64,000 bases of DNA, from positions 1 to 64,000 of the forward strand of contig JAODBK010000067.1 in assembly GCA_025463925.1 (NCBI GenBank), written 5' to 3'. Under the pieces are notes generated by a model. That model searched no databases, was not told the DNA's origin, and saw only the letters and a program-made list of their open reading frames with translations. This DNA is from Acidimicrobiales bacterium. Lineage in GTDB: Bacteria; Actinomycetota; Acidimicrobiia; Acidimicrobiales; AC-14. The translations under genes and the position numbers were made by a program. Of the stretch, positions 1-64,000 are shown piece by piece; position 1 is the stretch's first letter; every line of letters starts with the position of its first letter.

Positions 1-1547
1 TCGCCGGCGCCTTGGGTCGTCGGCCGCGGGCGGGCCGGCCGCGCCGCGTGGGCCGGACCGGCGGCGACGTCGGGCACCCACAGCCGGACCTTGAAGCGCC
101 GGCCGTCGACCTCGACGTCGACGTCGCGCTGAACGCGGGCCGTGTCGTCGGGCGCCGCCGCCTCGGCGTCGACGTTCGGCGACGGCGCGGCCACGTCGCG
201 CAGGTCGAGCGTCTCCTCGACCCACTTCGTCGAGTGCTTGGCGGCTGCGAAGTCGGGGTGCTCGAGGATCGCGATGTGCGCGGGGATCGTCGTGGCGATC
301 CCCGTGATCTCGGTCTCCCGCAGCGCGCGCAGGAGGCGGCGCCGGGCGTGCTCGCGGTCGGCGCCCCACACGACGAGCTTGGCGACGAGGTTGTCGTAGT
401 ACTGGCTGACGGTGTCGCCCTCCTCGTACCCGGCGTCGGTGCGGACGCCGAAGCCGTCGGCCCGGCGGAAGCGCGTGATCCGGCCGGGGCTCGGGAGGAA
501 CCGGCCGCCCGCCGGGTCCTCGGCGTTGATGCGGGCCTCGATGGCGTGGCCCCGGCGCCGGCCGAGCACCTCGTCCTGCGTCAGCCCGACCGGCTCACCG
601 GACGCGATCCGCAACTGCAGCTCCACCAGGTCGAGACCGACGACGAGCTCGGTCACCGGATGCTCCACCTGCAGGCGCGTGTTCATCTCGAGGAAGAAGA
701 AGTCGCCGTCCTGGTAGAGGAACTCGACGGTGCCGGCGTTGACGTAGCCGCACGCCTTGGCGACCTTGACCGCGGCCTCGCCCATCTGCCGGCGGATGTC
801 CTCGGGGAACTCGGGTGCCGGGCTCTCCTCGATCAGCTTCTGGTGCCGCCGCTGGCACGAGCAGTCGCGCTCGCCCAGCCAGATCGCGTCGCCGTGGGTG
901 TCGGCGAAGACCTGCATCTCCACGTGCCGGGGCCAGGTGAGGTACCGCTCGACGTAGCACTCGCTCCGGCCGAATCCCTTGAGCGCCTCGTTCTGCGCCG
1001 ACTCGAGCGCGGCCGCCGCCTCGTCGGCCGAGTGGACGACCCGCATGCCGCGGCCGCCGCCGCCGAACGCCGCCTTGATCGCGACCGGCCAGCCGTGCGC
1101 GTCGCCGAACGCCACGACCTGCGACGCGTCGGTGAGCACGCTCGAGTCGCCGGGCACGCCGGCCACGCCCGCCTCCTCGGCCGCCAGGCGCGAGCTGATC
1201 TTGTCGCCCATCACCTCGATGGCCTCCGGCGGCGGGCCGATGAAGACCGCGCCGACGTTGGCGATGGCCCGGGCGAAGTCGGCGTTCTCGGAGAAGAACC
1301 CGTAGCCGGGGTGCACCGCGTCGGCGCCGCTCCTGGTGATGACGTCGAGGATCGCCTCGGTGTTGAGGTAGCTCTCGGCCGCGGTCTGGCCGCCCAGCGC
1401 GTAGGCCTCGTCGGCCAGGCGCACGTGGAGCGCGTCGCGGTCGAGGTCCGAGTAGACGGCCACCGTCGTGATGCCGAGCTCGCGGCACGTCCGGGCCACC
1501 CGGACGGCGATCTCCCCGCGGTTGGCGATCAGCACCTTCGAGAACAT
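1..1547 (-). CDS. accC: Acetyl/propionyl-CoA carboxylase alpha subunit, biotin carboxylase part (3' end cut by window)
   Basis: The ATP-dependent biotin carboxylase subunit carboxylates carrier-bound biotin, the first step in making malonyl- or methylmalonyl-CoA in the cytoplasm. The frame starts at an ATG at 1547 and stays open to the left edge, giving at least 515 residues. Visible signatures are HPGYGFFSE (about residues 79-87), the ATP-grasp glycine loop GGGGRGM (about 162-168) and [14 protein letters not shown] (about 287-300). The last visible residues enter a low-complexity Pro/Ala/Arg stretch typical of the linker before a biotinyl (BCCP) domain, so the full gene is probably an AccA3-type fusion of about 600 residues; the biotin site lies outside the window. 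It diverges from the biotin ligase that would modify it, with 20 bases between the starts. The symbol accC is used for the visible domain; accA would also fit. Confidence 0.93.
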
Positions 1548-1554
1548 GGGGCCT

Positions 1555-1560
1555 TATCGT
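1555..1560 (+). promoter_or_regulatory. Leaderless -10 box (TATCGT) of the biotin ligase gene
   Basis: TATCGT fits the actinobacterial -10 pattern TANNNT and lies exactly 7 bases before the ATG at 1568, which places the transcription start on or beside the start codon. It sits inside the 20-base gap between the divergent accC and birA starts, and no ribosome binding site precedes birA. No equally well-placed box was found for accC. Confidence 0.6.
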
Positions 1561-1567
1561 TACAGGG

Positions 1568-2350
1568 ATGCTGGACGCCGGCGCCAGACGGGCCTTGGCC
1601 GGCACCCGCTTCGGCGACGTGCGGTGGCACGACGAGGTGGGCTCGACCAACCGCGTGGTGCTCGACCTGGCGCGTCAGGGCGCCGCGGAAGGCATCGTCG
1701 TGGGTGCCGACCACCAGACCGCGGGGCGGGGCCGCCTCGACCGGGTGTGGGCGGCGCCGCCGGGATCGTCGCTCCTCCTCTCGGTGCTGACGCGGCCGGT
1801 TGCGCTGGCGCCCGAGCACGTCCACATGGCGACGATGGCGATGGGTGTCGCCGCGGCCGACGCGGTCGCCGAGGTGGCCGGGTTCCGCCCGCAGCTCAAG
1901 TGGCCCAACGACCTCGTCGTCGACGATCGCAAGCTCGCCGGAATCCTGGCCGAGGGCGTCGTCACCGGGTCGCGGGTCGAAGCCGTCGTGCTCGGCATCG
2001 GCCTGAACGTCAACTGGCCGTCGATGCCGGCCGAGCTGGTCGACATCGCGGTGAGCGCCAACCAGGTGGCGGGGCACGACGTCGACCGCCGGGACCTGCT
2101 CGTGTGCCTGCTGCAGCGGTTCGACGAGCACTACGGCGCGCTGCTGGAGCACGGCGGCTGGCGCGGGATGCTCCTCAACTACCGCCGCTCGTGCAGCACC
2201 CTCGGGCGCGAGGTCCGCGTCGAGCTGCCGGGGTCGGCGATCACCGGCCGGGCGGTCGAGGTGACGGCCGAGGGCCACCTGGTCGTCGAGACCCCGACCG
2301 GCCTCGAGCACGTGGCCGCCGGTGACGTCGTTCACGTCCGCCCCGCCTGA
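1568..2350 (+). CDS. birA: Biotin--[acetyl-CoA carboxylase] ligase, no DNA-binding domain
   Basis: It activates biotin to biotinyl-AMP and transfers it to the carrier lysine of biotin carboxylases. The 260-residue product shows GSTN (25-28), the biotin-binding loop AGRGRLDRVW (52-61), KWPND (111-115) and KLAGIL (122-127), followed by a C-terminal SH3-like region. There is no N-terminal winged helix, so it is the group I, enzyme-only type and not a biotin repressor. The ATG at 1568 gives the first family-like residues and is preceded by a leaderless promoter box. Its divergent neighbour encodes its likely substrate. Confidence 0.95.
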   Translation: MLDAGARRALAGTRFGDVRWHDEVGSTNRVVLDLARQGAAEGIVVGADHQTAGRGRLDRVWAAPPGSSLLLSVLTRPVALAPEHVHMATMAMGVAAADAVAEVAGFRPQLKWPNDLVVDDRKLAGILAEGVVTGSRVEAVVLGIGLNVNWPSMPAELVDIAVSANQVAGHDVDRRDLLVCLLQRFDEHYGALLEHGGWRGMLLNYRRSCSTLGREVRVELPGSAITGRAVEVTAEGHLVVETPTGLEHVAAGDVVHVRPA

Positions 2351-2354
2351 GCCG

Positions 2355-2372
2355 GGCTTTTCCGGAAAAGCC
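2355..2372. repeat. Perfect 18-bp palindrome after birA
   Basis: The bases GGCTTTTCC followed by GGAAAAGCC form an uninterrupted palindrome just after the birA stop and 42 bases before the cupin start. It could be a terminator stem without a T tract or an operator for the cupin gene. The 11-mer GGCTTTTCCGG recurs at 16931-16941 beside another inverted repeat. Confidence 0.5.
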
Positions 2373-2413
2373 GTTGGGCGCGCGATGCTGCCCCGAAACG
2401 GAGGAGGGTCGGG

Positions 2414-2794
2414 ATGGACGTGCGGAACGTGCAGACGGTCGAGCCCGAGGTGGAGCACAACGGCACCGTCCCGGTGTGGTGGCTGATCCACCCCCGCGAG
2501 ATGAAGGGCATCACCGACGGTGGCTACCTCGAGCTGGCGAACGAGTTCGAGGTGGCGGTGGGCGGCGAGGTGTTCCCCCACACCCACCCGACGCACGAGT
2601 TCTACTTCGTGATGACCGGCGAGGGCGTCATGACGATCGGCGACGAGCACCGCGACGTGTCACCCGGCGATCTCGTCTACATCCCTCCGGACGCGGTCCA
2701 CAGCCTCCGCCCGACGGGCGACCAGCCGATCCACTGCTTCTGCTTCGCGGTCGGCGTCAAGGGCGCCGGTCCCATCGACTACACGACGCATTAG
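2414..2794 (+). CDS. Small single-domain cupin protein
   Basis: The 126-residue protein is a one-domain cupin. Motif 1 is seen as HTHPTHEF (His56, His58, Glu62) and motif 2 as PGDLVYIPPDAVH ending in His96. Together these make a complete 3-His/1-Glu metal site. The family covers dioxygenases, isomerases and sugar or effector binders, so the substrate cannot be named. A strong ribosome binding site (GGAGGAGGG, about 2399-2408) precedes the ATG. No neighbour gives pathway context. Cytoplasmic location is inferred because there is no signal peptide. Confidence 0.85.
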   Translation: MDVRNVQTVEPEVEHNGTVPVWWLIHPREMKGITDGGYLELANEFEVAVGGEVFPHTHPTHEFYFVMTGEGVMTIGDEHRDVSPGDLVYIPPDAVHSLRPTGDQPIHCFCFAVGVKGAGPIDYTTH

Positions 2795-2815
2795 CGACGC
2801 ATCGCGCCGCCGCGG

Positions 2816-3076
2816 TCAGCCGATCTGGAGCTTGGCCGTGAGCTCGGCTCGCCGGGCCTCGAAGTCGTCCAGCGAGACGGTTCCCTGCTCGTAGGCGGCG
2901 TGGAGCTGGCTGAGCGAGGCGAGGATCTTCTCCTCCTCCGACGGCGAGAGCTGCACGGTCTCGACGACGTCGACGGTCTCGGCCCGCGCGGCGCGCTTCT
3001 CCTGCTTCGCCTGGGCCTTGGCCTTCTTGTCGCGCTCACGATCGAGCTTCCCGAATGTTGTTCCGCGACTTGCCAC
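2816..3076 (-). CDS. SHOCT-like small cytoplasmic protein
   Basis: The product has 86 residues from the GTG at 3076. The N-terminal half is very basic and charged (Lys, Arg, Ala), and the C-terminal half has the short helical pattern of SHOCT-type domains (LHAAYEQGTVSLDDFEARR). I chose the GTG because AGGAG lies 8 bases upstream and the protein then starts ASRGTTFGKL, a start I recall for actinobacterial relatives; an open frame 20 codons longer lacks a binding site. No enzymatic motif is present. SHOCT domains are often oligomerisation tails, but the role here is unknown. Confidence 0.7.
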   Translation of the reverse strand: MASRGTTFGKLDRERDKKAKAQAKQEKRAARAETVDVVETVQLSPSEEEKILASLSQLHAAYEQGTVSLDDFEARRAELTAKLQIG

Positions 3077-3148
3077 GACGCTTGCTCCTGCCTCTTGGGC
3101 GAGATGTTCCCGGGACGGAGGGCCTCGGCCGCTCACGCCCGGGCTGCA

Positions 3149-3154
3149 ATAGTA
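3149..3154 (-). promoter_or_regulatory. Candidate -10 box (TACTAT) for the SHOCT-like gene
   Basis: Read on the minus strand, TACTAT fits TANNNT and would give a leader of about 65-70 bases before the GTG at 3076. No convincing -35 hexamer lies at 17 bases. Confidence 0.35.
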
Positions 3155-3187
3155 CCGCTGCCGAGGAGGTACCCCCGACGGGCGCCA

Positions 3188-4018
3188 CTAGGGGTCGATG
3201 TCCCGCCCGACCAGCTCACGGAGCGCGGTCAGCGCCGCGGTGGCGGTGCCGCCGGGCGCGGCGGGCAGCACCCGCCCGTCAACCGCCCGGATCGGCTGGA
3301 CCTCGCGGGTCGACGACGTGAGGAAGGCCTCGTCGGCCTGGGCCAGCGCCGCGATCGGGACATCGGCCTCGACGGCGTCGGTCAGCTCCAGCAGCAGCTC
3401 GCGGGTGACGCCGGCCAGGCAGCCCGACGACAGCGGCGGTGTCACCAGCTGCCCGTCGCGGACCACGAACACGTTCGAGCCGGTGCCCTCGCACAGGTTG
3501 CCGGCCGAGTTGGCGAAGATGGCCTCGCCGGCGCCCTGCCGGCGGGCCCACGCCAATGCGACGACGTTCTCGCCGTAGGAGATCGTCTTCAAGCCGGTGA
3601 GCGCGCCGTGCTCGTTGCGGGGCCAGGGGCAGACGGCGACGTCGGTCGTCGGCGGCCAGGGCGGCAGCGGACCGCTGGCGACGATCACCGTCGGGCCGAG
3701 CTCGCCGCGGTCGCTGCCGAGCGGCGACGGGCCGCCGGTGACGGTGATCCGGGCCCGGCCGTCGCCGATGCCGTTGGCCGCGACGACCGCCGCGCACGCA
3801 TCGAGCAGCGCGCCGGTGTCCGGGCACGCCAGGCCCAGGCCGGCGGCCGATCGGGCCAGCCGTTCGAGGTGCCGCCGCATCGCGAACGGCCGGCCGGCGC
3901 AGATCTTCACCGTCTCGAAGATCCCGTCGCCGGTGAGCAGGCCGTGGTCGAAGGCCGAGACCCGCACGCTGGGGTCGTGTTCGTCGGCCAGCACGCCGTT
4001 GACCCAGATGACGTTCAC
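3188..4018 (-). CDS. pabC: Class IV aminotransferase fold, likely 4-amino-4-deoxychorismate lyase
   Basis: This PLP enzyme is predicted to release p-aminobenzoate and pyruvate from aminodeoxychorismate in folate synthesis. The 276-residue product has the class IV fold signatures: the N-terminal WVNG/FDHGLLTGDGIFETVK region, the PLP lysine in GLKTISYGEN (Lys144) and CEGTGSNVF (176-184). The GTG start at 4018 overlaps the TGA of pabB (GTGA), which implies translational coupling. Branched-chain or D-amino-acid aminotransferases share these motifs; the adjacent pabB is the main reason for choosing lyase. Confidence 0.85.
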   Translation of the reverse strand: MNVIWVNGVLADEHDPSVRVSAFDHGLLTGDGIFETVKICAGRPFAMRRHLERLARSAAGLGLACPDTGALLDACAAVVAANGIGDGRARITVTGGPSPLGSDRGELGPTVIVASGPLPPWPPTTDVAVCPWPRNEHGALTGLKTISYGENVVALAWARRQGAGEAIFANSAGNLCEGTGSNVFVVRDGQLVTPPLSSGCLAGVTRELLLELTDAVEADVPIAALAQADEAFLTSSTREVQPIRAVDGRVLPAAPGGTATAALTALRELVGRDIDP

Positions 4019-5070
4019 GCCGACGACGCCGCGGCCGCCACGGCGAGCAGGCGCGACGCCTTCAGCTCGGTCTCGGCCCACTCGGCGGCGGCGTCGGAAT
4101 CCCACGTGATCCCGGCGCCGGTGCCGAACCGCAGGCGGCCGTCGTCGACCCAGAACGTGCGGATGGCGACGTTGAGGTCGGCGGTGCGGGCGTCGGCGTC
4201 GACCCATCCGACGGCGCCGCAGTACACGCCGCGCGACGCCGGCTCGAGCCGGTGGATGTGGTCGAGCGCGGCCCGCTTCGGCGCGCCGGTGACCGAGCCG
4301 GGCGGGAAGGCCGCGGCCAGCAGCTCCGGCCAGCCGGTGCCGCGCCGGAGCCGGCCGGTGACGGTGCTGACGAGATGGGCCAGGCCGGGATGCCGCTCGA
4401 GCCGGCACAGCGCGGCGACCTCGACCGATCCCCATCGACAGACGCGGCCCAGATCGTTGCGCACCAGGTCCACGATCATGACGTTCTCGGCCCGGTCCTT
4501 GGCGGACGCGAGCAGTGCATCGGCGCGGTCGTCGACCGCCGTGCCCTTGATCGGCGACGACATCACGGCGTCGCCGTCGCGGCGCAGGAACCGCTCGGGC
4601 GACGCCGACGCGACCTGCACGCCGTGGTCGGGGAGCGACACCAGCGCGGCGTGCGGCGCCCGGTGCGCGGCCGCCAGCGCGTCGAACAACGCCACGATGT
4701 CGACCGGCCGGTCGACGGCCACCGACAGCACGCGGCAGAGGTTCACCTGATAGACGTCGCCGGCCGCGATCGCCTCGCGGATCAGCACGACGCCCTTCTC
4801 GAACGCGTCGCGGTCGAGCGACGACTCCCATCGACCCACCTCGACCGCCGGCCACTCGCGGCCCGGCGCGAGCCTCGCCGGCGCCGGCTGTGATCGGGCG
4901 AAACGCGCGCACACCGGCTCGCCGTCGAACGGCACGACCACCGCCCACGTTCCGGTGGCGTCGAGCGCGGCCACGTCGTGGGTGACGTCGACCAGCTCCG
5001 TGAGCAGCCTTCCGCCGGCCACGGCCAGCGGGGCGATGCGGTCTCCCACGAGGCCCGAGCCTACGATCAC
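4015..5070 (-). CDS. pabB: Aminodeoxychorismate synthase component I
   Basis: It converts chorismate plus ammonia to 4-amino-4-deoxychorismate in the folate pathway. The 351-residue chorismate-binding protein shows PIKGTA (173-178, the PabB-type lysine motif), ENVMIVDLVRNDLG (195-208) and PPGSVTGAPK (256-265). It is about 100 residues shorter than full-length PabB/TrpE, with a reduced N-terminal domain, as in many stand-alone actinobacterial versions. No amidotransferase (pabA) is in the window. The start is a GTG at 5070, divergent from the sigma factor gene. Confidence 0.9.
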   Translation of the reverse strand: MIVGSGLVGDRIAPLAVAGGRLLTELVDVTHDVAALDATGTWAVVVPFDGEPVCARFARSQPAPARLAPGREWPAVEVGRWESSLDRDAFEKGVVLIREAIAAGDVYQVNLCRVLSVAVDRPVDIVALFDALAAAHRAPHAALVSLPDHGVQVASASPERFLRRDGDAVMSSPIKGTAVDDRADALLASAKDRAENVMIVDLVRNDLGRVCRWGSVEVAALCRLERHPGLAHLVSTVTGRLRRGTGWPELLAAAFPPGSVTGAPKRAALDHIHRLEPASRGVYCGAVGWVDADARTADLNVAIRTFWVDDGRLRFGTGAGITWDSDAAAEWAETELKASRLLAVAAAASSA

Positions 5071-5089
5071 GGCCCGCGCCGGTCGGCGA

Positions 5090-5118
5090 GATTCGTCGAT
5101 CGGCAGATGTCACGAATC
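5090..5118. promoter_or_regulatory. Inverted repeat in the pabB/sigma-factor divergent region
   Basis: GATTCGT (5090-5096) and ACGAATC (5112-5118) form perfect 7-base arms 15 bases apart, ending 16 bases before the sigma factor ATG. A regulator-binding or autoregulatory site is possible; the sequence alone does not say which gene it controls. Confidence 0.4.
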
Positions 5119-5134
5119 GAGCCTCTGCGACGTC

Positions 5135-5623
5135 ATGACAGGTGTGGCCGATGAACGGGCGCTGCTGCTCCAGCAGTACGCGCCCTTGCGGCGGTACGCC
5201 GCGGTCGTCGGTCCCTGGGACGTCGACCCGGACGACCTGGTGCAGGAGGCGATGGTCAGGGTGCTCGGACTCGGTCAGCTGACGATCCACGACGACCTCG
5301 GGGCGTACCTGCGCCGCACGGTGCTGAACATCGCGGCGAGCCACGCCCGCAAGGCCGGCCGGGGCAAGCGGGCGATGGGCCGGGTCGGGCCGTCGGCGAC
5401 GACGGCCAACCAGTCCTACCCGTCCGACATCAGCGAGCTGCTCCGGCTGCCGCCGCGTGACCGGGCGGCGGTGTTCCTGGTCGACGTGGAGGGCTGGACG
5501 TTCCGGGACCTCGCCATCGAGCTCGGGTGCTCGGAGCAGGCGGCCCGCGCCCGCGTGAGCCGGGCCCGACGGAAGCTGCGCGACCACATGCTCGCCGACG
5601 ACGCCGAGGTCGGTCGTGACTGA
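5135..5623 (+). CDS. ECF-type RNA polymerase sigma factor (SigE-like)
   Basis: The product is a 162-residue group 4 sigma factor. Region 2 is seen around DDLVQEAMVRVL (33-44). Region 4 follows from about residue 103, with the helix-turn-helix WTFRDLAIELGCSEQAARARVSR (121-143). The linker between them is short. The ATG at 5135 is the first start giving a normal ECF N-terminus. The 3' end overlaps the next gene by 8 bases, so the two are translationally coupled. In such pairs the partner is usually the cognate anti-sigma factor; here it is an LCP-family membrane protein. The regulon is unknown, but envelope stress or assembly is suggested by the neighbours. Confidence 0.88.
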   Translation: MTGVADERALLLQQYAPLRRYAAVVGPWDVDPDDLVQEAMVRVLGLGQLTIHDDLGAYLRRTVLNIAASHARKAGRGKRAMGRVGPSATTANQSYPSDISELLRLPPRDRAAVFLVDVEGWTFRDLAIELGCSEQAARARVSRARRKLRDHMLADDAEVGRD

Positions 5624-7217
5624 CGACGACATCACCGGTGCGTTCGAGACGCTCGCCGGGCGCGGCCGCCGCGACGGCGCGGCCGCGGTGGTCGGCCGGG
5701 CCATGTCCGTCGCCGGTCGGACGCTTGTCGACGAGCCCGAGACCGTTGCGCCGCCCGACTTCGCGCCGCCGCCGATCGCGCCGCGCCGGCGCTGGCCCCG
5801 CCGCCTGCTGATCGGTACGTGCGTCTTCGTGGCGGTTTGTGTCATCGCCGCCGGCGCCGGTTACGGCTACGTCAGGTGGCGACTCGACCAGATCCACCGG
5901 CAGAAGCTGGTGGAGCTCGCCGCCGACAAGGGCACCGTCATGAACGTGCTGCTCGTCGGCTCCGACAGCCGCGACAACCTCACGGGTGGCGACGCGCAGC
6001 AGGCCGGCAAGGGCAAGGTGTTCGGGCAGCGGTCCGACACCTTGATGATCCTGCACATCGACTCGTCGGAGAAGAAGGCGGCGATCCTGTCGATCCCGCG
6101 CGACCTCAGCGTGCCGATCGCCGGCACGACCCGGCGCGACCGGATCAACTCGGCGTTCGAGGACCCGGCCGGTCACGGCGCCGACCGGCTGGTGCAGACG
6201 ATCCACGACGCCCTCGGCATCACCATCAACCACTACGTCGAAGTCGACTTCGTCGGGTTCAAGGGCATCGTCAACACGATCGGCGGCGTGAACATGTACG
6301 TGCCGACGCCGGCGCGCGACAAGTTCAGCGGGTTGGACATCAAGACGCCCGGCTGCGTGCACTTCGACGGCAACATGGGTCTGCAGTGGGTCCGCGCCCG
6401 GACCTATGAGTACTACGAGGCCGGCCGCTGGCACACCGACCCGCGTGCCGATCTCGGTCGAATTCCGCGTCAGCAGGAGTTCATCCGCCGGGTGCTCAAG
6501 AAGGCGGTGTCGTCGGGGCTCACCGACCCGTTCAAGCTGAACGCCCTGATCGCCAACGGGGTGAAGTACGTCACCGTCGACAGCACGCTGTCGAGCAAGG
6601 ACATGACGACGATCGCCAAGAAGTTCCGGTCGCTCAACCCCGACACGGTCGACATGGAGACGTTGAAGACCGATGCCTACATCGTGAAGGGCCAGTACTC
6701 GGGCGAGAAGCTCGTGCAGCCGGAAGCCCAGCTCCAGATCAACCGGATCAATGGCATCAAGTACTACGGCCCGGGCACCGCGCCGCCGTCGGGCATCAGC
6801 CCGGCGCAGGTGCGCATGGTCGTGCTCAACGGCGTCGGCCAGGCCGGGCTGGCGACGAAGGTCGGGACGGCGCTCAGCACCGCCGGCTTCGAGGTGGCCC
6901 AGAAGGGCGACGCCGACAACTTCCGCTACTCGCGCACGATCATCCGGTACGCGCCGGCGTCGCAGGCCAAGGCCCAGGTCCTCCAGAGCTGGCTGGTCGC
7001 CGGCGCCGACCTCGTGCCCGACAGCACCCTTCGCACCTTCGACGTCAAGCTCATCGTGGGCAGCGACTACACCGGTGTGAAGGCGGCGCCGACCGTTGGC
7101 GCGCCGTCGGCGTCGACCCCGACGACCGCGGCGACGCCGGCCCCGACGACCACCAGCAGCACGGTGCCGGCGATCCCCGGTGGGGCCAAGGGCGCCCCGG
7201 CCAACACGACCTGCTGA
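5616..7217 (+). CDS. LytR-CpsA-Psr (LCP) family ligase with LytR_C domain and long cytoplasmic head
   Basis: LCP proteins attach polyprenyl-linked glycopolymers to peptidoglycan outside the membrane. The 533-residue product has a cytoplasmic N-terminus of about 60 residues, one membrane span (about 64-86), an LCP domain (about 108-290, with VLLVGSDSRD at 111-120, SIPRDLSVP near 160 and DLGRIPRQQEF), a LytR_C domain (about 398-487) and a Thr/Pro/Ala-rich tail. The GTG start lies within the sigma factor gene. The head (ITGAFETLAGRG, then AAAVVGRAM) resembles the short helical segment of some ECF anti-sigma factors, so a dual role is possible (inference). Downstream genes make the sugar nucleotides for the polymer it would ligate. 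Confidence 0.9.
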   Translation: MTDDDITGAFETLAGRGRRDGAAAVVGRAMSVAGRTLVDEPETVAPPDFAPPPIAPRRRWPRRLLIGTCVFVAVCVIAAGAGYGYVRWRLDQIHRQKLVELAADKGTVMNVLLVGSDSRDNLTGGDAQQAGKGKVFGQRSDTLMILHIDSSEKKAAILSIPRDLSVPIAGTTRRDRINSAFEDPAGHGADRLVQTIHDALGITINHYVEVDFVGFKGIVNTIGGVNMYVPTPARDKFSGLDIKTPGCVHFDGNMGLQWVRARTYEYYEAGRWHTDPRADLGRIPRQQEFIRRVLKKAVSSGLTDPFKLNALIANGVKYVTVDSTLSSKDMTTIAKKFRSLNPDTVDMETLKTDAYIVKGQYSGEKLVQPEAQLQINRINGIKYYGPGTAPPSGISPAQVRMVVLNGVGQAGLATKVGTALSTAGFEVAQKGDADNFRYSRTIIRYAPASQAKAQVLQSWLVAGADLVPDSTLRTFDVKLIVGSDYTGVKAAPTVGAPSASTPTTAATPAPTTTSSTVPAIPGGAKGAPANTTC

Positions 7218-7232
7218 CACACTGTTCAGGCG

Positions 7233-8321
7233 ATGAAGGCCCTCATCCTGGCCGGCGGCGCCGGCACCCGGCTGCGGCCGATCACCCACACCAGCGCGAA
7301 GCAGCTGGTGCCGGTGGCGAACAAGCCCATCCTGTTCTACGGGCTCGAGGCCATCGCGTCGGCCGGGATCGTCGACGTCGGGATGATCGTGGGCGACACC
7401 CGCGCCGAGATCGAGTCGGCGGTCGGCGACGGCAGCCCGTGGGGCCTGCGGGTCACCTACATCCACCAGCGGAGCCCGGACGGGTTGGCCCACGCGGTGC
7501 TCATCGCGCACGAGTTCCTCGGTGACGACGACTTCGTGATGTACCTCGGCGACAACCTGCTGCAGCAGGACCTCGGCGCGTTCGTGCGGGGCTTCGAGCG
7601 CGACCGGCACCCGAACCTCACCGACGAGGGGTGCGCGGCCCAGATCCTCCTCGCCAAGGTGCCCGATCCGCACCAGTTCGGTGTCGCGGTGCTCGACGCC
7701 GACGGCCGGGTCGTGCAGCTGATCGAGAAGCCCGAGGTGCCACCGTCGGACCTCGCGCTGGTGGGCGTGTACCTGTTCGATCACAGCGTCCACGAGGCGG
7801 TGCGGTCGATCGAGCCCTCCGAGCGCGGCGAGCTCGAGATCACCGACGCCATCCAGTGGCTGATGGACCACGGCCACACCGTGCGGGCCGAGGTGCTCGC
7901 CGGCTGGTGGATCGACACCGGGAAGCTCACACCGTTGCTCGAGGCCAACCGGCTCATGCTCGAGCTGCTCGACCCGCGTTGCGACGGCGCCGTCGACGCC
8001 GCGAGCCGGGTCGAGGGCCGCGTCGTGATCGAAGCCGGCGCCGAGATCGTGCGCTCGATCGTCCGCGGGCCGGCCGTCATCGGCCGCCGGGTGCGGATCG
8101 TCGACAGCTACGTGGGGCCGTTCACCGCGATCGGGGACGACTGCGAGGTGATCCGGTCGGAGATCGAGCACGCCGTGGTGCTCCCCGAGAGCCGCATCGT
8201 CGGCATCCCGAGACTGGTCGACTCGCTCCTCGGCCGGCAGGTCGAGGTCATCCGGTCCGAGGAGCTGCCGCGGGCCACGCGCCTCATGCTCGGCGACCAC
8301 AGCCGAGTCGACCTCTCGTAG
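7233..8321 (+). CDS. rmlA: Glucose-1-phosphate thymidylyltransferase, long form
   Basis: It makes dTDP-glucose from glucose-1-phosphate and dTTP, the first step to dTDP-L-rhamnose. The 362-residue protein begins MKALILAGGAGTRLRP, the nucleotidyl-transferase signature, followed by KQLVPVANKP. It carries a C-terminal left-handed beta-helix region of about 100 residues. It is therefore the longer, StrD-like form, not the 290-residue RmlA. The gene lies 15 bases after the LCP gene and immediately before rmlB and rmlD. Confidence 0.92.
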   Translation: MKALILAGGAGTRLRPITHTSAKQLVPVANKPILFYGLEAIASAGIVDVGMIVGDTRAEIESAVGDGSPWGLRVTYIHQRSPDGLAHAVLIAHEFLGDDDFVMYLGDNLLQQDLGAFVRGFERDRHPNLTDEGCAAQILLAKVPDPHQFGVAVLDADGRVVQLIEKPEVPPSDLALVGVYLFDHSVHEAVRSIEPSERGELEITDAIQWLMDHGHTVRAEVLAGWWIDTGKLTPLLEANRLMLELLDPRCDGAVDAASRVEGRVVIEAGAEIVRSIVRGPAVIGRRVRIVDSYVGPFTAIGDDCEVIRSEIEHAVVLPESRIVGIPRLVDSLLGRQVEVIRSEELPRATRLMLGDHSRVDLS

Positions 8322-8330
8322 CCGTCGTCC

Positions 8331-8336
8331 TAGCCT
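8331..8336 (+). promoter_or_regulatory. Leaderless -10 box (TAGCCT) of rmlB
   Basis: TAGCCT (TANNNT) lies 6 bases before the ATG at 8343 in the 21-base gap after rmlA. It supports the ATG over the TTG directly before it and suggests an internal promoter within the sugar operon. Confidence 0.5.
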
Positions 8337-8342
8337 GGCTTG

Positions 8343-9311
8343 ATGCGACTGCTGGTCACCGGGGGCGCGGGCTTCATCGGGAGCAACTACGTGCGGCACG
8401 TCCTCGCGACGACCGACGACGAGGTGACGGTGTTCGACGCCCTCACCTATGCCGGCAACGTGACCAGCCTGCGCGACGTCGAGGACGACACCCGGTTCCG
8501 GTTCGTGAAGGGCGACGTCACCGACCGGGCCGCGGTGCGCGAGGCGATGACCGGGCACGACGCGGTGCTGCACTTCGCGGCGGAGAGCCACGTCGACCGG
8601 TCGATCATCAGCCCCGACGAGTTCGTCCACACCAACTGCGACGGCACCAATGTGGTGTGCGACACCGCGCGACACCTCGACGTCGGACGGGTCGTCCACA
8701 TCTCCACCGACGAGGTCTACGGGTCGATCGACGACGGCTCGTTCACCGAGACCGACCCGCTGAAGCCCAGCTCGCCGTACAGCGCGTCCAAGGCGGGCTC
8801 CGACCTCATCGCCCTCTCCTACGTCACGACCTACGACGTGCCGGTGATCGTCACGCGGTCGTCGAACAACTTCGGGCCGTACCAGTACCCGGAGAAGGTC
8901 GTCCCGCTGTTCGTCACCAACCTGCTCGACGGCCGCAAGGCGCCGCTCTACGGCGACGGTCTCAACGTGCGCGACTGGATCTTCGTCGAGGACAACTGCG
9001 CGGCCATCGACCTCGTCCTGCGCCAGGGCGATGCCGGCCAGATCTACAACATCGGTGCCGGCAACGAGGTCACGAACCTCGACCTCACCCAGCGCATCCT
9101 CGAGTTGCTGGGCGCCGACTCCGCGATGATCGAGCCGGTCGCCGACCGTCTCGGCCACGACCGCCGGTACTCGATCGACGCCGGCAGGGTACGGGCCCTC
9201 GGCTGGCAGCCCCGATGCACGTTGGATGACGCGCTCGGGGCGACCGTCGAGTGGTACCGGGCCAACCGGGCGTGGTGGGAGCCGCTGAAGCCCGGGGCGG
9301 GGGCCGGCTGA
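8343..9311 (+). CDS. rmlB: dTDP-glucose 4,6-dehydratase
   Basis: The second enzyme of dTDP-L-rhamnose synthesis oxidises and dehydrates dTDP-glucose to the 4-keto-6-deoxy sugar. The 322-residue extended SDR shows the NAD motif GGAGFIGS near residue 7, the HFAAESHVDRS segment, STDEVYGS and the catalytic YxxxK as Tyr146/Lys150. The later NNFGPYQYPEK segment is diagnostic of RmlB. The ATG at 8343 is preferred to the TTG just before it because it gives the standard N-terminus and fits the upstream promoter box. rmlD follows after one base. Confidence 0.95.
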   Translation: MRLLVTGGAGFIGSNYVRHVLATTDDEVTVFDALTYAGNVTSLRDVEDDTRFRFVKGDVTDRAAVREAMTGHDAVLHFAAESHVDRSIISPDEFVHTNCDGTNVVCDTARHLDVGRVVHISTDEVYGSIDDGSFTETDPLKPSSPYSASKAGSDLIALSYVTTYDVPVIVTRSSNNFGPYQYPEKVVPLFVTNLLDGRKAPLYGDGLNVRDWIFVEDNCAAIDLVLRQGDAGQIYNIGAGNEVTNLDLTQRILELLGADSAMIEPVADRLGHDRRYSIDAGRVRALGWQPRCTLDDALGATVEWYRANRAWWEPLKPGAGAG

Positions 9312-9312
9312 C

Positions 9313-10167
9313 GTGCGGCTGCTGGTCACTGGCGCGCACGGCGCGCTCGGTCGCGACGTGGTGGCCGTCTCCGAGCAGGCCGGCGACGAGGTCGTCGCGT
9401 GCGATCGGGGCCGGCTCGACGTCACCGACCGCGACGCGGTCCTCGGAACGATCACGACCGTCCGGCCCGACGCCGTCGTCCACTGCGCGGCGTGGACCGA
9501 CGTGGACGGCTGCGAGTCCGACCACGACCGCGCCTGGTCCGTCAACGCGCTCGCGGTGCGGGCCGTCGCCGAAGCCTGCGATCTCGCCGGCGCCCGGTTG
9601 TGCCACGTCTCGACCGACTATGTCTTCGACGGCGGGCTCGACCGGCCGTACACCGAGTGGGACGCGACCGCGCCGCGGTCCGCCTACGGGCGTTCCAAGC
9701 TGGGCGGCGAGGTCGAGGCCGATCGCCTCGGCCCGGCGGCGACGATCGTGCGCACCTCCTGGCTGTGCGGCGGCCACGGCCGCAACTTCGTGAGCAGCAT
9801 CCTGGCGGCACTCGCCGACCGCGATCACGTCGACGTGGTCGACGACCAGCGCGGCTGCCCGACGTTCACCGACGACCTGGCGTCGATGGTGCGCCAGCTC
9901 GTCGTCGCCCGGCGACCCGGTGTCTTCCACGTCACCAACCAGGGGCCGACGACGTGGTTCGGGCTGGCGCGCGACGCCGCCACGTCGGCCGGGATCGACC
10001 CGCAGCGCGTCCGGCCGATCGCGACGGCGGACCTGCGCCCGGCTCGGCCGGCGCCGCGACCCGCCAACTCCGTGCTCGACAACGCCGCGCTCCGGTTGGC
10101 CGGCGTTCCCTTGCTGCCCGACCACCACGAGCCGCTCGAGCGGTTGGTCAAGGAGCTGATCGCCTGA
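9313..10167 (+). CDS. rmlD: dTDP-4-dehydrorhamnose reductase
   Basis: It reduces dTDP-4-keto-L-rhamnose to dTDP-L-rhamnose. The 284-residue SDR starts from a GTG with the RLLVTGAHGALG nucleotide-binding loop and has CAAWTDVDGCE, STDYVFDG and the active-site SAYGRSKLGGE. No separate epimerase (rmlC) is present in the window, so either it lies elsewhere or the substrate is supplied another way. Its TGA overlaps the ugd ATG by one base. Confidence 0.93.
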   Translation: MRLLVTGAHGALGRDVVAVSEQAGDEVVACDRGRLDVTDRDAVLGTITTVRPDAVVHCAAWTDVDGCESDHDRAWSVNALAVRAVAEACDLAGARLCHVSTDYVFDGGLDRPYTEWDATAPRSAYGRSKLGGEVEADRLGPAATIVRTSWLCGGHGRNFVSSILAALADRDHVDVVDDQRGCPTFTDDLASMVRQLVVARRPGVFHVTNQGPTTWFGLARDAATSAGIDPQRVRPIATADLRPARPAPRPANSVLDNAALRLAGVPLLPDHHEPLERLVKELIA

Positions 10168-11441
10168 TGGCCCGCGTCGCGGTCGTCGGCACGGGATACG
10201 TCGGGCTCACCACCGGCGCGTGCTTCGCCCACCTCGGCCATCACGTGGTGTGCGCCGACATCGTGCCCGAGAAGGTCGAGCGCCTGTCGCGCGGCGACAT
10301 CCCGATCCTCGAGGCCGGCTTGGAGGAGCTCGTCCGCGCCGGCATCGACGGCGGCCGGCTCTCGTTCGTGCTCGGCGCCGCCAACGCGGTCGCCGAGGCC
10401 GAGTTCGTCTACCTCTGCGTGCCCACGCCGCAGTCGGCCGACGGCTCGGCCGACCTCAGCTACATCCGCGATGCCGCGGCGACGATCGGACCGGTGCTCC
10501 CGGCCGAGTGCATCGTCGTCAACAAGTCGACGGTGCCAGTGGGCTCGACGCGCGTGGTCGAGCAGGCGCTGGGCCGCGACGACATCAAGGTCGTCTCCAA
10601 CCCGGAGTTCCTGCGCGAGGGATCCGCGGTGCACGACTTCATGAACCCCGACCGCATCGTCATCGGGTGCGAGGACCCGGCGGCCGCCGGGCAGGTGGCC
10701 CGGCTGTTCGACCGGATCCAGGCGCCGGTGATCGTCACCGACCCGGCGTCGGCCGAGACGATCAAGTACGCGTCGAATGCGTTTCTCGCGACCAAGGTGA
10801 GCTTCGTCAACGCCATCGCCAACGTCTGCGAAGCCGTCGGCGCCGATGTGCGCGAGGTCGTGCTCGGCATGGGCTACGACAAGCGGATCGGGTTCGAGTT
10901 CCTCAAGCCCGGCCCCGGCTGGGGCGGGAGCTGCTTCCCCAAGGATTCGCGGGCGCTGGTGCGGATCGCCGAGGAGGCCGGGTACGACTTCGGCCTGCTC
11001 CGCGGCGTGATCGACGTGAACGAGGAGCAGTTCGACCGGGTCACCGCGAAGGTGGCCGGCATCGTCGGCGGGTCGTTGCAAGGTGTGCAGCTCGCGGTGT
11101 GGGGCCTGACGTTCAAGGCGCGCACCGACGACCTGCGGGACTCGCCCGCGCTCGAGGTGGTCCGCCGGCTGGTGCAACGGGGCGCGCGGGTGAAGGCCTA
11201 CGACCCCGCGGTCCGGCAGGCGCCGCCCGGGTCCGGAATCGAGCTGGTGGCCGATCCCTACGCCGCGTGCCAGGGCTCGGCCGCGGTGGTGGTGCTGACC
11301 GAGTGGGACGAGTTCCGTTCGGTCGACTTCGCCAAGGTGGCCGAGGCGCTGGCCGAGCCGCGAGTGGTCGACGCCCGCAACTTGCTCGACCCGGTCGCGC
11401 TCCGGCGTCGCGGGTTCGTCTACGAGGGCGTGGGACGCTAG
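10167..11441 (+). CDS. ugd: UDP-glucose 6-dehydrogenase
   Basis: It oxidises UDP-glucose twice with NAD to give UDP-glucuronate. The 424-residue protein begins with a GTGYVG loop and contains [25 protein letters not shown] and the catalytic cysteine in GGSCFPKD (Cys256), followed by the C-terminal domain with [17 protein letters not shown]. The start overlaps the rmlD stop by one base. Its product is the substrate of the next gene. Confidence 0.95.
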
Positions 11442-11445
11442 AGCC

Positions 11446-12372
11446 GTGCGCGTCGTCGTCACCGGCGGAGCCGGCTTCCTGGGCTCCCATCTGTGCCGGG
11501 CACTGCTCGACCGCGGCGACGCGGTCGTCGCCATCGACAACCTCATCACCGGGAACCTCGACAACGTCGACGACCTCCTCGCCCGCGGCGAGTTCTCGTT
11601 CATCGAGCAGGACGTGACGAACCACCTGGACGTCCCCGGAGCGGTCGACGCGGTGCTCCACTTCGCCAGCCCGGCGTCGCCGGTCGACTACCTCGAGCAC
11701 CCCATCCAGACGCTGAAGGTCGGCAGCCTCGGGACGCACAAGACACTCGGGCTGGCCAAGGCCAAGGGCGCCCGCTATCTGCTCGCATCGACCAGCGAGG
11801 TGTACGGCGACCCGCAGGTCCACCCACAGACGGAGGACTACTGGGGCCACGTCAACCCGATCGGCCCGCGTGGCGTCTACGACGAGGCGAAGCGGTTCGC
11901 CGAGGCGATGACAATGGCGTACCACCGCTGCCACGGCGTGGACGTCCGCATCGTGCGCATCTTCAACACCTTCGGCGAGCAGATGCGGCCGCGCGACGGG
12001 CGGGTTGTCTCGAACTTCCTCGTCCAGGCACTGGCCGGCGAGCCGCTGACGGTCTACGGCGACGGCGACCAGACGCGCAGCTTCTGCTACGTGGCCGACG
12101 AGGTGCGCGGCATCCTCGCGTTGCTCGACTCGAACTACGTCGGCCCGGTCAACATCGGCAACCCGGAGGAGCACACCGTGCTCGAGCTGGCCCGGCTGGT
12201 CCTCGAGCTCACGGGGTCGGCCTCCGAGATCGTCCACCGGCCGCTGCCGGTCGACGACCCGACCCAACGCAAGCCCGACATCACCCTGGCCCGCACCGAG
12301 CTGGGCTGGGAGCCCGAGGTGCCGCTGGCCGACGGGCTGGCCCGGACCGCGAAGTGGTTCGGCCGTGGCTGA
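11446..12372 (+). CDS. UDP-glucuronate decarboxylase (UDP-xylose synthase)
   Basis: It decarboxylates UDP-glucuronate to UDP-xylose. The 308-residue extended SDR has [38 protein letters not shown], the active site [12 protein letters not shown] (Tyr145, Lys149) and the [21 protein letters not shown] block; the last three are hallmarks of UXS rather than generic epimerases. It begins from a GTG 4 bases after ugd, which supplies its substrate. Its 3' end overlaps the next gene by 8 bases. Confidence 0.92.
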
Positions 12373-13111
12373 CGCGTCCGACGGCTCCGACGGCTCCGAC
12401 ATCTCCGACGTCCCCGACTACCGCCTGCTGTCGGTGATCGTCCCGGTCTTCAACGAGCGCAACACCGTTGCCGAGATCATCCGCCGGATGCGAGCGGTCG
12501 AGCTGCCCGTCGACCGCGAGATCATCGTGGTCGACGACGGCTCGTCCGACGGCACCGAGAAGGTGCTGCCGACGCTCGAGGACTCGACGGTCCGCCTCAT
12601 CCGCCACCCGGGCAACCGCGGCAAGGGTGCGGCGATCCGCACCGGCCTCGAGGGCGCGCGGGGCGATCTGGTGCTGATCCAGGACGCCGACCTCGAGTAC
12701 GACCCGGAGGACTGGCCCAAGCTGCTGGCGCCCGTGCTGCGCGGCAAGGCGCGGGTCGTGTACGGGAGCCGCTTCACCGGCGAGCACACCAACCTGCTGT
12801 ACCTGCACTGGATCGGCAACAAGTTCCTGTCGCTCGTCACCAACATCCTCTACAACACGACGCTGTCGGACATGGAGACGTGCTACAAGCTGTTCGACCG
12901 CCGCGTGCTCGACGGCATCACCATCCGCGCCGAGCGGTTCGAGTTCGAGCCGGAGATCACCGCCAAGGTGTTGCGCCGCGGCCACCGCATCTACGAGGTG
13001 CCGATCTCCTACGCCGGCCGGGAGTTCCACGAGGGCAAGAAGATCACGTGGCGCGACGGCTTCGGCGCGCTGCGGACACTGGTCCGGTACCGCTTCTGGA
13101 CGGGCGACTGA
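12365..13111 (+). CDS. GT2 glycosyltransferase, dolichol-phosphate-mannose-synthase-like
   Basis: The 248-residue GT2 protein resembles polyprenyl-phosphate sugar synthases: [21 protein letters not shown], the acidic metal-binding QDADLEYDP, and [14 protein letters not shown]. It has no membrane domain, so it would act on the cytoplasmic face. A donor such as GDP-mannose or UDP-glucose cannot be fixed from sequence. The N-terminus carries a short Asp/Ser-rich stretch encoded by imperfect nonamer repeats. The GTG at 12365 overlaps the previous gene by 8 bases, so the genes are coupled. Confidence 0.88.
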
Positions 13112-13154
13112 CGCGCGTGCGGGCCAACGCCGAGTACGCCGAGGCCGTGGCCGA

Positions 13155-14015
13155 ATGAGGATCAGCGCGGTCGTGGTCAACTTCAACGCCGGCGACCACC
13201 TGCTCGACTGCGTGCGCAGCCTCAAGGCGAACGCCGTGGACGAGATCATCGTCGTCGACAACGCGTGCACCGACGGGTCGACCGAAGCCGTCGCGCGGGC
13301 CGAGCCTTCGGTCGTCGTGCACACCACCGGCGGCAACCTGGGCTTCGGCTCCGGCGCCAACCGGGGCGCGGCGATCGCGACCGGTGACGCCCTCCTCGTC
13401 ATGAACCCCGACACGGTGGCCGAGCCCGGGATGGTGAAGGTGCTCGTCGAGGCGCTCGAGCGCGATCACGGCATCGGCGTGATCGGGCCGCGCGTCGAGA
13501 ACCCTGACGGCACGACCTACCCCTCGGCGCGCGCCTTCCCGGCGCTCGGCGACGCGGTCGGCCATGCCTTCCTCGGCTTCCTGGCGCCGTCGAACCGGTT
13601 CAGCCGCCGGTACAAGCTGCTCGACTGGGACCACAACACCGGCCGCGACGTCGACTGGGTCAGCGGCACCGCGATGATGATCCGGCGCGAGCTCTGGGAC
13701 GACCTCGGCGGCTTCGACGAGGGCTACTTCATGTACGTCGAGGACGTCGACCTGTGCTGGCGATCGTGGCGGGCCGGGTGGCGGGTCACCTACGAGCCCG
13801 ACGCCCGGCTGGTGCACGTCATCGGCGTGTCCAGCGACCAGGCGCCGTACCGCATGATCGCCGCCCATCACCGTTCGCTGTGGCGCTTCTCGGTGAAGAC
13901 CTCCACCGGGCCTCGCCGCCTCCTGCTGCCGTTCGTGGCCGCTGGGCTGGCGGTGCGGACCGCGCTCGCCTGGCTGCAGCGCCTGGGCACCGGCCGCCCC
14001 CACGCCGCACCCTGA
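13155..14015 (+). CDS. wbbL: GT2 glycosyltransferase, probable WbbL-type rhamnosyltransferase
   Basis: The 286-residue GT2 enzyme has SAVVVNFNAGDHL, VDNACTDGS, GNLGFGSGANRGA, MNPDTV, the WVSGTAMMIRR segment and GGFDEGYFMYVEDVDLCWR, the pattern of WbbL-like rhamnosyltransferases. In mycobacteria WbbL adds L-rhamnose to decaprenyl-diphospho-GlcNAc, making the linker between peptidoglycan and arabinogalactan. The upstream rml genes would supply dTDP-rhamnose. A weakly hydrophobic C-terminal segment may attach it to the membrane. The exact acceptor is inferred. Confidence 0.82.
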   Translation: MRISAVVVNFNAGDHLLDCVRSLKANAVDEIIVVDNACTDGSTEAVARAEPSVVVHTTGGNLGFGSGANRGAAIATGDALLVMNPDTVAEPGMVKVLVEALERDHGIGVIGPRVENPDGTTYPSARAFPALGDAVGHAFLGFLAPSNRFSRRYKLLDWDHNTGRDVDWVSGTAMMIRRELWDDLGGFDEGYFMYVEDVDLCWRSWRAGWRVTYEPDARLVHVIGVSSDQAPYRMIAAHHRSLWRFSVKTSTGPRRLLLPFVAAGLAVRTALAWLQRLGTGRPHAAP

Positions 14016-14078
14016 CCCGTCCCGCCGCCGCTTCCTGGGAAGGCTGAGCGCCGATTCCAGCTCCGGCCGCCGGACCGG

Positions 14079-14084
14079 TATCGT
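14079..14084 (+). promoter_or_regulatory. Candidate -10 box (TATCGT) upstream of the single-pass membrane protein
   Basis: TATCGT matches the birA box and lies 10 bases before the ATG at 14095, so the leader would be only about 3 bases. Confidence 0.4.
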
Positions 14085-14094
14085 GATGGGCCGC

Positions 14095-14868
14095 ATGGGC
14101 AAGGCATCCTCCGGAAAGAAGGTCGCACGCGCGGCGCGAGCGGGCGGCGGTCTCACCCGCCGGCGCAACACGTCGTACGGCTACCCCACGTTCATCGCCG
14201 TGGTCGTGATCATCGGCATCGCGCTGGTCGCGTTCTCGCGGCACGAGGTCCGAGCGTCGGCGGCGCCGCTGTCGGCGCCCACCAACGACAACTCGGCGCC
14301 GCGCCTGGGCGACCACTGGCACGCGGCCTACGGCTTCTACATCTGCGGCCAATGGCAGGCCAACACCCCGCAGTTCGAGAACACCCAGGGCATCCACACC
14401 CACGGCGACGGGGTCATCCACATCCACCCGTTCAGCCTCGGCAAGCGCAACCCGTTCACCGGCAAGAACGCCAACCTCGGCGCGTACATGGCGCTGGCCA
14501 AGGGCCGGGTGACGTCGCAGCAGATCAAGGTGCCGGGCGGCACCAAGAAGGTCAACGGCGACAAGTGCAGCGGCAAGACCGGCGAGGTGATCGTCAAGAC
14601 GTGGAAGAAGGGCGAGCCCGTCGACGCCGGCCAGATCTACACCGGGGACCCCGAGAAGCTGAAGCTCGAGGACCAGATGCTGATCACGATCGCCTTCATG
14701 CCGAAGGGATCGAAGATCCCGCAGCCGCCGTCGGCGCCCACGCTCGACAACCTGAGTGACGTCACCGCCCCCACCACGACGGTCCCGGCCGGCACGACAC
14801 CGACCGCGCCCCCGATCACCGCGACGCCGGCGACCACCGCAGCACCCGCGACGACCACCAAGCCTTGA
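14095..14868 (+). CDS. Single-pass membrane protein with His-rich extracellular domain
   Basis: The 257-residue product starts MGKASSGKKVARAARAG, a basic cytoplasmic head, then one membrane span (about residues 31-47). The extracellular region is rich in His and Gly (HWHAAYGFYICGQW, GIHTHGDGVIHIHPF) and ends in a Thr/Pro/Ala tail. I recognise no named domain; the clustered histidines suggest metal binding. The ATG at 14095 is chosen over ATG 14086 and GTG 14083 because of the conserved-looking head and the promoter spacing. The 3' end overlaps the next start codon (TTGA). Confidence 0.72.
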   Translation: MGKASSGKKVARAARAGGGLTRRRNTSYGYPTFIAVVVIIGIALVAFSRHEVRASAAPLSAPTNDNSAPRLGDHWHAAYGFYICGQWQANTPQFENTQGIHTHGDGVIHIHPFSLGKRNPFTGKNANLGAYMALAKGRVTSQQIKVPGGTKKVNGDKCSGKTGEVIVKTWKKGEPVDAGQIYTGDPEKLKLEDQMLITIAFMPKGSKIPQPPSAPTLDNLSDVTAPTTTVPAGTTPTAPPITATPATTAAPATTTKP

Positions 14869-15962
14869 GGGCCGTTGTGCTCGTGGGCGGGGAGGGCACC
14901 CGCCTCCGGCCGCTCACGTGGACGACGCCCAAGCAGATGCTCCCGATCGTCGAGGTCACGATGATCGAGCGGGTCCTCGGCCATCTGGCCACGTTCGGGA
15001 TCGAGGACGCGATCCTCTCGATGGGATACCGGCCCGATGTCTTCCTGGACGCGTTCCCCGGAGGCCGAGCCGCCGGCGTCCGCCTGACGTACGCGGTCGA
15101 GCCGGAGCCGCTGGACACCGCGGGCGCGATCGCGTTCGCCGCGACGTCGGCCGGCGTGGATGACACCTTCCTCGTGCTCAACGGCGACGTCCTCACCGAC
15201 GTCGACGTCGACGCGCTCATCGACCTGCACCGCCAGCGCCGCGCCGAAGGGACGATCCACCTCGCGAGGGTCGACGACCCGTCGGCCTTCGGCGTGGTGC
15301 CGACCGACGACGTGGGCCGGGTGCTGGCATTCGTGGAGAAGCCGCCACGCGACGAGGCTCCGACCGACTTCATCAACGCCGGCACCTACGTCCTCGAGCC
15401 GTCGGTGCTCGCCCGGATCCCGGGGGGCCGGCGGGTCTCGATCGAGCGCGAGGTCTTCCCCGCGATGGTGGCCGATGGCAGCCTCTACGCCATGCCGTCG
15501 CCCGCGTACTGGATCGACACCGGGACGCCGGCCAAGTATCTCCAGGCCCAGCTCGACCTGCTCGACGGCACCCGCGGCCACGACGTGCCGGCGCCCGGCG
15601 CCAGCCGCCGCGAGGACGGCACGTGGACGCTCGGCGCCGCCGTGATCGACGGCACCGTGACGCCGCCTTCGCTGGTCGGCGACGCCGCGTTCGTCGGCGC
15701 CGGCGCCCACGTCGAACGGTCGGTGATCGGCGCCGGGGCGCGCGTGCACGACGGCGCGTCGGTGCGCAACTCCGTCCTGCTGCCGGGCGCAGCGGTGCGC
15801 GAAGGCGCGACCGTCGAGGATTCGATCGTCGGCGAGCAGGCGGTCGTCGGCGAAGGGGCGAAGCTGCAGCGGCTCACCGTTGTCGGCGGCGGGCAGACGA
15901 TCGCGCCCGGCGCCCAGTTCGACGGGGACCGCGTCGGCGGCCCGATCGCGGCTGCGGAGTAG
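14865..15962 (+). CDS. Sugar-1-phosphate nucleotidyltransferase, mannose-1-phosphate guanylyltransferase type
   Basis: The 365-residue protein has the signature MRAVVLVGGEGTRLRPLT and KQMLPIVEVTMIE, a catalytic VLNGDVLTD block, FVEKP and a long C-terminal hexapeptide-repeat beta-helix (about residues 250-355). This architecture matches GDP-mannose pyrophosphorylase-like enzymes such as mycobacterial Rv3264c, and a phosphomannomutase is encoded at 62595. Other hexose-1-phosphates are possible. The TTG start overlaps the previous TGA (TTGA), which indicates translational coupling. Confidence 0.83.
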   Translation: MRAVVLVGGEGTRLRPLTWTTPKQMLPIVEVTMIERVLGHLATFGIEDAILSMGYRPDVFLDAFPGGRAAGVRLTYAVEPEPLDTAGAIAFAATSAGVDDTFLVLNGDVLTDVDVDALIDLHRQRRAEGTIHLARVDDPSAFGVVPTDDVGRVLAFVEKPPRDEAPTDFINAGTYVLEPSVLARIPGGRRVSIEREVFPAMVADGSLYAMPSPAYWIDTGTPAKYLQAQLDLLDGTRGHDVPAPGASRREDGTWTLGAAVIDGTVTPPSLVGDAAFVGAGAHVERSVIGAGARVHDGASVRNSVLLPGAAVREGATVEDSIVGEQAVVGEGAKLQRLTVVGGGQTIAPGAQFDGDRVGGPIAAAE

Positions 15963-15966
15963 CGCG

Positions 15967-16914
15967 ATGCGCTGCCTCGTCACCGGCGGCAGCGGCTTCA
16001 TCGGGTCGAACCTCGTCGACCGCCTGTTGGCCGAGGGTCACGCGGTCGACGTGGTCGACGACCTGTCCACCGGTTCGCTGGCCAACCTCAGCGAGGCCCG
16101 ATCCGATCCGGCCAACGAGGTCAACTTCCACCGCATTGACGTGCGTTCGCCGGCGCTGGTCGACCTCATCGCGCACCGCCGCCCGGAGGTGGTGTTCCAT
16201 CTCGCCGCGCAGGCCGACGTGCGGGTGTCGGTGGAGCGCCCGGCGTTCGACGCCGAGGTCAACATCATCGGCACGATCAACGTGCTCGAGGGCGCTCGGG
16301 CTTCGGGCGCGCGCAAGGTCGTGTTCGCGGCCAGCGGCGGCACGCTGTACGGCGAGCCGGAGGAGCTCCCGGTCCGCGAGTCGCACGCGCAGCGACCGAT
16401 GTCGCCGTACGGCGTGTCCAAGAAGGCCGCCGGCGACTACCTGGCGGCGTACCGCGAGCTGCACGGCATCGAGTACACCGCGTTGGCCCTCGCCAACGTC
16501 TACGGCCCGCGCCAGGACCCGCACGGCGAGGCCGGCGTGGTCGCCATCTTCGCCGGGCTCCTGCTCGCCGGGCAGCAGTGCACCGTGTTCGGCGACGGCG
16601 AGCAGACGCGCGATTTCGTCTACGTCGACGACGTGGTCGACGCGTTCGCGCGCGCCGCGACGCGGGGGAGCGGGCTGCTCTGCAACGTGGGCACCGGCGT
16701 GGAGACGTCGGTCAACCGTCTGTACGACGCCATGGCGAAGGCCGCCGGTGTCGGTGACCCCCCGAGGTACGCGCCCGATCGCCCCGGCGAGCTGGCCCGG
16801 TCGGCGCTCGATCCGGCCCGCGCCGGCATCCACCTCGGATGGAAGCCGTGGACCCACATCGAGGACGGCACCGCGCAGGTCCTCCAGTGGTTCCGCGAGC
16901 GCGACGCGTCCTAG
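15967..16914 (+). CDS. NAD-dependent sugar epimerase, GalE-like
   Basis: The 315-residue extended SDR has RCLVTGGSGFIGSN, DDLSTG, HLAAQADVRVSVERP, ASGGTLYGEPEELPV, the catalytic YGVSK (Tyr148, Lys152) and ANVYGPRQDPHGEAGVV. These features fit UDP-glucose/UDP-GlcNAc 4-epimerases; the epimerised sugar cannot be told from sequence. The ATG at 15967 lies 4 bases after the previous stop, so it closes the sugar-nucleotide operon. Its TAG stop shares CTAG with the stop of the converging membrane-protein gene. Confidence 0.87.
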   Translation: MRCLVTGGSGFIGSNLVDRLLAEGHAVDVVDDLSTGSLANLSEARSDPANEVNFHRIDVRSPALVDLIAHRRPEVVFHLAAQADVRVSVERPAFDAEVNIIGTINVLEGARASGARKVVFAASGGTLYGEPEELPVRESHAQRPMSPYGVSKKAAGDYLAAYRELHGIEYTALALANVYGPRQDPHGEAGVVAIFAGLLLAGQQCTVFGDGEQTRDFVYVDDVVDAFARAATRGSGLLCNVGTGVETSVNRLYDAMAKAAGVGDPPRYAPDRPGELARSALDPARAGIHLGWKPWTHIEDGTAQVLQWFRERDAS

Positions 16915-17381
16915 CGGACCCCGCCGCTCCGGCTTTTCCGGTCACGAACGTGGGTCGCGCCGACGCTTCGTGACCGGAGAACCCGCTGTCGGCCGCGGGC
17001 GCGGGCCTGCGCCGCGCCCCAGAGGCCGATGGCGATGCCGACGACCGCCCCGCCGAGGCCGACGGTGCGCGACCGATCGGGCAACCGGTCGTGGTTCGCG
17101 ATCCCACCGATGAGATCCGACAGGTCGGCGCCCGCGCTGGCGAGGAACCAGCCGGCGGTGGTCGGGTCGTCGGTGAGCCCGGCTCGCAGCAGCATCCCGC
17201 CCACCAACGCGTCGCGGTACCCCATCGAACGCAGCAGCAACGACGCCGTCGGGTTGTCTTCGGGATCCGATCCCCACACCGCGCTGGCCGCCTTCGGTGC
17301 CACGATGAACGACACTCCCGACGCCAACCGGATCGCCCCGGCGGTGACGGCCAAGCGATCCCTTCGCGTGCTTCGGGCCAT
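16911..17381 (-). CDS. Small integral membrane protein of unknown function
   Basis: The 156-residue product has three to four hydrophobic segments (LAVTAGAIRLASGVSFIVAP, SLLLRSMGYRDALVGGMLL, the WFLASAGADLSDLIGGI region and VGLGGAVVGIAIGLWG) and a basic C-terminus. A distant resemblance to DUF4267-like membrane proteins is possible but unproven. The ATG at 17381 is supported by a leaderless box 8 bases upstream. The last 20 or so codons lie in an inverted repeat and are dominated by Arg and Ser, so the true end may be less conserved. It converges with the epimerase gene, sharing CTAG. Confidence 0.65.
   Translation of the reverse strand: MARSTRRDRLAVTAGAIRLASGVSFIVAPKAASAVWGSDPEDNPTASLLLRSMGYRDALVGGMLLRAGLTDDPTTAGWFLASAGADLSDLIGGIANHDRLPDRSRTVGLGGAVVGIAIGLWGAAQARARGRQRVLRSRSVGATHVRDRKSRSGGVR
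16934..16981. terminator. Long inverted repeat near convergent gene ends, possible terminator
   Basis: CCGGTCACGAA (16938-16948) and TTCGTGACCGG (16967-16977) form a perfect 11-base stem, extended by T/A and one G/T pair to 16934 and 16981, with an 18-base loop. It lies 20 bases beyond the epimerase stop, inside the 3' part of the reverse gene. There is no clear T tract in the forward direction, so a bidirectional terminator or a protein site is possible. Confidence 0.5.
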
Positions 17382-17389
17382 GACCCGGC

Positions 17390-17395
17390 AACCTA
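17390..17395 (-). promoter_or_regulatory. Leaderless -10 box (TAGGTT) of the small membrane protein gene
   Basis: Read on the minus strand, TAGGTT lies 8 bases before the ATG at 17381. The same hexamer serves the divergent gene at 17497. Confidence 0.5.
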
Positions 17396-17483
17396 GGCCC
17401 GGCAGTCCCGGACCGGGCGCGATGCGAAGCCGAACCCACGGTGGGCGTGCGTTTGGATACGAGTTGGCGCGCAGAGGTGGCAG

Positions 17484-17489
17484 TAGGTT
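17484..17489 (+). promoter_or_regulatory. Leaderless -10 box (TAGGTT) of the four-cysteine protein gene
   Basis: TAGGTT ends exactly 7 bases before the ATG at 17497, and there is no ribosome binding site. It supports this ATG as the start. Confidence 0.55.
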
Positions 17490-17496
17490 GCCCCGG

Positions 17497-17757
17497 ATGC
17501 CGGACGACGAGATCCCGAAGCCCGAACCCAAGGAGATCGACAGCCAGAAGTGGCTGGAGTGGAAGGACCTGATGGATCGGGCCATTCTGCGGGCGCACCC
17601 GCTCGAGGAGTTCGGCCAGACCTATCGATGCGACAACTGCCTCTTCTATCTGGATCCGGACGACGAGCTGTCCTACTGCTGGCACCCGAACCTGCGGATC
17701 CTCGTCGGCCGCGACTGGTGGTGCCAGTGGTGGGAGCAGATCCCGGCGGACGGGTGA
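17497..17757 (+). CDS. Small four-cysteine protein, HiPIP-like or zinc-binding
   Basis: The 86-residue soluble protein has an acidic, Pro/Lys/Glu-rich first half and then four cysteines spaced C-X2-C-X12-C-X14-C, flanked by aromatic residues (CDNCLFYLD, YCWHP, WWCQWW). The spacing and the aromatic residues around the last cysteine resemble high-potential iron-sulfur proteins, but there is no signal peptide and a zinc-bound fold is equally possible. The start is set by a leaderless promoter box. No neighbour reveals a redox partner. I do not recognise a named family. Confidence 0.7.
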   Translation: MPDDEIPKPEPKEIDSQKWLEWKDLMDRAILRAHPLEEFGQTYRCDNCLFYLDPDDELSYCWHPNLRILVGRDWWCQWWEQIPADG

Positions 17758-17785
17758 CCACGAGCGCGGGTGAAAAGGAGACGGT

Positions 17786-18163
17786 ATGCCGCAGATCACG
17801 CACGTCGGCCGAGTGATGGTGCCGGTGTCGAACCAGGATGACGCGATCGCCTTCTACACGACGAGGCTCGGGTTCTCGCTGGTGGCTGACGTCCCGTTCG
17901 GGGAGAGCGATCGGTGGGTCGAGGTCGCGCCACCGGGTGGCGGCGCGTCACTCGCCCTGGTGCCGCCGCAGGGCGAGTACCAGCCAGGGCGGATGACCGG
18001 GGTGGCGCTGGAATCGCCCGACCCACGGGCCGACCACGCCGAACTGAAGGCCGCCGGCGTCGACGTCGACACGGAACTGATGGGCGGCGATGGCACGGTG
18101 CCACTGCTGTTCTTCTTCCGGGACAACAACGAGAACCAGCTCATGATCGTGGAGGCGCAGTAG
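17786..18163 (+). CDS. VOC-family (glyoxalase/bleomycin resistance fold) protein
   Basis: The 125-residue single-domain VOC protein begins with a beta-alpha-beta module (HVGRVMVPVSNQDDAIAFYTTRLGFSL) and ends FFFRDNNENQLMIVEAQ. Family members are metal-dependent lyases, dioxygenases or drug binders. A terminal Glu (VEAQ) and an early His are possible metal ligands, but the substrate is unknown. AAAAGGAGA lies just before the ATG at 17786. It stands alone after the four-cysteine gene. Confidence 0.85.
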   Translation: MPQITHVGRVMVPVSNQDDAIAFYTTRLGFSLVADVPFGESDRWVEVAPPGGGASLALVPPQGEYQPGRMTGVALESPDPRADHAELKAAGVDVDTELMGGDGTVPLLFFFRDNNENQLMIVEAQ

Positions 18164-18332
18164 GGAGTCCGCCGGGCGAATTGCGGCCCCCGATGTGGTG
18201 TCAGCACGACGGCCTCCCCACAGGCTGACCACCTTGGCCTTCGCCGGCATCCGGATCACACTCGGGATGCGCTGGGGTGGACCCCCGCTCCTCGGAGGAC
18301 GATCGTGCTGTGAGCCTGGGTCGAGCGCCACG
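18164..18332. other. Non-coding gap before the FtsX permease
   Basis: This 169-base stretch holds an imperfect inverted repeat (GGTGTCAGC near 18197 with GCTGACCACC near 18223) and a GGAGG at 18293-18297 that is out of phase with the downstream gene. A GTG at 18310 after that GGAGG opens an 8-codon frame whose TGA overlaps the TTG at 18333. Nothing else is recognisable. Confidence 0.4.
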
Positions 18333-20882
18333 TTGAACCGGCAAGGGCTTCGGTTCGTCCGGTACCGCGTGCGGGCGACGTTCGGCCGTCGGTGGGGCGG
18401 CTACCTCGCGCTCGTGCTGCTCATCGGCCTCGTCGGCGGCATCGCCATGGGCTCGATCGCCGCCGCTCGGCGCACGCAGTCGTCCTACCCCCGGTTCCTG
18501 GCCAGCACGAACCCGTCCGATCTGAACGTCTCCGCCTTTGGCGCCAACTCGAGCCCAACCACCGCCAGTCCCGAGTCCACGAGCTTGACGAACGCGATCG
18601 CACACCTGCCCCACGTGCGACGGGTCGAGAGCCTCGTCGTGCCCATCGTCAACCCGTTGGCGTCGAACGGCGCTCCCGACATCAGAATCGGCGCCCAGCT
18701 GGCGATCGGTGGCAGCGTCGACGGCCTGCTCTCGAACCAGGACCGGGTGACCGTCATCCATGGCCGCATGAGCGATCCGACGCGGATCGACGAGTTCGTC
18801 ATGACCCCGGCGGCGGCCCGGGTGCTCGGCGCCCATGTCGGTCAGGTCGTTCCGCTGGGCGCGTACACCAACGCGCAGCTCAATGCACCGGGCTTCGGCA
18901 CTCCGACCGTCACGCCGCACCTCCGCATCGACGCCACCCTCGTCGGGATCGTCGTGCTCGACAACCAGGTGGTCCAAGACGACATCGATCGTCTGCCGGG
19001 CTTCGTGCTGCTCACGCCGGCGGCCACCCGCCAGGTGATGGCCGACTCGACGGCCACCCTCTACGGGCTCCAGCTCGACCACGGCGGCCGAGACGTTGCC
19101 GCCGCGGAGCAGGCGTTCGTCGACGTCGTGCCGCCCGGCTCGACGTATGAGTTCCACGTGATCTCGCGTGTCGAGACGACGGTGGAGCGAGCCGTCAAGC
19201 CAGAGGCAATCGCGATCGGCGTCTTCGGAGCGATCGCCGCCTTGGCCGCCTTGTTCATCGCGGTCCAGGCCATCTCCCGCCAGCTTCGATCGGGAGCCGA
19301 GGATCTCCAGGTGCTGCGCGCGCTCGGCGCCGGTCCGGCAACAACGATCAGCGACGGGCTGATCGGAGTGCTCGCCGCGATCGTCCTCGGATCGCTGGTG
19401 GCCGGTGTGGTGGCCGTTGGGCTTTCGCCGCTCGCGCCGCTCGGTCCGGTCCGGGCGGTGTATCCGGCGTCGGGGATCGCCGCCGACTGGACGGTCCTCG
19501 GCGGCGGGCTTGCAGTGCTGATCGTCGTCCTCGGCGCGACGGCCGTCGTGCTCGCGTCTCTCGGCGCACCGCATCGCGTCGCCCGCCGGGCCCGACTCGT
19601 CGCGGCGCGCCGTTCGAGCGTCGTGCGCGTGGCTGCTTCGTCGGGGCTGTCGGCGCCCGGGGTGGTCGGCGTGCGCTTCGCGCTCGAGCCCGGCCGCGGC
19701 CGCACCGCGGTGCCGGTGCGATCGGCCCTGGTGGGCACGGCAATGGCAGTGGTGATGGTGGTGGCCACCCTCACCTTCGGCAGCAGTCTGCACACGCTGG
19801 TGTCGCGTCCCGCGCTGTACGGGTGGAACTGGGACTACCTCCTCAACCCGAGCAACGTCGTCCCGCCGCAAGCCCTGTCCGCCCTGGCCCACGACCCCGA
19901 TGTCGCGGCGTGGACCGGAGTCACCGAGTTCAACATCCCAATCGACGGCCAGAACGTGCCCGTACTCGTGGGAGACGCGCGGCCGGCGCTCTCGCCTCCG
20001 ATCTTGTCGGGACATGCCCTCGCCGGCAACGACCAGATCGTCGTGGGCGCGGCCACACTGGGGCAACTGCACAAGCACGTCGGGGACACCGTGGTCGTGA
20101 CGTACGGAACGCCCGTCGACGCCCCCATCTATCTCCCTCCGACGCGCCTGACGATCGTCGGCACCGCCACCATGCCGGCAGCCGGGTTCACCAGTTTCGT
20201 GGCCGACCATCCCTCGATGGGTACCGGCGCACTGCTCCCGGTCGGCATCCTGCCGGCCGCCTTTCAACAAGCCACCGTCAATCCAGATCCCGCCCTCAAC
20301 GGCCCGAATCTGGTCTTCGTCCGCCTGCGGCCCGGTGTGAGCTCGTCCGCCGGCCGCGCCGACCTGCAACGGATCGCCGATGCGGCGAACAAGGCCTTCG
20401 CGGCCGACCCCAACGGCAGCGGCAGCACCGTTTCGGTCCTGGGCGTCCAGCACCCGGCAGAGATCGTGAACTACCGGTCCGTGGGCACGACGCCGGTCCT
20501 CCTCGCGTCCGGGCTCGCCGCCGGCGCCATCGTCGCCCTCGGCCTCACTCTCGGCGCGTCCGTGCGGAGACGCAGACCCGACCTCGCGTTGTTGAAGACG
20601 CTCGGCTTCACGAGGCGGCAGCTCGCGTCCGCGGTTGCCTGGCAGGCGTCGGTCGCGGCCGTCATCGGCGTTGTGGTCGGGGTCCCGCTCGGCATTGCCA
20701 TCGGGCGCCAGCTCTGGATTCTCTTCGCCCGCAACATCGACGCCGTGCCCCAACCGACCGTGCCGGTGTCGTCGGTGTTCCTCGTCATGTTCGGCGCGCT
20801 GGTGCTCGCGAACCTCGTGGCTGCCTTCCCAGGTCGCAGCGCAGCTCGCACGCCGGCCGCCCAAGTTCTGCGAACCGGATGA
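18333..20882 (+). CDS. FtsX-family (MacB-like) ABC transporter permease without ATPase partner
   Basis: The product has about 849 residues from the TTG at 18333. It contains an N-terminal membrane span (YLALVLLIGLVGGIAMGS), a large extracytoplasmic region, a first FtsX block with three spans (around AIAALAALFIAVQAISRQL), a second span and soluble part, and a C-terminal FtsX block (VALLKTLG-type motif seen as LALLKTLGFTRRQL). The layout is that of MacB/LolC-type lipoprotein or peptide exporters, but no adjacent ATPase gene exists. The start is uncertain: an in-frame ATG at 18195 would add 46 residues that do not look like protein. The TTG overlaps a short upstream reading frame. Confidence 0.8.
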   Translation: MNRQGLRFVRYRVRATFGRRWGGYLALVLLIGLVGGIAMGSIAAARRTQSSYPRFLASTNPSDLNVSAFGANSSPTTASPESTSLTNAIAHLPHVRRVESLVVPIVNPLASNGAPDIRIGAQLAIGGSVDGLLSNQDRVTVIHGRMSDPTRIDEFVMTPAAARVLGAHVGQVVPLGAYTNAQLNAPGFGTPTVTPHLRIDATLVGIVVLDNQVVQDDIDRLPGFVLLTPAATRQVMADSTATLYGLQLDHGGRDVAAAEQAFVDVVPPGSTYEFHVISRVETTVERAVKPEAIAIGVFGAIAALAALFIAVQAISRQLRSGAEDLQVLRALGAGPATTISDGLIGVLAAIVLGSLVAGVVAVGLSPLAPLGPVRAVYPASGIAADWTVLGGGLAVLIVVLGATAVVLASLGAPHRVARRARLVAARRSSVVRVAASSGLSAPGVVGVRFALEPGRGRTAVPVRSALVGTAMAVVMVVATLTFGSSLHTLVSRPALYGWNWDYLLNPSNVVPPQALSALAHDPDVAAWTGVTEFNIPIDGQNVPVLVGDARPALSPPILSGHALAGNDQIVVGAATLGQLHKHVGDTVVVTYGTPVDAPIYLPPTRLTIVGTATMPAAGFTSFVADHPSMGTGALLPVGILPAAFQQATVNPDPALNGPNLVFVRLRPGVSSSAGRADLQRIADAANKAFAADPNGSGSTVSVLGVQHPAEIVNYRSVGTTPVLLASGLAAGAIVALGLTLGASVRRRRPDLALLKTLGFTRRQLASAVAWQASVAAVIGVVVGVPLGIAIGRQLWILFARNIDAVPQPTVPVSSVFLVMFGALVLANLVAAFPGRSAARTPAAQVLRTG

Positions 20883-20915
20883 TTCACCGGTGGGCGGCGT
20901 CGGACACTCGGCGGT

Positions 20916-22124
20916 TCAGCGGGTGATGCCGGTGTGCCCGAGGGAGTAGCGACCGGGCTGGGGCCAGACGCACAGCCCGTGGGGTCCCGGTCCGACCTTG
21001 ATGCGGGCGATCAGCACGCCGGTCGCGGTGTCGATGGCGTACACCTCGCGGTTGCGCCGACCCGACAACCACAGCACCTTGCCATCGGGCGAGACCCCGC
21101 CCATGTCGGGGGTGCTCGGGGCCGGGATGACCCAGTTGGCGACGACCGCGCGGGTCGCGAAGTCCACGACCGACACCGAGCCGTGGCCCTTCGGGCCGCC
21201 TCGGTTGGAGACGTAGAGCAGCCGGGCGTCGCGACTCGGGTACAGCCCGTGGGTTTCCGGCCCGGTCGGAAGGAACCCGATCTGCGTGAAGCCGTCCCCG
21301 TCGACTTCGTGCAGGCCACCTTGGACCATGTCCGCCACGTAGAAGACCTTGCCCGCCGGGTCGACCTTCACGTCTTGGGGCATCCCGCCGATCAGCAGGT
21401 AGGACACCGCGTAGCTCGCCAGGTCGACCTTGACGAGCTGGCCCGAGAACTCGCAACTGGCGATCAGGTAGCTGCCGTCGGCGGCGAAGTCCATGTGGTC
21501 GACACCGCTGCACGCGACGGCCACCCGGCGCTGCAAGGCGAAGGTGTGCGGGTCGCGGAAGTCGAGGTGGCGATGGGCCTCGGCGACCACGATGGCCGAG
21601 TGACCGTCGGGGGTGAAGTACATGTTGTAGGGGTCATCCACCGGGATCGTCGGGCCGGCTGGGCGGCCCGACTTCGGATCGATCGGGGTCAGGCTGTTCG
21701 ACAGGTCGTTGGTCGCATACAGCGTCTGGAGGTCCCACGCCGGCACGACGTGCTGGGGGTTCCTGCCGACCGCGAAGTGGTCGACGACCTTGTCCCTCGC
21801 CGGGTCGATGACGTCGACGCTCGAGTCGTCACTGTTGGGGACGTAGATCAGGTAGCGCGCGGCACCGACGGCGGGGCTGAGCATCCCGGCTCCGGCGGCG
21901 GCGTAGATGTTGGTGTGCAGTGGCGCGCCCACCGCGGGCTTCTGGGGCAGCAGCGTCGCGCCCGACGAAGGACCGCCCGACGTCGTCGGTTTGGGCGACG
22001 GCGACCCCGACCCGGCTTCGATCGCCACCACCGCGGCGGCGATGATGATGGCGGCCATCACGACGAGGGCCGACCGGCGTCGGCGTTCGTCTCGGCTGGT
22101 CACTCTGGTCGCGCGCGCTGTCAT
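20916..22124 (-). CDS. Membrane-anchored YncE/YVTN-type beta-propeller
   Basis: The 402-residue protein has a short cytoplasmic head, one hydrophobic span (about residues 19-37), a Ser/Pro/Gly linker and a beta-propeller made of roughly 40-residue blades (for example LIYVPNSDDSSVDVIDPARDKVV, then LYATNDLSNSLTPIDP and VSVVDFATRAVV). Such propellers are extracellular scaffolds or binding proteins; no catalytic site is visible. It converges on the FtsX permease and lies downstream of the MarR/dehydrogenase pair on the same strand, separated by 93 bases, so a separate transcript is possible. Confidence 0.8.
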   Translation of the reverse strand: MTARATRVTSRDERRRRSALVVMAAIIIAAAVVAIEAGSGSPSPKPTTSGGPSSGATLLPQKPAVGAPLHTNIYAAAGAGMLSPAVGAARYLIYVPNSDDSSVDVIDPARDKVVDHFAVGRNPQHVVPAWDLQTLYATNDLSNSLTPIDPKSGRPAGPTIPVDDPYNMYFTPDGHSAIVVAEAHRHLDFRDPHTFALQRRVAVACSGVDHMDFAADGSYLIASCEFSGQLVKVDLASYAVSYLLIGGMPQDVKVDPAGKVFYVADMVQGGLHEVDGDGFTQIGFLPTGPETHGLYPSRDARLLYVSNRGGPKGHGSVSVVDFATRAVVANWVIPAPSTPDMGGVSPDGKVLWLSGRRNREVYAIDTATGVLIARIKVGPGPHGLCVWPQPGRYSLGHTGITR

Positions 22125-22217
22125 TCGGTCGGGGCCATCTCGGTCGCCTTAGCATGGCCCGTCTCGATCGCCGGATGACATCGCCCACTGAGCCTCGATT
22201 CCTGTGGGGTCGCTCCT

Positions 22218-23267
22218 TCACGCGGCGAAGGTGATGACCGTCTTCACGTCCTCGGGCCGGCGCTCGAGTGCGTCGGCGAACGATTCGAGCGGGACGCGCC
22301 GCGAGATGAGTCGGCCGAGCCACCGGGGATCCGCGTCGCTCAAGGCATCGGCGCCGGCTTCGTAGTGGCGGCGGTTGGCGTTGACGGACCCGAACACGAC
22401 GGCATTCCCGAGCACCATCTCCCGGTTGACCGCGCCGGCGTCGAACGGCACGGTTCGACCGCCTGACGAGACGCCGGTGAGACAGACGACGGCATCGGGA
22501 GCCGTGTTGGCGAGGACGTCGACGACGACCTGAGGCACGCCGGTGCACTCGAGCACGATGTCGGCCCTCCCGGCGAGCGCGGCAACGGGTTCGTGGTGGT
22601 ACGTGGCGCCGAGGTCGGCGACGAGTTGCGGCTTGGGGCCGTCGACGACGCGGTCGACCACATGGACCTCGTGGCCCTTCTGCATCCCGAGCAGGGCGGC
22701 CAGCAGCCCGATGGGCCCGGCGCCGCAGATCAGCACGGTGTGCGGCGACCAGGCCGCCGATCGGGCGCCGATGCGCTCGGTGTGATCCCAGGCCTTGGCG
22801 ACCACGCTCGTCGGCTCCAGCAGCACGCCGAGATCTCCCAGCGCGGGGTCGACCTTCACGGCGAAGCCGGGCTCGATGCGGTAACGCTCGGAGGCGTACC
22901 CGTGGCGCTCCTTGATCCCACGTTCGGTGTAGGCACCGTTGCGGCACATGTCCCACTCGCCGATGGCGCAGTTCGGGCAGGGAGCCGGATCGGGTCGCCG
23001 GACGATGCCGACCACCAGGTCGCCGACCGCCAGCCCGGTTCCGCCGGGCGCCGCGATCACCCGCCCGAGCGACTCGTGGCCGATGATCAGCCGATCGCTT
23101 CCGGGCGGCGCCGCGCCGTACCGGCCTTGGCAGATCTCGAGGTCGGTGCCACACACACCGATCGCGAGGGTCTCGACCAGCACCGGGCCGTCGACCGAGG
23201 CCGGCTCCTCGACATCGGTCACCGCGGCCGAACCGGCGACGCCGGGGACGACGGTCACCGCTCGCAC
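22218..23267 (-). CDS. Zinc-dependent dehydrogenase, glucose 1-dehydrogenase-like
   Basis: The 349-residue medium-chain dehydrogenase has the catalytic zinc ligands Cys39 (GVCGTD) and His64-Glu65 (GHE), the structural-zinc loop with Cys97, Cys100 and Cys108, and a Rossmann loop CGAGPIGLLAAL. The CGTDLEICQGRYG and GSDRLIIGHESLG segments resemble archaeal-type glucose 1-dehydrogenases, which oxidise glucose to gluconolactone with NAD(P). Other sugars or polyols are possible. The GTG start lies 5 bases after the MarR gene stop, so the pair is an operon and the regulator may sense the substrate. Confidence 0.85.
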   Translation of the reverse strand: MRAVTVVPGVAGSAAVTDVEEPASVDGPVLVETLAIGVCGTDLEICQGRYGAAPPGSDRLIIGHESLGRVIAAPGGTGLAVGDLVVGIVRRPDPAPCPNCAIGEWDMCRNGAYTERGIKERHGYASERYRIEPGFAVKVDPALGDLGVLLEPTSVVAKAWDHTERIGARSAAWSPHTVLICGAGPIGLLAALLGMQKGHEVHVVDRVVDGPKPQLVADLGATYHHEPVAALAGRADIVLECTGVPQVVVDVLANTAPDAVVCLTGVSSGGRTVPFDAGAVNREMVLGNAVVFGSVNANRRHYEAGADALSDADPRWLGRLISRRVPLESFADALERRPEDVKTVITFAA

Positions 23268-23272
23268 GGTCT

Positions 23273-23782
23273 TCAGTCTGCCCGGCGGGACGAGCGATCG
23301 GGCACCGGGTGCGGTCGCTGTTCCGACAAACGACGCCAGAGGCGGCGCAGTGTCCGGCGGTCGGTGGGCGACGTCGCCGCGAGGAGCGTCCGTCGAAGCA
23401 CGTCGTTGTGGGTGTGCCGGGCGGCGAGCAGCGCGCGGTCACCTTCCTTGGTGAGGACGGTGAACCACTTGCGCCGGTCACCGGGGTCGACCTCGCGCCG
23501 AACCAGGCCGTCGCGCTCGAGGCGAGTCACCAGATGCGTCGTGCCGGCCGGGCTGAGCAGCGCTCGACCGGCGAGGTCTGACATGCCGAGCCGCTGATCC
23601 GGCGCGTTGAACAGGGTGATCAGCACGTCGAACTCGGTGACGGCCAAGCCGTGGGCCCGCCGCAGCTCGGTGTCGAGGCTCGCCAGGACCGAGCGGTGCA
23701 GCAGCATCAACGCGCCCCATGACTCCGACTCCTCGGAATCGAGGAACTCGTGTTGGGGTCTTGACTTCGCCACGGTTGCCAC
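23273..23782 (-). CDS. MarR-family transcriptional regulator
   Basis: The 169-residue winged-helix protein shows the MarR core: an N-terminal dimerisation helix, then VTEFDVLITLFNAPDQRLGMSDLAGRALLSPAGTTHLVTRLERDGLVRREVDPGDRRKW with the wing DPGDRR. The start is a GTG at 23782; a second in-frame GTG three codons later is an alternative. It is divergent from a small barrel protein across a short AT-rich region holding an inverted repeat, the usual place for a MarR operator, and it precedes the dehydrogenase it may control. Confidence 0.9.
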   Translation of the reverse strand: MATVAKSRPQHEFLDSEESESWGALMLLHRSVLASLDTELRRAHGLAVTEFDVLITLFNAPDQRLGMSDLAGRALLSPAGTTHLVTRLERDGLVRREVDPGDRRKWFTVLTKEGDRALLAARHTHNDVLRRTLLAATSPTDRRTLRRLWRRLSEQRPHPVPDRSSRRAD

Positions 23783-23830
23783 TATATTTCGTTTCGTAGG
23801 AAAATATCAATCGAGCGGAAGAAGATCACG
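23783..23830. promoter_or_regulatory. AT-rich divergent promoter with MarR-type operator candidate
   Basis: This 48-base region is strikingly AT-rich for the window. ATATTT (about 23785-23790) and AAATAT (about 23803-23808) form outer inverted arms around a TTTCGTAGGAAA core, the style of MarR operators. It lies between the divergent MarR and barrel-protein starts, so one repressor could control both. GGAAGAAGA just before 23831 is the ribosome binding site of the forward gene. Confidence 0.5.
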
Positions 23831-24115
23831 ATGGCGTTTGCGATCGTCCACCACTTTCCCGGCGGCACCAAGGAGAACTACGAAGCGTCGGTCGCCGCGG
23901 TGCACCCGCCGAACGGCCTGCCCGACGGCCAGCTCTTCCACGCGGCCGGGGCGTCGCCCGGCGGGTGGACCATCATTGCCGTGCACGAGTCGAAGCAGAG
24001 CTGGGAGCAGTTCCGCGACGGCATCCTCATGCCGCGCATGCAAGCGGGGATCGATGGTGGGTTCCCGAGCCCGCCTCAGGAAACCGAGATCGACGTCTCC
24101 ACGCTGTTGCCGTAG
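23831..24115 (+). CDS. Small dimeric alpha/beta-barrel protein (ABM-like)
   Basis: The 94-residue protein has the beta-alpha-beta pattern of antibiotic-biosynthesis-monooxygenase-like ferredoxin folds: AFAIVHHFPGGTKENYEASV, WTIIAVHESKQSWEQFRD, MPRMQAGIDGGFPSPPQETEI. It resembles the protein encoded convergently at 24266-24553 in length, in the opening F-x-GGT-x-E-x-Y motif and in the W/F-E-x-F segment, so the two are probably paralogues. No catalytic residue can be assigned. It faces the MarR gene across a shared operator region. Confidence 0.7.
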   Translation: MAFAIVHHFPGGTKENYEASVAAVHPPNGLPDGQLFHAAGASPGGWTIIAVHESKQSWEQFRDGILMPRMQAGIDGGFPSPPQETEIDVSTLLP

Positions 24116-24130
24116 CCCGCAACGACGACG

Positions 24131-24244
24131 TCAGCCGCCTTCCAGGGGCACCATCCACGTTCGGACGGCCTCCGCGTCGAGCAAGGCCCGATACCCGTCC
24201 GGGCGGCGAGCCCGGATGTGTCGGGACACGCGCGTCGTGCCCAA
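24131..24244 (-). pseudogene. Truncated AHSA1/SRPBCC-domain gene remnant
   Basis: A 37-codon frame begins at a TTG (24244) 21 bases after the stop of the neighbouring barrel gene and ends at TGA 24131. It reads TRVSRHIRARRPDGYRALLD and then AEAVRTWMVP, the typical opening strand and first helix of AHSA1-type START-fold proteins, which normally run about 140-160 residues. The reading then stops after LEGG. I see no continuation in other frames, because the convergent barrel gene follows at once. It looks like a decayed 3' truncation. Confidence 0.6.
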
Positions 24245-24265
24245 CGACTTCGACCTCAGCAGCCC

Positions 24266-24553
24266 TTACCCGCCCGGCGTGAAGTAGTTGTGGACGTCGA
24301 AGAACTGCATCGTCGGCGGGGAGATGCCCACTTCCTGCGAGAAGGGCCCGATCTGGTCCTGTGCGAACTTCTCGAACTGCTCCTTCGTCTCCCAGACGTC
24401 GACGACGCGCAGGCCGGCGTCGGTCGTGGTGGCGAAGTGCGAGATCGCCCCAGCCGGTCCGGGGCCCTTCGGTGTGAGCCCCATCTTTCCGCAGATCTCG
24501 TCGTACTGCTCGAGCGTGCCGCCGGCAAAGTCCATTTGCACCGCAACCGTCAT
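24266..24553 (-). CDS. Small dimeric alpha/beta-barrel protein (ABM-like), paralogue
   Basis: The 95-residue protein begins MTVAVQMDFAGGTLEQYDEI and contains GLRVVDVWETKEQFEKFAQD, the compact ferredoxin-like fold seen in ABM-type monooxygenases and sensors. It is similar in layout to the protein at 23831. GGGGAGG lies 9 bases before the ATG. It is followed by a truncated START-fold gene and preceded by the F420 genes on the same strand, about 80 bases away. No function can be assigned. Confidence 0.7.
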   Translation of the reverse strand: MTVAVQMDFAGGTLEQYDEICGKMGLTPKGPGPAGAISHFATTTDAGLRVVDVWETKEQFEKFAQDQIGPFSQEVGISPPTMQFFDVHNYFTPGG

Positions 24554-24632
24554 GGTCAGTCGCCTCCCCGATCGAGCGGCGAATGGCCGCCACCGCCAGC
24601 ACTCTCGCGCAGTTCGACGGTTGCCGCGTCGA

Positions 24633-25328
24633 TCACCGGAAGAGGTCTTCGGCCGGGGGCCGCACGACCTCGTCGCGGATGGACGACTCGCGCAGCCACG
24701 CGGGGTCGACGCCGCGGACGACGGCGACGGGCACGCCTCCGGCCTTGCCCATCACCAGCTCGGCCGCCGACGCGATCTCGTCGGCCACTGCGATCTCCGT
24801 GACCTGCAGCTCGCGGCCTTGCCCGTCGGTGGTGCCGCGCAGGTCGACGATGGCGGCGACGCCGGCGCAACCGATGGCCACGTCGGTCAGACCCTTCCGC
24901 CACGCCCGGCCGAACGTGTCCGACACGATGACACCGACCTCCGCGCCGAGCCGGGCTCGCAGCCCGTCGCGGATGCGGCGGGCCGAGCGGTCGGCGTCCA
25001 ACGGCAGCAGTGCCGCCTTGCCGCGCTCGACGTTCGACAGGTCGACCCCGGCGTTGGCGCACACGAACCCGTGCCGGGTCTCGCTGATGATCAGGTCGCC
25101 GCGCCGGCGCAGCACGCGCCTCGACTCCGACTCGACGAGCACTTGACGCGCCGCCAGGTCGTCGGGGTCGAGGTCGACCAGCCGGCCCTCGGCCTTCGAC
25201 ACGATCTTCTGCGTGACGACGACGACGTCGCCATCGACCAACGTGACCGGCGACGCGGCGACGAGATCGGCGATGACGTCGCCGGGCGCGACCTCGCCGA
25301 TGCCGGTCACCGGGATCAGCGAGATCAC
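24633..25328 (-). CDS. cofE: Coenzyme F420-0:L-glutamate ligase, stand-alone CofE
   Basis: It adds glutamates to F420-0 in a GTP-dependent reaction. The 231-residue protein shows the CofE pattern: IPVTGIGEVAPGD, VVTQKIVSKAEG, ESESRRVLRRRGDLIISETRHGFVCANAGVD (metal and substrate region) and IVSDTFGRAWRKGLTDVAIG. The GTG at 25328 overlaps the cofD TGA (GTGA). Mycobacterial FbiB carries an extra C-terminal flavin domain; here the protein ends after the CofE domain, as in archaea. Confidence 0.92.
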   Translation of the reverse strand: MISLIPVTGIGEVAPGDVIADLVAASPVTLVDGDVVVVTQKIVSKAEGRLVDLDPDDLAARQVLVESESRRVLRRRGDLIISETRHGFVCANAGVDLSNVERGKAALLPLDADRSARRIRDGLRARLGAEVGVIVSDTFGRAWRKGLTDVAIGCAGVAAIVDLRGTTDGQGRELQVTEIAVADEIASAAELVMGKAGGVPVAVVRGVDPAWLRESSIRDEVVRPPAEDLFR

Positions 25329-26245
25329 GCCGAGAGCACGACCCGCGCCAGCGCCGCCGCCTCGTCGGGACCGTGCATGATGCTGGGCGCGACGACGGCC
25401 CGCATGCCCTCGGCTTCGACCGCGCCGGCCAGTGCCTCGTCCGCGGTGTCGATCACCAAGGTGGCGGCGAGGGGCGCGTAGAGGCGAGCCACGCCGACGA
25501 CCGACGCCTCGTGCCCGAGCTCGACCAAGAGCCGGTCGGCCGGGCCCTTGATGGCGGCGCCGGCGACGATCGGCGACACCGCGACGGCGTCGGCCCGCCG
25601 GGCCTCGACCGCGTCCCGGACACCGGGCACCGCGAGGATCGGGCCGATCGACAGCACCGGGTTCGACGGGCACACGACCACGAGCTCGGCCGAGGCCACC
25701 GCGTCGAGCACGCCCGGCCCCGGTCGCGCGGCGGAGTCGCCGTCGTAGCGGACCGCCTTCGCCGGCACTGCGTGGCGCCGGCCGACGAAGTACTCCTGGA
25801 ACGAGAGCTCGCCCTCACCGACGACGTCGACGCGCGTCTCCAGCCGGTCCTCGGTCGCCGGCAGCATCCGCAGGCCGAGGCCCCATGCCGACGCGATCTC
25901 GGCGGTGACCGCGGCCAGCCCGGCTCCCTCGGCCAGTCGCTGCGTCCGGTACAGGTGGGTGGCCAAGTCGCGGTCGCCGAGCCGGAACCAGGTCTGGCCG
26001 CCGTAGCGCGCCAGCGCGTCCATCGCCTGCCAGGTCTCGCCGACCAGGCCCCAGCCGGTCTCGGGGTTGACGGCGCCGGCCAGCGTGTAGGTGACGGTGT
26101 CGAGGTCGGGGCTGATGCGCAGGCCGTGCAGCACCATGTCGTCACCGACGTTGACGATGGCGGTCACGTCTTCGGGCGGGACGACGGCCAGCAGGCCCCG
26201 CAGGAGGCGAGCGGCGCCGACACCGCCGGCGAGTGCCGCGATCAC
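25325..26245 (-). CDS. cofD: Phospho(enol)lactate transferase of coenzyme F420 synthesis
   Basis: CofD/FbiA joins the lactyl or enolpyruvyl phosphate unit, activated by GTP, to FO to give (dehydro-)F420-0. The 306-residue protein has ALAGGVGAARLLRGL at the N-terminus, IVNVGDDMVLHGLRISPDLDTV, the GWGLVGETW segment and VVCPSNPVLSIGPILAVPG. The GTG start is preceded by a TAGCGT box at leaderless spacing. It is co-transcribed with cofE through a GTGA overlap. F420 would serve redox enzymes encoded elsewhere. Confidence 0.94.
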   Translation of the reverse strand: MIAALAGGVGAARLLRGLLAVVPPEDVTAIVNVGDDMVLHGLRISPDLDTVTYTLAGAVNPETGWGLVGETWQAMDALARYGGQTWFRLGDRDLATHLYRTQRLAEGAGLAAVTAEIASAWGLGLRMLPATEDRLETRVDVVGEGELSFQEYFVGRRHAVPAKAVRYDGDSAARPGPGVLDAVASAELVVVCPSNPVLSIGPILAVPGVRDAVEARRADAVAVSPIVAGAAIKGPADRLLVELGHEASVVGVARLYAPLAATLVIDTADEALAGAVEAEGMRAVVAPSIMHGPDEAAALARVVLSA

Positions 26246-26251
26246 GAGCGG

Positions 26252-26257
26252 ACGCTA
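26252..26257 (-). promoter_or_regulatory. Leaderless -10 box (TAGCGT) of cofD
   Basis: Read on the minus strand, TAGCGT lies 6 bases before the GTG at 26245, in the 20-base gap after the CAP gene. It lets cofDE be transcribed independently. Confidence 0.5.
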
Positions 26258-26265
26258 CCGCAGGG

Positions 26266-27489
26266 TTACTGCGCGACCGCTCGGGCGATGCCCCACGGGA
26301 ACATCGAGCCGTTCACGCATGCCGCGTTGACGCCGACCTGGCTCCCGGTCGTGGTGACGACCGCGCCGGTGGTGCCATTGACGATCGAGCCGGTCGCGGT
26401 CGGGCCGGGGAGGGTGGCGAGCGTCGGGAGCACCGGCGGCATCGCGTTGCCACCGACCGCGAACGGGTGCAACCCGCCGAACAGATCGGTGACGTAGCCG
26501 CCGGTGCCGTCGGGGAGCATCGTGAAGCTGCGGGCGACCGCGAACGGGTAGTACGCCGAGACGTTCGCGGCCGGCATGGCGCCGAAGGGATGCAGGCCGC
26601 CGAAGCCGTCGAGCACGTAGCCGCGGTTGCCGGTCGTCGGGTCGACCTGGATGTCGCGGGCGATGTCCCATCCGGTCCAGGACGCGCTGCCCGGGGCCGC
26701 CGGCGCGGCGCCGGCCTGATGGACGCCGCCCCAACCGTCGAGCACGTAGGCGCCGTTCCCGTCCGGGGTGACGGCGACGGCGCGGGCGATGTCCCAGCCC
26801 GACCAGTACGCACTCACCGGGATCGACGGCGCGCCGCCGGTCGGGTGCAGGCCGCCGAAGCCGTCGAGCACGTAGCCCTTGTGACCCGGGGTGAGGGAGA
26901 GGTCCCGCGCGATGTCCCAGCCCAACCAGTACGCGCTCACGCCCACGGTGGGCGCGCCGCCCACGGAGTGCACCCCACCGAAGCCGTCGAGGACGTACCC
27001 GGGCGTCGAGCAGCCGGCGAGCATCGGGACGGTGGCGATCGGCGGGCCCTGCACGAAGTCGAACGTCACCCACAAGGTGCTGCCCGACACCGCCACGCCG
27101 ACGCCGACGCGGTTGTAGCCGCCCATGATGTTGGCCTTGTGGGGCGCCGAGTTCCACAGCATGTCGCTCATCTGCTGCGGGGTCTGGCCGTACGCGATGT
27201 TCTCGCCGTAGCGCGTCCAACCGGGGACGATCGAGCTGATCGCGCCGCCCAGGTTGGGGTTGTGCACGAGGTTGCCGCTCGCCGCCACCGAGTCCGACCA
27301 GCCCCTCGCCAGCGTCGACAGCGCCGGGTCGAGCGACAGCGGCGCCAATCCGGCGCTCGCCCGCTGGCTGTTGAGGATCTGCGCGAACTGGGTCTCGGCC
27401 GCGGCCGGGTCGGCCCCGGCGTGGGCCGGCGGGGCCAGCGGCAGGGCCGCGATGGTCGACAGGGTCAGGATCGTGAGGAATCGCCGCAT
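26266..27489 (-). CDS. Secreted CAP-domain protein with C-terminal propeller-like repeats
   Basis: The 407-residue product has a signal peptide (about residues 1-25, cleaved near AHA-GA) and a CAP/SCP domain (about 30-148: FAQILNSQRASAGLAPL, GENIAYG, MLWNSAPHKANIM, VGVGVAV). After a short linker come about five repeats of 41-43 residues with the consensus GYVLDGFGGLHPFGGAP, then a variable part, then YWxGWDIARxxxxxPDG. The same repeats end the PGRP amidase at 42972. CAP domains occur in secreted proteins of unclear function; the repeats probably form extracellular propeller blades (inference). cofD follows after 20 bases from its own promoter. Confidence 0.85.
   Translation of the reverse strand: MRRFLTILTLSTIAALPLAPPAHAGADPAAAETQFAQILNSQRASAGLAPLSLDPALSTLARGWSDSVAASGNLVHNPNLGGAISSIVPGWTRYGENIAYGQTPQQMSDMLWNSAPHKANIMGGYNRVGVGVAVSGSTLWVTFDFVQGPPIATVPMLAGCSTPGYVLDGFGGVHSVGGAPTVGVSAYWLGWDIARDLSLTPGHKGYVLDGFGGLHPTGGAPSIPVSAYWSGWDIARAVAVTPDGNGAYVLDGWGGVHQAGAAPAAPGSASWTGWDIARDIQVDPTTGNRGYVLDGFGGLHPFGAMPAANVSAYYPFAVARSFTMLPDGTGGYVTDLFGGLHPFAVGGNAMPPVLPTLATLPGPTATGSIVNGTTGAVVTTTGSQVGVNAACVNGSMFPWGIARAVAQ
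26341..26998 (-). repeat. Tandem ~126-bp protein-repeat units in the CAP gene
   Basis: About five units of roughly 42 codons encode GYVLDGFGG-type blades. The reverse-strand motif CCGTCGAGCACGTA and close variants recur at about 126-base intervals. One unit shares an identical 40-base patch (26580-26619) with the PGRP gene at 43196-43235. Confidence 0.75.
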
Positions 27490-27686
27490 GGGAACTTTCC
27501 GCCGTTTCGGCTGTCGATTGCGTCAGATTTCGTATCGGCAGAGCCCGGGCGCGACTTGAGAGCGCCCGTTGGGGGATTGGGGGAGTTCGCCAGGCAAGCA
27601 CGCCGGCCCCGGAGGTGTCGAATCGTCCGATTTGGGGAGCCCGTGCGGCCGGGCCGGGATGCGGTGCTCCCCTAGGATCCCGCCGG
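27490..27686. other. Intergenic divergent region between the CAP and YfhO-like genes
   Basis: The longest gene-free gap in the window (197 bases). It contains a GGGCGC/GCGCCC hairpin (about 27547-27567), a GGAAAG binding site for the CAP gene and the promoter of the forward gene. Nothing resembling an RNA gene is seen. Confidence 0.5.
27673..27678 (+). promoter_or_regulatory. Leaderless -10 box (TAGGAT) of the YfhO-like gene
   Basis: TAGGAT lies 8 bases before the ATG at 27687 with no ribosome binding site between them. Confidence 0.5.
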
Positions 27687-30026
27687 ATGGCGAGGCGCCT
27701 GTGGATCCCCATCGCGGCGCCGGTCGCCCTCTTCGCCAACGCGCTGGCGGGCCGCCGCCTGCTCGCCGACGGCGACGCGTACCACCACTACCTGCCGCTG
27801 CACATCCTCGCCGCGCGCGCCGTGAAGGCCGGCCACCTCCCGGTCTGGAACCCGTTCGCCTTCGGGGGCTACCCGCTGCTCGCGGCCGGCCAGGTGGCGG
27901 CCTTCTACCCGCCGAACTGGTTGTTCCTCGGCCTCGGCCCGGTGTTCGCCAACAACCTCATCGTGGTGTTCGACTTCATGTTGGCGGCCGCCGGCGCCAC
28001 CCTTCTCGCGCGCCGCCTCACCGGCGACGACGCCGCCGCGGTGGTGGGCGGGTTGAGCTTCGGTCTGTGCGGCTTCTTCTTCTCGCACACGCAGCACCAG
28101 TCGATCATCGCCGCCGTCGCCTGGTTGCCCTGGACGCTGCTGGGCTTCGAGCTCCTGCGCGAGCGGTTCACACCGTTGCGGTTCCTCCTGACGGCGGCGT
28201 CGCTCGGCCTCGAGCTGATCGCCGGCCACAGCCAGATGTTCTTCATGGCGATCGCGATGGTGGTGCTCTACGCCATCGTGCTGTCCGTGGTCGACGCGAC
28301 CGGCGCGGCGGCGCGGGCCCGACCGATCCTGCTCGCCGGGGCCATCGTCGCCGCCGGCGCCGGGATCTCCGCCATCCAGCTGGCGCCGACCGCGGCCGTC
28401 CTGCACGCCACCGATCGCTCCAACCTGCCGTACGCCGAGGCGGTCACGTACGCGTTCCCGTCGAGCCACACCGCGCTGATGGCGTTCCCATACCTGTTCG
28501 GTGACGAGGGCGCGCCGGCGGGCCCGTTCGACCGGCATTACCGGGGCAAATGGAACCTCACCGAGCTCGGCGTGTACCCCGGGCTCGCCGCCGCGGTGCT
28601 CGGCGCCGCCGGGCTGGCCGCGGCGAAGCGCGACCGCCGGGTGATCGCGCTGCTCGTCGTGGCGGTCGCCGGCACGATCGCGTCGATGGCCGACGCCACG
28701 CCGTTCGGCCATCTCATCTACCGGCTGCCGGTGTACGGCCAGTTCCGATCGTGGTCGAGGTACGCGCTCGGACTCGACCTCGCGGTGGCGATGCTGGCGG
28801 CCTACGGCGTGGCCCTCCTCCGCCGGCCCACCGACCGCCACGCGCGCCGAGGCGCGCTGCAGCGGGCCGGCGCCGCCGCAGGGATCGCGGTCGCCGCCGC
28901 ACTCGTCGTGCCGCACCTCCACTCGGTCCACCCGTTCGTCGTGAAGGGCGGCGCCCGCGCCGCGGCGCTGCTGCTGCCGTGCTCGGCCGCGGTGCTGGCC
29001 GCGGTGTGCTGCCTCTTCTTCAGGCGATTCCCGCGCGCCGCCGCCGGGGCCGCCGCGCTCGTCGTCGTTGCCGACGCGCTGGCGTTCGGCTGGTTCTCGA
29101 CCTGGCGGACGAAGTCGCCGTCGATCACGCGCATGGAACGCGAGTACTCCGCCACGTCCACGCCGGCCGACGGGCCGGTGATCGACGCGCCCGGCGGCAT
29201 CGACCGCCGGATGTTCCTCGGCATCAACCCGGGCGCGCCGCCCCAGTACGTCGACGAGACGGACGTCGCCGGGATCCGCTCGGTCAACGGCTTCGACCCA
29301 CTGGCGCCCCGCGACTACCTGCGGGCCGTCGGCGGCATGGCGTACTTCGGCTCGTTGACGCGACCGGCCGACGCGTGGCGGCCCACGAGTCACCTGCTCG
29401 ACCTGCTCAGGGTCACGACGATCGTGGAGGACCCGCGCACCACGCCGCCGCTGCCGCCGGACGGTGGCCTGCTCGGTCCGGCGCGCGCGGTGGCGGGCCT
29501 CGACCATCCGCTCAACCGCTACGACTACCGGCCGAGGCTCCCGGACATGTTCGTCGTCGGCGCGGTCGAGCGGCGGCCCCGGCAGTCGATCATCGCCGGG
29601 ATCGACGGCACGTCGACCCTTCCCTGGGACCCCGGCGCGACCGCGCTGGTCGACGCCGGCGCGTCCTGCGACGCATGCCCGACCGGTCCGCCGGGCCGGG
29701 CCGGCGAGGTGCACGACGAGGTGTGGGCCACCAGCAGCGTCTCGGCCGACGTGGTCGCGGTGCGGCCGGGGCTGCTCGTCGTCAGCCAGGGCACGTTCCC
29801 GGGGTGGCGGGCGTCAGTGGATGGCCGCGCCACCAAGGTCGTGCGGGCCAACGCGACGTTCCTCGCGGTGGCCGTCGGAGCCGGCACCCACCACGTGGTG
29901 TTCAGCTACCGCGCGCCGGGCCTCGTCGCCGGTGCCGTCGGGTCGGCCCTCACCCTCGTCGTGCTGATCGGGTGGGTGCTCATCGACCGGCGTCGTGCCG
30001 CAGCACCACCAGCCCGCGCCTGGTGA
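27687..30026 (+). CDS. YfhO-like polytopic membrane protein (GT-C type)
   Basis: The 779-residue protein has about a dozen membrane spans and a C-terminal soluble domain. An acidic loop early in the sequence (LLADGDAYHHYLPLH) and the WNPFAFGGYPLLAAGQ segment match YfhO-type proteins, related to polyprenyl-phosphate-sugar-dependent GT-C glycosyltransferases. The C-terminal region ends with a beta-rich ISQGTFPGWRASVDG-type fold seen as VSQGTFPGWRASVDG. It probably glycosylates an envelope polymer outside the membrane; donor and acceptor are unknown. Its 3' end overlaps the converging HAD gene by 47 bases. A second GT-C-like protein lies at 59458. Confidence 0.8.
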   Translation: MARRLWIPIAAPVALFANALAGRRLLADGDAYHHYLPLHILAARAVKAGHLPVWNPFAFGGYPLLAAGQVAAFYPPNWLFLGLGPVFANNLIVVFDFMLAAAGATLLARRLTGDDAAAVVGGLSFGLCGFFFSHTQHQSIIAAVAWLPWTLLGFELLRERFTPLRFLLTAASLGLELIAGHSQMFFMAIAMVVLYAIVLSVVDATGAAARARPILLAGAIVAAGAGISAIQLAPTAAVLHATDRSNLPYAEAVTYAFPSSHTALMAFPYLFGDEGAPAGPFDRHYRGKWNLTELGVYPGLAAAVLGAAGLAAAKRDRRVIALLVVAVAGTIASMADATPFGHLIYRLPVYGQFRSWSRYALGLDLAVAMLAAYGVALLRRPTDRHARRGALQRAGAAAGIAVAAALVVPHLHSVHPFVVKGGARAAALLLPCSAAVLAAVCCLFFRRFPRAAAGAAALVVVADALAFGWFSTWRTKSPSITRMEREYSATSTPADGPVIDAPGGIDRRMFLGINPGAPPQYVDETDVAGIRSVNGFDPLAPRDYLRAVGGMAYFGSLTRPADAWRPTSHLLDLLRVTTIVEDPRTTPPLPPDGGLLGPARAVAGLDHPLNRYDYRPRLPDMFVVGAVERRPRQSIIAGIDGTSTLPWDPGATALVDAGASCDACPTGPPGRAGEVHDEVWATSSVSADVVAVRPGLLVVSQGTFPGWRASVDGRATKVVRANATFLAVAVGAGTHHVVFSYRAPGLVAGAVGSALTLVVLIGWVLIDRRRAAAPPARAW

Positions 30027-30618
30027 CCATCGTGGCGACGTCGGCCACCTCGAGCATGTCGGCGTCGCCGCGCGAGTTGCCGTAGGCCCACAGCCGAGCC
30101 GGCCGGTCGTCGCCGAGGTGGGCCCGGAGACGCGCGACCTTCTCGGCGCCCTGCACGTTGGCGCCCACGAGCCGTCCGGTGAGTCGACCGTCCCGGTCGA
30201 CCTCCAAGCGGGTCGCCAGCGTTGCGTGGAACCCGAGCCGGCGCGCGATCGGATCGACGTACAGCTCCGGCGACGCCGACACCACCAGCAAGGTGTCGCC
30301 GCGCGCGCGATGCCAGTCGATCTTCTCGATCACCGCCGGGCGCAGCCGCCGGGTGAGCACGTCGTCGGTGTACCGCTGCACGACTCGCTCGACATCGGCG
30401 ATGTCACGACCCGCGAGGAGCCGGGCCAGGACGGCCGCCTTGGCTGCGTCGGCGTCGGCGCGGCCGGTGGCGGCCAGCGCCAGTGCCGGGCCATGGCGCA
30501 TCAGCGCGGTGACGACGGCCCGGTTGCCACAGAGGCGCCCGAGGAACCCGAGCAGGGTGTCGCCGAGGGTGATGGTGCCGTCGAAGTCGAACGCCGCGAC
30601 GTCGGGCCGCGCGGTCAC
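29980..30618 (-). CDS. HAD-superfamily IB phosphatase, last gene of the DPA operon
   Basis: The 212-residue protein has the HAD motifs DFDGTIT (Asp11, Asp13), VVSASPELY and YGNSRGDADML, the subclass IB pattern of phosphoserine-phosphatase-like enzymes. The GTG at 30618 gives this compact form and lies 10 bases after the DprE2 stop. Decaprenyl-phosphoryl-arabinose synthesis needs a phosphatase between the UbiA and DprE1 steps. As the only phosphatase in this operon, it is a candidate for that step (inference from context; mycobacteria are thought to use a different family). It could also act on another phosphomonoester. Confidence 0.82.
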   Translation of the reverse strand: MTARPDVAAFDFDGTITLGDTLLGFLGRLCGNRAVVTALMRHGPALALAATGRADADAAKAAVLARLLAGRDIADVERVVQRYTDDVLTRRLRPAVIEKIDWHRARGDTLLVVSASPELYVDPIARRLGFHATLATRLEVDRDGRLTGRLVGANVQGAEKVARLRAHLGDDRPARLWAYGNSRGDADMLEVADVATMVTRRGLVVLRHDAGR

Positions 30619-30628
30619 GGGCGGGCGG

Positions 30629-31405
30629 CTACCGGTCGATCCGGCGCCACACCGGACGCGGCAGCAGCTTGAGCCCGGCGAAGACCCAGCGCAGCGCCGG
30701 TGGCACCCACACGGTGTCGGCGCGGGTCCGGAGACCATGCACGATCGCGTCCGCGACGGCGTCCGGTGTCGTCGTCATCGGCTGGTCGGGCAGGCCGGCC
30801 GTCATCTTGGTGCGGACGAATCCGGGCCGCACCACCATGACATGCACACCGGTGCCGTGCAGATGGTCGGCCAGCCCTTCGGCGAAACCGTCGCCGCCTG
30901 CCTTCGACGCGCCGTAGGGAAAGTTCGATCGCCGCACGCGCTGGCCGGCCACCGACGACAGCCAGACGATGTCGCCGTGGCCCTGGCCGGCGAGGAGCTG
31001 CGCAGCGAGCATCAGCACCGACGCCGAGCCGAGCACGTTGGTGTGCAGAACGGCGAGCGCTTCACCGGTCTGCTCGCGGGTCACGGCGGGGTCGCCCAAC
31101 ACGCCGAACGCGACCAGCACGAGGTCGATGTCGCCGTGGCGCGCCGCGACCTCGTCGAACAGCGCGGCGTGGGACTCGACATCGTCGGCGTCGAACTCGA
31201 CGAGCTCGACGACCAGGCCCGGCCGGATGGCGCGCAGCTCGCCGGCCAGCGCATCCAACCGGGACTCGGCGTGCCGCGCCGCAAGGACGACCGTGCCGAG
31301 GCGCGAGCCTCCGTCGGTCAGGAGTCGTCGGACCGTCGCCCGCGCGATGTCCGAGCCGCCGCCGAGGACGAGCGCCGACTGCACGGCGCCGAGCGCGTCG
31401 CGCAC
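30629..31405 (-). CDS. dprE2: Decaprenylphosphoryl-2-keto-ribose reductase
   Basis: It reduces the 2-keto intermediate to decaprenylphosphoryl-arabinose with NADH, completing epimerisation begun by DprE1. The 258-residue classical SDR has VLGGGSDIARA, a catalytic serine in WLSSVAGQ and YGASKAGGD, and RPGFVRTKMTAGLP. The N-terminal GGGSDIA loop and the C-terminal WVPPALRWVFAGLKLLPRPVWRR membrane-associating tail match DprE2 proteins. The GTG start lies 3 bases after the dprE1 stop. Confidence 0.9.
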   Translation of the reverse strand: MRDALGAVQSALVLGGGSDIARATVRRLLTDGGSRLGTVVLAARHAESRLDALAGELRAIRPGLVVELVEFDADDVESHAALFDEVAARHGDIDLVLVAFGVLGDPAVTREQTGEALAVLHTNVLGSASVLMLAAQLLAGQGHGDIVWLSSVAGQRVRRSNFPYGASKAGGDGFAEGLADHLHGTGVHVMVVRPGFVRTKMTAGLPDQPMTTTPDAVADAIVHGLRTRADTVWVPPALRWVFAGLKLLPRPVWRRIDR

Positions 31406-31408
31406 CGG

Positions 31409-32767
31409 TTACACGAGCCCGAGCCGGCGCGCCAGGTCGGACACCATGCGCCCGTTGGGATCGAGGCGGTTACGCACCGCCCGCCACTCGTCGAGGCGCG
31501 GGTACATGGCGGGCAGCAGCTCGGGCCGCAGGCGCGAGTCCTTGGCCAGGTACACCCGGCCGCCGGCGGCGACGACCAGCTCGTCGAGGCCGTCGAGCAG
31601 CGCGCCGAGCCCGTCGACCGCCGCCGGGAGGTCGAGCGCCAGCGTCCACCCCGCGATCGGGAAGCTGAGCGGCCCGGGGTCGCCGGGCCCGAACGCCTTC
31701 AGCACCGCGAGGAACGACGGGCAGCGGGCCGCGCTCAGCCGCGCCACCGCGGTCCGCACCGCGTCCTCGGCTCCGAACGGCACCACGAACTGGTACTGGA
31801 GGAAGCCGTGCCGGCCGTAGACGCGGTTCCAGTCGCGGACGCCGTCGAGTGGATGGAAGAACGCCGAGATCGACTCGAGCCCGGTGTGCCGCTTCGGTGC
31901 CTTGCGGAACCACAGCTCGTTGAACGCGGCGACGGTGAGCCGGTTGAGGAGCCCGCTGGGCACGAACGGCGGTGCGCCGAGTCGCTCGCGCGGGTCGAAC
32001 CGGAGCGGGTCGCGTCGGGGCCGCGCCGGCAGGTCGGCGAGCCGAGCGTGGTCGCCGCGCGCGAGCACCGAACGGCCCATGGCACCGCGGCGCGCCATGA
32101 GGTCGATCCATGCGACGGAGTAGCGGTAGTGCTGGTCGCCCGTCGACATGCGGGCCATCGCGTCGTCGAGGTCGGCGGCCCGCTCGGTGTCGACGAGCAT
32201 CAGCGACGACTCGATCGGCAACAGCTGCACGTCGGCCTGGGTGACCACGCCGGTGAGGCCCATGCCGCCGGCGGTGGCCCAGAAGACGTCGGCATCCGTC
32301 GTCGGGTCGACTCGCTGGTCGCGCCCGTCGGGCGTGCGCAGCGTCAGCGCAGTGACGTGCCCGGCGAAGCTGCCCTCGACGTGGTGGTTCTTGCCGTGGA
32401 TGTCGGCGGCGACCGCGCCCCCGACCGTGACATGGCGGGTGCCCGGCGACACCGGCACGAACCAGCCGAGCGGCACCACCGCCCGCATGAGCTGGTCGAG
32501 GCTGAGACCGGCGTCGACCGTCACCGCGCCGGACTCGACGTCGACCCCGCGCAGTGCGGCCATGCCCGTCATGTCGAGCACGGTGCCGCCGGCGTTCTGC
32601 GCGGCGTCGCCGTAGCTGCGGCCGAGGCCCCGCGCGATCGCTCCTCGTGATCCGGCCGACTTCAGCGCCAGCCCGACATCCTCGGGAAGCGTCGGGTGGG
32701 TCACGTCGGCGCCGGTCGGCGCGGTGCGGCCCCAGCCGGTCAGCAGGCGACGGTCAGCTGCCAACAT
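31409..32767 (-). CDS. dprE1: Decaprenylphosphoryl-ribose 2'-oxidase
   Basis: This FAD enzyme oxidises decaprenylphosphoryl-ribose to the 2-keto form. The 452-residue protein carries the FAD-binding segments [35 protein letters not shown] and MGLTGVVTQ, and the DprE1-type C-terminus [24 protein letters not shown]. The residue aligned by me with the benzothiazinone-reactive cysteine of mycobacterial DprE1 is Ala377 (GWTLALDLP), so that covalent adduct could not form. It overlaps the UbiA gene by 14 bases and precedes dprE2. Confidence 0.93.
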
Positions 32768-33695
32768 AGACAGCCAGGCCGAAGACCGCGATCCAGACGA
32801 CGCCCAGCACCAGCAACGTCTGGTCCCCGAGGATCACGTCCTCGGGCGCGCTCCCGTGCCCGGTCTCGAGGAGCAGCGCGTATCGCAGCAGCGCCAGCAC
32901 GAACGGGACGATGGAGAGCTCGTACAGCGGCAGGCCGCCCTTGCTGGTGAGGTGCTGCTGCTCGAACGCCCACAGGCAGTACGCGGTCATCGCGATCGCA
33001 GACGCCGTCATCCAGACGTAGCGGAGGTAGCTCAGCGGATAGTCGCCGAGGGTCGAGCGCACCGACGCCCGGTCATCGCCCAGGTCCTTGTGCTCGCCGT
33101 ACCGCTTGCCGGCGACCATGAAGAGCGAGCCGAACGACGCCACGATGAGGAACCACTGCGAGATAGGGACGCGCACCGCGACGCCGCCGGCCACGGCGCG
33201 GATGACGAACCCCGACGCCACGACCGCGATGTCGACGACCGCGACGTGCTTCAGGCCGAGGTTGTACGCGGTCGTGAGCGCGATGTAGATGCCGACGACC
33301 GCGGCGAACTTCCACCCGACGACGAAGGCCAGCCCGAGCCCGAGCGCGCCGACGACCAGCCCGACGACGAGCGCGGTCGGCTCGGGCACCGCGCCCGACG
33401 CGATCGGCCGGTGCCGCTTCGTCGGGTGCCGGCGGTCGGCCTCGCGGTCGACCACGTCGTTGACGATATAGTTGCCACTGGCGACGAGGCAGAACGCCGC
33501 GAGGGCGACCACGCTGCGCTCGAGCACGACGCGGTGGGTGAGCACACCGGCGGCGCCGGGCGCCGCCAGGACCAGCACGTTCTTCGCCCACTGCTTCGGC
33601 CTCGCCGCCCGGAGGAGGCCGCTCACGATGCCGGCGGCTCCGTTCGACGCCACTGGCGTCGCCGTCTCCTCGGCAGTCGTCGCGGGACTGGTCAC
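32754..33695 (-). CDS. Decaprenyl-phosphate phosphoribosyltransferase (UbiA family)
   Basis: It transfers 5-phosphoribose from PRPP to decaprenyl phosphate, the committed step to decaprenylphosphoryl-arabinose. The 313-residue polytopic UbiA-fold protein has [13 protein letters not shown], the first Asp motif NDVVDREAD (79-87) with [11 protein letters not shown], and the second region [13 protein letters not shown]. These features match DPPR synthase (mycobacterial Rv3806c) rather than quinone prenyltransferases, and the next genes are dprE1 and dprE2. The GTG start overlaps the upstream GT4 stop (GTGA). Confidence 0.92.
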
Positions 33696-35071
33696 TCCTT
33701 GGGGAGGTTACCGAGCCGCTCCGTCGCCTCGATGACTGCCTGCTGGAGCCGGTTGACCTGGTGGACGATCGGGTCGACCTCCCACGCGGTGAGGCGCCGG
33801 ACGACGGACTTGAGGATGCTCGCCCCCGGACGGCCCGACACCGGCGCCGGGACCGACAGCGGTCCGAGGCGCCGCAGGGGCACGCTGGCTTCGCGGGCGT
33901 CGCGTGCCTGGCGGCCGTCGGCCGCTCCGGTGTCGCGCGCCGGCGGGACGCCGCCGCGTGACGCCGCGGCGCGAGCGCGCACCTCGGTCATCACCGCGTC
34001 GCGGTCGACGCGCGCAGGATCGAACGGCCAGTCGTCGTCGCGCTCCGCGGCCGCGGTGCCCAGCGCCTCGTCGGCGGCGACGCGCATCGCGTCGGCGAGA
34101 TCGGCGTCGGTGTCGACGACGGTCGCGCCGCCGTGGCCGGCGGCCTGCGCCTCGAGCCCGCCGACGCGCGTGACGATCACCGGGCGCTCGTAGAGCGCGG
34201 CCCGCTCGAGCACACCGGACGACCAGATGTGGCGGTACGGCAGGACGAGCAGGTCGGCGGCGACGATCCAGCGGTCGAAGGCCTCGTCGCTGATGTAGCC
34301 GGTGTGGAGGCGGACGCCGGGCGTGCTGTCGGCCAGCCGCTCGAGATCCGAGAGGTGGGCGAGGAACCCGGGCTCCTCGAGGCGGACCGAACCCACGACG
34401 TCGAGGCGGCAGCCGCGGTGGCCGAGCCCGTTGGCCGCGAAGGCGCGGATGGCGCGGTCGAACCCCTTGTGCGGCTGGATGAAGCCGATCGACAGGAACG
34501 TCAGCTCGTCGGGCCCGATGCCGAACGACGCCCGCGCCGTCTCGCGGTCGGCGGTGGTGTGCGGCATGAAGTCGGCGCCGTGGTCCGCCAGTGCGACGCG
34601 CGCCAACGGGACGCCGAACGCCTCGTGGAACGAGGCCCGCTCGGCCTCGGTGTGCACGACGACTCGCGGCACCGCGCGCCACATCATCCGCAGCGCGACC
34701 GCGGCCGGCGACGACCCCCGGCCGAGGGAGTAGTCCATCTCGTGGACCCGCACCTCGAGGTCGCGCGCGGCGCGGAAGGCGACCGTGAGCGCCGAGGCGA
34801 TCGCGGCTCGTTCGCCGCCCGAGCACGGGACCGGGAAGAAGACGTCGGGATGGAACTGGATCACGACGCGGTCGTAGTGGCGCGCCCGCCGGGCCAGCGC
34901 CAGCGCGCCGCGCGGGCCGGCCAGGTCGAGGTGGTGGTGCGCGGCGGACGGCCCGGGCGACAGCACCTCGACGTCGTGGCCGGCGGCCCGGAGCCCGGCC
35001 ACCGCCTGCACCGCGTACGCCGCGATCCCGTCGCGCGCCGGCGGGTACGGCGACACCATGAGGACCTTCAC
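33692..35071 (-). CDS. GT4 glycosyltransferase with C-terminal helical tail
   Basis: The 459-residue protein is a GT-B fold, group 1 enzyme: N-terminal VKVLMVSPYPPARDGIAAYA, FLSIGFIQPHKGFDRAI, and the donor-side LLVLPYRHIWSSGVLERAALYERPVIVTRVGG. After about residue 385 it has a disordered Arg/Ala segment and a helical tail, VVRRLTAWEVDPIVHQVNRLQQ, similar in style to the N-terminal segment of the methyltransferase at 40298 (RRAIAWYVDETAQD). The tail may be a membrane or partner contact. The GTG overlaps the preceding GT gene (GTGA) and the 3' end overlaps UbiA. Confidence 0.86.
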   Translation of the reverse strand: MKVLMVSPYPPARDGIAAYAVQAVAGLRAAGHDVEVLSPGPSAAHHHLDLAGPRGALALARRARHYDRVVIQFHPDVFFPVPCSGGERAAIASALTVAFRAARDLEVRVHEMDYSLGRGSSPAAVALRMMWRAVPRVVVHTEAERASFHEAFGVPLARVALADHGADFMPHTTADRETARASFGIGPDELTFLSIGFIQPHKGFDRAIRAFAANGLGHRGCRLDVVGSVRLEEPGFLAHLSDLERLADSTPGVRLHTGYISDEAFDRWIVAADLLVLPYRHIWSSGVLERAALYERPVIVTRVGGLEAQAAGHGGATVVDTDADLADAMRVAADEALGTAAAERDDDWPFDPARVDRDAVMTEVRARAAASRGGVPPARDTGAADGRQARDAREASVPLRRLGPLSVPAPVSGRPGASILKSVVRRLTAWEVDPIVHQVNRLQQAVIEATERLGNLPKE

Positions 35072-36276
35072 CCGGCCCCCGATGGGTTCTCGGTCCACTC
35101 GGCCAGCGTGGACTCGATGCGGTCGAGGACGGCGTCGGGCCGGTAGTTGGTGAGCACGTACTCGCGGCCCTTGGCGGCCAGCGCGGCCGCCGCCTCCGGC
35201 GCGTCGGCGAGGAACAGGAGGCACTGCTCGAGCTCGAGGTCGTCGTCGTAGGTGAGCCCGGCGCCGGACCGTTCGCAGTGCCAACGGACGACCTCGCTGG
35301 CGCCGTTGGCGATCACCAGCGTGCCGGCGAGCCAGGCCTCCATGACGGTGCGGCTGAAGCTCTCGAGCGCCGAGGGCTGGACGTACCCGTCGGCGGCCGC
35401 GAAGGCGTCGTCGCGCTCGCCGGCCGGCAGGAAGCCCAGGTCGATCACGCGGTCGACCATGTCGGCGGGTGGATGGACGTCACCGACGCCCATCGTCACC
35501 AGTGAGAACGGCAGGCCGTGGCGGCGCACGGCGCGGGCGAACGCGTCGAGCATCCGCTCCCAGCCCTTGGCGCCCTCGCGCCGCCCGGCGTAGAGGAGGA
35601 ACCGGCCGTCGATGCCATATCGCTTCCGGAAGCCCTCGACGTCGTACGCGTCCGGCGTCTCGATGCCGGACCCCACCACCTCCTGGTTGCCCGGCAGCTC
35701 GAACAGCCGCTGCGCCAGCGCGTGCTCCGGCTCGGACAGGAACCAGAGGCCGCGCGCGCCCGAGAACAGCGGATGGAAGATCTCGAGTTGCGCGTAGGGC
35801 TCGTCGTGCAGGCAGGGCATCAAGATCGTGCGCGCCGGGTCGACCTGCGCGCCGGCGAAGGTCGTCCAGAAGAGGTACGGCGCGAAGACGATCGCCCGGT
35901 ACGACGCGCTGCGGTCGAGCAGCCAGTGGAACAGCTCGGGGACGCGCAGGTCGTCGTTCATCCACCGCTGCTGGTCGCTGAGGGTCAGCGGCCAGCCGCT
36001 GGCGATGGCCTGCTCGTACCGGGCCCGCTCGGCCCGCGGCGTGTCGAGGACGGTGGGGAAGCGGCGGAGCACGACGCCGTCGGGGGTGACCGACTCGCCG
36101 GGCGGGTACTCGTTGGCCCAGGTGAAGTGGTCGCGGGCACACGTGGTGAGGATCTCGACCGACCAGCCCCGCGCCGCCAGCCCGTGGGCGACCTCGCGGA
36201 TCACCGCCTCGGCGCCACCGATGACCTCGTCGCCGTAGCGCGGCGGGACGAACGCGATGGTGCCGGTCCGGTCCAT
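35068..36276 (-). CDS. GT4 glycosyltransferase
   Basis: The 402-residue group 1 glycosyltransferase starts GTIAFVPPRYGDEVIGGAEAVIREVAHGLAARG cut by its typical GGAE loop. The donor domain holds FLLYAGRREGAKGWERML and YVQPSALESFSRTVMEAWLAGTLVIANGAS, with the paired glutamate position seen as ESFSRTVMEA. The sugar and acceptor are unknown. The gene lies between the Wzt ATPase (one-base TGATG overlap) and another GT4, so it probably extends the polymer exported by Wzm/Wzt. Confidence 0.86.
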   Translation of the reverse strand: MDRTGTIAFVPPRYGDEVIGGAEAVIREVAHGLAARGWSVEILTTCARDHFTWANEYPPGESVTPDGVVLRRFPTVLDTPRAERARYEQAIASGWPLTLSDQQRWMNDDLRVPELFHWLLDRSASYRAIVFAPYLFWTTFAGAQVDPARTILMPCLHDEPYAQLEIFHPLFSGARGLWFLSEPEHALAQRLFELPGNQEVVGSGIETPDAYDVEGFRKRYGIDGRFLLYAGRREGAKGWERMLDAFARAVRRHGLPFSLVTMGVGDVHPPADMVDRVIDLGFLPAGERDDAFAAADGYVQPSALESFSRTVMEAWLAGTLVIANGASEVVRWHCERSGAGLTYDDDLELEQCLLFLADAPEAAAALAAKGREYVLTNYRPDAVLDRIESTLAEWTENPSGAG

Positions 36277-37457
36277 CAGGCGTCGGCGACCTCGATCGTG
36301 GTCTCGAAATGGATGACGCCGGGCTCGGCGGTGGGGCTGAAGACCTTGAACGACAGCTGCCGCTCGAGCCAGTGGTACTGCACGGTCTCGTCGCGGTTGT
36401 GCACCGCGACGGTGACGAAGTACTGGCCCTCCACCATCGGCACCTGGCCGAAGTCGAAGCGCACCCGCTTGCGGTGGTCGACCCGCCCGAGGTCGACGTT
36501 GCGCAGCATGGTGTTGGTGCCGTACATCAGCGTGTCGAGGTGGTTGTAGATGGCCACGCCGACGACCGGGTCGTCGATCGGCTCGTGCGGGTCGAGCACC
36601 ACGTCGAACCCGAGGCGGTCACCGGGCTCGAACCGCTCCTTGGGCTGGCCGTCGCCGTCGGTGAACCGCATCTCCACGATCTCGATCTGGCGGGTGCCCC
36701 GGATGTCGCCCTCCTCGTCGGCGTCGACCTCGGGCGCGTAGCGCTCGCGAAAGGCGCGCAGCGCCTCGGTGGGCTTGCCGTCGACCAGCACCTCGCCCTT
36801 CTCCAGCATGATCACGCGGTCGCACAGCTGGCGGACGGTGTCGAGGCCGTGGGTGACGAAGATGATCGTCCGGCCCTCGCGCTGGAAGCCCTTGATCTTC
36901 TCCATGCACTTGCGCTGGAACGGCTCGTCGCCCACGGCCAGCACCTCGTCGACCAAGAGGATCTCGGGCTCGACGTGGACCGCGACCGCGAACGCCAGCC
37001 GCACGTACATGCCCGAGCTGTAGTACTTGACCTGGTTGTCGATGAACTGCTCGATCCCGGAGAAGTCGACGATGGCGTCGAAGTAGGCCTCGGTCTGCTT
37101 GCGCGTCAGGCCGAGGATCGACGCGTTCATGAAGACGTTCTCGCGACCGGTGAGGTCGGAGTGGAAGCCGGCGCCCAGCTCGAGCAGCGCCGCGATCCGA
37201 CCGCGCCGCTCGACGTAGCCGTGGGTCGGCGTGAGGATCCCACCGATGAGCTTGAGCAGCGTGCTCTTGCCCGAGCCGTTGGCGCCGATGAGGCCGAGGG
37301 TGTGCGACTGCTCCAGCTCGAAGCCGACGTGCTTCAACGCCCAGAACGGCTCGATCGTCTCGGTGCGCCGGAGGTTGATGATGCGTTCCTTCAGCGACTT
37401 GTCGTGGTGCAGCTTGAACTCCTTGGACACGTCGCTGACGCGGATGACGACGGCCAA
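36276..37457 (-). CDS. wzt: ABC transporter ATPase for polysaccharide export, with C-terminal Wzt domain
   Basis: The 393-residue protein has Walker A GANGSGKST (58-66), signature YSSGMYVRLAF and Walker B ILLVDEVLAVGD, with the FWALKHVGFELEQ start typical of TagH/Wzt. After about residue 245 comes a beta-rich Wzt-type domain (IVEMRFTDGDGQPKERFEPGD onward), which in related systems binds the chain terminus before export. The start is a TTG at 37457, 4 bases after the permease stop. With Wzm it would flip an undecaprenyl- or decaprenyl-linked glycan across the membrane. Confidence 0.92.
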   Translation of the reverse strand: MAVVIRVSDVSKEFKLHHDKSLKERIINLRRTETIEPFWALKHVGFELEQSHTLGLIGANGSGKSTLLKLIGGILTPTHGYVERRGRIAALLELGAGFHSDLTGRENVFMNASILGLTRKQTEAYFDAIVDFSGIEQFIDNQVKYYSSGMYVRLAFAVAVHVEPEILLVDEVLAVGDEPFQRKCMEKIKGFQREGRTIIFVTHGLDTVRQLCDRVIMLEKGEVLVDGKPTEALRAFRERYAPEVDADEEGDIRGTRQIEIVEMRFTDGDGQPKERFEPGDRLGFDVVLDPHEPIDDPVVGVAIYNHLDTLMYGTNTMLRNVDLGRVDHRKRVRFDFGQVPMVEGQYFVTVAVHNRDETVQYHWLERQLSFKVFSPTAEPGVIHFETTIEVADA

Positions 37458-37461
37458 GGGT

Positions 37462-38397
37462 TCAGAGCTCTTGTGCGAAGTTGCCTTGGGCCCTCGCGAA
37501 GAACCGTTGCGCGAGCCAGAGCATCACGACTGACACCACGAAGACACCGCCGAGGCGGGCGAGGTACGACCCGTAGGTGCCGGTGTACAAGGTCGTCTGA
37601 CCTTTGACGTAGAGGTGCTTGTACACGGCGCGTTGGAAGTTGACGATGACGTCGACCATCGGGTTCAAGAAGTAGATCGTGGTGATCTTGATGCCGGCGA
37701 ACGTCTCCTTGTGCTTCAGCACGAACTGGATCGGATAGACGATCGGGTTCATCCAGAACCAGAACAACAGGAAGACCTCGAGCAGGTGCTGCACGTCGCG
37801 CAGGTACACGTTGGCCGCCGCCAGGAAGAGGCTCCACGCGGTCATGAACACCACCAGCGTGATCAGCGCCGGCACCAGCAGCAGGAGGTTGGGGCCGAAG
37901 AAGTCGTACCGGAAGGCCAGCAGGCTCGCCAGGAGCACGAGCAGCTGCAGGGCGAAGTTGAACAGGCCGGCGCCGACCGCGGCGAGCGGCAGGATCTCCC
38001 GTGGGAAGTACACCTTGCTGATGAGGCCGGCGTTGCCGACGATCGACAGCGTGGCCGCCGAGAGCGTCGAGCCGAAGAGGTCCCAGGCCAGGAGGCCGGA
38101 GAACAGGTAGAAGGCGAAGTGGGGGATGCCGGCCTTGAGGATCTTGTCGAACACGATGTAGTAGATCGCCAGCAGGAACATCGGCCGGGCCAGGGACCAC
38201 GCGAACCCCAGCACCGAGTTCTTGTACCGGACCTTCAGCTCCTTGCGGACCAGGTTGAGGAGGAGCTCGCGGAAGGCCCAGACGTCCCTGACCGCGGGGA
38301 CGAAACCTCGCCAAAAGGTCTGGGGTGCGTTGACTCGGACGAGGGCGTCGTCTGAGGCGATCGACGTCAGGAGTGCTCCACGGGTCGGCGGGCGCAA
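37462..38397 (-). CDS. wzm: ABC-2 type polysaccharide export permease
   Basis: The 311-residue protein has six predicted spans with the ABC-2 pattern: LVRKELKVRYKNSVLGFAWSL, then FSGLLAWDLFGSTL, ISKVYFPREILPL and a C-terminal FLNPMVDVIVNFQRAVY. It forms the channel for Wzt and is the first gene of the reverse operon that ends with the DPA genes. No ATG exists at the expected N-terminus; the TTG at 38397 is the best start and lies 12 bases after a -10 box. Homologues I recall begin near the LVRVNAPQTFWRG segment. Confidence 0.88.
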   Translation of the reverse strand: MRPPTRGALLTSIASDDALVRVNAPQTFWRGFVPAVRDVWAFRELLLNLVRKELKVRYKNSVLGFAWSLARPMFLLAIYYIVFDKILKAGIPHFAFYLFSGLLAWDLFGSTLSAATLSIVGNAGLISKVYFPREILPLAAVGAGLFNFALQLLVLLASLLAFRYDFFGPNLLLLVPALITLVVFMTAWSLFLAAANVYLRDVQHLLEVFLLFWFWMNPIVYPIQFVLKHKETFAGIKITTIYFLNPMVDVIVNFQRAVYKHLYVKGQTTLYTGTYGSYLARLGGVFVVSVVMLWLAQRFFARAQGNFAQEL

Positions 38398-38408
38398 AAG
38401 GGCGTGCT

Positions 38409-38415
38409 TACACTA
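38409..38415. promoter_or_regulatory. Overlapping divergent -10 boxes for the wzm operon and the GT4 gene
   Basis: On the plus strand TACACT (38409-38414) and on the minus strand TAGTGT (38415-38410) both fit TANNNT and share five bases. The forward leader would be about 22 bases with GGAG at 38431-38434; the reverse leader would be about 5 bases before the TTG at 38397. Two polymerases could not occupy both at once. Confidence 0.5.
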
Positions 38416-38442
38416 CGCGCTCACCTCCACGGAGTTCACACC

Positions 38443-39459
38443 ATGCGAATCGCCGTCTGCGGCGCCCAGATGCCGTTCGCCCGGGGCGGGGCCGAACTGC
38501 TGATGGACAATCTGGTCGCAGCCTGCCGGGCTGCCGGGCACGACACCGAGCTCGTTCGACTGCCGGTGGCGTGGGAACGGCCGCGCCTGTTCGACTCGGC
38601 CCTGGCGTGGCGGCTGATCCCCACCGACTCCTTCGACGTCGTCATCGCGACCAACTTCCCGAGCTATTTCGTGCGCCACCCCAACAAGGTGGTGTGGCTG
38701 CTGCACCAGCACCGTGGGGCGTACGACGCCGCCGACGCCGCCTGGTCCGACTTCGGACTGGATGGCGACTCGCTCGAGACCCAGCGCCTGCTGTCGGAGT
38801 GGGACACCCGGGCGCTCGAGGAGGCCCGCCGCGTCTTCACCATCTCCGAGGTGGTCTGCGACCGGCTCCTGCGCTACAACGGCCTGACGTCGACTGCCTT
38901 GTACCACCCGCCGCCGCTGGCCGACCGCCTCCACGCCGGTGACTTCGGCGACTACGTCTTCAGCGCGATGCGCCTCGAAGGCAACAAGCGGCCCGGGCCG
39001 CTGGTCGAGGGGCTGGCCCATTCGTCGTCCGGCGTGCGGCTCGCGATCGCCGGCACCGGATCGCTCGAAGCCGAGCTGACCTCGGCGGCGCGGGCGGTGG
39101 CCGGCCGGCTCGACCTGCTCGGCTTCGTCGACGACGACGCGCTGGTCGAGCGGTTCGCGGGCGCGCTCGCCGTCGCCTACGCGCCCCACGACGAGGACTA
39201 CGGCTACGTCACGTTGCAGGCGTTCGGCGCCGGCAAGCCGGTGATCACCGCCAAGGACTCGGGCGGGGTGCTCGAGTGGGTGGACGACGGTGTGAACGGC
39301 ATCGTCACCGACGGCTCGCCGGCCGCGCTGGGCGAGGCCTATGACCGCCTGGCGGCCGACAAGCAGTTGGCCCGCCGCATGGGCGAAGCCGGGCGCGAAC
39401 GCGTCGCCGGGCTGCGCTGGTCGGGCGTCGTCGAACGCCTGCTCGAGGCGGCGTCGTGA
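38443..39459 (+). CDS. GT4 glycosyltransferase
   Basis: The 338-residue group 1 enzyme opens MRIAVCGAQMPFARGGAELLMDNLV and contains LAIAGTGSLEAEL, LGFVDDDALVERFAGALAVAYAPHDEDYGYVTLQAFGAGKPVITAKDSGG; the acidic EDYGYVTLQAF replaces the usual E-x7-E. It is the first gene of a forward three-gene unit with a degenerate transferase and a methyltransferase, joined by GTGA and ATGA overlaps. It is divergent from wzm, with an overlapping promoter, so the two transcripts may be co-regulated. Substrates unknown. Confidence 0.86.
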   Translation: MRIAVCGAQMPFARGGAELLMDNLVAACRAAGHDTELVRLPVAWERPRLFDSALAWRLIPTDSFDVVIATNFPSYFVRHPNKVVWLLHQHRGAYDAADAAWSDFGLDGDSLETQRLLSEWDTRALEEARRVFTISEVVCDRLLRYNGLTSTALYHPPPLADRLHAGDFGDYVFSAMRLEGNKRPGPLVEGLAHSSSGVRLAIAGTGSLEAELTSAARAVAGRLDLLGFVDDDALVERFAGALAVAYAPHDEDYGYVTLQAFGAGKPVITAKDSGGVLEWVDDGVNGIVTDGSPAALGEAYDRLAADKQLARRMGEAGRERVAGLRWSGVVERLLEAAS

Positions 39460-40301
39460 CGCCGCCGTTCCTCGGCCTCCTCGTGTCGCCCGGCTACCCG
39501 GACGGCGTGCCGAGGCTCCTCGAGCGCATGGTGCGCTGGTGCCGGCCGGTGTGGGCCGACCCCGAGCGCGACGATCCCGCGGCGTGGCTGGCGACCGCGC
39601 CGACGGCCGCCGGGCTGTCGGCGGCGCTCGCGTCGGGCGCGCCGGTGGCGGTGTGGGTCGCGTCGGCGTCTGACCTCGCGCTCGCCGCCGGCGAGGTGCT
39701 GACCGTCGGCGACGACGTCGCGCTGGACGTCGACGTGCTGGCGCCACCGTCGGGGATCGACGCGTCCGCGGTGCCGCCGATGCCGCCGTTCGTGCGGGCC
39801 CGCTGGCGCGCCCGGCACGGGTTGCCGGAACGGTTCATCGTACGGGCCGGCACCGTCGGCGACGGCCACCGGCAGAGCGCGTACGCGCTGGCGTCGGTGG
39901 TCATCGTCGAGGCCGATCCGGCGGCGTTGGTCGAGGCGATGGCATGGGGCGCGCCGTGCGTCACCGACTCGGCGACCGCCGCCGCGGTCGGCGCCGACAT
40001 CGGCGTCGACGTGCTCGTCGGCGATGCCGGTGACCTCGGCGACCTGGCCGCGGTCCTCGCCGACGACCAGCGACGGGCAGCGGCGTTCGGCCGGTCGGCG
40101 CGGCGGCTGGTCGAGCGCACCTTCGACCGCACCGGCGCCGCCCGGCGCCTGGCCGGCCGGCTCGGCCTGGTGGAGTGGGGCGAGGACGACTGGCGCGGCC
40201 GGCTCACCGACGACCTGGCCCACCTGTGCACGCCGCCGGTCGCGCGGATCCGTGACCGCTTCGACTCGGCGGTCGCCGGCGTCGTCGGAGAGACCGCATG
40301 A
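39456..40301 (+). CDS. Degenerate glycosyltransferase-like protein
   Basis: The 281-residue protein looks like the C-terminal half of a GT-B glycosyltransferase: VVIVEADPAALVEAMAWGAPCVTDSATAAAVGADIGVDVLVG occupies the donor-site position, and the end has LADDQRRAAAFGRSARRLVERTFD. The N-terminal acceptor domain is reduced and the usual K/R and E-x7-E catalytic pattern is incomplete, so it may be inactive or a partner of the adjacent GT4. The GTG start overlaps the previous TGA, and the end overlaps the methyltransferase ATG. Base composition is like its neighbours. Confidence 0.65.
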   Translation: MTPPFLGLLVSPGYPDGVPRLLERMVRWCRPVWADPERDDPAAWLATAPTAAGLSAALASGAPVAVWVASASDLALAAGEVLTVGDDVALDVDVLAPPSGIDASAVPPMPPFVRARWRARHGLPERFIVRAGTVGDGHRQSAYALASVVIVEADPAALVEAMAWGAPCVTDSATAAAVGADIGVDVLVGDAGDLGDLAAVLADDQRRAAAFGRSARRLVERTFDRTGAARRLAGRLGLVEWGEDDWRGRLTDDLAHLCTPPVARIRDRFDSAVAGVVGETA

Positions 40302-41533
40302 CGGTGCCGCATCCGGCGTTGGGCGACGACGAGGTCGCGGCGTTGCGCGACGAGGTCGGGGCCGGGTCGGCGGCGACACCGGCGGCCGCGGCCGCGAGCG
40401 ACGCCGCCGCGGGCGCCGCCCCGTCGGCCCGGGCGAGGGCGGCGACCAAGGCCGGCATCCGCAGGGCGATCGCGTGGTACGTCGACGAGACCGCGCAGGA
40501 CACCGCCGACCGCGTCGGGGATCGCATCCGGTCGGAGGTGCTGCCGCGCGTGGCGCGCGTCGAGCAGCGGCTGGACGCACCCGAGCAGGCCGATCCCGCG
40601 GCGCTGGCGGTCAACGTCGAGCTGCTGAAGGGTGAGCTGCGGGCGCTGCAGGCGACGCTCGACGCGCTCGGCATGGCGATCGCGCCGGCGTCGGGGCTCC
40701 CGGCGGCCGCCGCCCGGCTCGCCGAGGTCCGCGAGCGCATCACCGCGCTCGAGCGCAAGGCCCGGAGCGCGTCGGCGACCGCGCCTGCACCCGTGGCGGC
40801 GCCGTTGTCCAGCGCGTCCACCGCCGCACCCGCGCCTTCGGCGGCGTTCGACTACCTCGGCTTCGAGCGCCGCTTCCGCGGCGACTCCGACGCCGTCGCG
40901 GCGACCCAGCGCGAGCGGTACCTCGGCCTGCTGCGCGACCACGCGCCGGTGCTCGACATCGGGTGCGGCCGGGGCGAGCTGCTGGCCGCGCTGGGCGCCG
41001 AAGGCGTCGAAGCGCTCGGCGTCGACCTCGACGCCGACATGGCCGCCGAGGCCCAGGCCATCGGGCTGGACGTGCGCCACGGCGACGCCATCGAGTTCCT
41101 CCGCGCGCGCGAGCCCGGCTCGCTCGGCGCCATCGTGTCGTTCCACGTGATCGAGCACCTCGAGCTGCCGGTGCTGCTCGAGCTCATCGACCTGGCGACC
41201 ACGCGCCTGCGGCCCGGTGGGTTCTTCGTCGCCGAGACGCCCAACCCGGCGTCCCTCGTCGTGCTCGGCAACTCCTACGTCCTCGACCCCACGCACGTGC
41301 GCCCCCTGCACCCGTCGCTGATGGTGTTCCTGTGCGAGAGCGCCGGGTTCCGCGACGTGCGGCTCGAGATGCACGCGCCGGCCGAGGGCTACCACCTCCC
41401 GCTGGTCGACGATCCCGACGCGCCGGCGTGGGCGTCGACGGTCAACGAGGCGTTCGCCAAGCTCAACGACGTGCTGTTCGGCCCGCAGGAGTACGCGGTG
41501 ATCGCGACGCTCCCGCCGACTCGCGGCGCGTAA
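40298..41533 (+). CDS. SAM-dependent class I methyltransferase with helical N-terminus
   Basis: The 411-residue protein has an N-terminal region rich in Ala and charged residues, with RRAIAWYVDETAQDTADRV and two coiled-coil-like stretches (about 90-165). A class I methyltransferase domain follows from about residue 190 (VLDIGCGRGELLAALGAEG, GVDLDADMAAEAQ, the FHVIEHLELP post-motif and GGFFVAETPNP). The long helical front end is typical of polysaccharide-chain methyltransferases that measure or cap chains; capping of an exported glycan is an inference supported by the Wzt C-terminal domain nearby. The start overlaps the previous stop (ATGA). Confidence 0.85.
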   Translation: MTVPHPALGDDEVAALRDEVGAGSAATPAAAAASDAAAGAAPSARARAATKAGIRRAIAWYVDETAQDTADRVGDRIRSEVLPRVARVEQRLDAPEQADPAALAVNVELLKGELRALQATLDALGMAIAPASGLPAAAARLAEVRERITALERKARSASATAPAPVAAPLSSASTAAPAPSAAFDYLGFERRFRGDSDAVAATQRERYLGLLRDHAPVLDIGCGRGELLAALGAEGVEALGVDLDADMAAEAQAIGLDVRHGDAIEFLRAREPGSLGAIVSFHVIEHLELPVLLELIDLATTRLRPGGFFVAETPNPASLVVLGNSYVLDPTHVRPLHPSLMVFLCESAGFRDVRLEMHAPAEGYHLPLVDDPDAPAWASTVNEAFAKLNDVLFGPQEYAVIATLPPTRGA

Positions 41534-41564
41534 CCGGGGAACTGGTACCGATTTCGCGCCGCGG

Positions 41565-41849
41565 TCAGCCGCCGGAGACCGCCGGCAAGACCGCCACGTC
41601 GGCGCCCTCGGGCACGACGGTTCGCAGATCGTCGAGGTCGCGAGCGTTGTCGGCGCCGACGAAGACGTTGACGTGACGCCGCATGGCGCCGGCCTCGTCG
41701 CGCAGCCGGCGGCCGACGGCGGGGTGCGCGGCCGCGAGGGCGTCGATGACCGCGCCGACGGTGACGGGCGGCGGCAGGTCGAGGTCGACGGCCGGCGCGC
41801 CGCCGGCGTGCGGCCGCAGCGCCGATGCCAGCCGGACGACGACCTTCAG
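41565..41849 (-). CDS. MoaD/ThiS-like ubiquitin-fold protein, apparent CTG start
   Basis: The 94-residue protein has the MoaD pattern: a first strand KVVVRLASALRPHAGG, VTVGAVIDALAAAHPAVGRRL, HVNVFVGADNARDLDDL and the terminal LPAVSGG ending in the Gly-Gly used for sulfur transfer. The canonical N-terminus coincides with a CTG at 41849 that overlaps the TGA of the upstream gene (CTGA). A GTG at 41873 would add 8 residues and is the alternative. I recall such proteins beside BNR-repeat genes in other actinobacteria. The substrate pathway is unknown. Confidence 0.8.
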   Translation of the reverse strand: MKVVVRLASALRPHAGGAPAVDLDLPPPVTVGAVIDALAAAHPAVGRRLRDEAGAMRRHVNVFVGADNARDLDDLRTVVPEGADVAVLPAVSGG

Positions 41850-42961
41850 CGAAGCACCGCCGTCTTGACGCACAGGACGGGCGGCAGGTGGCGGGCCAGC
41901 TCGCGCCACGACGCGCCGGCGTCGGGGGACGCGAACACGTCGCCGGTGCGGGTGCCGACGTAGAGGCCGGCGGGGTCGAACGCGTCGGCGGCAAAGCCGT
42001 CGCGCAGCACCGTGAGCCAGGCGTTCTCCTGCGGCAGGCCCTGCTCGAGCGCCTGCCAGGTGTCGCCGCCGTCGGTCGTGCGGTACACGCGGAGCCGGGC
42101 GTCGGGCGTGCACCGGAACTCGTCGGACGTCAGCGGCAGCACGTACGCCGTCCCCGGATGGTTGGGGTCGGCGACCACGGGGAAGCCGAACGTCGACGGC
42201 AGGTCGTCGGCGCCGATCTCGCGCCACTGCCCGCCGAAGTCGTCGGAGCGGTAGACGCCCCAATGGTGCTGGAGGAACAGCGTGTCCGGCTCGGACGGGT
42301 GCCGGTCGACCTTGTGCACGCACTGTCCGAACTCGGGCGTCGGCTCGGGCAGGAACGGCGCGCGGATGCCGGCGTTGGCCGCCTCCCAGGTCGTCCCGTC
42401 GAGGGTCCGGTAGAAGCCGGCAGCCGAGATGGCCACGCCGAGGCGCGGGCCGCCGTCCGGATCCGGGATGACCGTGTGGAGGCACAGGCCGCCGCCGCCC
42501 GGCTGCCATTGCCGGCGGTGCTCGTGGTTCCAGAGGGTCTCGTCCAGCCGGAACGACACGCCACCGTCGTCCGAGCGGAACAGCGCCGCCGGCTCCACAC
42601 CGGCGTACACCACGTCCGGTTGGCCCTCGCCCGCCGGTTGCAGCTGCCAGACATGGGCGACGGCCGCGCCGGTGTGATCGGGGAAGCCGAGCGTCTCGGG
42701 CTCGGGCTCCACCCACGTCGCGCCCAGGTCGTCGGACCGGTAGACGGACGGCCCCCAGTGCGAGCTGGTGGCACCGACGAGCAGGCGGTTGCGCGCATGC
42801 CGGGTGTCCAGCGCGGCGGCGTAGATCTCCTCGCCTCGAAACCACGGACCGGCCTGGGCCCAACGGGCGCGGTCCGGCCCGGCCGTCAGCGCGAACAGGC
42901 CCTTGGTCGTGCCGACCAGCACCACGACATCCCCCGCGGTCGCGTCGATCTGTCCGGTCAT
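41846..42961 (-). CDS. BNR/VPS10-type beta-propeller (exo-alpha-sialidase-like) protein
   Basis: The 371-residue protein is built of BNR-like blades with Asp-box variants (VYRSDDLGATWVEP, LFRSDDGGVSFRL, VYRSDDFGGQWREI, VYRTTDGGDTWQAL, VFASPDAGASWREL). There is no signal peptide, so a cytoplasmic role is likely, and the catalytic sialidase arginine triad is not apparent. Annotation as a sialidase would be by fold only. The ATG at 42961 sits 7 bases after a TAACAT box that overlaps the stop of the upstream PGRP gene. It is coupled to the MoaD-like gene. Confidence 0.8.
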   Translation of the reverse strand: MTGQIDATAGDVVVLVGTTKGLFALTAGPDRARWAQAGPWFRGEEIYAAALDTRHARNRLLVGATSSHWGPSVYRSDDLGATWVEPEPETLGFPDHTGAAVAHVWQLQPAGEGQPDVVYAGVEPAALFRSDDGGVSFRLDETLWNHEHRRQWQPGGGGLCLHTVIPDPDGGPRLGVAISAAGFYRTLDGTTWEAANAGIRAPFLPEPTPEFGQCVHKVDRHPSEPDTLFLQHHWGVYRSDDFGGQWREIGADDLPSTFGFPVVADPNHPGTAYVLPLTSDEFRCTPDARLRVYRTTDGGDTWQALEQGLPQENAWLTVLRDGFAADAFDPAGLYVGTRTGDVFASPDAGASWRELARHLPPVLCVKTAVLR

Positions 42962-42968
42962 CGCTCGG

Positions 42969-42974
42969 ATGTTA
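42969..42974 (-). promoter_or_regulatory. Leaderless -10 box (TAACAT) of the BNR-repeat gene
   Basis: TAACAT ends 7 bases before the ATG at 42961. Its first three bases are also the TAA stop codon of the PGRP gene. Confidence 0.5.
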
Positions 42975-44909
42975 CGGGGTGGTCGCCGGCGTCGTGCTCG
43001 GCGCGGCCACCACGGCCCGACCGAGGTTGAGCCCGCCCCACGTGAGCGACGGTGCGACCTGCGGCTCGTCCCCGACCGGCCAGAGCCGACCGACGGTGTC
43101 GACGACCCATCCGCCCGTGCCCTTCTCGTTGAGCGTGATGCCGCGCGCCTCGTCGCTGCCTGCCGTGTAGTGGAACACCGTCAACGCCGGCGCGCCGCCG
43201 AAGGGATGCAGGCCGCCGAAGCCGTCGAGCACGTACCCGCTCACGCCGTCGGGCCGGACGGCGATCCCGCGCGCGATGTCCCAGCCCGGCCATGACGCGG
43301 AGCCGGTCCGCGGCGGCGCCGCGCCGAACGGGTGGACGCCACCCCATCCGTCGACGGTGTACCCGCCGGCGCGCGCACCGCCGGTCGCAACGCCGCGCGC
43401 GATGTCCCAGCCCGGCCAGTACGCGGCTTGCACCAGTGGCGCGCCACCGAACGGGTGGAGGCCGCCCCATCCGTCGAGCGCCCAGCCGCTGTCGGCCACC
43501 GGCCCGCGCGCCAGCCCGCGCATGATGTCCCACCCGCTCAGGTACAGGCCGGCGGTCCGATCCGGCGCGCCGCCGTACGGGTGCAGCCCGCCCCAGCCGT
43601 CGAGGACGTAGCCGCCGGTGGCCTCGCGGGTCGCGCCCCGAGCGATGGCCCAGCCCGGCCAGAACGCGCCGGGTTCCACCGCCGGCTGCGACCCCGCCGG
43701 GTGCAGGTCGCCGTACCCGTCGAGCGTCAGCACGCCGGCCCCGCCCGGCGTGGGCGTCCATCCGCCGAACGGGAACGCCGGCGCCGTCATCACGTCGTGT
43801 TGGACGTCGCGGCGCAGCTGCGGCAACAGCCCATATGCGAACTGGCCGGGGCACGACGTCTGATCCACGTCGCGGTGGCCCGAGATCGTCGGCAGCACCA
43901 CGGTCGATCCCTCCGGGAACTTCGACGCCGGGAACGCGCCGGCGACCACCGCGACCTGGCCGCCGGCGTCGATGCCGTGGTAGCCGAACTTCCACGCCAG
44001 CAGTGACCGCAGCGCGTTGTACATCGCCGCGGGAACCGGCGCCGATCCGAACTCGCCGATCAGCGACACGCCAGTCGATCCGGTGTTGTAGCCACCGGCA
44101 TGGGCGCCGACGACCGCCTTGGTGATGCCGCCGTACCGGCCTTCCCAGACGCGACCGAAGCGGTCGACGAGGAAGTTGTAGCCGATGTCGCACCACTGGT
44201 TGGTGTGGGTGTGGAAGTAGTAGATGCCGCGAATGATCGACGCCGTCTGATCGGGCGAGTAGTTGTTGGTGTTGTCGGTGTGGTGGACGATCGCGTTGCG
44301 AACGGTGGACGCGTACGACACGGTGCCGTCGCAGCCGGGCGCGAAGGTGCGGAAGCTCTCGTCGGCACCCCACTGGGCGCGACTGATGATCGCCGGAGGC
44401 GCCGGCTCGGCCGACGCGCCGGGCACCGACCAGCCCGCGGGGGTCGCCGCCTGGGGTGAGTGGATGGTGTGCACCCGCAGGTTGGCGACGACGCCCTGGT
44501 TCACGCGGACCTGGATCTCGCGGCGGTTCTCGCCGATCCACACCGGCCCGGCGGTCGACTGCCGCCGGAACTCCTTCGAGGTCGCGTCGGGCCCGATGTC
44601 GTCGTCGGTCGCCGCCGCTTGCCAGGCGCTCCACGCGCCGGTGGCCTCGCGCGTCCGGACCTCGAGTTCCGCGTCCGGCGGGCCGTCCCACGACATCCCC
44701 ACCATCTCGGTGGGGATGTCGGTGTGCAGCGACGCCATCGTGCCGGCGGGCACCGGGCCGCGCCGGACGATGCTGGTGCGCCCCTCCATCCGGGGTCGGG
44801 CCGGCGCGCCGGGCGACGGCGCGATGGCTCCGGTCGCCACCAACGTCGCTGCCAATGTCGCCACTGTCGCGCCCGCCGCCATCCGGGCGGCCACGCCACG
44901 TATCCGCAT
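42972..44909 (-). CDS. Secreted PGRP-type N-acetylmuramoyl-L-alanine amidase with six propeller-like repeats
   Basis: The 645-residue secreted protein has a signal peptide (about 1-36), a beta-rich N-terminal part (about 50-150) and a PGRP/amidase_2 domain (about 175-375). Candidate zinc ligands are His209 or His210 (IVHHTD), His345 (GHRDV) and Cys353 (TSCPG). The enzyme would cut the amide between N-acetylmuramic acid and the stem peptide. Residues from about 392 hold six units of about 42 residues (GYVLDGWGGLHPYGGAP and YWPGWDIARG types), nearly the same as in the CAP protein. A good binding site precedes the ATG. Confidence 0.9.
   Translation of the reverse strand: MRIRGVAARMAAGATVATLAATLVATGAIAPSPGAPARPRMEGRTSIVRRGPVPAGTMASLHTDIPTEMVGMSWDGPPDAELEVRTREATGAWSAWQAAATDDDIGPDATSKEFRRQSTAGPVWIGENRREIQVRVNQGVVANLRVHTIHSPQAATPAGWSVPGASAEPAPPAIISRAQWGADESFRTFAPGCDGTVSYASTVRNAIVHHTDNTNNYSPDQTASIIRGIYYFHTHTNQWCDIGYNFLVDRFGRVWEGRYGGITKAVVGAHAGGYNTGSTGVSLIGEFGSAPVPAAMYNALRSLLAWKFGYHGIDAGGQVAVVAGAFPASKFPEGSTVVLPTISGHRDVDQTSCPGQFAYGLLPQLRRDVQHDVMTAPAFPFGGWTPTPGGAGVLTLDGYGDLHPAGSQPAVEPGAFWPGWAIARGATREATGGYVLDGWGGLHPYGGAPDRTAGLYLSGWDIMRGLARGPVADSGWALDGWGGLHPFGGAPLVQAAYWPGWDIARGVATGGARAGGYTVDGWGGVHPFGAAPPRTGSASWPGWDIARGIAVRPDGVSGYVLDGFGGLHPFGGAPALTVFHYTAGSDEARGITLNEKGTGGWVVDTVGRLWPVGDEPQVAPSLTWGGLNLGRAVVAAPSTTPATTP
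43005..43740 (-). repeat. Six tandem ~126-bp protein-repeat units in the PGRP gene
   Basis: Six 42-codon units encode the blade consensus GYVLDGWGGLHPFGGAP followed by WPGWDIARG. The last unit near the C-terminus is degenerate. The patch 43196-43235 is identical over 40 bases to 26580-26619 in the CAP gene. Confidence 0.75.
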
Positions 44910-44984
44910 GGGTGTCGTCGTCCTCTCGTGTGCTCCGCCGCCGGCACAACCGGTCCCGACCCCGTCTGCAATGCTGACCTGTCC

Positions 44985-44998
44985 GGCGCCTTGGCGCC
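44985..44998. promoter_or_regulatory. GGCGCC-TT-GGCGCC inverted repeat before a GT4 start
   Basis: Two self-complementary GGCGCC units are separated by TT, ending 9 bases before the ATG at 45008. It may be an operator or simply block the ribosome binding site; no clear binding site is visible for that gene. Confidence 0.3.
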
Positions 44999-45007
44999 AG
45001 CACTCTC

Positions 45008-46147
45008 ATGCCCGCCCGCCCGCTGTCGGTCGCGCTCGACGCGACACCGCTGCTCGGCGCCCGCACCGGCGTCGCGGCGATGACGCTCGGCGCGCTCCGG
45101 GCGCTGGTCGCCGAGCGGGACGAGCTGGCCGTCGACGTGTCCGCCTACGCGCTGACGTGGCGGGGCCGCCAAGTGCTGGCCGGGGCGCTGCCGGCCGGTG
45201 TGCACGCGCACCACAAGCCGATGCCGGCGCGGCCGCTGCGGGCGGTGTGGCGACGGCTCGACTGGCCGGCGATCGAGTCGTGGACCGGACCGCTCGATGT
45301 CGTGCACGGGACGAACTTCGTCGTGCCCCCGACGCGGAACGCCGCCGCGGTGGTGACGATCCACGACCTCACGCCGGTGCGCTACCCCGAGCTCTGCCGG
45401 CGCGACACCCTCGCCTATCCCGACCTCGTCCGCCGGGCCCTGCGACGCGGCGCGTGGGTCCACACGCCCTCGCGCGCGGTCGCCGACGAAGTGGTCGAGC
45501 TGTTGGGCGCCGACCCGGAGCGCGTCGTCGCCATCCCGTCAGGGGTGCCGATGGCGTCCGAGCTGGCGGCCGGCGATGTCGCGCTCATGCGCGCGCCAGC
45601 CGGCCCGCCGTACCTGTGCACCGTCGGCACCGTCGAGCCGCGCAAGGACCACGTCTCGCTGGTGCGGGCCTTCGACGCGGTCGCCGGGGATCATCCCGAC
45701 CTCCGGCTCGTCATCGCCGGGCCGGACGGGTGGGGCGCCGAGCAACTCGCCGCCGCGGTCGCGCGGTCGCCGTACCGCGATCGCATCGAGCGCCGCGGGT
45801 GGGTGCCGGAGGACGAGCGCACCGCGCTGGTGCGCGGCGCGGTCGCGTTCGTGTTCCCGTCCGTCTACGAAGGGTTCGGGTACCCGCCGCTCGAGGCCAT
45901 GGCCGAGGGCGTGCCGGTCGTCGCCACCTCGGCCGGCGCGTTGCCGGAGGTCCTCGGCGACGCCGCCTTGCTCGTCGCGCCGGGCTACCCCGACGCGCTG
46001 GCCGGCGCCATCACGCGCCTGCTCGACGACGGCGGTCTGCGCGAGCGCCTGATCGAGGCCGGGCGGATGCGGGTCGCCCGGTACTCGTGGACCGCGTTCT
46101 CGCGCGGTCTCGCCGACCTCTACCGCCGCGCCGCGGCAGCCCGCTGA
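45008..46147 (+). CDS. GT4 glycosyltransferase, first of three in tandem
   Basis: The 379-residue group 1 enzyme begins PLSVALDATPLLGARTGVAAM, has VVTIHDLTPVRYPELCRR in the acceptor domain and YLCTVGTVEPRKDHVSLVRAF plus FPSVYEGFGYPPLEAMAEGVPVVATSAGA in the donor domain, where the glutamates of EGFGYPPLE are catalytic in the family. Two related genes follow. Substrates unknown; mannosyl or rhamnosyl transfer is common for this subgroup. Confidence 0.88.
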   Translation: MPARPLSVALDATPLLGARTGVAAMTLGALRALVAERDELAVDVSAYALTWRGRQVLAGALPAGVHAHHKPMPARPLRAVWRRLDWPAIESWTGPLDVVHGTNFVVPPTRNAAAVVTIHDLTPVRYPELCRRDTLAYPDLVRRALRRGAWVHTPSRAVADEVVELLGADPERVVAIPSGVPMASELAAGDVALMRAPAGPPYLCTVGTVEPRKDHVSLVRAFDAVAGDHPDLRLVIAGPDGWGAEQLAAAVARSPYRDRIERRGWVPEDERTALVRGAVAFVFPSVYEGFGYPPLEAMAEGVPVVATSAGALPEVLGDAALLVAPGYPDALAGAITRLLDDGGLRERLIEAGRMRVARYSWTAFSRGLADLYRRAAAAR

Positions 46148-46150
46148 GCG

Positions 46151-47164
46151 ATGCGCGTCCTCGTCACCGCCGAGCAACTCGACCGGCCGGTGCCGGGCGG
46201 CATCGCGACGTACATCCGCGGGCTCGAAGCCGGGCTGGCCGCGCTCCCGGACGGGCCCGACATCGCGCTGTGGCGGCCCACCGGCGTCCCCGCGTCGGTC
46301 GTGACGCGCGCGTGGGGGATCGGCCTGCTCCGGCCACGCGTGACACCGGTGCCCGACGTCGTGCACGCCACGACGCTGGCGATGCCGCCGTCGCGCACGC
46401 CGCGCTCGGTGTTCATCCACGACGTGTTGTGGCGCGACCATCCGGAGGCATTCCCGGCTCGCGGCCGCCGATGGCACGAGCGGGCGCTCCGTCGTGTCCT
46501 GCGCGACGCCGATCTGCTCATGGCGCCGTCGAGCGAGACCGCGGCGTCGATCGGTGAAGCGGCCCGCCGCGAGGTGCACGTGGTCGAGCACGGCAGCGAC
46601 CACCTGCCGCCGCCGGACAGCGTGGCCGCCGACGCGCTGCTGACGCGGCTCGGCGTCACTGGCGCGTTCCTGCTCACGGTGTCCACCGTCGAGCCCCGCA
46701 AGAACCTGGCCCGGCTGGTTCGGGCGTTCCGCGCCGCGCGACCCCTGATGCCCGATCCCTCGTGGCCGCTGGTCGTCGTCGGACCGGCGGGTTGGGGTCC
46801 CGCGCCGGTGCCGGAGCCCGGCGTGCTGCTGGCCGGCCCGGTGCCGGGGGCCACGTTGGCCGCGCTCTACGCCAGAGCCCGCCTCCTCGCGTACGTCCCT
46901 CTGGCCGAGGGCTTCGGCCTCCCGCCGGTGGAGGCGATGGCGGCGTGCACGCCGGTCGTCGCCAGCCCCCTGCCGGGCTCGGGGAACGCCGCGCTCGAGG
47001 TCGACCCGCTCGACGTCGACGTCATCGCCGACGGCCTGGTGCGGGTCGCATCCGACGACGCGCTTCGCTCACGGCTCGTGACCGCCGGCCTGCTGCGCTC
47101 CGGTGAGCTGACGTGGGCGGCGTCGGCCCGCCGGCACGTCGAGCTCTGGCGGACGATGACGTGA
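46151..47164 (+). CDS. GT4 glycosyltransferase, second in tandem
   Basis: The 337-residue group 1 enzyme has the same subgroup pattern as its neighbours: a reduced N-terminus (MRVLVTAEQLDRPVPGGIATYIRGL), VFIHDVLWRDHPEAFP, LLTVSTVEPRKNLARLVRAF and YVPLAEGFGLPPVEAMAACTPVVASPLPG with the EGFGLPPVE motif. The ATG lies 3 bases after the previous stop, and the end overlaps the third gene by GTGA. The three are presumably successive transferases on one repeat unit. Confidence 0.88.
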   Translation: MRVLVTAEQLDRPVPGGIATYIRGLEAGLAALPDGPDIALWRPTGVPASVVTRAWGIGLLRPRVTPVPDVVHATTLAMPPSRTPRSVFIHDVLWRDHPEAFPARGRRWHERALRRVLRDADLLMAPSSETAASIGEAARREVHVVEHGSDHLPPPDSVAADALLTRLGVTGAFLLTVSTVEPRKNLARLVRAFRAARPLMPDPSWPLVVVGPAGWGPAPVPEPGVLLAGPVPGATLAALYARARLLAYVPLAEGFGLPPVEAMAACTPVVASPLPGSGNAALEVDPLDVDVIADGLVRVASDDALRSRLVTAGLLRSGELTWAASARRHVELWRTMT

Positions 47165-48303
47165 GCACCCCCATCGCCGTCTCGCTGGACGCGACCGCGG
47201 TCCCGCCCGAGCCTCGTGGCGCCGGCCGGTACGTCATCGAGCTGGCGACCGCGCTCGAGGCCGCCGGCCGGGTCGACCTGTCGGTGCTCTGCCGCCGCGC
47301 CGACGCGCCGCGCTGGCGCGCCGCGGCACCGCGGACCGAGGTGATCGCCGACGCGCCCGGGCCGCGGCCGCTGCGATTGGCGTGGGAGCAGCTGCGGCTG
47401 CCGCGGCTGCTCGATCGGCTGGGTGTCGACGTGCACCACGGGCCCCACTACACGATGCCCGAGCGGTCGAAACTGCCGCGGGTCGTCACCATCCACGACC
47501 TCACGTTCTTCGACCATCCGGAGTGGCACGAGCGGGCCAAGGTCGCGGTGTTCCGCCGCGCCATCCGCCGAGCCGCCGAATGGGCCGACGCGGTGATCTG
47601 CGTCAGCGCGACGACCGCGGCCCGCCTCGACGCGATCTGCGCGCCGCGCGGCGCGGTCCACGTGGTGCCGCACGGCGTCGACCACGCGCGCTTCCGGCCG
47701 GACGAGGACGCGCCGGGTGCGGACGCGGCCGCGCTGGCGCGGCACGGGATCCGTCCGCCCTATGTCGCGTTCGTGGGCACGATCGAGCCTCGCAAGGACG
47801 TGCCCGGCCTGGTCGCGGCCTTCGACCGGATCGCTGACGCGTGGCCCGACGTCACCTTGGTGATCGCAGGTGGCGGCGGTTGGGGCGAGCGCCAAGCGGC
47901 GACCGCGGTCGCGGCGGCCCGGCATCATGACCGGATCGTCCGGCCGGGCTATGTCGACGACGACGCGGTGCCGGCGCTCCTCCGGCAGGCCGCAGTGGTG
48001 GCGTACCCGTCGCTGGCGGAGGGCTTCGGGCTGCCGGCGCTGGAAGCGCTGGCGTGCGGTGCGCCCCTTGTCACGTCGACCGGTTCGGCGATGGAGGAGG
48101 TGACCGGCGACGCGGCATCACTGGTCGCGCCCGGCGACCGCGTCGCGCTGGCCGACGCGCTGGCCGCGACGCTCGAAGGTGGGCCCGATGTGGCGGCGCG
48201 GCGATCCGCCGGTCTGGCCATCGCGTCGCGCCACACGTGGGCGGCGTCGGCGTCGGCGCACGCCGACGTGTACTGGTCCGTTTCCGGTCGCCGCGAGGGG
48301 TAG
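47161..48303 (+). CDS. GT4 glycosyltransferase, third in tandem
   Basis: The 380-residue enzyme opens AVSLDATAVPPEPRGAGRYVIELATAL and contains VVTIHDLTFFDHPEWHERAK, FVGTIEPRKDVPGLVAAF and YPSLAEGFGLPALEALACGAPLVTSTGSA (EGFGLPALE). The start GTG overlaps the previous TGA. Similarity to the other two points to tandem duplication. The TAG stop forms part of the -10 box of the next gene. Confidence 0.88.
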   Translation: MSTPIAVSLDATAVPPEPRGAGRYVIELATALEAAGRVDLSVLCRRADAPRWRAAAPRTEVIADAPGPRPLRLAWEQLRLPRLLDRLGVDVHHGPHYTMPERSKLPRVVTIHDLTFFDHPEWHERAKVAVFRRAIRRAAEWADAVICVSATTAARLDAICAPRGAVHVVPHGVDHARFRPDEDAPGADAAALARHGIRPPYVAFVGTIEPRKDVPGLVAAFDRIADAWPDVTLVIAGGGGWGERQAATAVAAARHHDRIVRPGYVDDDAVPALLRQAAVVAYPSLAEGFGLPALEALACGAPLVTSTGSAMEEVTGDAASLVAPGDRVALADALAATLEGGPDVAARRSAGLAIASRHTWAASASAHADVYWSVSGRREG

Positions 48304-48306
48304 CTT
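48301..48306 (+). promoter_or_regulatory. Leaderless -10 box (TAGCTT) of the GMD-like gene
   Basis: TAGCTT ends 7 bases before the ATG at 48314 and begins with the TAG stop codon of the preceding glycosyltransferase. GGGGAA between them could also act as a weak ribosome binding site. Confidence 0.5.
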
Positions 48307-48313
48307 CGGGGAA

Positions 48314-49216
48314 ATGCGAGTGCTCGTCACCGGAGCTCAGGGATTCGTGGGCGGGTGGCTGCTCGACCACCTGCGCGACATGGACGACGAGGTCGTCGCG
48401 CCCAAGGTCGACGTCACCGACTTCGACGCGATGGCGGCCGCGGTACGCGAGGCCCGGCCCGGCGCGATCTATCACCTGGCGGCGTTGACCCATGTCGGGG
48501 AGTCGTGGATGGCGCCGGCCGAGACGTTCCGCGTCAACGCCATGGGCACGCTCTCCGTGCTCGAAGCGGCGCGAGCCATCGACCGCACGCCGCGTGTCCT
48601 CATCGTCGGTTCGGCCGAGATGTACGGGGGTGTGCGCCCGGACGAGCTGCCCCTCAACGAGTCGTCGCCGCTCCGCCCGGCGACGCCGTACGCGGTCAGC
48701 AAGGTCGCGGCCGAATACCTCGGCGTGCAGGCCTGGCTCGGGTACGGCGTGCCGGTGCTGCGGGTGCGACCTTTCAACCACGTCGGCCCCGGGCAGTCCG
48801 AGCGCTTCGTGGTGTCGTCGATCGCGAAGCAGATCGTGGAAGCCGAGCGCGAGGGCGCCACCGGCCTTCGGGTCGGCAACCTCTCGGCGCGCCGCGATTA
48901 CACCGACGTGCGTGACGTGGCCCGCGCCTACCGGCTCCTGGTCGAGCGGGGCACCCCGGGCGAGGTGTACCAGGTGTGCTCAGGGGTCGACCTCGCGGTG
49001 CGCGAGATCGCCGAGCGGATGCTGGCGCTCAGCAAGCGGCGCATGACGTTGCGGGTCGACCCCGCGCTCGTGCGCCCGATCGACGTGCCGGCATTGCGCG
49101 GCGACCCGTCGAAGCTCGAGTCGGTCACCGGTTGGCGACCGCGGATCGATCTCGACGCCACGCTGGCCGACACCCTCGACTGGTGGCGCGCCAACATCGA
49201 CACGGTCGTCGCGTAA
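48314..49216 (+). CDS. Extended SDR, GDP-mannose 4,6-dehydratase / RMD-like
   Basis: The 300-residue protein has RVLVTGAQGFVGGWLLDHL, HLAALTHVGESWMAPAETF, VGSAEMYGG, the catalytic region TPYAVSKVAAEYLG and RPFNHVGPGQSERFVVSSIAKQI, the last diagnostic of the GDP-mannose dehydratase/reductase (GMD/RMD) branch. It would turn GDP-mannose into a 6-deoxy sugar such as GDP-rhamnose, or reduce that intermediate. A GDP-mannose-type pyrophosphorylase (14865) and phosphomannomutase (62595) are in the window. Substrate remains inferred. Confidence 0.83.
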   Translation: MRVLVTGAQGFVGGWLLDHLRDMDDEVVAPKVDVTDFDAMAAAVREARPGAIYHLAALTHVGESWMAPAETFRVNAMGTLSVLEAARAIDRTPRVLIVGSAEMYGGVRPDELPLNESSPLRPATPYAVSKVAAEYLGVQAWLGYGVPVLRVRPFNHVGPGQSERFVVSSIAKQIVEAEREGATGLRVGNLSARRDYTDVRDVARAYRLLVERGTPGEVYQVCSGVDLAVREIAERMLALSKRRMTLRVDPALVRPIDVPALRGDPSKLESVTGWRPRIDLDATLADTLDWWRANIDTVVA

Positions 49217-49232
49217 CCGTCTCCGGACGCGA

Positions 49233-49264
49233 CAAACGGGCGCTCGGGGGAGGGCGCCCGTTTG
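49233..49264. terminator. Bidirectional hairpin terminator
   Basis: CAAACGGGCGC (49233-49243) and GCGCCCGTTTG (49254-49264) form a perfect 11-base stem with a 10-base loop, between the convergent GMD-like gene and the coiled-coil protein gene. The TTTG and CAAA ends provide a short U-rich stretch in both directions. Confidence 0.75.
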
Positions 49265-49288
49265 CCGGATCTTGGACGTGGGGGGCGA

Positions 49289-49666
49289 CTACGCCGCGGC
49301 CTGAGCCCCGTTGGTGGTGGTCCGGGCCCGGGCGATCAGCTGATCCTGCGCCGAGTGGGCCGCGGTGCGGGCCTGCTTGACGAGCCCGCGCGCCGCCTCG
49401 GGCAGCTTCTCCTCGATCGAGTCGAGGACCGGGTCGATCCGCTGCTGGAACTGCTTCGTCAGCTTCTCGAGCTGCTCGGCGCCGACGGCGACCTGCTCCT
49501 CGACCCGCTTGCGCTGCGTCGAGAGCTGCGACTCGGCAGTCTTCAGTTGATCCTCGACCTGCTTGGTGAGCTCGCGCCGGCGGACCTGCGCCTTCTGGAA
49601 CCCGATCACGCCGAGGCCGACCGCGACGTACGCGGCGTCCTTCAGGGTCTTCTGCACGTCGGCCAT
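49289..49666 (-). CDS. Coiled-coil protein of unknown function
   Basis: The 125-residue protein is almost entirely helical: a short hydrophobic patch near the start (AAYVAVGLGVIGFQ), then long charged heptads (ELTKQVEDQLKTAESQL, QLEKLTKQFQQRI) and an Ala-rich tail. It resembles phasin-like or heparin-binding-haemagglutinin-like actinobacterial coiled coils in composition, but no family can be named. AGAGGAG precedes the ATG, and a good sigma70-type promoter lies upstream. It is a single-gene transcript. Confidence 0.72.
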   Translation of the reverse strand: MADVQKTLKDAAYVAVGLGVIGFQKAQVRRRELTKQVEDQLKTAESQLSTQRKRVEEQVAVGAEQLEKLTKQFQQRIDPVLDSIEEKLPEAARGLVKQARTAAHSAQDQLIARARTTTNGAQAAA

Positions 49667-49689
49667 GGGCCATCTCCTCTGCCTGGTCG

Positions 49690-49720
49690 TCGCCTTCGCT
49701 AGCCACCATAGCGATATTGA
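49690..49720 (-). promoter_or_regulatory. Vegetative-type promoter of the coiled-coil gene
   Basis: Read on the minus strand, TTGCAA (-35), a 17-base spacer and TATGGT (-10, TANNNT) lie about 30 bases upstream of the ATG at 49666. This is the clearest -35/-10 pair in the window; the exact outer coordinates are approximate. Confidence 0.55.
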
Positions 49721-49766
49721 TAAACAGTTGCAAGCAGACTGCCCGGTCGGTCACAGTGGTCCCGGC

Positions 49767-49772
49767 TAGCTT
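49767..49772 (+). promoter_or_regulatory. Candidate -10 box (TAGCTT) of the GT2 membrane gene
   Basis: TAGCTT lies 10 bases before the ATG at 49783, leaving about 3 bases of leader. Confidence 0.4.
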
Positions 49773-49782
49773 GGACCGCCGA

Positions 49783-52700
49783 ATGGACCCCCGCCCCACG
49801 GCACCGCCGGTGGTGGCGGTCGTCGTGGTTTCCGACCCAGGGGCCTGGCTCGAGGAGGCATTGTCGGCCCTCGGCGCGCAGGACTATCCCGAGCTGTCGG
49901 TGCTCGTCCTCGACGCCGCCAGCCCGACCGACCCTGCGATCGGCCGCATCCTGCCGAGCGCGCACTACCGCCGGCTGCCCGATCCGGTGCGCTGGGAGCC
50001 CGCCGCCAACGAGGTCCTTTCGATGGTCGTGGGCGCGGCCTACCTCGTGTTCGTCCACCAGGACGCGGCGCTCGACGATGACGCGGTGCGCCAGCTCGTC
50101 GAGGAGGCACTGGCGTCGAACGCCGGGATCGTCGGGCCGAAGATCGTCGAATGGGAGCGGCCGGAACGGTTGCTCGAGGTCGGGCTGGCCGTCGACAAGA
50201 CCGGCGCTGCGGTGTCCCTGGTCGAGCCGGGTGAGCTCGACCAGGAGCAGCACGACGGTGTGCGTGACGTCTTCGCGGTCCCGGCGACGTGCTTCCTGGT
50301 GCGGGCCGACCTGTTCCACGCGCTGGGCGGGTTCGACACCGAGCTGGCCGAGGGCGCGGCCGTCGACCTGTGCTGGCGCGCCCAGGTCGCGGGCGCGCGC
50401 GTCCTCGTCGCGCCGGCGGCGCGAGTGCGGCACCTCGGAGCCGACGGACCGCGGCCGCCGCTTGCCGACGCGGCGCGGTCCCGGATCCGCACGGTCCTGA
50501 AGAACTACGGCTGGGCGCACCGGCTCCGCGTGCTGCCGCAGGCCGCGCTGGTCACGCTGGTCGAGGCGCTGATCGCGTTGTTCGGCCGGCGTTGGTCCGA
50601 TGCCCGCGCCCTCGTCGGCGCGTGGCCGTCGGCGCTGCGCGAAGGTCGACGGCTCGGCCCGTCACGTCGTTCGCTGCGGGCGATGCGGCTCGTGCCCGAC
50701 AGCGAAGTGCGCCGCTTGCAGACGCGCGGCAGCGCGCATCTCGTCGCGTACCTGCGCGGCCGGCACGCCGAGGACCGCGTCGAAGCCGTCGCCGAGTCGT
50801 TGCGGACGGAGCGGGGCCGGGTCGCGGCGCTGGCGTGGGTGACGCTCGTCGTCGTACTGCTCGTCGGCAGCCGCCACCTCATCGGCGGGCGAGTCCCGGC
50901 GGTCGGCGAGCTGGCGCCGTTCCCGTCGGCCGGCACCTTCCTGCGGCACGTCGCCGGCGGCTGGCGGACGACGGGGCTGGGCTCGGAAGCGGCGGCGCCA
51001 CCTGCGTTCGCGGTCCTCGGCCTCGGCGGTCTCGTGCTCGGCGGCGCGGTGGGCCTGCTGCGCAAGCTGTTGATCCTCGCGGTCTGGCCGGTCGGCTTGT
51101 GGGGCGCGTCTCGCCTGGCCCGCCCGTTCGGCAGCGGCCGCCCCCGGCTCGTCGCGGTGATCGTCTATGCCGCGGTGCCGGTGCCCTACGACGCGCTAGC
51201 CCGCGGCCGATTGACCGGGCTCGTTGCGTACGCCGTCGCGCCGTGGCTGCTGTTGCGACTGGCGCGGGCGACGCGCATCGCGCCGTTCGACGACGGCCCG
51301 TCGACCACCATCGTCGAGCTCGCCGGGATGGCCGCGCTGGTCGCCGCGGCGGCCGCCTTCGCCCCCCTCCTCGTCCTGGTGACACTCCTCGTCGCGGTCG
51401 CGTCCATGGTCGGCTCGGTGATCGCCGGCCGCGTCGCGGCGTCGCTGCGCGGCATCGGCATCGCGGTCGCGGGTGCGGCCGGCGCGGCGTTGCTGCTCTT
51501 CCCGTGGTCGGCCGACTTCGCGCTGCCGGGCCGGCAGTGGGCCGCGCTGGCCGGCGCCCGGCCCCCGATCGCGCGCGCCTTCTCGTTCGCCGACCTGTTG
51601 CGCTTCCACACCGGGCCGGTGGGGGGCGGCCTCTTCGGGTGGGCGTTCCTCGTCGCGGCCGCGTTCCCACTCGTGCTCGGACGGGAGTGGCGGCTCGCCT
51701 GGGCGGTGCGGCTGTGGGTCGTCGCGTTGGTGTGCGTCGGCGCCGCGTGGGCCCTCGGCCGCGGCTGGATCCCCGGTGGCGTGACGTCGCCGGAGGTGAT
51801 CCTCGCGCCGGCGGCCGCGGCGCTCGCCGGCGCGGTGGCCCTGGGCGTGGCCGCGTTCGACCTCGACCTCCCCGGCTACCGGTTCGGGTGGCGGCAGGTG
51901 GCGACGGTGGTGGCCGGCGGCGCGGTGATCGCCGGCACCTTGCCGCTGGTCGTCGCCGCGTCCGACGGCCGGTGGCGCGCACCGAACGGTGACCTGGCGG
52001 GAGCGACGAGCTGGATGCCCACCGAAGCGGTGGCGCACGGCTCGTTCCGCGTGCTGTGGCTGGGCGACCCGACCGTGCTGCCGCTCGGCAGCTGGCCGGT
52101 CGGCCCGCGGGGCGAGGGCCTGGCGTTCGGAACCTCGCGTGACGGCCCGCCCGACGCGACCGATCTCTGGCCGGGCGCGGCGTCGGGCGCGACCGCGCTG
52201 ATCGCCGACGCGCTGGCGACGGCCCGTCGCGGCGACACCAGCAGCCTCGGCCATCTGCTCGCGCCGATGGCGATCCGCTACATCGTCGTCGTCCAGCGGG
52301 ACGCGCCGGCGCAGTACCACCAGCCGCTGCGGCCGGCGCCGCCGACGGTGCTCCACGCGCTGGCCGACCAGGTCGACCTCCAGGTGCGGCCCGCCGACCC
52401 CGCCATCGTCGTCTACGAGAACCGCGCGTGGGCCGCGGTGCGGGCGCTCCTGCCCGGCGCCAGCTCGGCCCCGGCGGTCGCGCCCCACGGCGCCGACTTG
52501 CACGCGGCCCGCGCCGCGCTGCCGGGCGACGGGCCGACGTCGTTCGGCGGGACGCTGCCGGCCGGCGGGGGCGAGTTGCTGGTCGCCGAGGCATCGTCGC
52601 GCTGGCACCTCACGGTGAACGGCCATGGCGTCGCCCGCCAGCGGTCGTTCGGGTGGGCCAACGCGTTCGCGTCGCCGGTGGCCGGCGGCCGGGCGCATCT

Positions 52701-52839
52701 GCGTTTCCGGACGCCGCTCGCCCACGATGGCGCGCTGGCGCTCGAAGTGTTCCTCTGGATCCTCGTGCTGCGCGTCCTCCGTCGCGAGCGGCGGCGGCGG
52801 AAGGCGGAGCGGCTGCCGGCTCCGGAGGTCGGCGGGTGA
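49783..52839 (+). CDS. Large GT2 glycosyltransferase with multi-span membrane domain
   Basis: The 1018-residue protein has an N-terminal GT2 domain (about 1-310: VVAVVVVSDPGAWLEEALSAL, LVLDAASPTD, VFVHQDAALDDDA, GGFDTELAEGAAVDLCWRAQ). At least ten membrane spans and an extracellular beta-rich C-terminal part follow, ending in a basic tail. The same layout is known in actinobacterial envelope proteins encoded next to DUF5719, DUF3499 and pmm; all three occur here. It is likely to transfer a sugar at the inner face and translocate or modify a polymer, but no substrate can be given. The next gene overlaps by GTGA. Confidence 0.82.
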   Translation: MDPRPTAPPVVAVVVVSDPGAWLEEALSALGAQDYPELSVLVLDAASPTDPAIGRILPSAHYRRLPDPVRWEPAANEVLSMVVGAAYLVFVHQDAALDDDAVRQLVEEALASNAGIVGPKIVEWERPERLLEVGLAVDKTGAAVSLVEPGELDQEQHDGVRDVFAVPATCFLVRADLFHALGGFDTELAEGAAVDLCWRAQVAGARVLVAPAARVRHLGADGPRPPLADAARSRIRTVLKNYGWAHRLRVLPQAALVTLVEALIALFGRRWSDARALVGAWPSALREGRRLGPSRRSLRAMRLVPDSEVRRLQTRGSAHLVAYLRGRHAEDRVEAVAESLRTERGRVAALAWVTLVVVLLVGSRHLIGGRVPAVGELAPFPSAGTFLRHVAGGWRTTGLGSEAAAPPAFAVLGLGGLVLGGAVGLLRKLLILAVWPVGLWGASRLARPFGSGRPRLVAVIVYAAVPVPYDALARGRLTGLVAYAVAPWLLLRLARATRIAPFDDGPSTTIVELAGMAALVAAAAAFAPLLVLVTLLVAVASMVGSVIAGRVAASLRGIGIAVAGAAGAALLLFPWSADFALPGRQWAALAGARPPIARAFSFADLLRFHTGPVGGGLFGWAFLVAAAFPLVLGREWRLAWAVRLWVVALVCVGAAWALGRGWIPGGVTSPEVILAPAAAALAGAVALGVAAFDLDLPGYRFGWRQVATVVAGGAVIAGTLPLVVAASDGRWRAPNGDLAGATSWMPTEAVAHGSFRVLWLGDPTVLPLGSWPVGPRGEGLAFGTSRDGPPDATDLWPGAASGATALIADALATARRGDTSSLGHLLAPMAIRYIVVVQRDAPAQYHQPLRPAPPTVLHALADQVDLQVRPADPAIVVYENRAWAAVRALLPGASSAPAVAPHGADLHAARAALPGDGPTSFGGTLPAGGGELLVAEASSRWHLTVNGHGVARQRSFGWANAFASPVAGGRAHLRFRTPLAHDGALALEVFLWILVLRVLRRERRRRKAERLPAPEVGG

Positions 52840-54269
52840 CCCGGCGCATCTTCGCCATCCTCGTGCTCGGCGGCATGATCGCGGCCGGCGCGGTCGCCGA
52901 CGCCCGCGTCGAGCGGCCGCGCAACCCGACGGCGCCGGTGAGCGCCGGGCGGCTCGACCGTGGCGCGCAGCCGGTCGCGGCTCCGGCCTCGGCGCTGTCG
53001 TCGACGTACTACTGCGTGGGCGCGATGAACCTGCCCAACCTCGTCAACGACGCGCGCATCGTCATCCTCAACACCGCCGACACCGCGCTGAACGGCACGG
53101 TGACCTACCAGCCGAGCCAGGGCGATCCCGTCGACGTGCCGGTGCAAGTGCCGCCCCGCACCCGCGTCGTGCTGAAGCCGTCGGCGGTGCTGAAGGCGAC
53201 GTACGCCTCGGCCACCGTGGCGCTGGACGGCGGCCAAGCGGCGATCGAGTGGGTGGCGCTCGGGCCCTACGGCAGCTCCACCATCCCGTGCACGACCGGC
53301 ACGTCCGACACGTGGTACTTCGCCGAAGGCGCGACCACGCGCGATGCCATCGAGGCCATCGTGCTGGACAACCCGTTCCCTGCGGACGCGGTGGTGGACC
53401 TGTCGTTCACCACCGAGGACGGGCACTCTGCTCCGGAGGCAGTGACGAGCCTGGCGGTCGCGCCGCACTCGACGCGCGTCATCGTGCTCGACGACGTGGT
53501 GCGGCGGCGCGAGCAGGTGTCGACCGTGGTGCACGCGCGCGTCGGTCGGTTCGTCGCGGCCCGGCTGCAGCTGTTCGACGGCAGCGTGCCGGGTCGCAAG
53601 GGGCTGTCGATCGCGCTGGGCGCGCCCGCGACCGGCACCCGCTGGACGTTCCCGGAGGGGTACGTGGTGCCCGGCCTCAACGAGCACTTCGTGTTCTTCA
53701 ACCCTGGTGACAAGGAGGCCCACGTCGAGGTCGACCTGCTGCTCGAGAAGGGCGAGGCCGAGCCGCTCGACATCACCATCCCGCCGGAAGGCCGCTTCAC
53801 CGTGACCGCCAACCAGGAGGGCCGCATCCCGAAGGGCGTGCCGCACGCCGCCGTGGTGCGATCGGTGAACGGCGTGCCGGTGGTGGTCGAACGGCGGATC
53901 GATGCCAGCCCGCCCTCGGCGCGAAGCGGCCTGGCGATCACCCTCGGGTCGCAGTTGGACGCGCGCCGCTGGGCATTCCCCGCGGGCCAGGCCGACAAGA
54001 ACGTCGACGAGTGGATCGTCGTGGTGAACACCGGCGACGCGCCGGCGCACGTGAACGTCACCGTGCTGGCCGACGGGCAGCCGCTGGCGGTGGACGGGCT
54101 GCAAGGCGTGGAGGTCGGCGCCGGCCAGCGGCGGGCGTTCCGCCTCGGCGATCACCTGCAGCGGGTCGCGGTGCCGCTGCTGGTCGAATCCGATCAGCCG
54201 GTCGTGGTCGAGCGCGACATGTACCCGAAGACGGGCACCGCGATGGTGATCGGCGTCGCGCTCAACTAG
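52836..54269 (+). CDS. DUF5719-family secreted protein
   Basis: The 477-residue protein has an N-terminal signal or anchor helix (IFAILVLGGMIAAGAVA) and repeated beta-sandwich modules with the motif WYFAEGATT then LDNPFPADAVVDLSF and later FPEGYVVPGLNEHFVFFNPG, the pattern of DUF5719. No catalytic residues are evident; a structural role in the envelope is likely. The GTG start overlaps the GT2 gene stop, and the pair is conserved in actinobacteria as far as I recall. It converges on the MFS gene, overlapping its end by 8 bases. Confidence 0.83.
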   Translation: MTRRIFAILVLGGMIAAGAVADARVERPRNPTAPVSAGRLDRGAQPVAAPASALSSTYYCVGAMNLPNLVNDARIVILNTADTALNGTVTYQPSQGDPVDVPVQVPPRTRVVLKPSAVLKATYASATVALDGGQAAIEWVALGPYGSSTIPCTTGTSDTWYFAEGATTRDAIEAIVLDNPFPADAVVDLSFTTEDGHSAPEAVTSLAVAPHSTRVIVLDDVVRRREQVSTVVHARVGRFVAARLQLFDGSVPGRKGLSIALGAPATGTRWTFPEGYVVPGLNEHFVFFNPGDKEAHVEVDLLLEKGEAEPLDITIPPEGRFTVTANQEGRIPKGVPHAAVVRSVNGVPVVVERRIDASPPSARSGLAITLGSQLDARRWAFPAGQADKNVDEWIVVVNTGDAPAHVNVTVLADGQPLAVDGLQGVEVGAGQRRAFRLGDHLQRVAVPLLVESDQPVVVERDMYPKTGTAMVIGVALN

Positions 54270-55710
54270 CGGCGTCGCGCGCCTGTTGCTCCTGCATGGC
54301 GGTGATGATCGCCTGGAAGATCTTGGCCGCGTCCTCGTCGAGATGGTCGCGCGCCTTCAGGAACACCAGGCCCCCCAGGAACACCGGCGGGCTGACGAGG
54401 AGCAGCGCGACCCGCAGGTTGCCGCCGAAGGCGCCGGCGAGCCCGAACACCACGATCGACGCCGCCGCCTGGCCGAGCACCACCGAGACCAGGTTGAACG
54501 CGCCGAAGCCGGCGCCGCGCAGGTTCGCGGGGATGGCGTCGGAGAGCCCGGCCCGCAACGCCGGCACCGCCAGCGTGATGATGAAGGCGCCGAGCACCTC
54601 GAGGACGAACGCCGCCCAGAGCGGCACGAAGAGATACGACGCCACGAAGACGAGCTGGCCGGCCATGATGCAGTACGCGGGGATGGCCATGCGGGCGCCG
54701 CGGATGCGGGTGGCCCAGCGGTCGGCAACCCGCCCGCCGAGCAGCACGCCGGGGATGCCGCCGATGATGATGAGCGCGCCGACGTACAGCTCGGCCTCGC
54801 CCTTCGCGACGTGCAGGTTGCGCTCGTAGAACTGGGGGAGCGCGGCCGCGACCGCGGTGACGGTGAACAGCAGCGACGACACGCCGACCAGCGCGTACCG
54901 CATCGTGGTGATGTCCCAGATCGTCCGCAGGTCGGCGCGGAGGCCGGCCACCATGTCGCGGAGGAACTGGCGCGGCCCGTCGTCGAGAACGCCCTTGGTG
55001 ACCTCGACCTCGTCACCGCCGTCGGCGTCGAGGCCGAGGTGCAGCCGGTCGGCGGCGCCGCGGCGCGGCTCGCGCAGCCGGTACACCGCGACCGCGATGA
55101 GCGCGCCCGGCGTACCGACGATCAGGAACGCGGCGCGCCAGCCCAGGTGGGCGCCGACGAAGCCACCGAGCCCGAGCCCCAGGCCGAAGCCGACGAAGAC
55201 CAGCGCCTGCTGGATCGAGAACGCCAGCCCGCGCTGCTCGGCCGGGTAGTAGTCGGCGAGCAGGCTCGCGCACGCCGGCTCGGTGACGGCCTGGCCGAAG
55301 CCGAGGGCCGACCGCACCCCCAGCAGCACCGGGAAGTTGGGCGACGCCGCGGTCAGCGCGGTGATCCCGGACCAGGCGACGATCGTGTGGCCGACGGTGC
55401 GGGTGCGGTTCCACCGGTCGGCCAGGTAGCCCGCGGGCACGCTGATGACGCCGTTCACCGCGATGAAGCACGACAGGAGGATGCCGATCTGGAGGTCAGA
55501 GAGGCCGAAGTCGGCCTTCAGCGGCGTGACCACGCCACGCACGATGTTCTGGTCGACCTGGTCGATCATGATCACCAGGCCGAGCACCCACATGGGCCAC
55601 TTCGAGAGCACGGCCGGCGTGCGGGTGACCGCCACCGTGGGCTCCTCGACCGCGTCGGCCGACGACGGGGTGGCCCCGAGGGTCGCCGGCTCGATCGTGT
55701 CCTCGTGCAT
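54262..55710 (-). CDS. MFS transporter, Spinster-like
   Basis: The 482-residue protein has 12 predicted spans, with the MFS loop GYLADRWNRTRTVGH between spans 2 and 3 and the second-half GGRVADRWATRIRGARM. The N-terminal MIDQVDQNIVRGVVTPLKADF and the SxxP-type ADYYPAEQRGLAFSIQQ segment are typical of the Spinster/general sugar-phosphate branch. Substrate cannot be predicted. The ATG at 55710 lies close to an 11-base palindrome (55716-55726) that could be an operator. It is divergent from the thioredoxin-like gene. Confidence 0.87.
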   Translation of the reverse strand: MHEDTIEPATLGATPSSADAVEEPTVAVTRTPAVLSKWPMWVLGLVIMIDQVDQNIVRGVVTPLKADFGLSDLQIGILLSCFIAVNGVISVPAGYLADRWNRTRTVGHTIVAWSGITALTAASPNFPVLLGVRSALGFGQAVTEPACASLLADYYPAEQRGLAFSIQQALVFVGFGLGLGLGGFVGAHLGWRAAFLIVGTPGALIAVAVYRLREPRRGAADRLHLGLDADGGDEVEVTKGVLDDGPRQFLRDMVAGLRADLRTIWDITTMRYALVGVSSLLFTVTAVAAALPQFYERNLHVAKGEAELYVGALIIIGGIPGVLLGGRVADRWATRIRGARMAIPAYCIMAGQLVFVASYLFVPLWAAFVLEVLGAFIITLAVPALRAGLSDAIPANLRGAGFGAFNLVSVVLGQAAASIVVFGLAGAFGGNLRVALLLVSPPVFLGGLVFLKARDHLDEDAAKIFQAIITAMQEQQARDAAS

Positions 55711-55715
55711 CGGAT

Positions 55716-55726
55716 TGAGATTCTCA
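55716..55726. promoter_or_regulatory. TGAGATTCTCA palindrome before the MFS gene
   Basis: An 11-base palindrome with one central base lies 5 bases upstream of the MFS start codon and 31 bases from the divergent thioredoxin-like start. It may be a repressor site for either gene. Confidence 0.35.
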
Positions 55727-55757
55727 GTCAGCGCCCTGGTTCCTGCATAGTGGCGTC

Positions 55758-56177
55758 GTGGAGCGCGTGGTGCTTGCCGTCGCCGGCGTCGTCGTGGCCG
55801 CGCTGGTGGCGTGGGTCCTGCAGCGCCGGCGGCCGGCGCCCCCGACGCAGGGCCGCTGGCCGGTGCCGACGCAACTCGACCGGGCCGACTTCGACCGGCC
55901 CGACGCGCCCTGGTTCGTCGCGGTGTTCTCGTCGGCGTCGTGCGAGTCGTGCGAGAAGGCCGTGAGTCAGGCCAAGGTGCTGGAGTCGGCCGAGGTCGCC
56001 GTCCAGGAGGTCGAGGCCGGCGCCCGCCGTGACCTGCACGACCGCTACTTCATCGAGGCGGTGCCCGTCACCGTCGTGGCCGACGCCGACGGCGTCGTGC
56101 GGGCCTCCTTCGTCGGCCCGCCCTCGGCCGCCGACCTCTGGGCCGCCGTCGCCGAATGCCGCGACGCCCCCTCCTAG
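55758..56177 (+). CDS. Membrane-anchored thioredoxin-like protein
   Basis: The 139-residue protein has an N-terminal membrane anchor (about residues 4-21) and a thioredoxin-fold domain. It contains a C-X2-C active site as SCESCEK (Cys62, Cys65) and the cis-proline segment AVPVTVVADADG. The active site is unusual in having Glu-Ser between the cysteines. An anchored thiol reductase or sensor at the outer face of the membrane is likely. The start GTG is the only reasonable one. It converges on ftsH, 13 bases away. Confidence 0.78.
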   Translation: MERVVLAVAGVVVAALVAWVLQRRRPAPPTQGRWPVPTQLDRADFDRPDAPWFVAVFSSASCESCEKAVSQAKVLESAEVAVQEVEAGARRDLHDRYFIEAVPVTVVADADGVVRASFVGPPSAADLWAAVAECRDAPS

Positions 56178-56190
56178 CGCGCCAGCGCCG

Positions 56191-58164
<1,974 letters not shown>

Positions 58165-58171
58165 GCCGTGC

Positions 58172-58177
58172 ATGGTA
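58172..58177 (-). promoter_or_regulatory. Leaderless -10 box (TACCAT) of ftsH
   Basis: Read on the minus strand, TACCAT ends 7 bases before the ATG at 58164 and decides between two in-frame ATGs three codons apart. Confidence 0.5.
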
Positions 58178-58220
58178 GATGCCGGCCCGAGGCATACATC
58201 CCTCGGCCAGAGCGGCCCGG

Positions 58221-58226
58221 TAGCTT
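58221..58226 (+). promoter_or_regulatory. Candidate leaderless -10 box (TAGCTT) of the DUF3499 gene
   Basis: TAGCTT lies 9 bases before the ATG at 58236 and is identical to the boxes before 48314 and 49783. Confidence 0.45.
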
Positions 58227-58235
58227 GGGCGCACC

Positions 58236-58475
58236 ATGGACTCCCACCGCTCGTGCGACAAGCCCGCGTGCGGCGCGCCGGCGGCCGCCACGCTGAGCTA
58301 CCACTACACCAGCCGCACCGCCTGGATCGACGACCTCGTCGACGACAAGGAGCCCTCGAGCCACGACTTGTGCGCCCCGCACGCCGACGGATTGCGCGTG
58401 CCCATCGGATGGGCGCGCGAGGACCGGCGGCCGCGCGTGGTCCGCTCGTTGTTCCAGTCGCCCATCGCCAGCTGA
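58236..58475 (+). CDS. DUF3499-family zinc-finger-like protein
   Basis: The 79-residue protein has the DUF3499 pattern: CDKPACGAPAAATLSYHY near the N-terminus with two cysteines (Cys7, Cys12), a middle acidic loop, HDLCAPHADGLRVPIGW and a basic C-terminus. The Cys/His residues suggest a zinc site. Its function is unknown, but it neighbours pmm and envelope genes in other actinobacteria (mycobacterial Rv3258c). Its TGA overlaps the CTG start proposed for the next gene. Confidence 0.85.
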   Translation: MDSHRSCDKPACGAPAAATLSYHYTSRTAWIDDLVDDKEPSSHDLCAPHADGLRVPIGWAREDRRPRVVRSLFQSPIAS

Positions 58476-59212
58476 CCGACCACCCACCGCCGACCGAGTC
58501 ATCGTCCCGGCCGGGGCAACCGCGCTGGGGCCTCGGCGACGTCGGCCTGGCCGTCGTCGTCTCGCTCGTCGCGTCGTCGATCGCCTTCGGCATCTGGACG
58601 GCGTTCAACCCCGGCGACACCCATTCGATCGGCTACTTGGCGACGGGCCTGGTCGGCCTCTGGGCGGGCTTCGTCGGCGTCCCGATCTGGGCGGCGCGCC
58701 GCAAGGGCAGCGGCCGCGTGGCCGAGGACTTCGGCCTGCGCATCCGCCCGGTCGACGCCGTCATCGGGGCCGCCGGCGCGCTCGCGGCGACCCTCGCCGA
58801 GTCCGTCGTGGTGGCGATCATCCGGGGGATCACCGGCCCGGTGAAGGTCAGCCAGGACGTCGGCAACACGATCAAGCAGGCCCACGGCGCCGAGCTCGCG
58901 GCGGCGTTCGTCCTCACCGTCCTGGCGGTGCCGATCGTCGAGGAGCTGTTCTTCCGCGGGCTGGTGCTGCGGGCCCTCGAGCGCCGGTTTCCGGCGGCCG
59001 CCGCGATCGTCGTCTCGGCGGTGGTCTTCGGGTTCGCCCACTACCAGGGCGACGTGCCGGCCAAGTCGGCGTGGACGGTGGTCGCCGGCCTGTTCGTGGT
59101 CGGGATCGTGCTGGGCGTCCTGGCCCATCGGATCGGGCGGCTCGGGCCCGGGATCGTCGCCCACGCCCTCTTCAACCTGCTGGCCTTCATCTCGCTGGTG
59201 CATTCGCGGTAA
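58472..59212 (+). CDS. CPBP-family intramembrane metalloprotease, apparent CTG start
   Basis: The 246-residue membrane protein has about seven spans and the CPBP (CAAX protease-like) motifs: EELFFRG (Glu157, Glu158), a downstream FGFAHY and HALFNLL. It would cleave prenylated or bacteriocin-like peptides, or release membrane-bound substrates. No ATG, GTG or TTG fits between the upstream gene and the first span; the CTG at 58472 overlaps the DUF3499 TGA (CTGA). An in-frame ATG at 58409 would need a 67-base overlap and has no binding site. Confidence 0.83.
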   Translation: MTDHPPPTESSSRPGQPRWGLGDVGLAVVVSLVASSIAFGIWTAFNPGDTHSIGYLATGLVGLWAGFVGVPIWAARRKGSGRVAEDFGLRIRPVDAVIGAAGALAATLAESVVVAIIRGITGPVKVSQDVGNTIKQAHGAELAAAFVLTVLAVPIVEELFFRGLVLRALERRFPAAAAIVVSAVVFGFAHYQGDVPAKSAWTVVAGLFVVGIVLGVLAHRIGRLGPGIVAHALFNLLAFISLVHSR

Positions 59213-59249
59213 CCCTCACAAGGCGGCGGCGGCGGCCGATTGCAGGTCC

Positions 59250-59426
59250 ATGACGTGCCCGCGTTGCCGGAAGTCTCGGATGGTCGAGATCGGTCTGACC
59301 GTGAACGAGCGCCAGGTGATGATGCACTCGTGCTCACGCTGCGACACCCGTTGGTGGGACAGCGACGGCGAGCTGCTGCCGCTGGCCAACCTGCTCGAGC
59401 TGGTCGGGCCCGCCCCGCGCGGCTGA
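59250..59426 (+). CDS. 58-residue zinc-ribbon microprotein
   Basis: A short frame from ATG 59250 to TGA 59426 encodes MTCPRCRKSRMVEIGLTVNE and onward, with two C-X2-C knuckles (CPRC and CSRC) about 25 residues apart and a following WW pair and Leu-rich helix. This is a classic four-cysteine zinc ribbon. Similar tiny proteins are common in actinobacteria; no role can be assigned. It follows the CPBP gene by 37 bases. A weak AGG lies before the ATG. Confidence 0.72.
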   Translation: MTCPRCRKSRMVEIGLTVNERQVMMHSCSRCDTRWWDSDGELLPLANLLELVGPAPRG

Positions 59427-59457
59427 CCACCGCCGTGGATGCCACGATGGTGGCGCC

Positions 59458-61920
59458 ATGGCCGTCGTCACCGAGGACACGCCGTCGCCGGCGGCCCCGC
59501 CGCCCGATGACACGCCGGAGATCCTGCCTCGGCTGAGGCATTGGGTCAGCGACAACGCGCCGCCGCTCGGCACCATCATCAGCGGCGCGGTCCTCGCGAT
59601 CGCGGTCCTCTTCGTCTTCGTCCAGCTGCAGCCGCGGCTGCTGTTCGCCAACACCACGCCGGCCGGCGGCGACATGGGCGCCCACGTGTGGGGCCCGGCC
59701 TACCTGCGCGATCACCTGCTCCACCACTTCCGTCTCACCGGCTGGGCACCCGACTGGTACGCCGGTTTCCCGGCACTGCACTTCTACTTCCCGCTGCCGA
59801 GCCTGCTGATCGTCGTGCTCAACGCGGTGCTGCCCTACAACATCGCGTTCAAGCTGGTCACCGTCCTCGGGATCCTCACCCTGCCGGTCGCGGCGTGGTT
59901 CTTCGCCCGGTCGGCCGGCCTCCGCTACCCGGGGCCCATCGTCGTCGGCCTGTCGACGCTGCTCTTCCTGTTCGACCGGAGCTTCACGATCTACGGCGGC
60001 AACATCCCGTCGACGCTCGCGGGTGAGTTCTCGTTCTCGATCAGCCTCTCGCTCGCGCTGGTCTTCCTGGGACTGATCGCGCGTGGCCTCGACGACGGTC
60101 GCCGCACCGGCCTGGCCGCCGCGGTGCTCGCGGCCACCGGCCTCTGCCACCTGCTGCCGACGGTGTTCGCGGTCGTCGCCGCCATCGTCCTCCTGGCGCT
60201 GCGCCCGGGCGTGCGCCAAGCCAAGTTCGTCGGCGCCGCGCTGACCGCCGGCGCGCTGATCGCGGCGTTCTGGAGCTTCCCGTTCCTGATGCGGCTGCCC
60301 TACGCCAACGACATGGGCTGGGAGAAGATCGCCAAGATCGACGAGCAGGTGAAGGGCCTGTTCCCCCACAGCATCTATTGGATCGCGGCGCTGGCCGCGG
60401 TGGGCGCCGCCATCTCCTACACCCGGTGGGTGCAGGCGGTGGCGCTCGACGGCACCGGCGGCGAGACGGCCCGGGAACACCGCGCCGGGATGATGCTCAC
60501 CATCGTCGGGTTGTTCTCGGGCGCGCTGTTCGTGTTCGCGCCGCCGCACCGGCTGTGGAACGCACGGGTGTTGCCCTTCTGGTACCTGTGCTTGTACTTC
60601 CTCGCCGCGATCGCGGTCGCCGAGGTCGCCCGCGGGCTCGCGGTGCTGGTGTCGGCCGACCCCCATCGACCCAACGTCTGGTGGCGGCACGGCACCGCCA
60701 TCGTGACGCTGGTGGCGGTGCTCGTGATCGTCGGGCGCCCGTTGCACGCGCTCCACCTCGTCGCGCAGCCGAAGGACTCCAGCTTCATCCCCGGCTGGGT
60801 GAAGTGGAACTACAGCGGCTACGAGCGCAAGCCGGCGTACCCGCAGTACCGCGACGTCATCGCCACCATGCAACGCGTCGGCGAGCGCCAGGGCTGCGGC
60901 CGCGCCATGTGGGAGTACGAGAGCGAGCTCGACCGGTACGGCACGCCGTTGGCCATGATGCTGCTGCCGTACTGGACCGACGGCTGCATCGCCTCGATGG
61001 AGGGCCTGTACTTCGAATCATCGGCCACCACGCCGTACCACTTCCTCGACGCCGCGTACCTGTCGGCCAAGCCGTCCAACCCGCAGCGCGGCCTGCCGTA
61101 CCCGTCGTTGAACATCGCCGACGGCGTGCGCCGGCTGCAGCTCCTGGGCGTTCGCTACTACATGGCGTTCTCGCGGGCCGCGGTCACCCAGGCGGACGTC
61201 GACCGCGACCTCACCCTCATCGACCAGAGCAACGCGTTCGACGTGACGCACACTGTTGACGGCAAGTCGGTCACCGAGCCGTTCCGGTGGCGGATCTACC
61301 AGGTCGCAGGCTCCGACATCGTGGCCGGGCTCGACGTGCTCCCGTCGGTGCTGCGGCACGCGCCCAAGGGCGGGAAGGCGTGGCAGGACCTCGCCGTCGC
61401 GCACTACGTCGACAACGCCCACTTCGATCAGCCGATCGTGGCCTCGGGCCCGGCGGAATGGCCGCGCGTCGACTCCATGTCGGCGGCGCCGACCGTCCCC
61501 GTCGCGTCACCGGCGACCGTCAGCAACATCCGCACGACGGACGACCGCATCTCCTTCGACGTCGACAATCCGGGCTCGCCGGTGATCGTGAAGGCGTCCT
61601 ACTTCCCGAACTGGCACGCGTCGGGCGCCAAGGGCCCGTACCGGCTGGCGCCCAACCTCATGGTCGTGGTGCCGACGTCGACCCACGTGTCGCTGCACTA
61701 CGGCTGGACGCCGGTCGACGCCGCCGGCTGGATGGCGACGTTGATCGGCGTCGCCGGCGCGCTGTGGCTCACGCGGCGCGAGCCGTTCCGCGCCGACCGG
61801 TTCGAGCTCGGCGCCGGCGAGCAGCTCGACCTGTTCGCCGGCGCGTCAGTCGCGCCAGAGCACGACGCGCAGCCGGCCGAGCCCGACCAGCGTGCGAACG
61901 ACCCGCCGGACGATCGGTGA
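59458..61920 (+). CDS. Polytopic membrane protein, GT-C / PTPS-related family
   Basis: The 820-residue protein has about 12 spans and a large C-terminal soluble region. Early acidic loop residues (PAGGDMGAHVWGPAYLRDHLL) and DWYAGFPALHFYFPLPSL match the 6-pyruvoyl-tetrahydropterin-synthase-related membrane proteins, which resemble GT-C glycosyltransferases that use polyprenyl-phosphate sugars. It could add a sugar from a lipid-linked donor outside the membrane. The ATG at 59458 lies 31 bases after the zinc-ribbon gene. The 3' end overlaps the converging GT2 gene by 75 bases. Confidence 0.78.
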   Translation: MAVVTEDTPSPAAPPPDDTPEILPRLRHWVSDNAPPLGTIISGAVLAIAVLFVFVQLQPRLLFANTTPAGGDMGAHVWGPAYLRDHLLHHFRLTGWAPDWYAGFPALHFYFPLPSLLIVVLNAVLPYNIAFKLVTVLGILTLPVAAWFFARSAGLRYPGPIVVGLSTLLFLFDRSFTIYGGNIPSTLAGEFSFSISLSLALVFLGLIARGLDDGRRTGLAAAVLAATGLCHLLPTVFAVVAAIVLLALRPGVRQAKFVGAALTAGALIAAFWSFPFLMRLPYANDMGWEKIAKIDEQVKGLFPHSIYWIAALAAVGAAISYTRWVQAVALDGTGGETAREHRAGMMLTIVGLFSGALFVFAPPHRLWNARVLPFWYLCLYFLAAIAVAEVARGLAVLVSADPHRPNVWWRHGTAIVTLVAVLVIVGRPLHALHLVAQPKDSSFIPGWVKWNYSGYERKPAYPQYRDVIATMQRVGERQGCGRAMWEYESELDRYGTPLAMMLLPYWTDGCIASMEGLYFESSATTPYHFLDAAYLSAKPSNPQRGLPYPSLNIADGVRRLQLLGVRYYMAFSRAAVTQADVDRDLTLIDQSNAFDVTHTVDGKSVTEPFRWRIYQVAGSDIVAGLDVLPSVLRHAPKGGKAWQDLAVAHYVDNAHFDQPIVASGPAEWPRVDSMSAAPTVPVASPATVSNIRTTDDRISFDVDNPGSPVIVKASYFPNWHASGAKGPYRLAPNLMVVVPTSTHVSLHYGWTPVDAAGWMATLIGVAGALWLTRREPFRADRFELGAGEQLDLFAGASVAPEHDAQPAEPDQRANDPPDDR

Positions 61921-62544
61921 TCGCGAGGGCCGCGTCTCCTCGACCCTGACCGGGATCTCGGTGGTGCCGAGCCCGGCCCGCTCGGCGCGGAGGATCAGCT
62001 CGGTGTCGAACAGGTCGGTGCCGAAGCGGCACGCCTCGGCCAGCGCAACCAGCGGCGCCCGGCGCATCGCCTTCATCCCGTGGGTGTCCGAGACCTGCAG
62101 CCCGAAGCCGACCTTCAGCATCGTCGAGAAGATGTACGTCACGACCTTGCGCGGCCAGGCGCGGGTGTCCTCGGCGCCCGCGCCCCGCTTGGTGCCGACG
62201 ACGATGACCGGCTCGTCCGGCTGGGCCAGGCGGGCCACGGCCTGGTCGAGGAAATCGAGGTCGTAGTAGTCGACGTCGAAATTGACGACGATGTCGCCGC
62301 GGGCGGCGAGGAAGCCGGTGCGCAGCGCCTGGCCGTAGTCGGGCGCCGGCCAGCGCCGCGCCGTCACCTCGGGATGCTCGGCGGCGAGCCGCTCGGCGAC
62401 GGCCGCGGTGCCGTCGGCCGAGCCGTTCTCCACCACGATCACCTCGAACGCCTCCCGGCGCGCTCGGAGCCCACCCACCACGTCGCGCACCGCGGTCTCG
62501 AGGAAGCGCTCCTCGTTGTGCGCCGGCAGGACGACGGTGATCAC
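61846..62544 (-). CDS. GT2 glycosyltransferase, polyprenyl-phosphate-sugar synthase-like
   Basis: The 232-residue GT2 protein has TVVLPAHNEERFLETAV, ENGSADGTAAVAERL, the acidic FDVDYYDLDFL, and the DTHGMKAMRR segment. It is soluble or peripheral, with no clear C-terminal span. It may charge polyprenyl phosphate with a sugar for the neighbouring GT-C protein, with which it overlaps by 75 bases tail to tail. The GTG start is supported by a TACCGT box 8 bases upstream. Donor unknown. Confidence 0.85.
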   Translation of the reverse strand: MITVVLPAHNEERFLETAVRDVVGGLRARREAFEVIVVENGSADGTAAVAERLAAEHPEVTARRWPAPDYGQALRTGFLAARGDIVVNFDVDYYDLDFLDQAVARLAQPDEPVIVVGTKRGAGAEDTRAWPRKVVTYIFSTMLKVGFGLQVSDTHGMKAMRRAPLVALAEACRFGTDLFDTELILRAERAGLGTTEIPVRVEETRPSRSPIVRRVVRTLVGLGRLRVVLWRD

Positions 62545-62552
62545 CGGCCGCC

Positions 62553-62558
62553 ACGGTA
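62553..62558 (-). promoter_or_regulatory. Leaderless -10 box (TACCGT) of the GT2 gene
   Basis: Read on the minus strand, TACCGT ends 8 bases before the GTG at 62544. Confidence 0.45.
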
Positions 62559-62579
62559 TAGGCCGATCGAACTCCCAAC

Positions 62580-62585
62580 TACGCT
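62580..62585 (+). promoter_or_regulatory. Candidate leaderless -10 box (TACGCT) of the phosphomannomutase gene
   Basis: TACGCT lies 9 bases before the ATG at 62595 in the divergent promoter region shared with the GT2 gene. Confidence 0.4.
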
Positions 62586-62594
62586 GCGCTCCGT

Positions 62595-63956
62595 ATGGCG
62601 GGCTCCGTCTTCAAGGCGTACGACATTCGCGGCGTCTACCCCGACGACATCGATGCCGATCTGTGCCGGCGCATCGGCGCGGCGTTCGCGGCATTTGCCG
62701 GCGCGCCCCGGCTGCTCGTCGCCCGTGACATGCGGCCGTCGGGTGTCGAGCTGGTCGCGGCGTTCGCCGAAGGGGCCACCGGCCAAGGCGTCGACGTGGT
62801 CGACCTCGGGCTGGCGTCCACCGACCTCATGTACTTCGCCGCCGGGCGGCTCGACGCGCCCGGCGCGATGTTCACCGCGTCGCACAATCCTGCGCAGTAC
62901 AACGGCATCAAGCTGTGCCTGAGCGGTGCCCGGCCGATCGGGCAGGGCACCGGGCTCGAGGTGATCGAGTCGATGGTGGTTGCCGGCGGGCCGCCGGCGA
63001 CCGAGCGCCCCGGCACGATCACGCAGCAGGACCTGCTCGCCGACTTCGCGGCCCACGTCCACTCCTTCGTCGACCGGTCGGTGCTCCGGCCGTTGAAGGT
63101 CGTGGCCGACGCCGCCAATGGGATGGGTGGGCTGGTCGCGCCGGTCGTCTTCCGCGACCTCCCGTTCGACGTCGAGATCCTCTATGGCGACCTCGACGGC
63201 ACGTTCCCGAACCACCCCGCCGACCCGATCCAGCCGGAGAACCTGCGCGACCTCGAAGCGCGCGTGCTGGCGACCGGCGCCGACGTGGGCCTGGCATTCG
63301 ACGGCGACGCCGACCGCGTGTTCCTCGTGGACGAGCGGTCGCAGCCGGTCTCGGGCTCGACGACCACCGCGATGGTCGCGAAGGCGATGCTCGCCAAGCA
63401 TCCGGGTGCGACCATCCTCTACAACCTCATCTGCTCGCGCGCCGTGCCTGAGGTCATCCGCGAGAACGGCGGCACCCCGGTGCGCACCCGCGTCGGCCAT
63501 TCGTTCATCAAGGCGGTGATGGCAGACACCGGTGCGGTGTTCGGCGGCGAGCACTCCGGCCACTACTACTTCCGCGACAACTACCGCGCCGACTCCGGTC
63601 TCATCGCCGCGCTGGTCGTGCTCGAGATGCTCAGCCAGGCCGGTCAACCCCTCTCGGAGCTGCGCCGGCCGTTCGAGCGCTATGCCCAGTCCGGTGAGAT
63701 CAACATCGAGGTCGACGACCCGCGTGCCGTCATCGACCAGGTCGCGCGAGCCTTCCCCGAAGCGACGACCGACGACCTGGACGGCATGACCTTCGACCTG
63801 GGTGACTGGTGGTTCAACCTGCGCCCCTCCAACACCGAGCCGCTCCTGCGACTCAACCTCGAAGCCGCGACCAAGACCGACTGCGACCAGCACGTGGCCG
63901 AGGTCCTGAAGCTGATCAAGGAATCAAGGCACATACGGGCTCTCCCGTCCGCCTAG
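62595..63956 (+). CDS. Phosphomannomutase/phosphoglucomutase
   Basis: It interconverts hexose-6-phosphates and hexose-1-phosphates, supplying the pyrophosphorylases at 7233 and 14865. The 453-residue protein has the phosphoserine loop TASHNPAQYNG (Ser96), the metal loop DGDADR (236-241), the sugar-binding GGEHSGHYYFRD and the phosphate-binding RPSNTEP (410-416), the standard alpha-D-phosphohexomutase set. The gene corresponds in position to mycobacterial pmm near DUF3499. A leaderless promoter precedes the ATG. Confidence 0.94.
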   Translation: MAGSVFKAYDIRGVYPDDIDADLCRRIGAAFAAFAGAPRLLVARDMRPSGVELVAAFAEGATGQGVDVVDLGLASTDLMYFAAGRLDAPGAMFTASHNPAQYNGIKLCLSGARPIGQGTGLEVIESMVVAGGPPATERPGTITQQDLLADFAAHVHSFVDRSVLRPLKVVADAANGMGGLVAPVVFRDLPFDVEILYGDLDGTFPNHPADPIQPENLRDLEARVLATGADVGLAFDGDADRVFLVDERSQPVSGSTTTAMVAKAMLAKHPGATILYNLICSRAVPEVIRENGGTPVRTRVGHSFIKAVMADTGAVFGGEHSGHYYFRDNYRADSGLIAALVVLEMLSQAGQPLSELRRPFERYAQSGEINIEVDDPRAVIDQVARAFPEATTDDLDGMTFDLGDWWFNLRPSNTEPLLRLNLEAATKTDCDQHVAEVLKLIKESRHIRALPSA

Positions 63957-63989
63957 CGAATGGACCGGTGGCGGGTCGGGTGGGGGTCG

Positions 63990-63995
63990 TATCGT
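63990..63995 (+). promoter_or_regulatory. TATCGT box at the right edge, possible promoter of a gene outside the window
   Basis: TATCGT, the same hexamer as before birA, appears 5 bases before the window ends, so a leaderless gene could start within the next few bases. Confidence 0.3.
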
Positions 63996-64000
63996 TTGGG

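Follow-up and report, generated by a model that had tools for sequence, protein, structure and literature searches.

CTG as a candidate start codon at stop-restart junctions in Acidimicrobiales, from a DUF3499-CPBP protease gene pair

Where does translation of a CPBP intramembrane protease begin when its reading frame offers no standard start codon close to the stop of the preceding gene? The question is raised by a gene pair in an Acidimicrobiales genome (assembly GCA_025463925.1), located in the first 64,000 nucleotides of contig JAODBK010000067.1, the stretch that was analysed and is here called the window. The upstream gene, DUF3499 (58236..58475, plus strand; 79 aa; PF12005, E 5.6e-16, 59.7 bits against a cut-off of 25), ends with TGA at 58473-58475. 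The protease, of the type II CAAX/Rce1-like kind (PF02517, E 1.8e-22, 79.8 bits against a cut-off of 22.4), is encoded on the same strand up to a stop at 59210-59212, and would comprise 246 aa (58472..59212) if read from the proposed CTG start codon at 58472..58474. As the initial annotation claimed, this CTG lies over the DUF3499 stop in frame with the protease, in a 4-nt CTGA overlap (58472-58475) for which both frames were confirmed. We propose, with a probability of roughly 0.77, that the protease starts at this CTG by restart of translation after DUF3499, and that the same CTG variant serves the genes for a MoaD-like protein, HemW, an SDR dehydrogenase and FluC and recurs in the order.

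Upstream of the junction, the nearest standard starts (ATG, GTG or TTG) in the protease frame are an ATG at -63 from the CTG (58409..58411) and a GTG at -102, with others further up. Downstream, a standard codon (TTG) first appears at +165, past the first hydrophobic span, which Kyte-Doolittle analysis places at residues 19-46 of the CTG model. This agrees with the initial statement that, apart from the ATG, no standard start lies between the DUF3499 gene and the first span. No Shine-Dalgarno-like string occurs at -20 to -4 from the CTG. A TANNNT box is also absent from -45 to the conserved block, so the protease CTG does not have the -10 box 5-9 nt before the start that is expected of leaderless initiation. 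The overlapping codon is CTG and not the ATG or GTG of the known 4-nt overlap class, which makes the junction a variant of that class and not a strict member. A -10-like box, TAGCTT (58221..58226, plus strand), is found 9 nt 5' of the DUF3499 ATG, in the same spacing class as the TANNNT boxes of protease relatives, and likely serves the DUF3499-CPBP unit as a leaderless promoter.

The in-frame ATG at 58409..58411 might be selected by a standard gene finder, and the protease would then overlap DUF3499 by 67 nt and gain 21 residues at its N-terminus. This is the nearest upstream standard start and NTG codons occupy the same slot in many relatives, but the codon lies over the DUF3499 Gly-Trp codons GGA TGG, and GGN TGG forces NTGG in the overlapping frame. 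Gly-Trp occurs within the last 35 residues of DUF3499 in 130 of 138 loci (described below), where the forced codon is CTG in 74, TTG in 28, GTG in 18 and ATG in 10. We therefore judge the ATG to be a by-product of the conserved Gly-Trp, with no sign of its retention as a start. In-frame stops at -54 (L026), -61 (L126) and -55 (L204) make the slot unusable in those relatives, and no Shine-Dalgarno-like sequence is visible before the ATG in the window. Homologues matching the longer frame, which the initial annotation held to count against the CTG, were looked for, and the start candidates of most relatives lie at or behind the DUF3499 stop. A start at the ATG is therefore unlikely.

The comparison drew on searches for the protease in 99 genomes (including this one), for DUF3499 in 397 genomes of the order and in 32 genomes of one family. 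DUF3499 was matched in 268 of the 397, and the loci were drawn among the best-scoring matches listed (30 plus 96 fetched), which biases the set towards strong DUF3499 matches. After exclusion of 22 loci without DUF3499 and 24 without an adjacent protease, the 185 loci read yielded 139, and removal of a duplicate (L094) left 138; none of L032-L034, the three examined among the 39 loci L032-L070, has DUF3499. Near-duplicates from one genus are kept in this set and the p values treat loci as unrelated, and most of the relatives' genomes are draft assemblies in which single-base errors are possible.

A protease locus was called startless if ATG, GTG and TTG were all absent between -30, or the in-frame stop, and profile position 5. 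Ten of the 138 loci are startless by this rule: the window, L007, L026, L030, L126, L143, L189, L196, L200 and L204. A CTG is present at -10 to +25 in eight of the ten, against 27 of the 128 others (p = 2.7e-4), and codon rates would lead to an expectation of 4.5 of ten (P = 0.024). The cleanest case is L026 (genome G077), in which an in-frame stop at -54 is followed by a CTGA junction and the CTG at 0 is the sole start up to the conserved block; no usable ATG, GTG or TTG exists there, and the same is true of HemW in the genome under study (see below). The nearest upstream standard start in L007 is no closer than -60. In L126, the junction CTGTCTGA is the CTG form of a known 8-nt overlap, and in L200 and L204 an ORF of 12 and 8 codons, respectively, opens at the DUF3499 stop (GTGA and ATGA) and closes in a second overlap, a CTGA with its CTG in frame with the protease, possibly a two-step restart relay. 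Five further loci were rejected as startless cases. In L088 and L193 a loose motif had placed the anchor too early, and the profile position gives GTG at +39 and +12, respectively; L198 and L201 have an ATG at +39 at a conserved Trp position, and L215 has a TTG at +24.

Frame-compatible TGA overlaps occur in 30 of the 138 loci. In 12 of them a standard NTG sits exactly there (ATGA, GTGA or TTGA), and the other 18 are CTGA, with a standard start 6-39 nt on in 15 and none in three. Within the protease set alone, a missing start is not significantly associated with an in-frame CTGA (3/18 versus 7/120, p = 0.12). Given that the DUF3499 and protease frames overlap, the protease frame could in principle be reached by frameshifting from DUF3499 to give a fusion. 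We regard this as extremely improbable, as no slippery run was seen at the junction and the two genes of relatives occur in all three relative frames, often tens of bases apart.

Protease loci with a standard start behind the junction point to a second route of expression. Among these 116 loci, 50 have a TANNNT box 5-9 nt before the start, compared with 2/116 at random positions. The box is missing at this spacing from all 12 standard NTGA protease restarts, and none of the ten startless loci has one before a CTG (50/116 versus 0/22 for standard restarts and startless loci together, p = 1.9e-5). A Shine-Dalgarno-like string precedes the start in one of 15 protease restarts. Expression of the protease thus likely follows one of two routes, a leaderless promoter of its own or restart after DUF3499, and this promoter seems to have been gained or lost repeatedly among relatives. 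The CTG cases would belong to the restart mode.

Two sites with other codons were noted in passing. An ECF sigma factor gene of this genome (L277:13801-13816, contig C19) has no ATG, GTG or TTG at its start, and in the sequence GTAGCCTcttcgcATC an in-frame ATC follows a TAGCCT box at a distance of 6 nt. Ahead of the protease in L196, an ATA follows TAACCT at the same distance. Both are possible leaderless starts, at ATC and ATA respectively.

The second CTGA junction in the window concerns a small MoaD/ThiS-family protein (41565..41849, minus strand; 94 aa from CTG; PF02597, E 4.5e-8, 34 bits against a cut-off of 22.5), which scores 59.4 bits against the SAMP1 model NF041918, just under the cut-off of 60. 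Its CTG (41847..41849, minus strand) forms a CTGA overlap with the end of a 371-aa gene (41846..42961, minus strand) that we judged from its sequence to encode a BNR/sialidase-like repeat protein. The initial annotation likened the protease overlap to that of this gene. The overlap (CTG 41849-41847) was borne out, and an in-frame GTG at -24, to which that annotation does not refer, is also present. That GTG, which arises from a conserved CVK of the upstream protein, is present in six of seven orthologues and is replaced by CTG in L230. The orthologues (seven loci from six families, the window included, with at least 68% identity and matched at E <= 1e-25 in a search of 397 genomes) all keep the overlap to the base, as CTGA in five, TTGA in L256 and GTGA in L257. 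Of 25 other MoaD-family loci, 23 have their ATG or GTG start at that residue, give or take one codon, and none has CTG; L237 and L241 have no ATG or GTG at the aligned residue. A CTG thus stands at this position in 5/7 junction orthologues versus 0/23 of the others (p = 1.5e-4).

HemW offers a case in which start codons are missing on both sides. The HemW gene of this genome (L283; TIGR00539, 241.4 bits against 205.4) has a CTGA junction, and its frame lacks ATG, GTG and TTG between the in-frame stop at -279 and position +111, which is past the CxxxCxxC motif. We compared 28 loci with an N-terminus, this genome included, after dropping L314 and L319 from 30 for a missing N-terminus. Six of these (L283, L312, L311, L300, L292 and L303) have no standard start within 130 nt. 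In L312, which has a CTGA junction, the open frame extends for 393 nt ahead of the conserved block and contains no standard start; L311, from the single-contig genome G011, has a CTGA junction and no standard start for 579 nt, the first being GTG at -591 and -639. Standard starts are lacking within 130 nt in 3/3 loci with a true in-frame CTGA, compared with 3/25 of the others (p = 0.006). Elsewhere the HemW overlap takes the forms GTGA (L296, L297), ATGA (L301) and TTGA (L308). L300 was rejected as a CTGA case: its CTGA belongs to a spurious ORF, and the real upstream stop is likely a TAG 14 nt before the CTG. This CTG, the sole NTG start of L300, is 7 nt behind a TAGCTT box and may be a leaderless CTG start and not a restart.

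Two more genes of this genome have the same arrangement. The SDR dehydrogenase L272 has a CTGA junction, with the next starts at GTG -99 and GTG +39; judging by the sequence, the latter falls within the first strand of the nucleotide-binding fold. In the orthologue L274 the junction is TTGA and follows the same tail of the upstream protein, although the upstream frame of that locus stays open over no more than 76 codons. For FluC (PF02537; L285), also with a CTGA junction, the next starts are GTG at -108 and +75, and no second CTGA case without another start was found among its relatives. Before the CTG of MoaD, SDR, FluC and HemW of this genome, no -10 box is present. Over all 19 candidates (eight protease, five MoaD, four HemW, SDR and FluC) the one CTG behind such a box is that of HemW L300, and the 18 cases without it suggest stop-restart coupling.

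An erroneous C call at the junction, or an indel, would mimic such cases, and G000 consists of 119 contigs and most relatives are drafts. We consider assembly error very improbable as a general explanation, given that five genes of this genome show the CTGA pattern and that it recurs in other genomes, among them G011 (L311), which is a single contig. Slightly more weight, if still little, goes to the idea that another non-standard start or a mixture is used, with start choice after termination so loose that the codon hardly matters. This would account for startless orthologues without CTG: L143 and L196 have no nearby CTG, with ATT at +10 and ATA at +13, respectively, and HemW L292 and L303 have no NTG start at all, the former having an ACG and the latter an ATC close behind the stop. 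L143, L292 and L303 may represent other near-cognate starts or assembly errors. Against a loose choice, the window has no in-frame ATT, ATC or ATA near the protease junction, and an NTG is kept at the exact MoaD position in 7/7 orthologues. The CTG restart remains the reading that we prefer.

The CTGA tetramer is not itself informative. It is below shuffle expectation in the window (239 observed, mean 346 expected), but C precedes TGA in 21 of 31 genes whose next gene is on the opposite strand (274-kb sample of the genome). A C before TGA is thus background, and we discarded CTGA counts as evidence. In a 550-kb sample (the window plus 30 stretches; 505 genes from our own codon-usage caller, 318 same-strand pairs), frame-compatible open junctions were GTGA in 51 cases, CTGA in 40, ATGA in 27 and TTGA in eight. 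When a standard start is sought between -33 and a point 18 nt past the estimated coding start, 35 of the 40 CTGA junctions have one and five do not (protease, SDR, HemW, FluC and an ABC protein). The initial annotation had called for a genome-wide count of NTGA junctions; in this sample, the startless excess at CTGA is marginal (5/40 versus 8/192 in pairs without such a junction, p = 0.053). The ABC protein (L270) is not a clean case, having a plausible GTG at +21. Two further candidates were rejected, the methyltransferase L258, explained by GTG at -21, and a dehydrogenase at window position 23276 on the minus strand, explained by GTG at +9. CTGA junctions are hence at chance level, and the evidence consists of the missing starts and the comparative data. 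The initial argument that two such junctions in one window imply tolerance of CTG fails for this reason, and tolerance as such is upheld by the comparisons for MoaD, HemW and the protease.

We infer from these patterns that translation begins at the CUG, by a restart mechanism, and that the codon is read as methionine. After terminating DUF3499 at the UGA (58473-58475), the ribosome would move back by a single base and begin again at the overlapping CUG, using initiator fMet-tRNA and no Shine-Dalgarno sequence, to give a protease with the N-terminus Met-Thr-Asp-His-Pro. The initiation machinery appears ordinary. IF3 is encoded in this genome, with a match of its C-terminal domain over 85 of 86 positions. 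Its gene, infC (L350, about 1240-1300, contig C35), has no standard start before the conserved N-terminus, and an ATA 9 nt behind AAGGAG is its likely start. The E. coli infC gene has a rare AUU start that acts as a sensor of IF3. A rare start would be common to both genes, and infC here is led by a Shine-Dalgarno sequence, with no stop-restart junction; by analogy, this points to intact start-codon discrimination. Three tRNA genes with the anticodon CAT were detected among 40 of the 47 tRNA places scanned with ARAGORN (3 of the 40 gave no call), and one of them is presumably the ordinary initiator tRNA, by its initiator features. A tolerance of CTG specific to restart would thus be likelier than a general loss of fidelity. 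If restart does escape discrimination against CUG, the coupled junctions could be a natural test of whether a restarting ribosome skips the start-codon check by IF3.

CTG start codons in bacteria are allowed by NCBI translation table 11. The candidates described here would share with known bacterial CTG starts a Leu codon read by initiator tRNA, and differ in lying mainly on or just behind an upstream stop, with a -10 box at leaderless spacing in 1/19. In the portions of the literature available to us, 4-nt overlaps are given as ATGA/GTGA, or as RTGA in mycobacteria (PMC6728339, PMC10666635, PMC4633059). The present junctions resemble these termination-reinitiation pairs in that a same-strand start and TGA share four bases, and differ in that N is C and in that 14 of 15 protease restarts have no Shine-Dalgarno-like string. 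The L126 junction matches the 8-nt overlap ATGNNTGA (PMC10666635, as far as that text was available), with CTG replacing ATG. For mycobacteria, the accessible parts of one study report that CTG is not enriched as a leadered start (0.03%) and is poor as a leaderless one, that ATT is enriched and that CTG starts are scarce (PMC4633059), and those of another report no CTG enrichment at initiation sites of M. tuberculosis (PMC9094748). The terms CUG, CTG, UUG, non-AUG, NUGA and near-cognate are absent from the available text of a 2025 review of translational coupling (PMC12548453). At the level of titles and abstracts, no description of CTGA restart junctions in this group was found. CTG starts and stop-start overlaps are each known, and by these sources their recurrent combination here is new.

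A start rule that depends on the route of initiation could hold in the order, an idea that we offer tentatively and at somewhat less than even odds. Leaderless and Shine-Dalgarno-led starts would be mostly ATG, GTG or TTG, and a ribosome that has just terminated would take any NTG at the stop, so that CTG would be regular at restart junctions and be missed by gene finders limited to ATG, GTG and TTG. The CTG of HemW L300 behind a leaderless-type -10 box speaks against a strict restart-only form of this rule. CTG starts would occur in about 1% of genes (5/505) if the 550-kb sample is typical, and such genes are probably misannotated in this group. Gene finders with the standard codons would cut HemW behind its catalytic motif, add 8 residues to MoaD and 21 to the protease, and give wrong overlap counts for a large group sequenced mostly as drafts.

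On the 3' side of the protease gene, the window also contains a 58-aa ORF with CxxC pairs (59250-59426, plus strand; MTCPRCRKSRMVEIG...CSRCDTRWW), the product of which is likely a zinc-ribbon protein.
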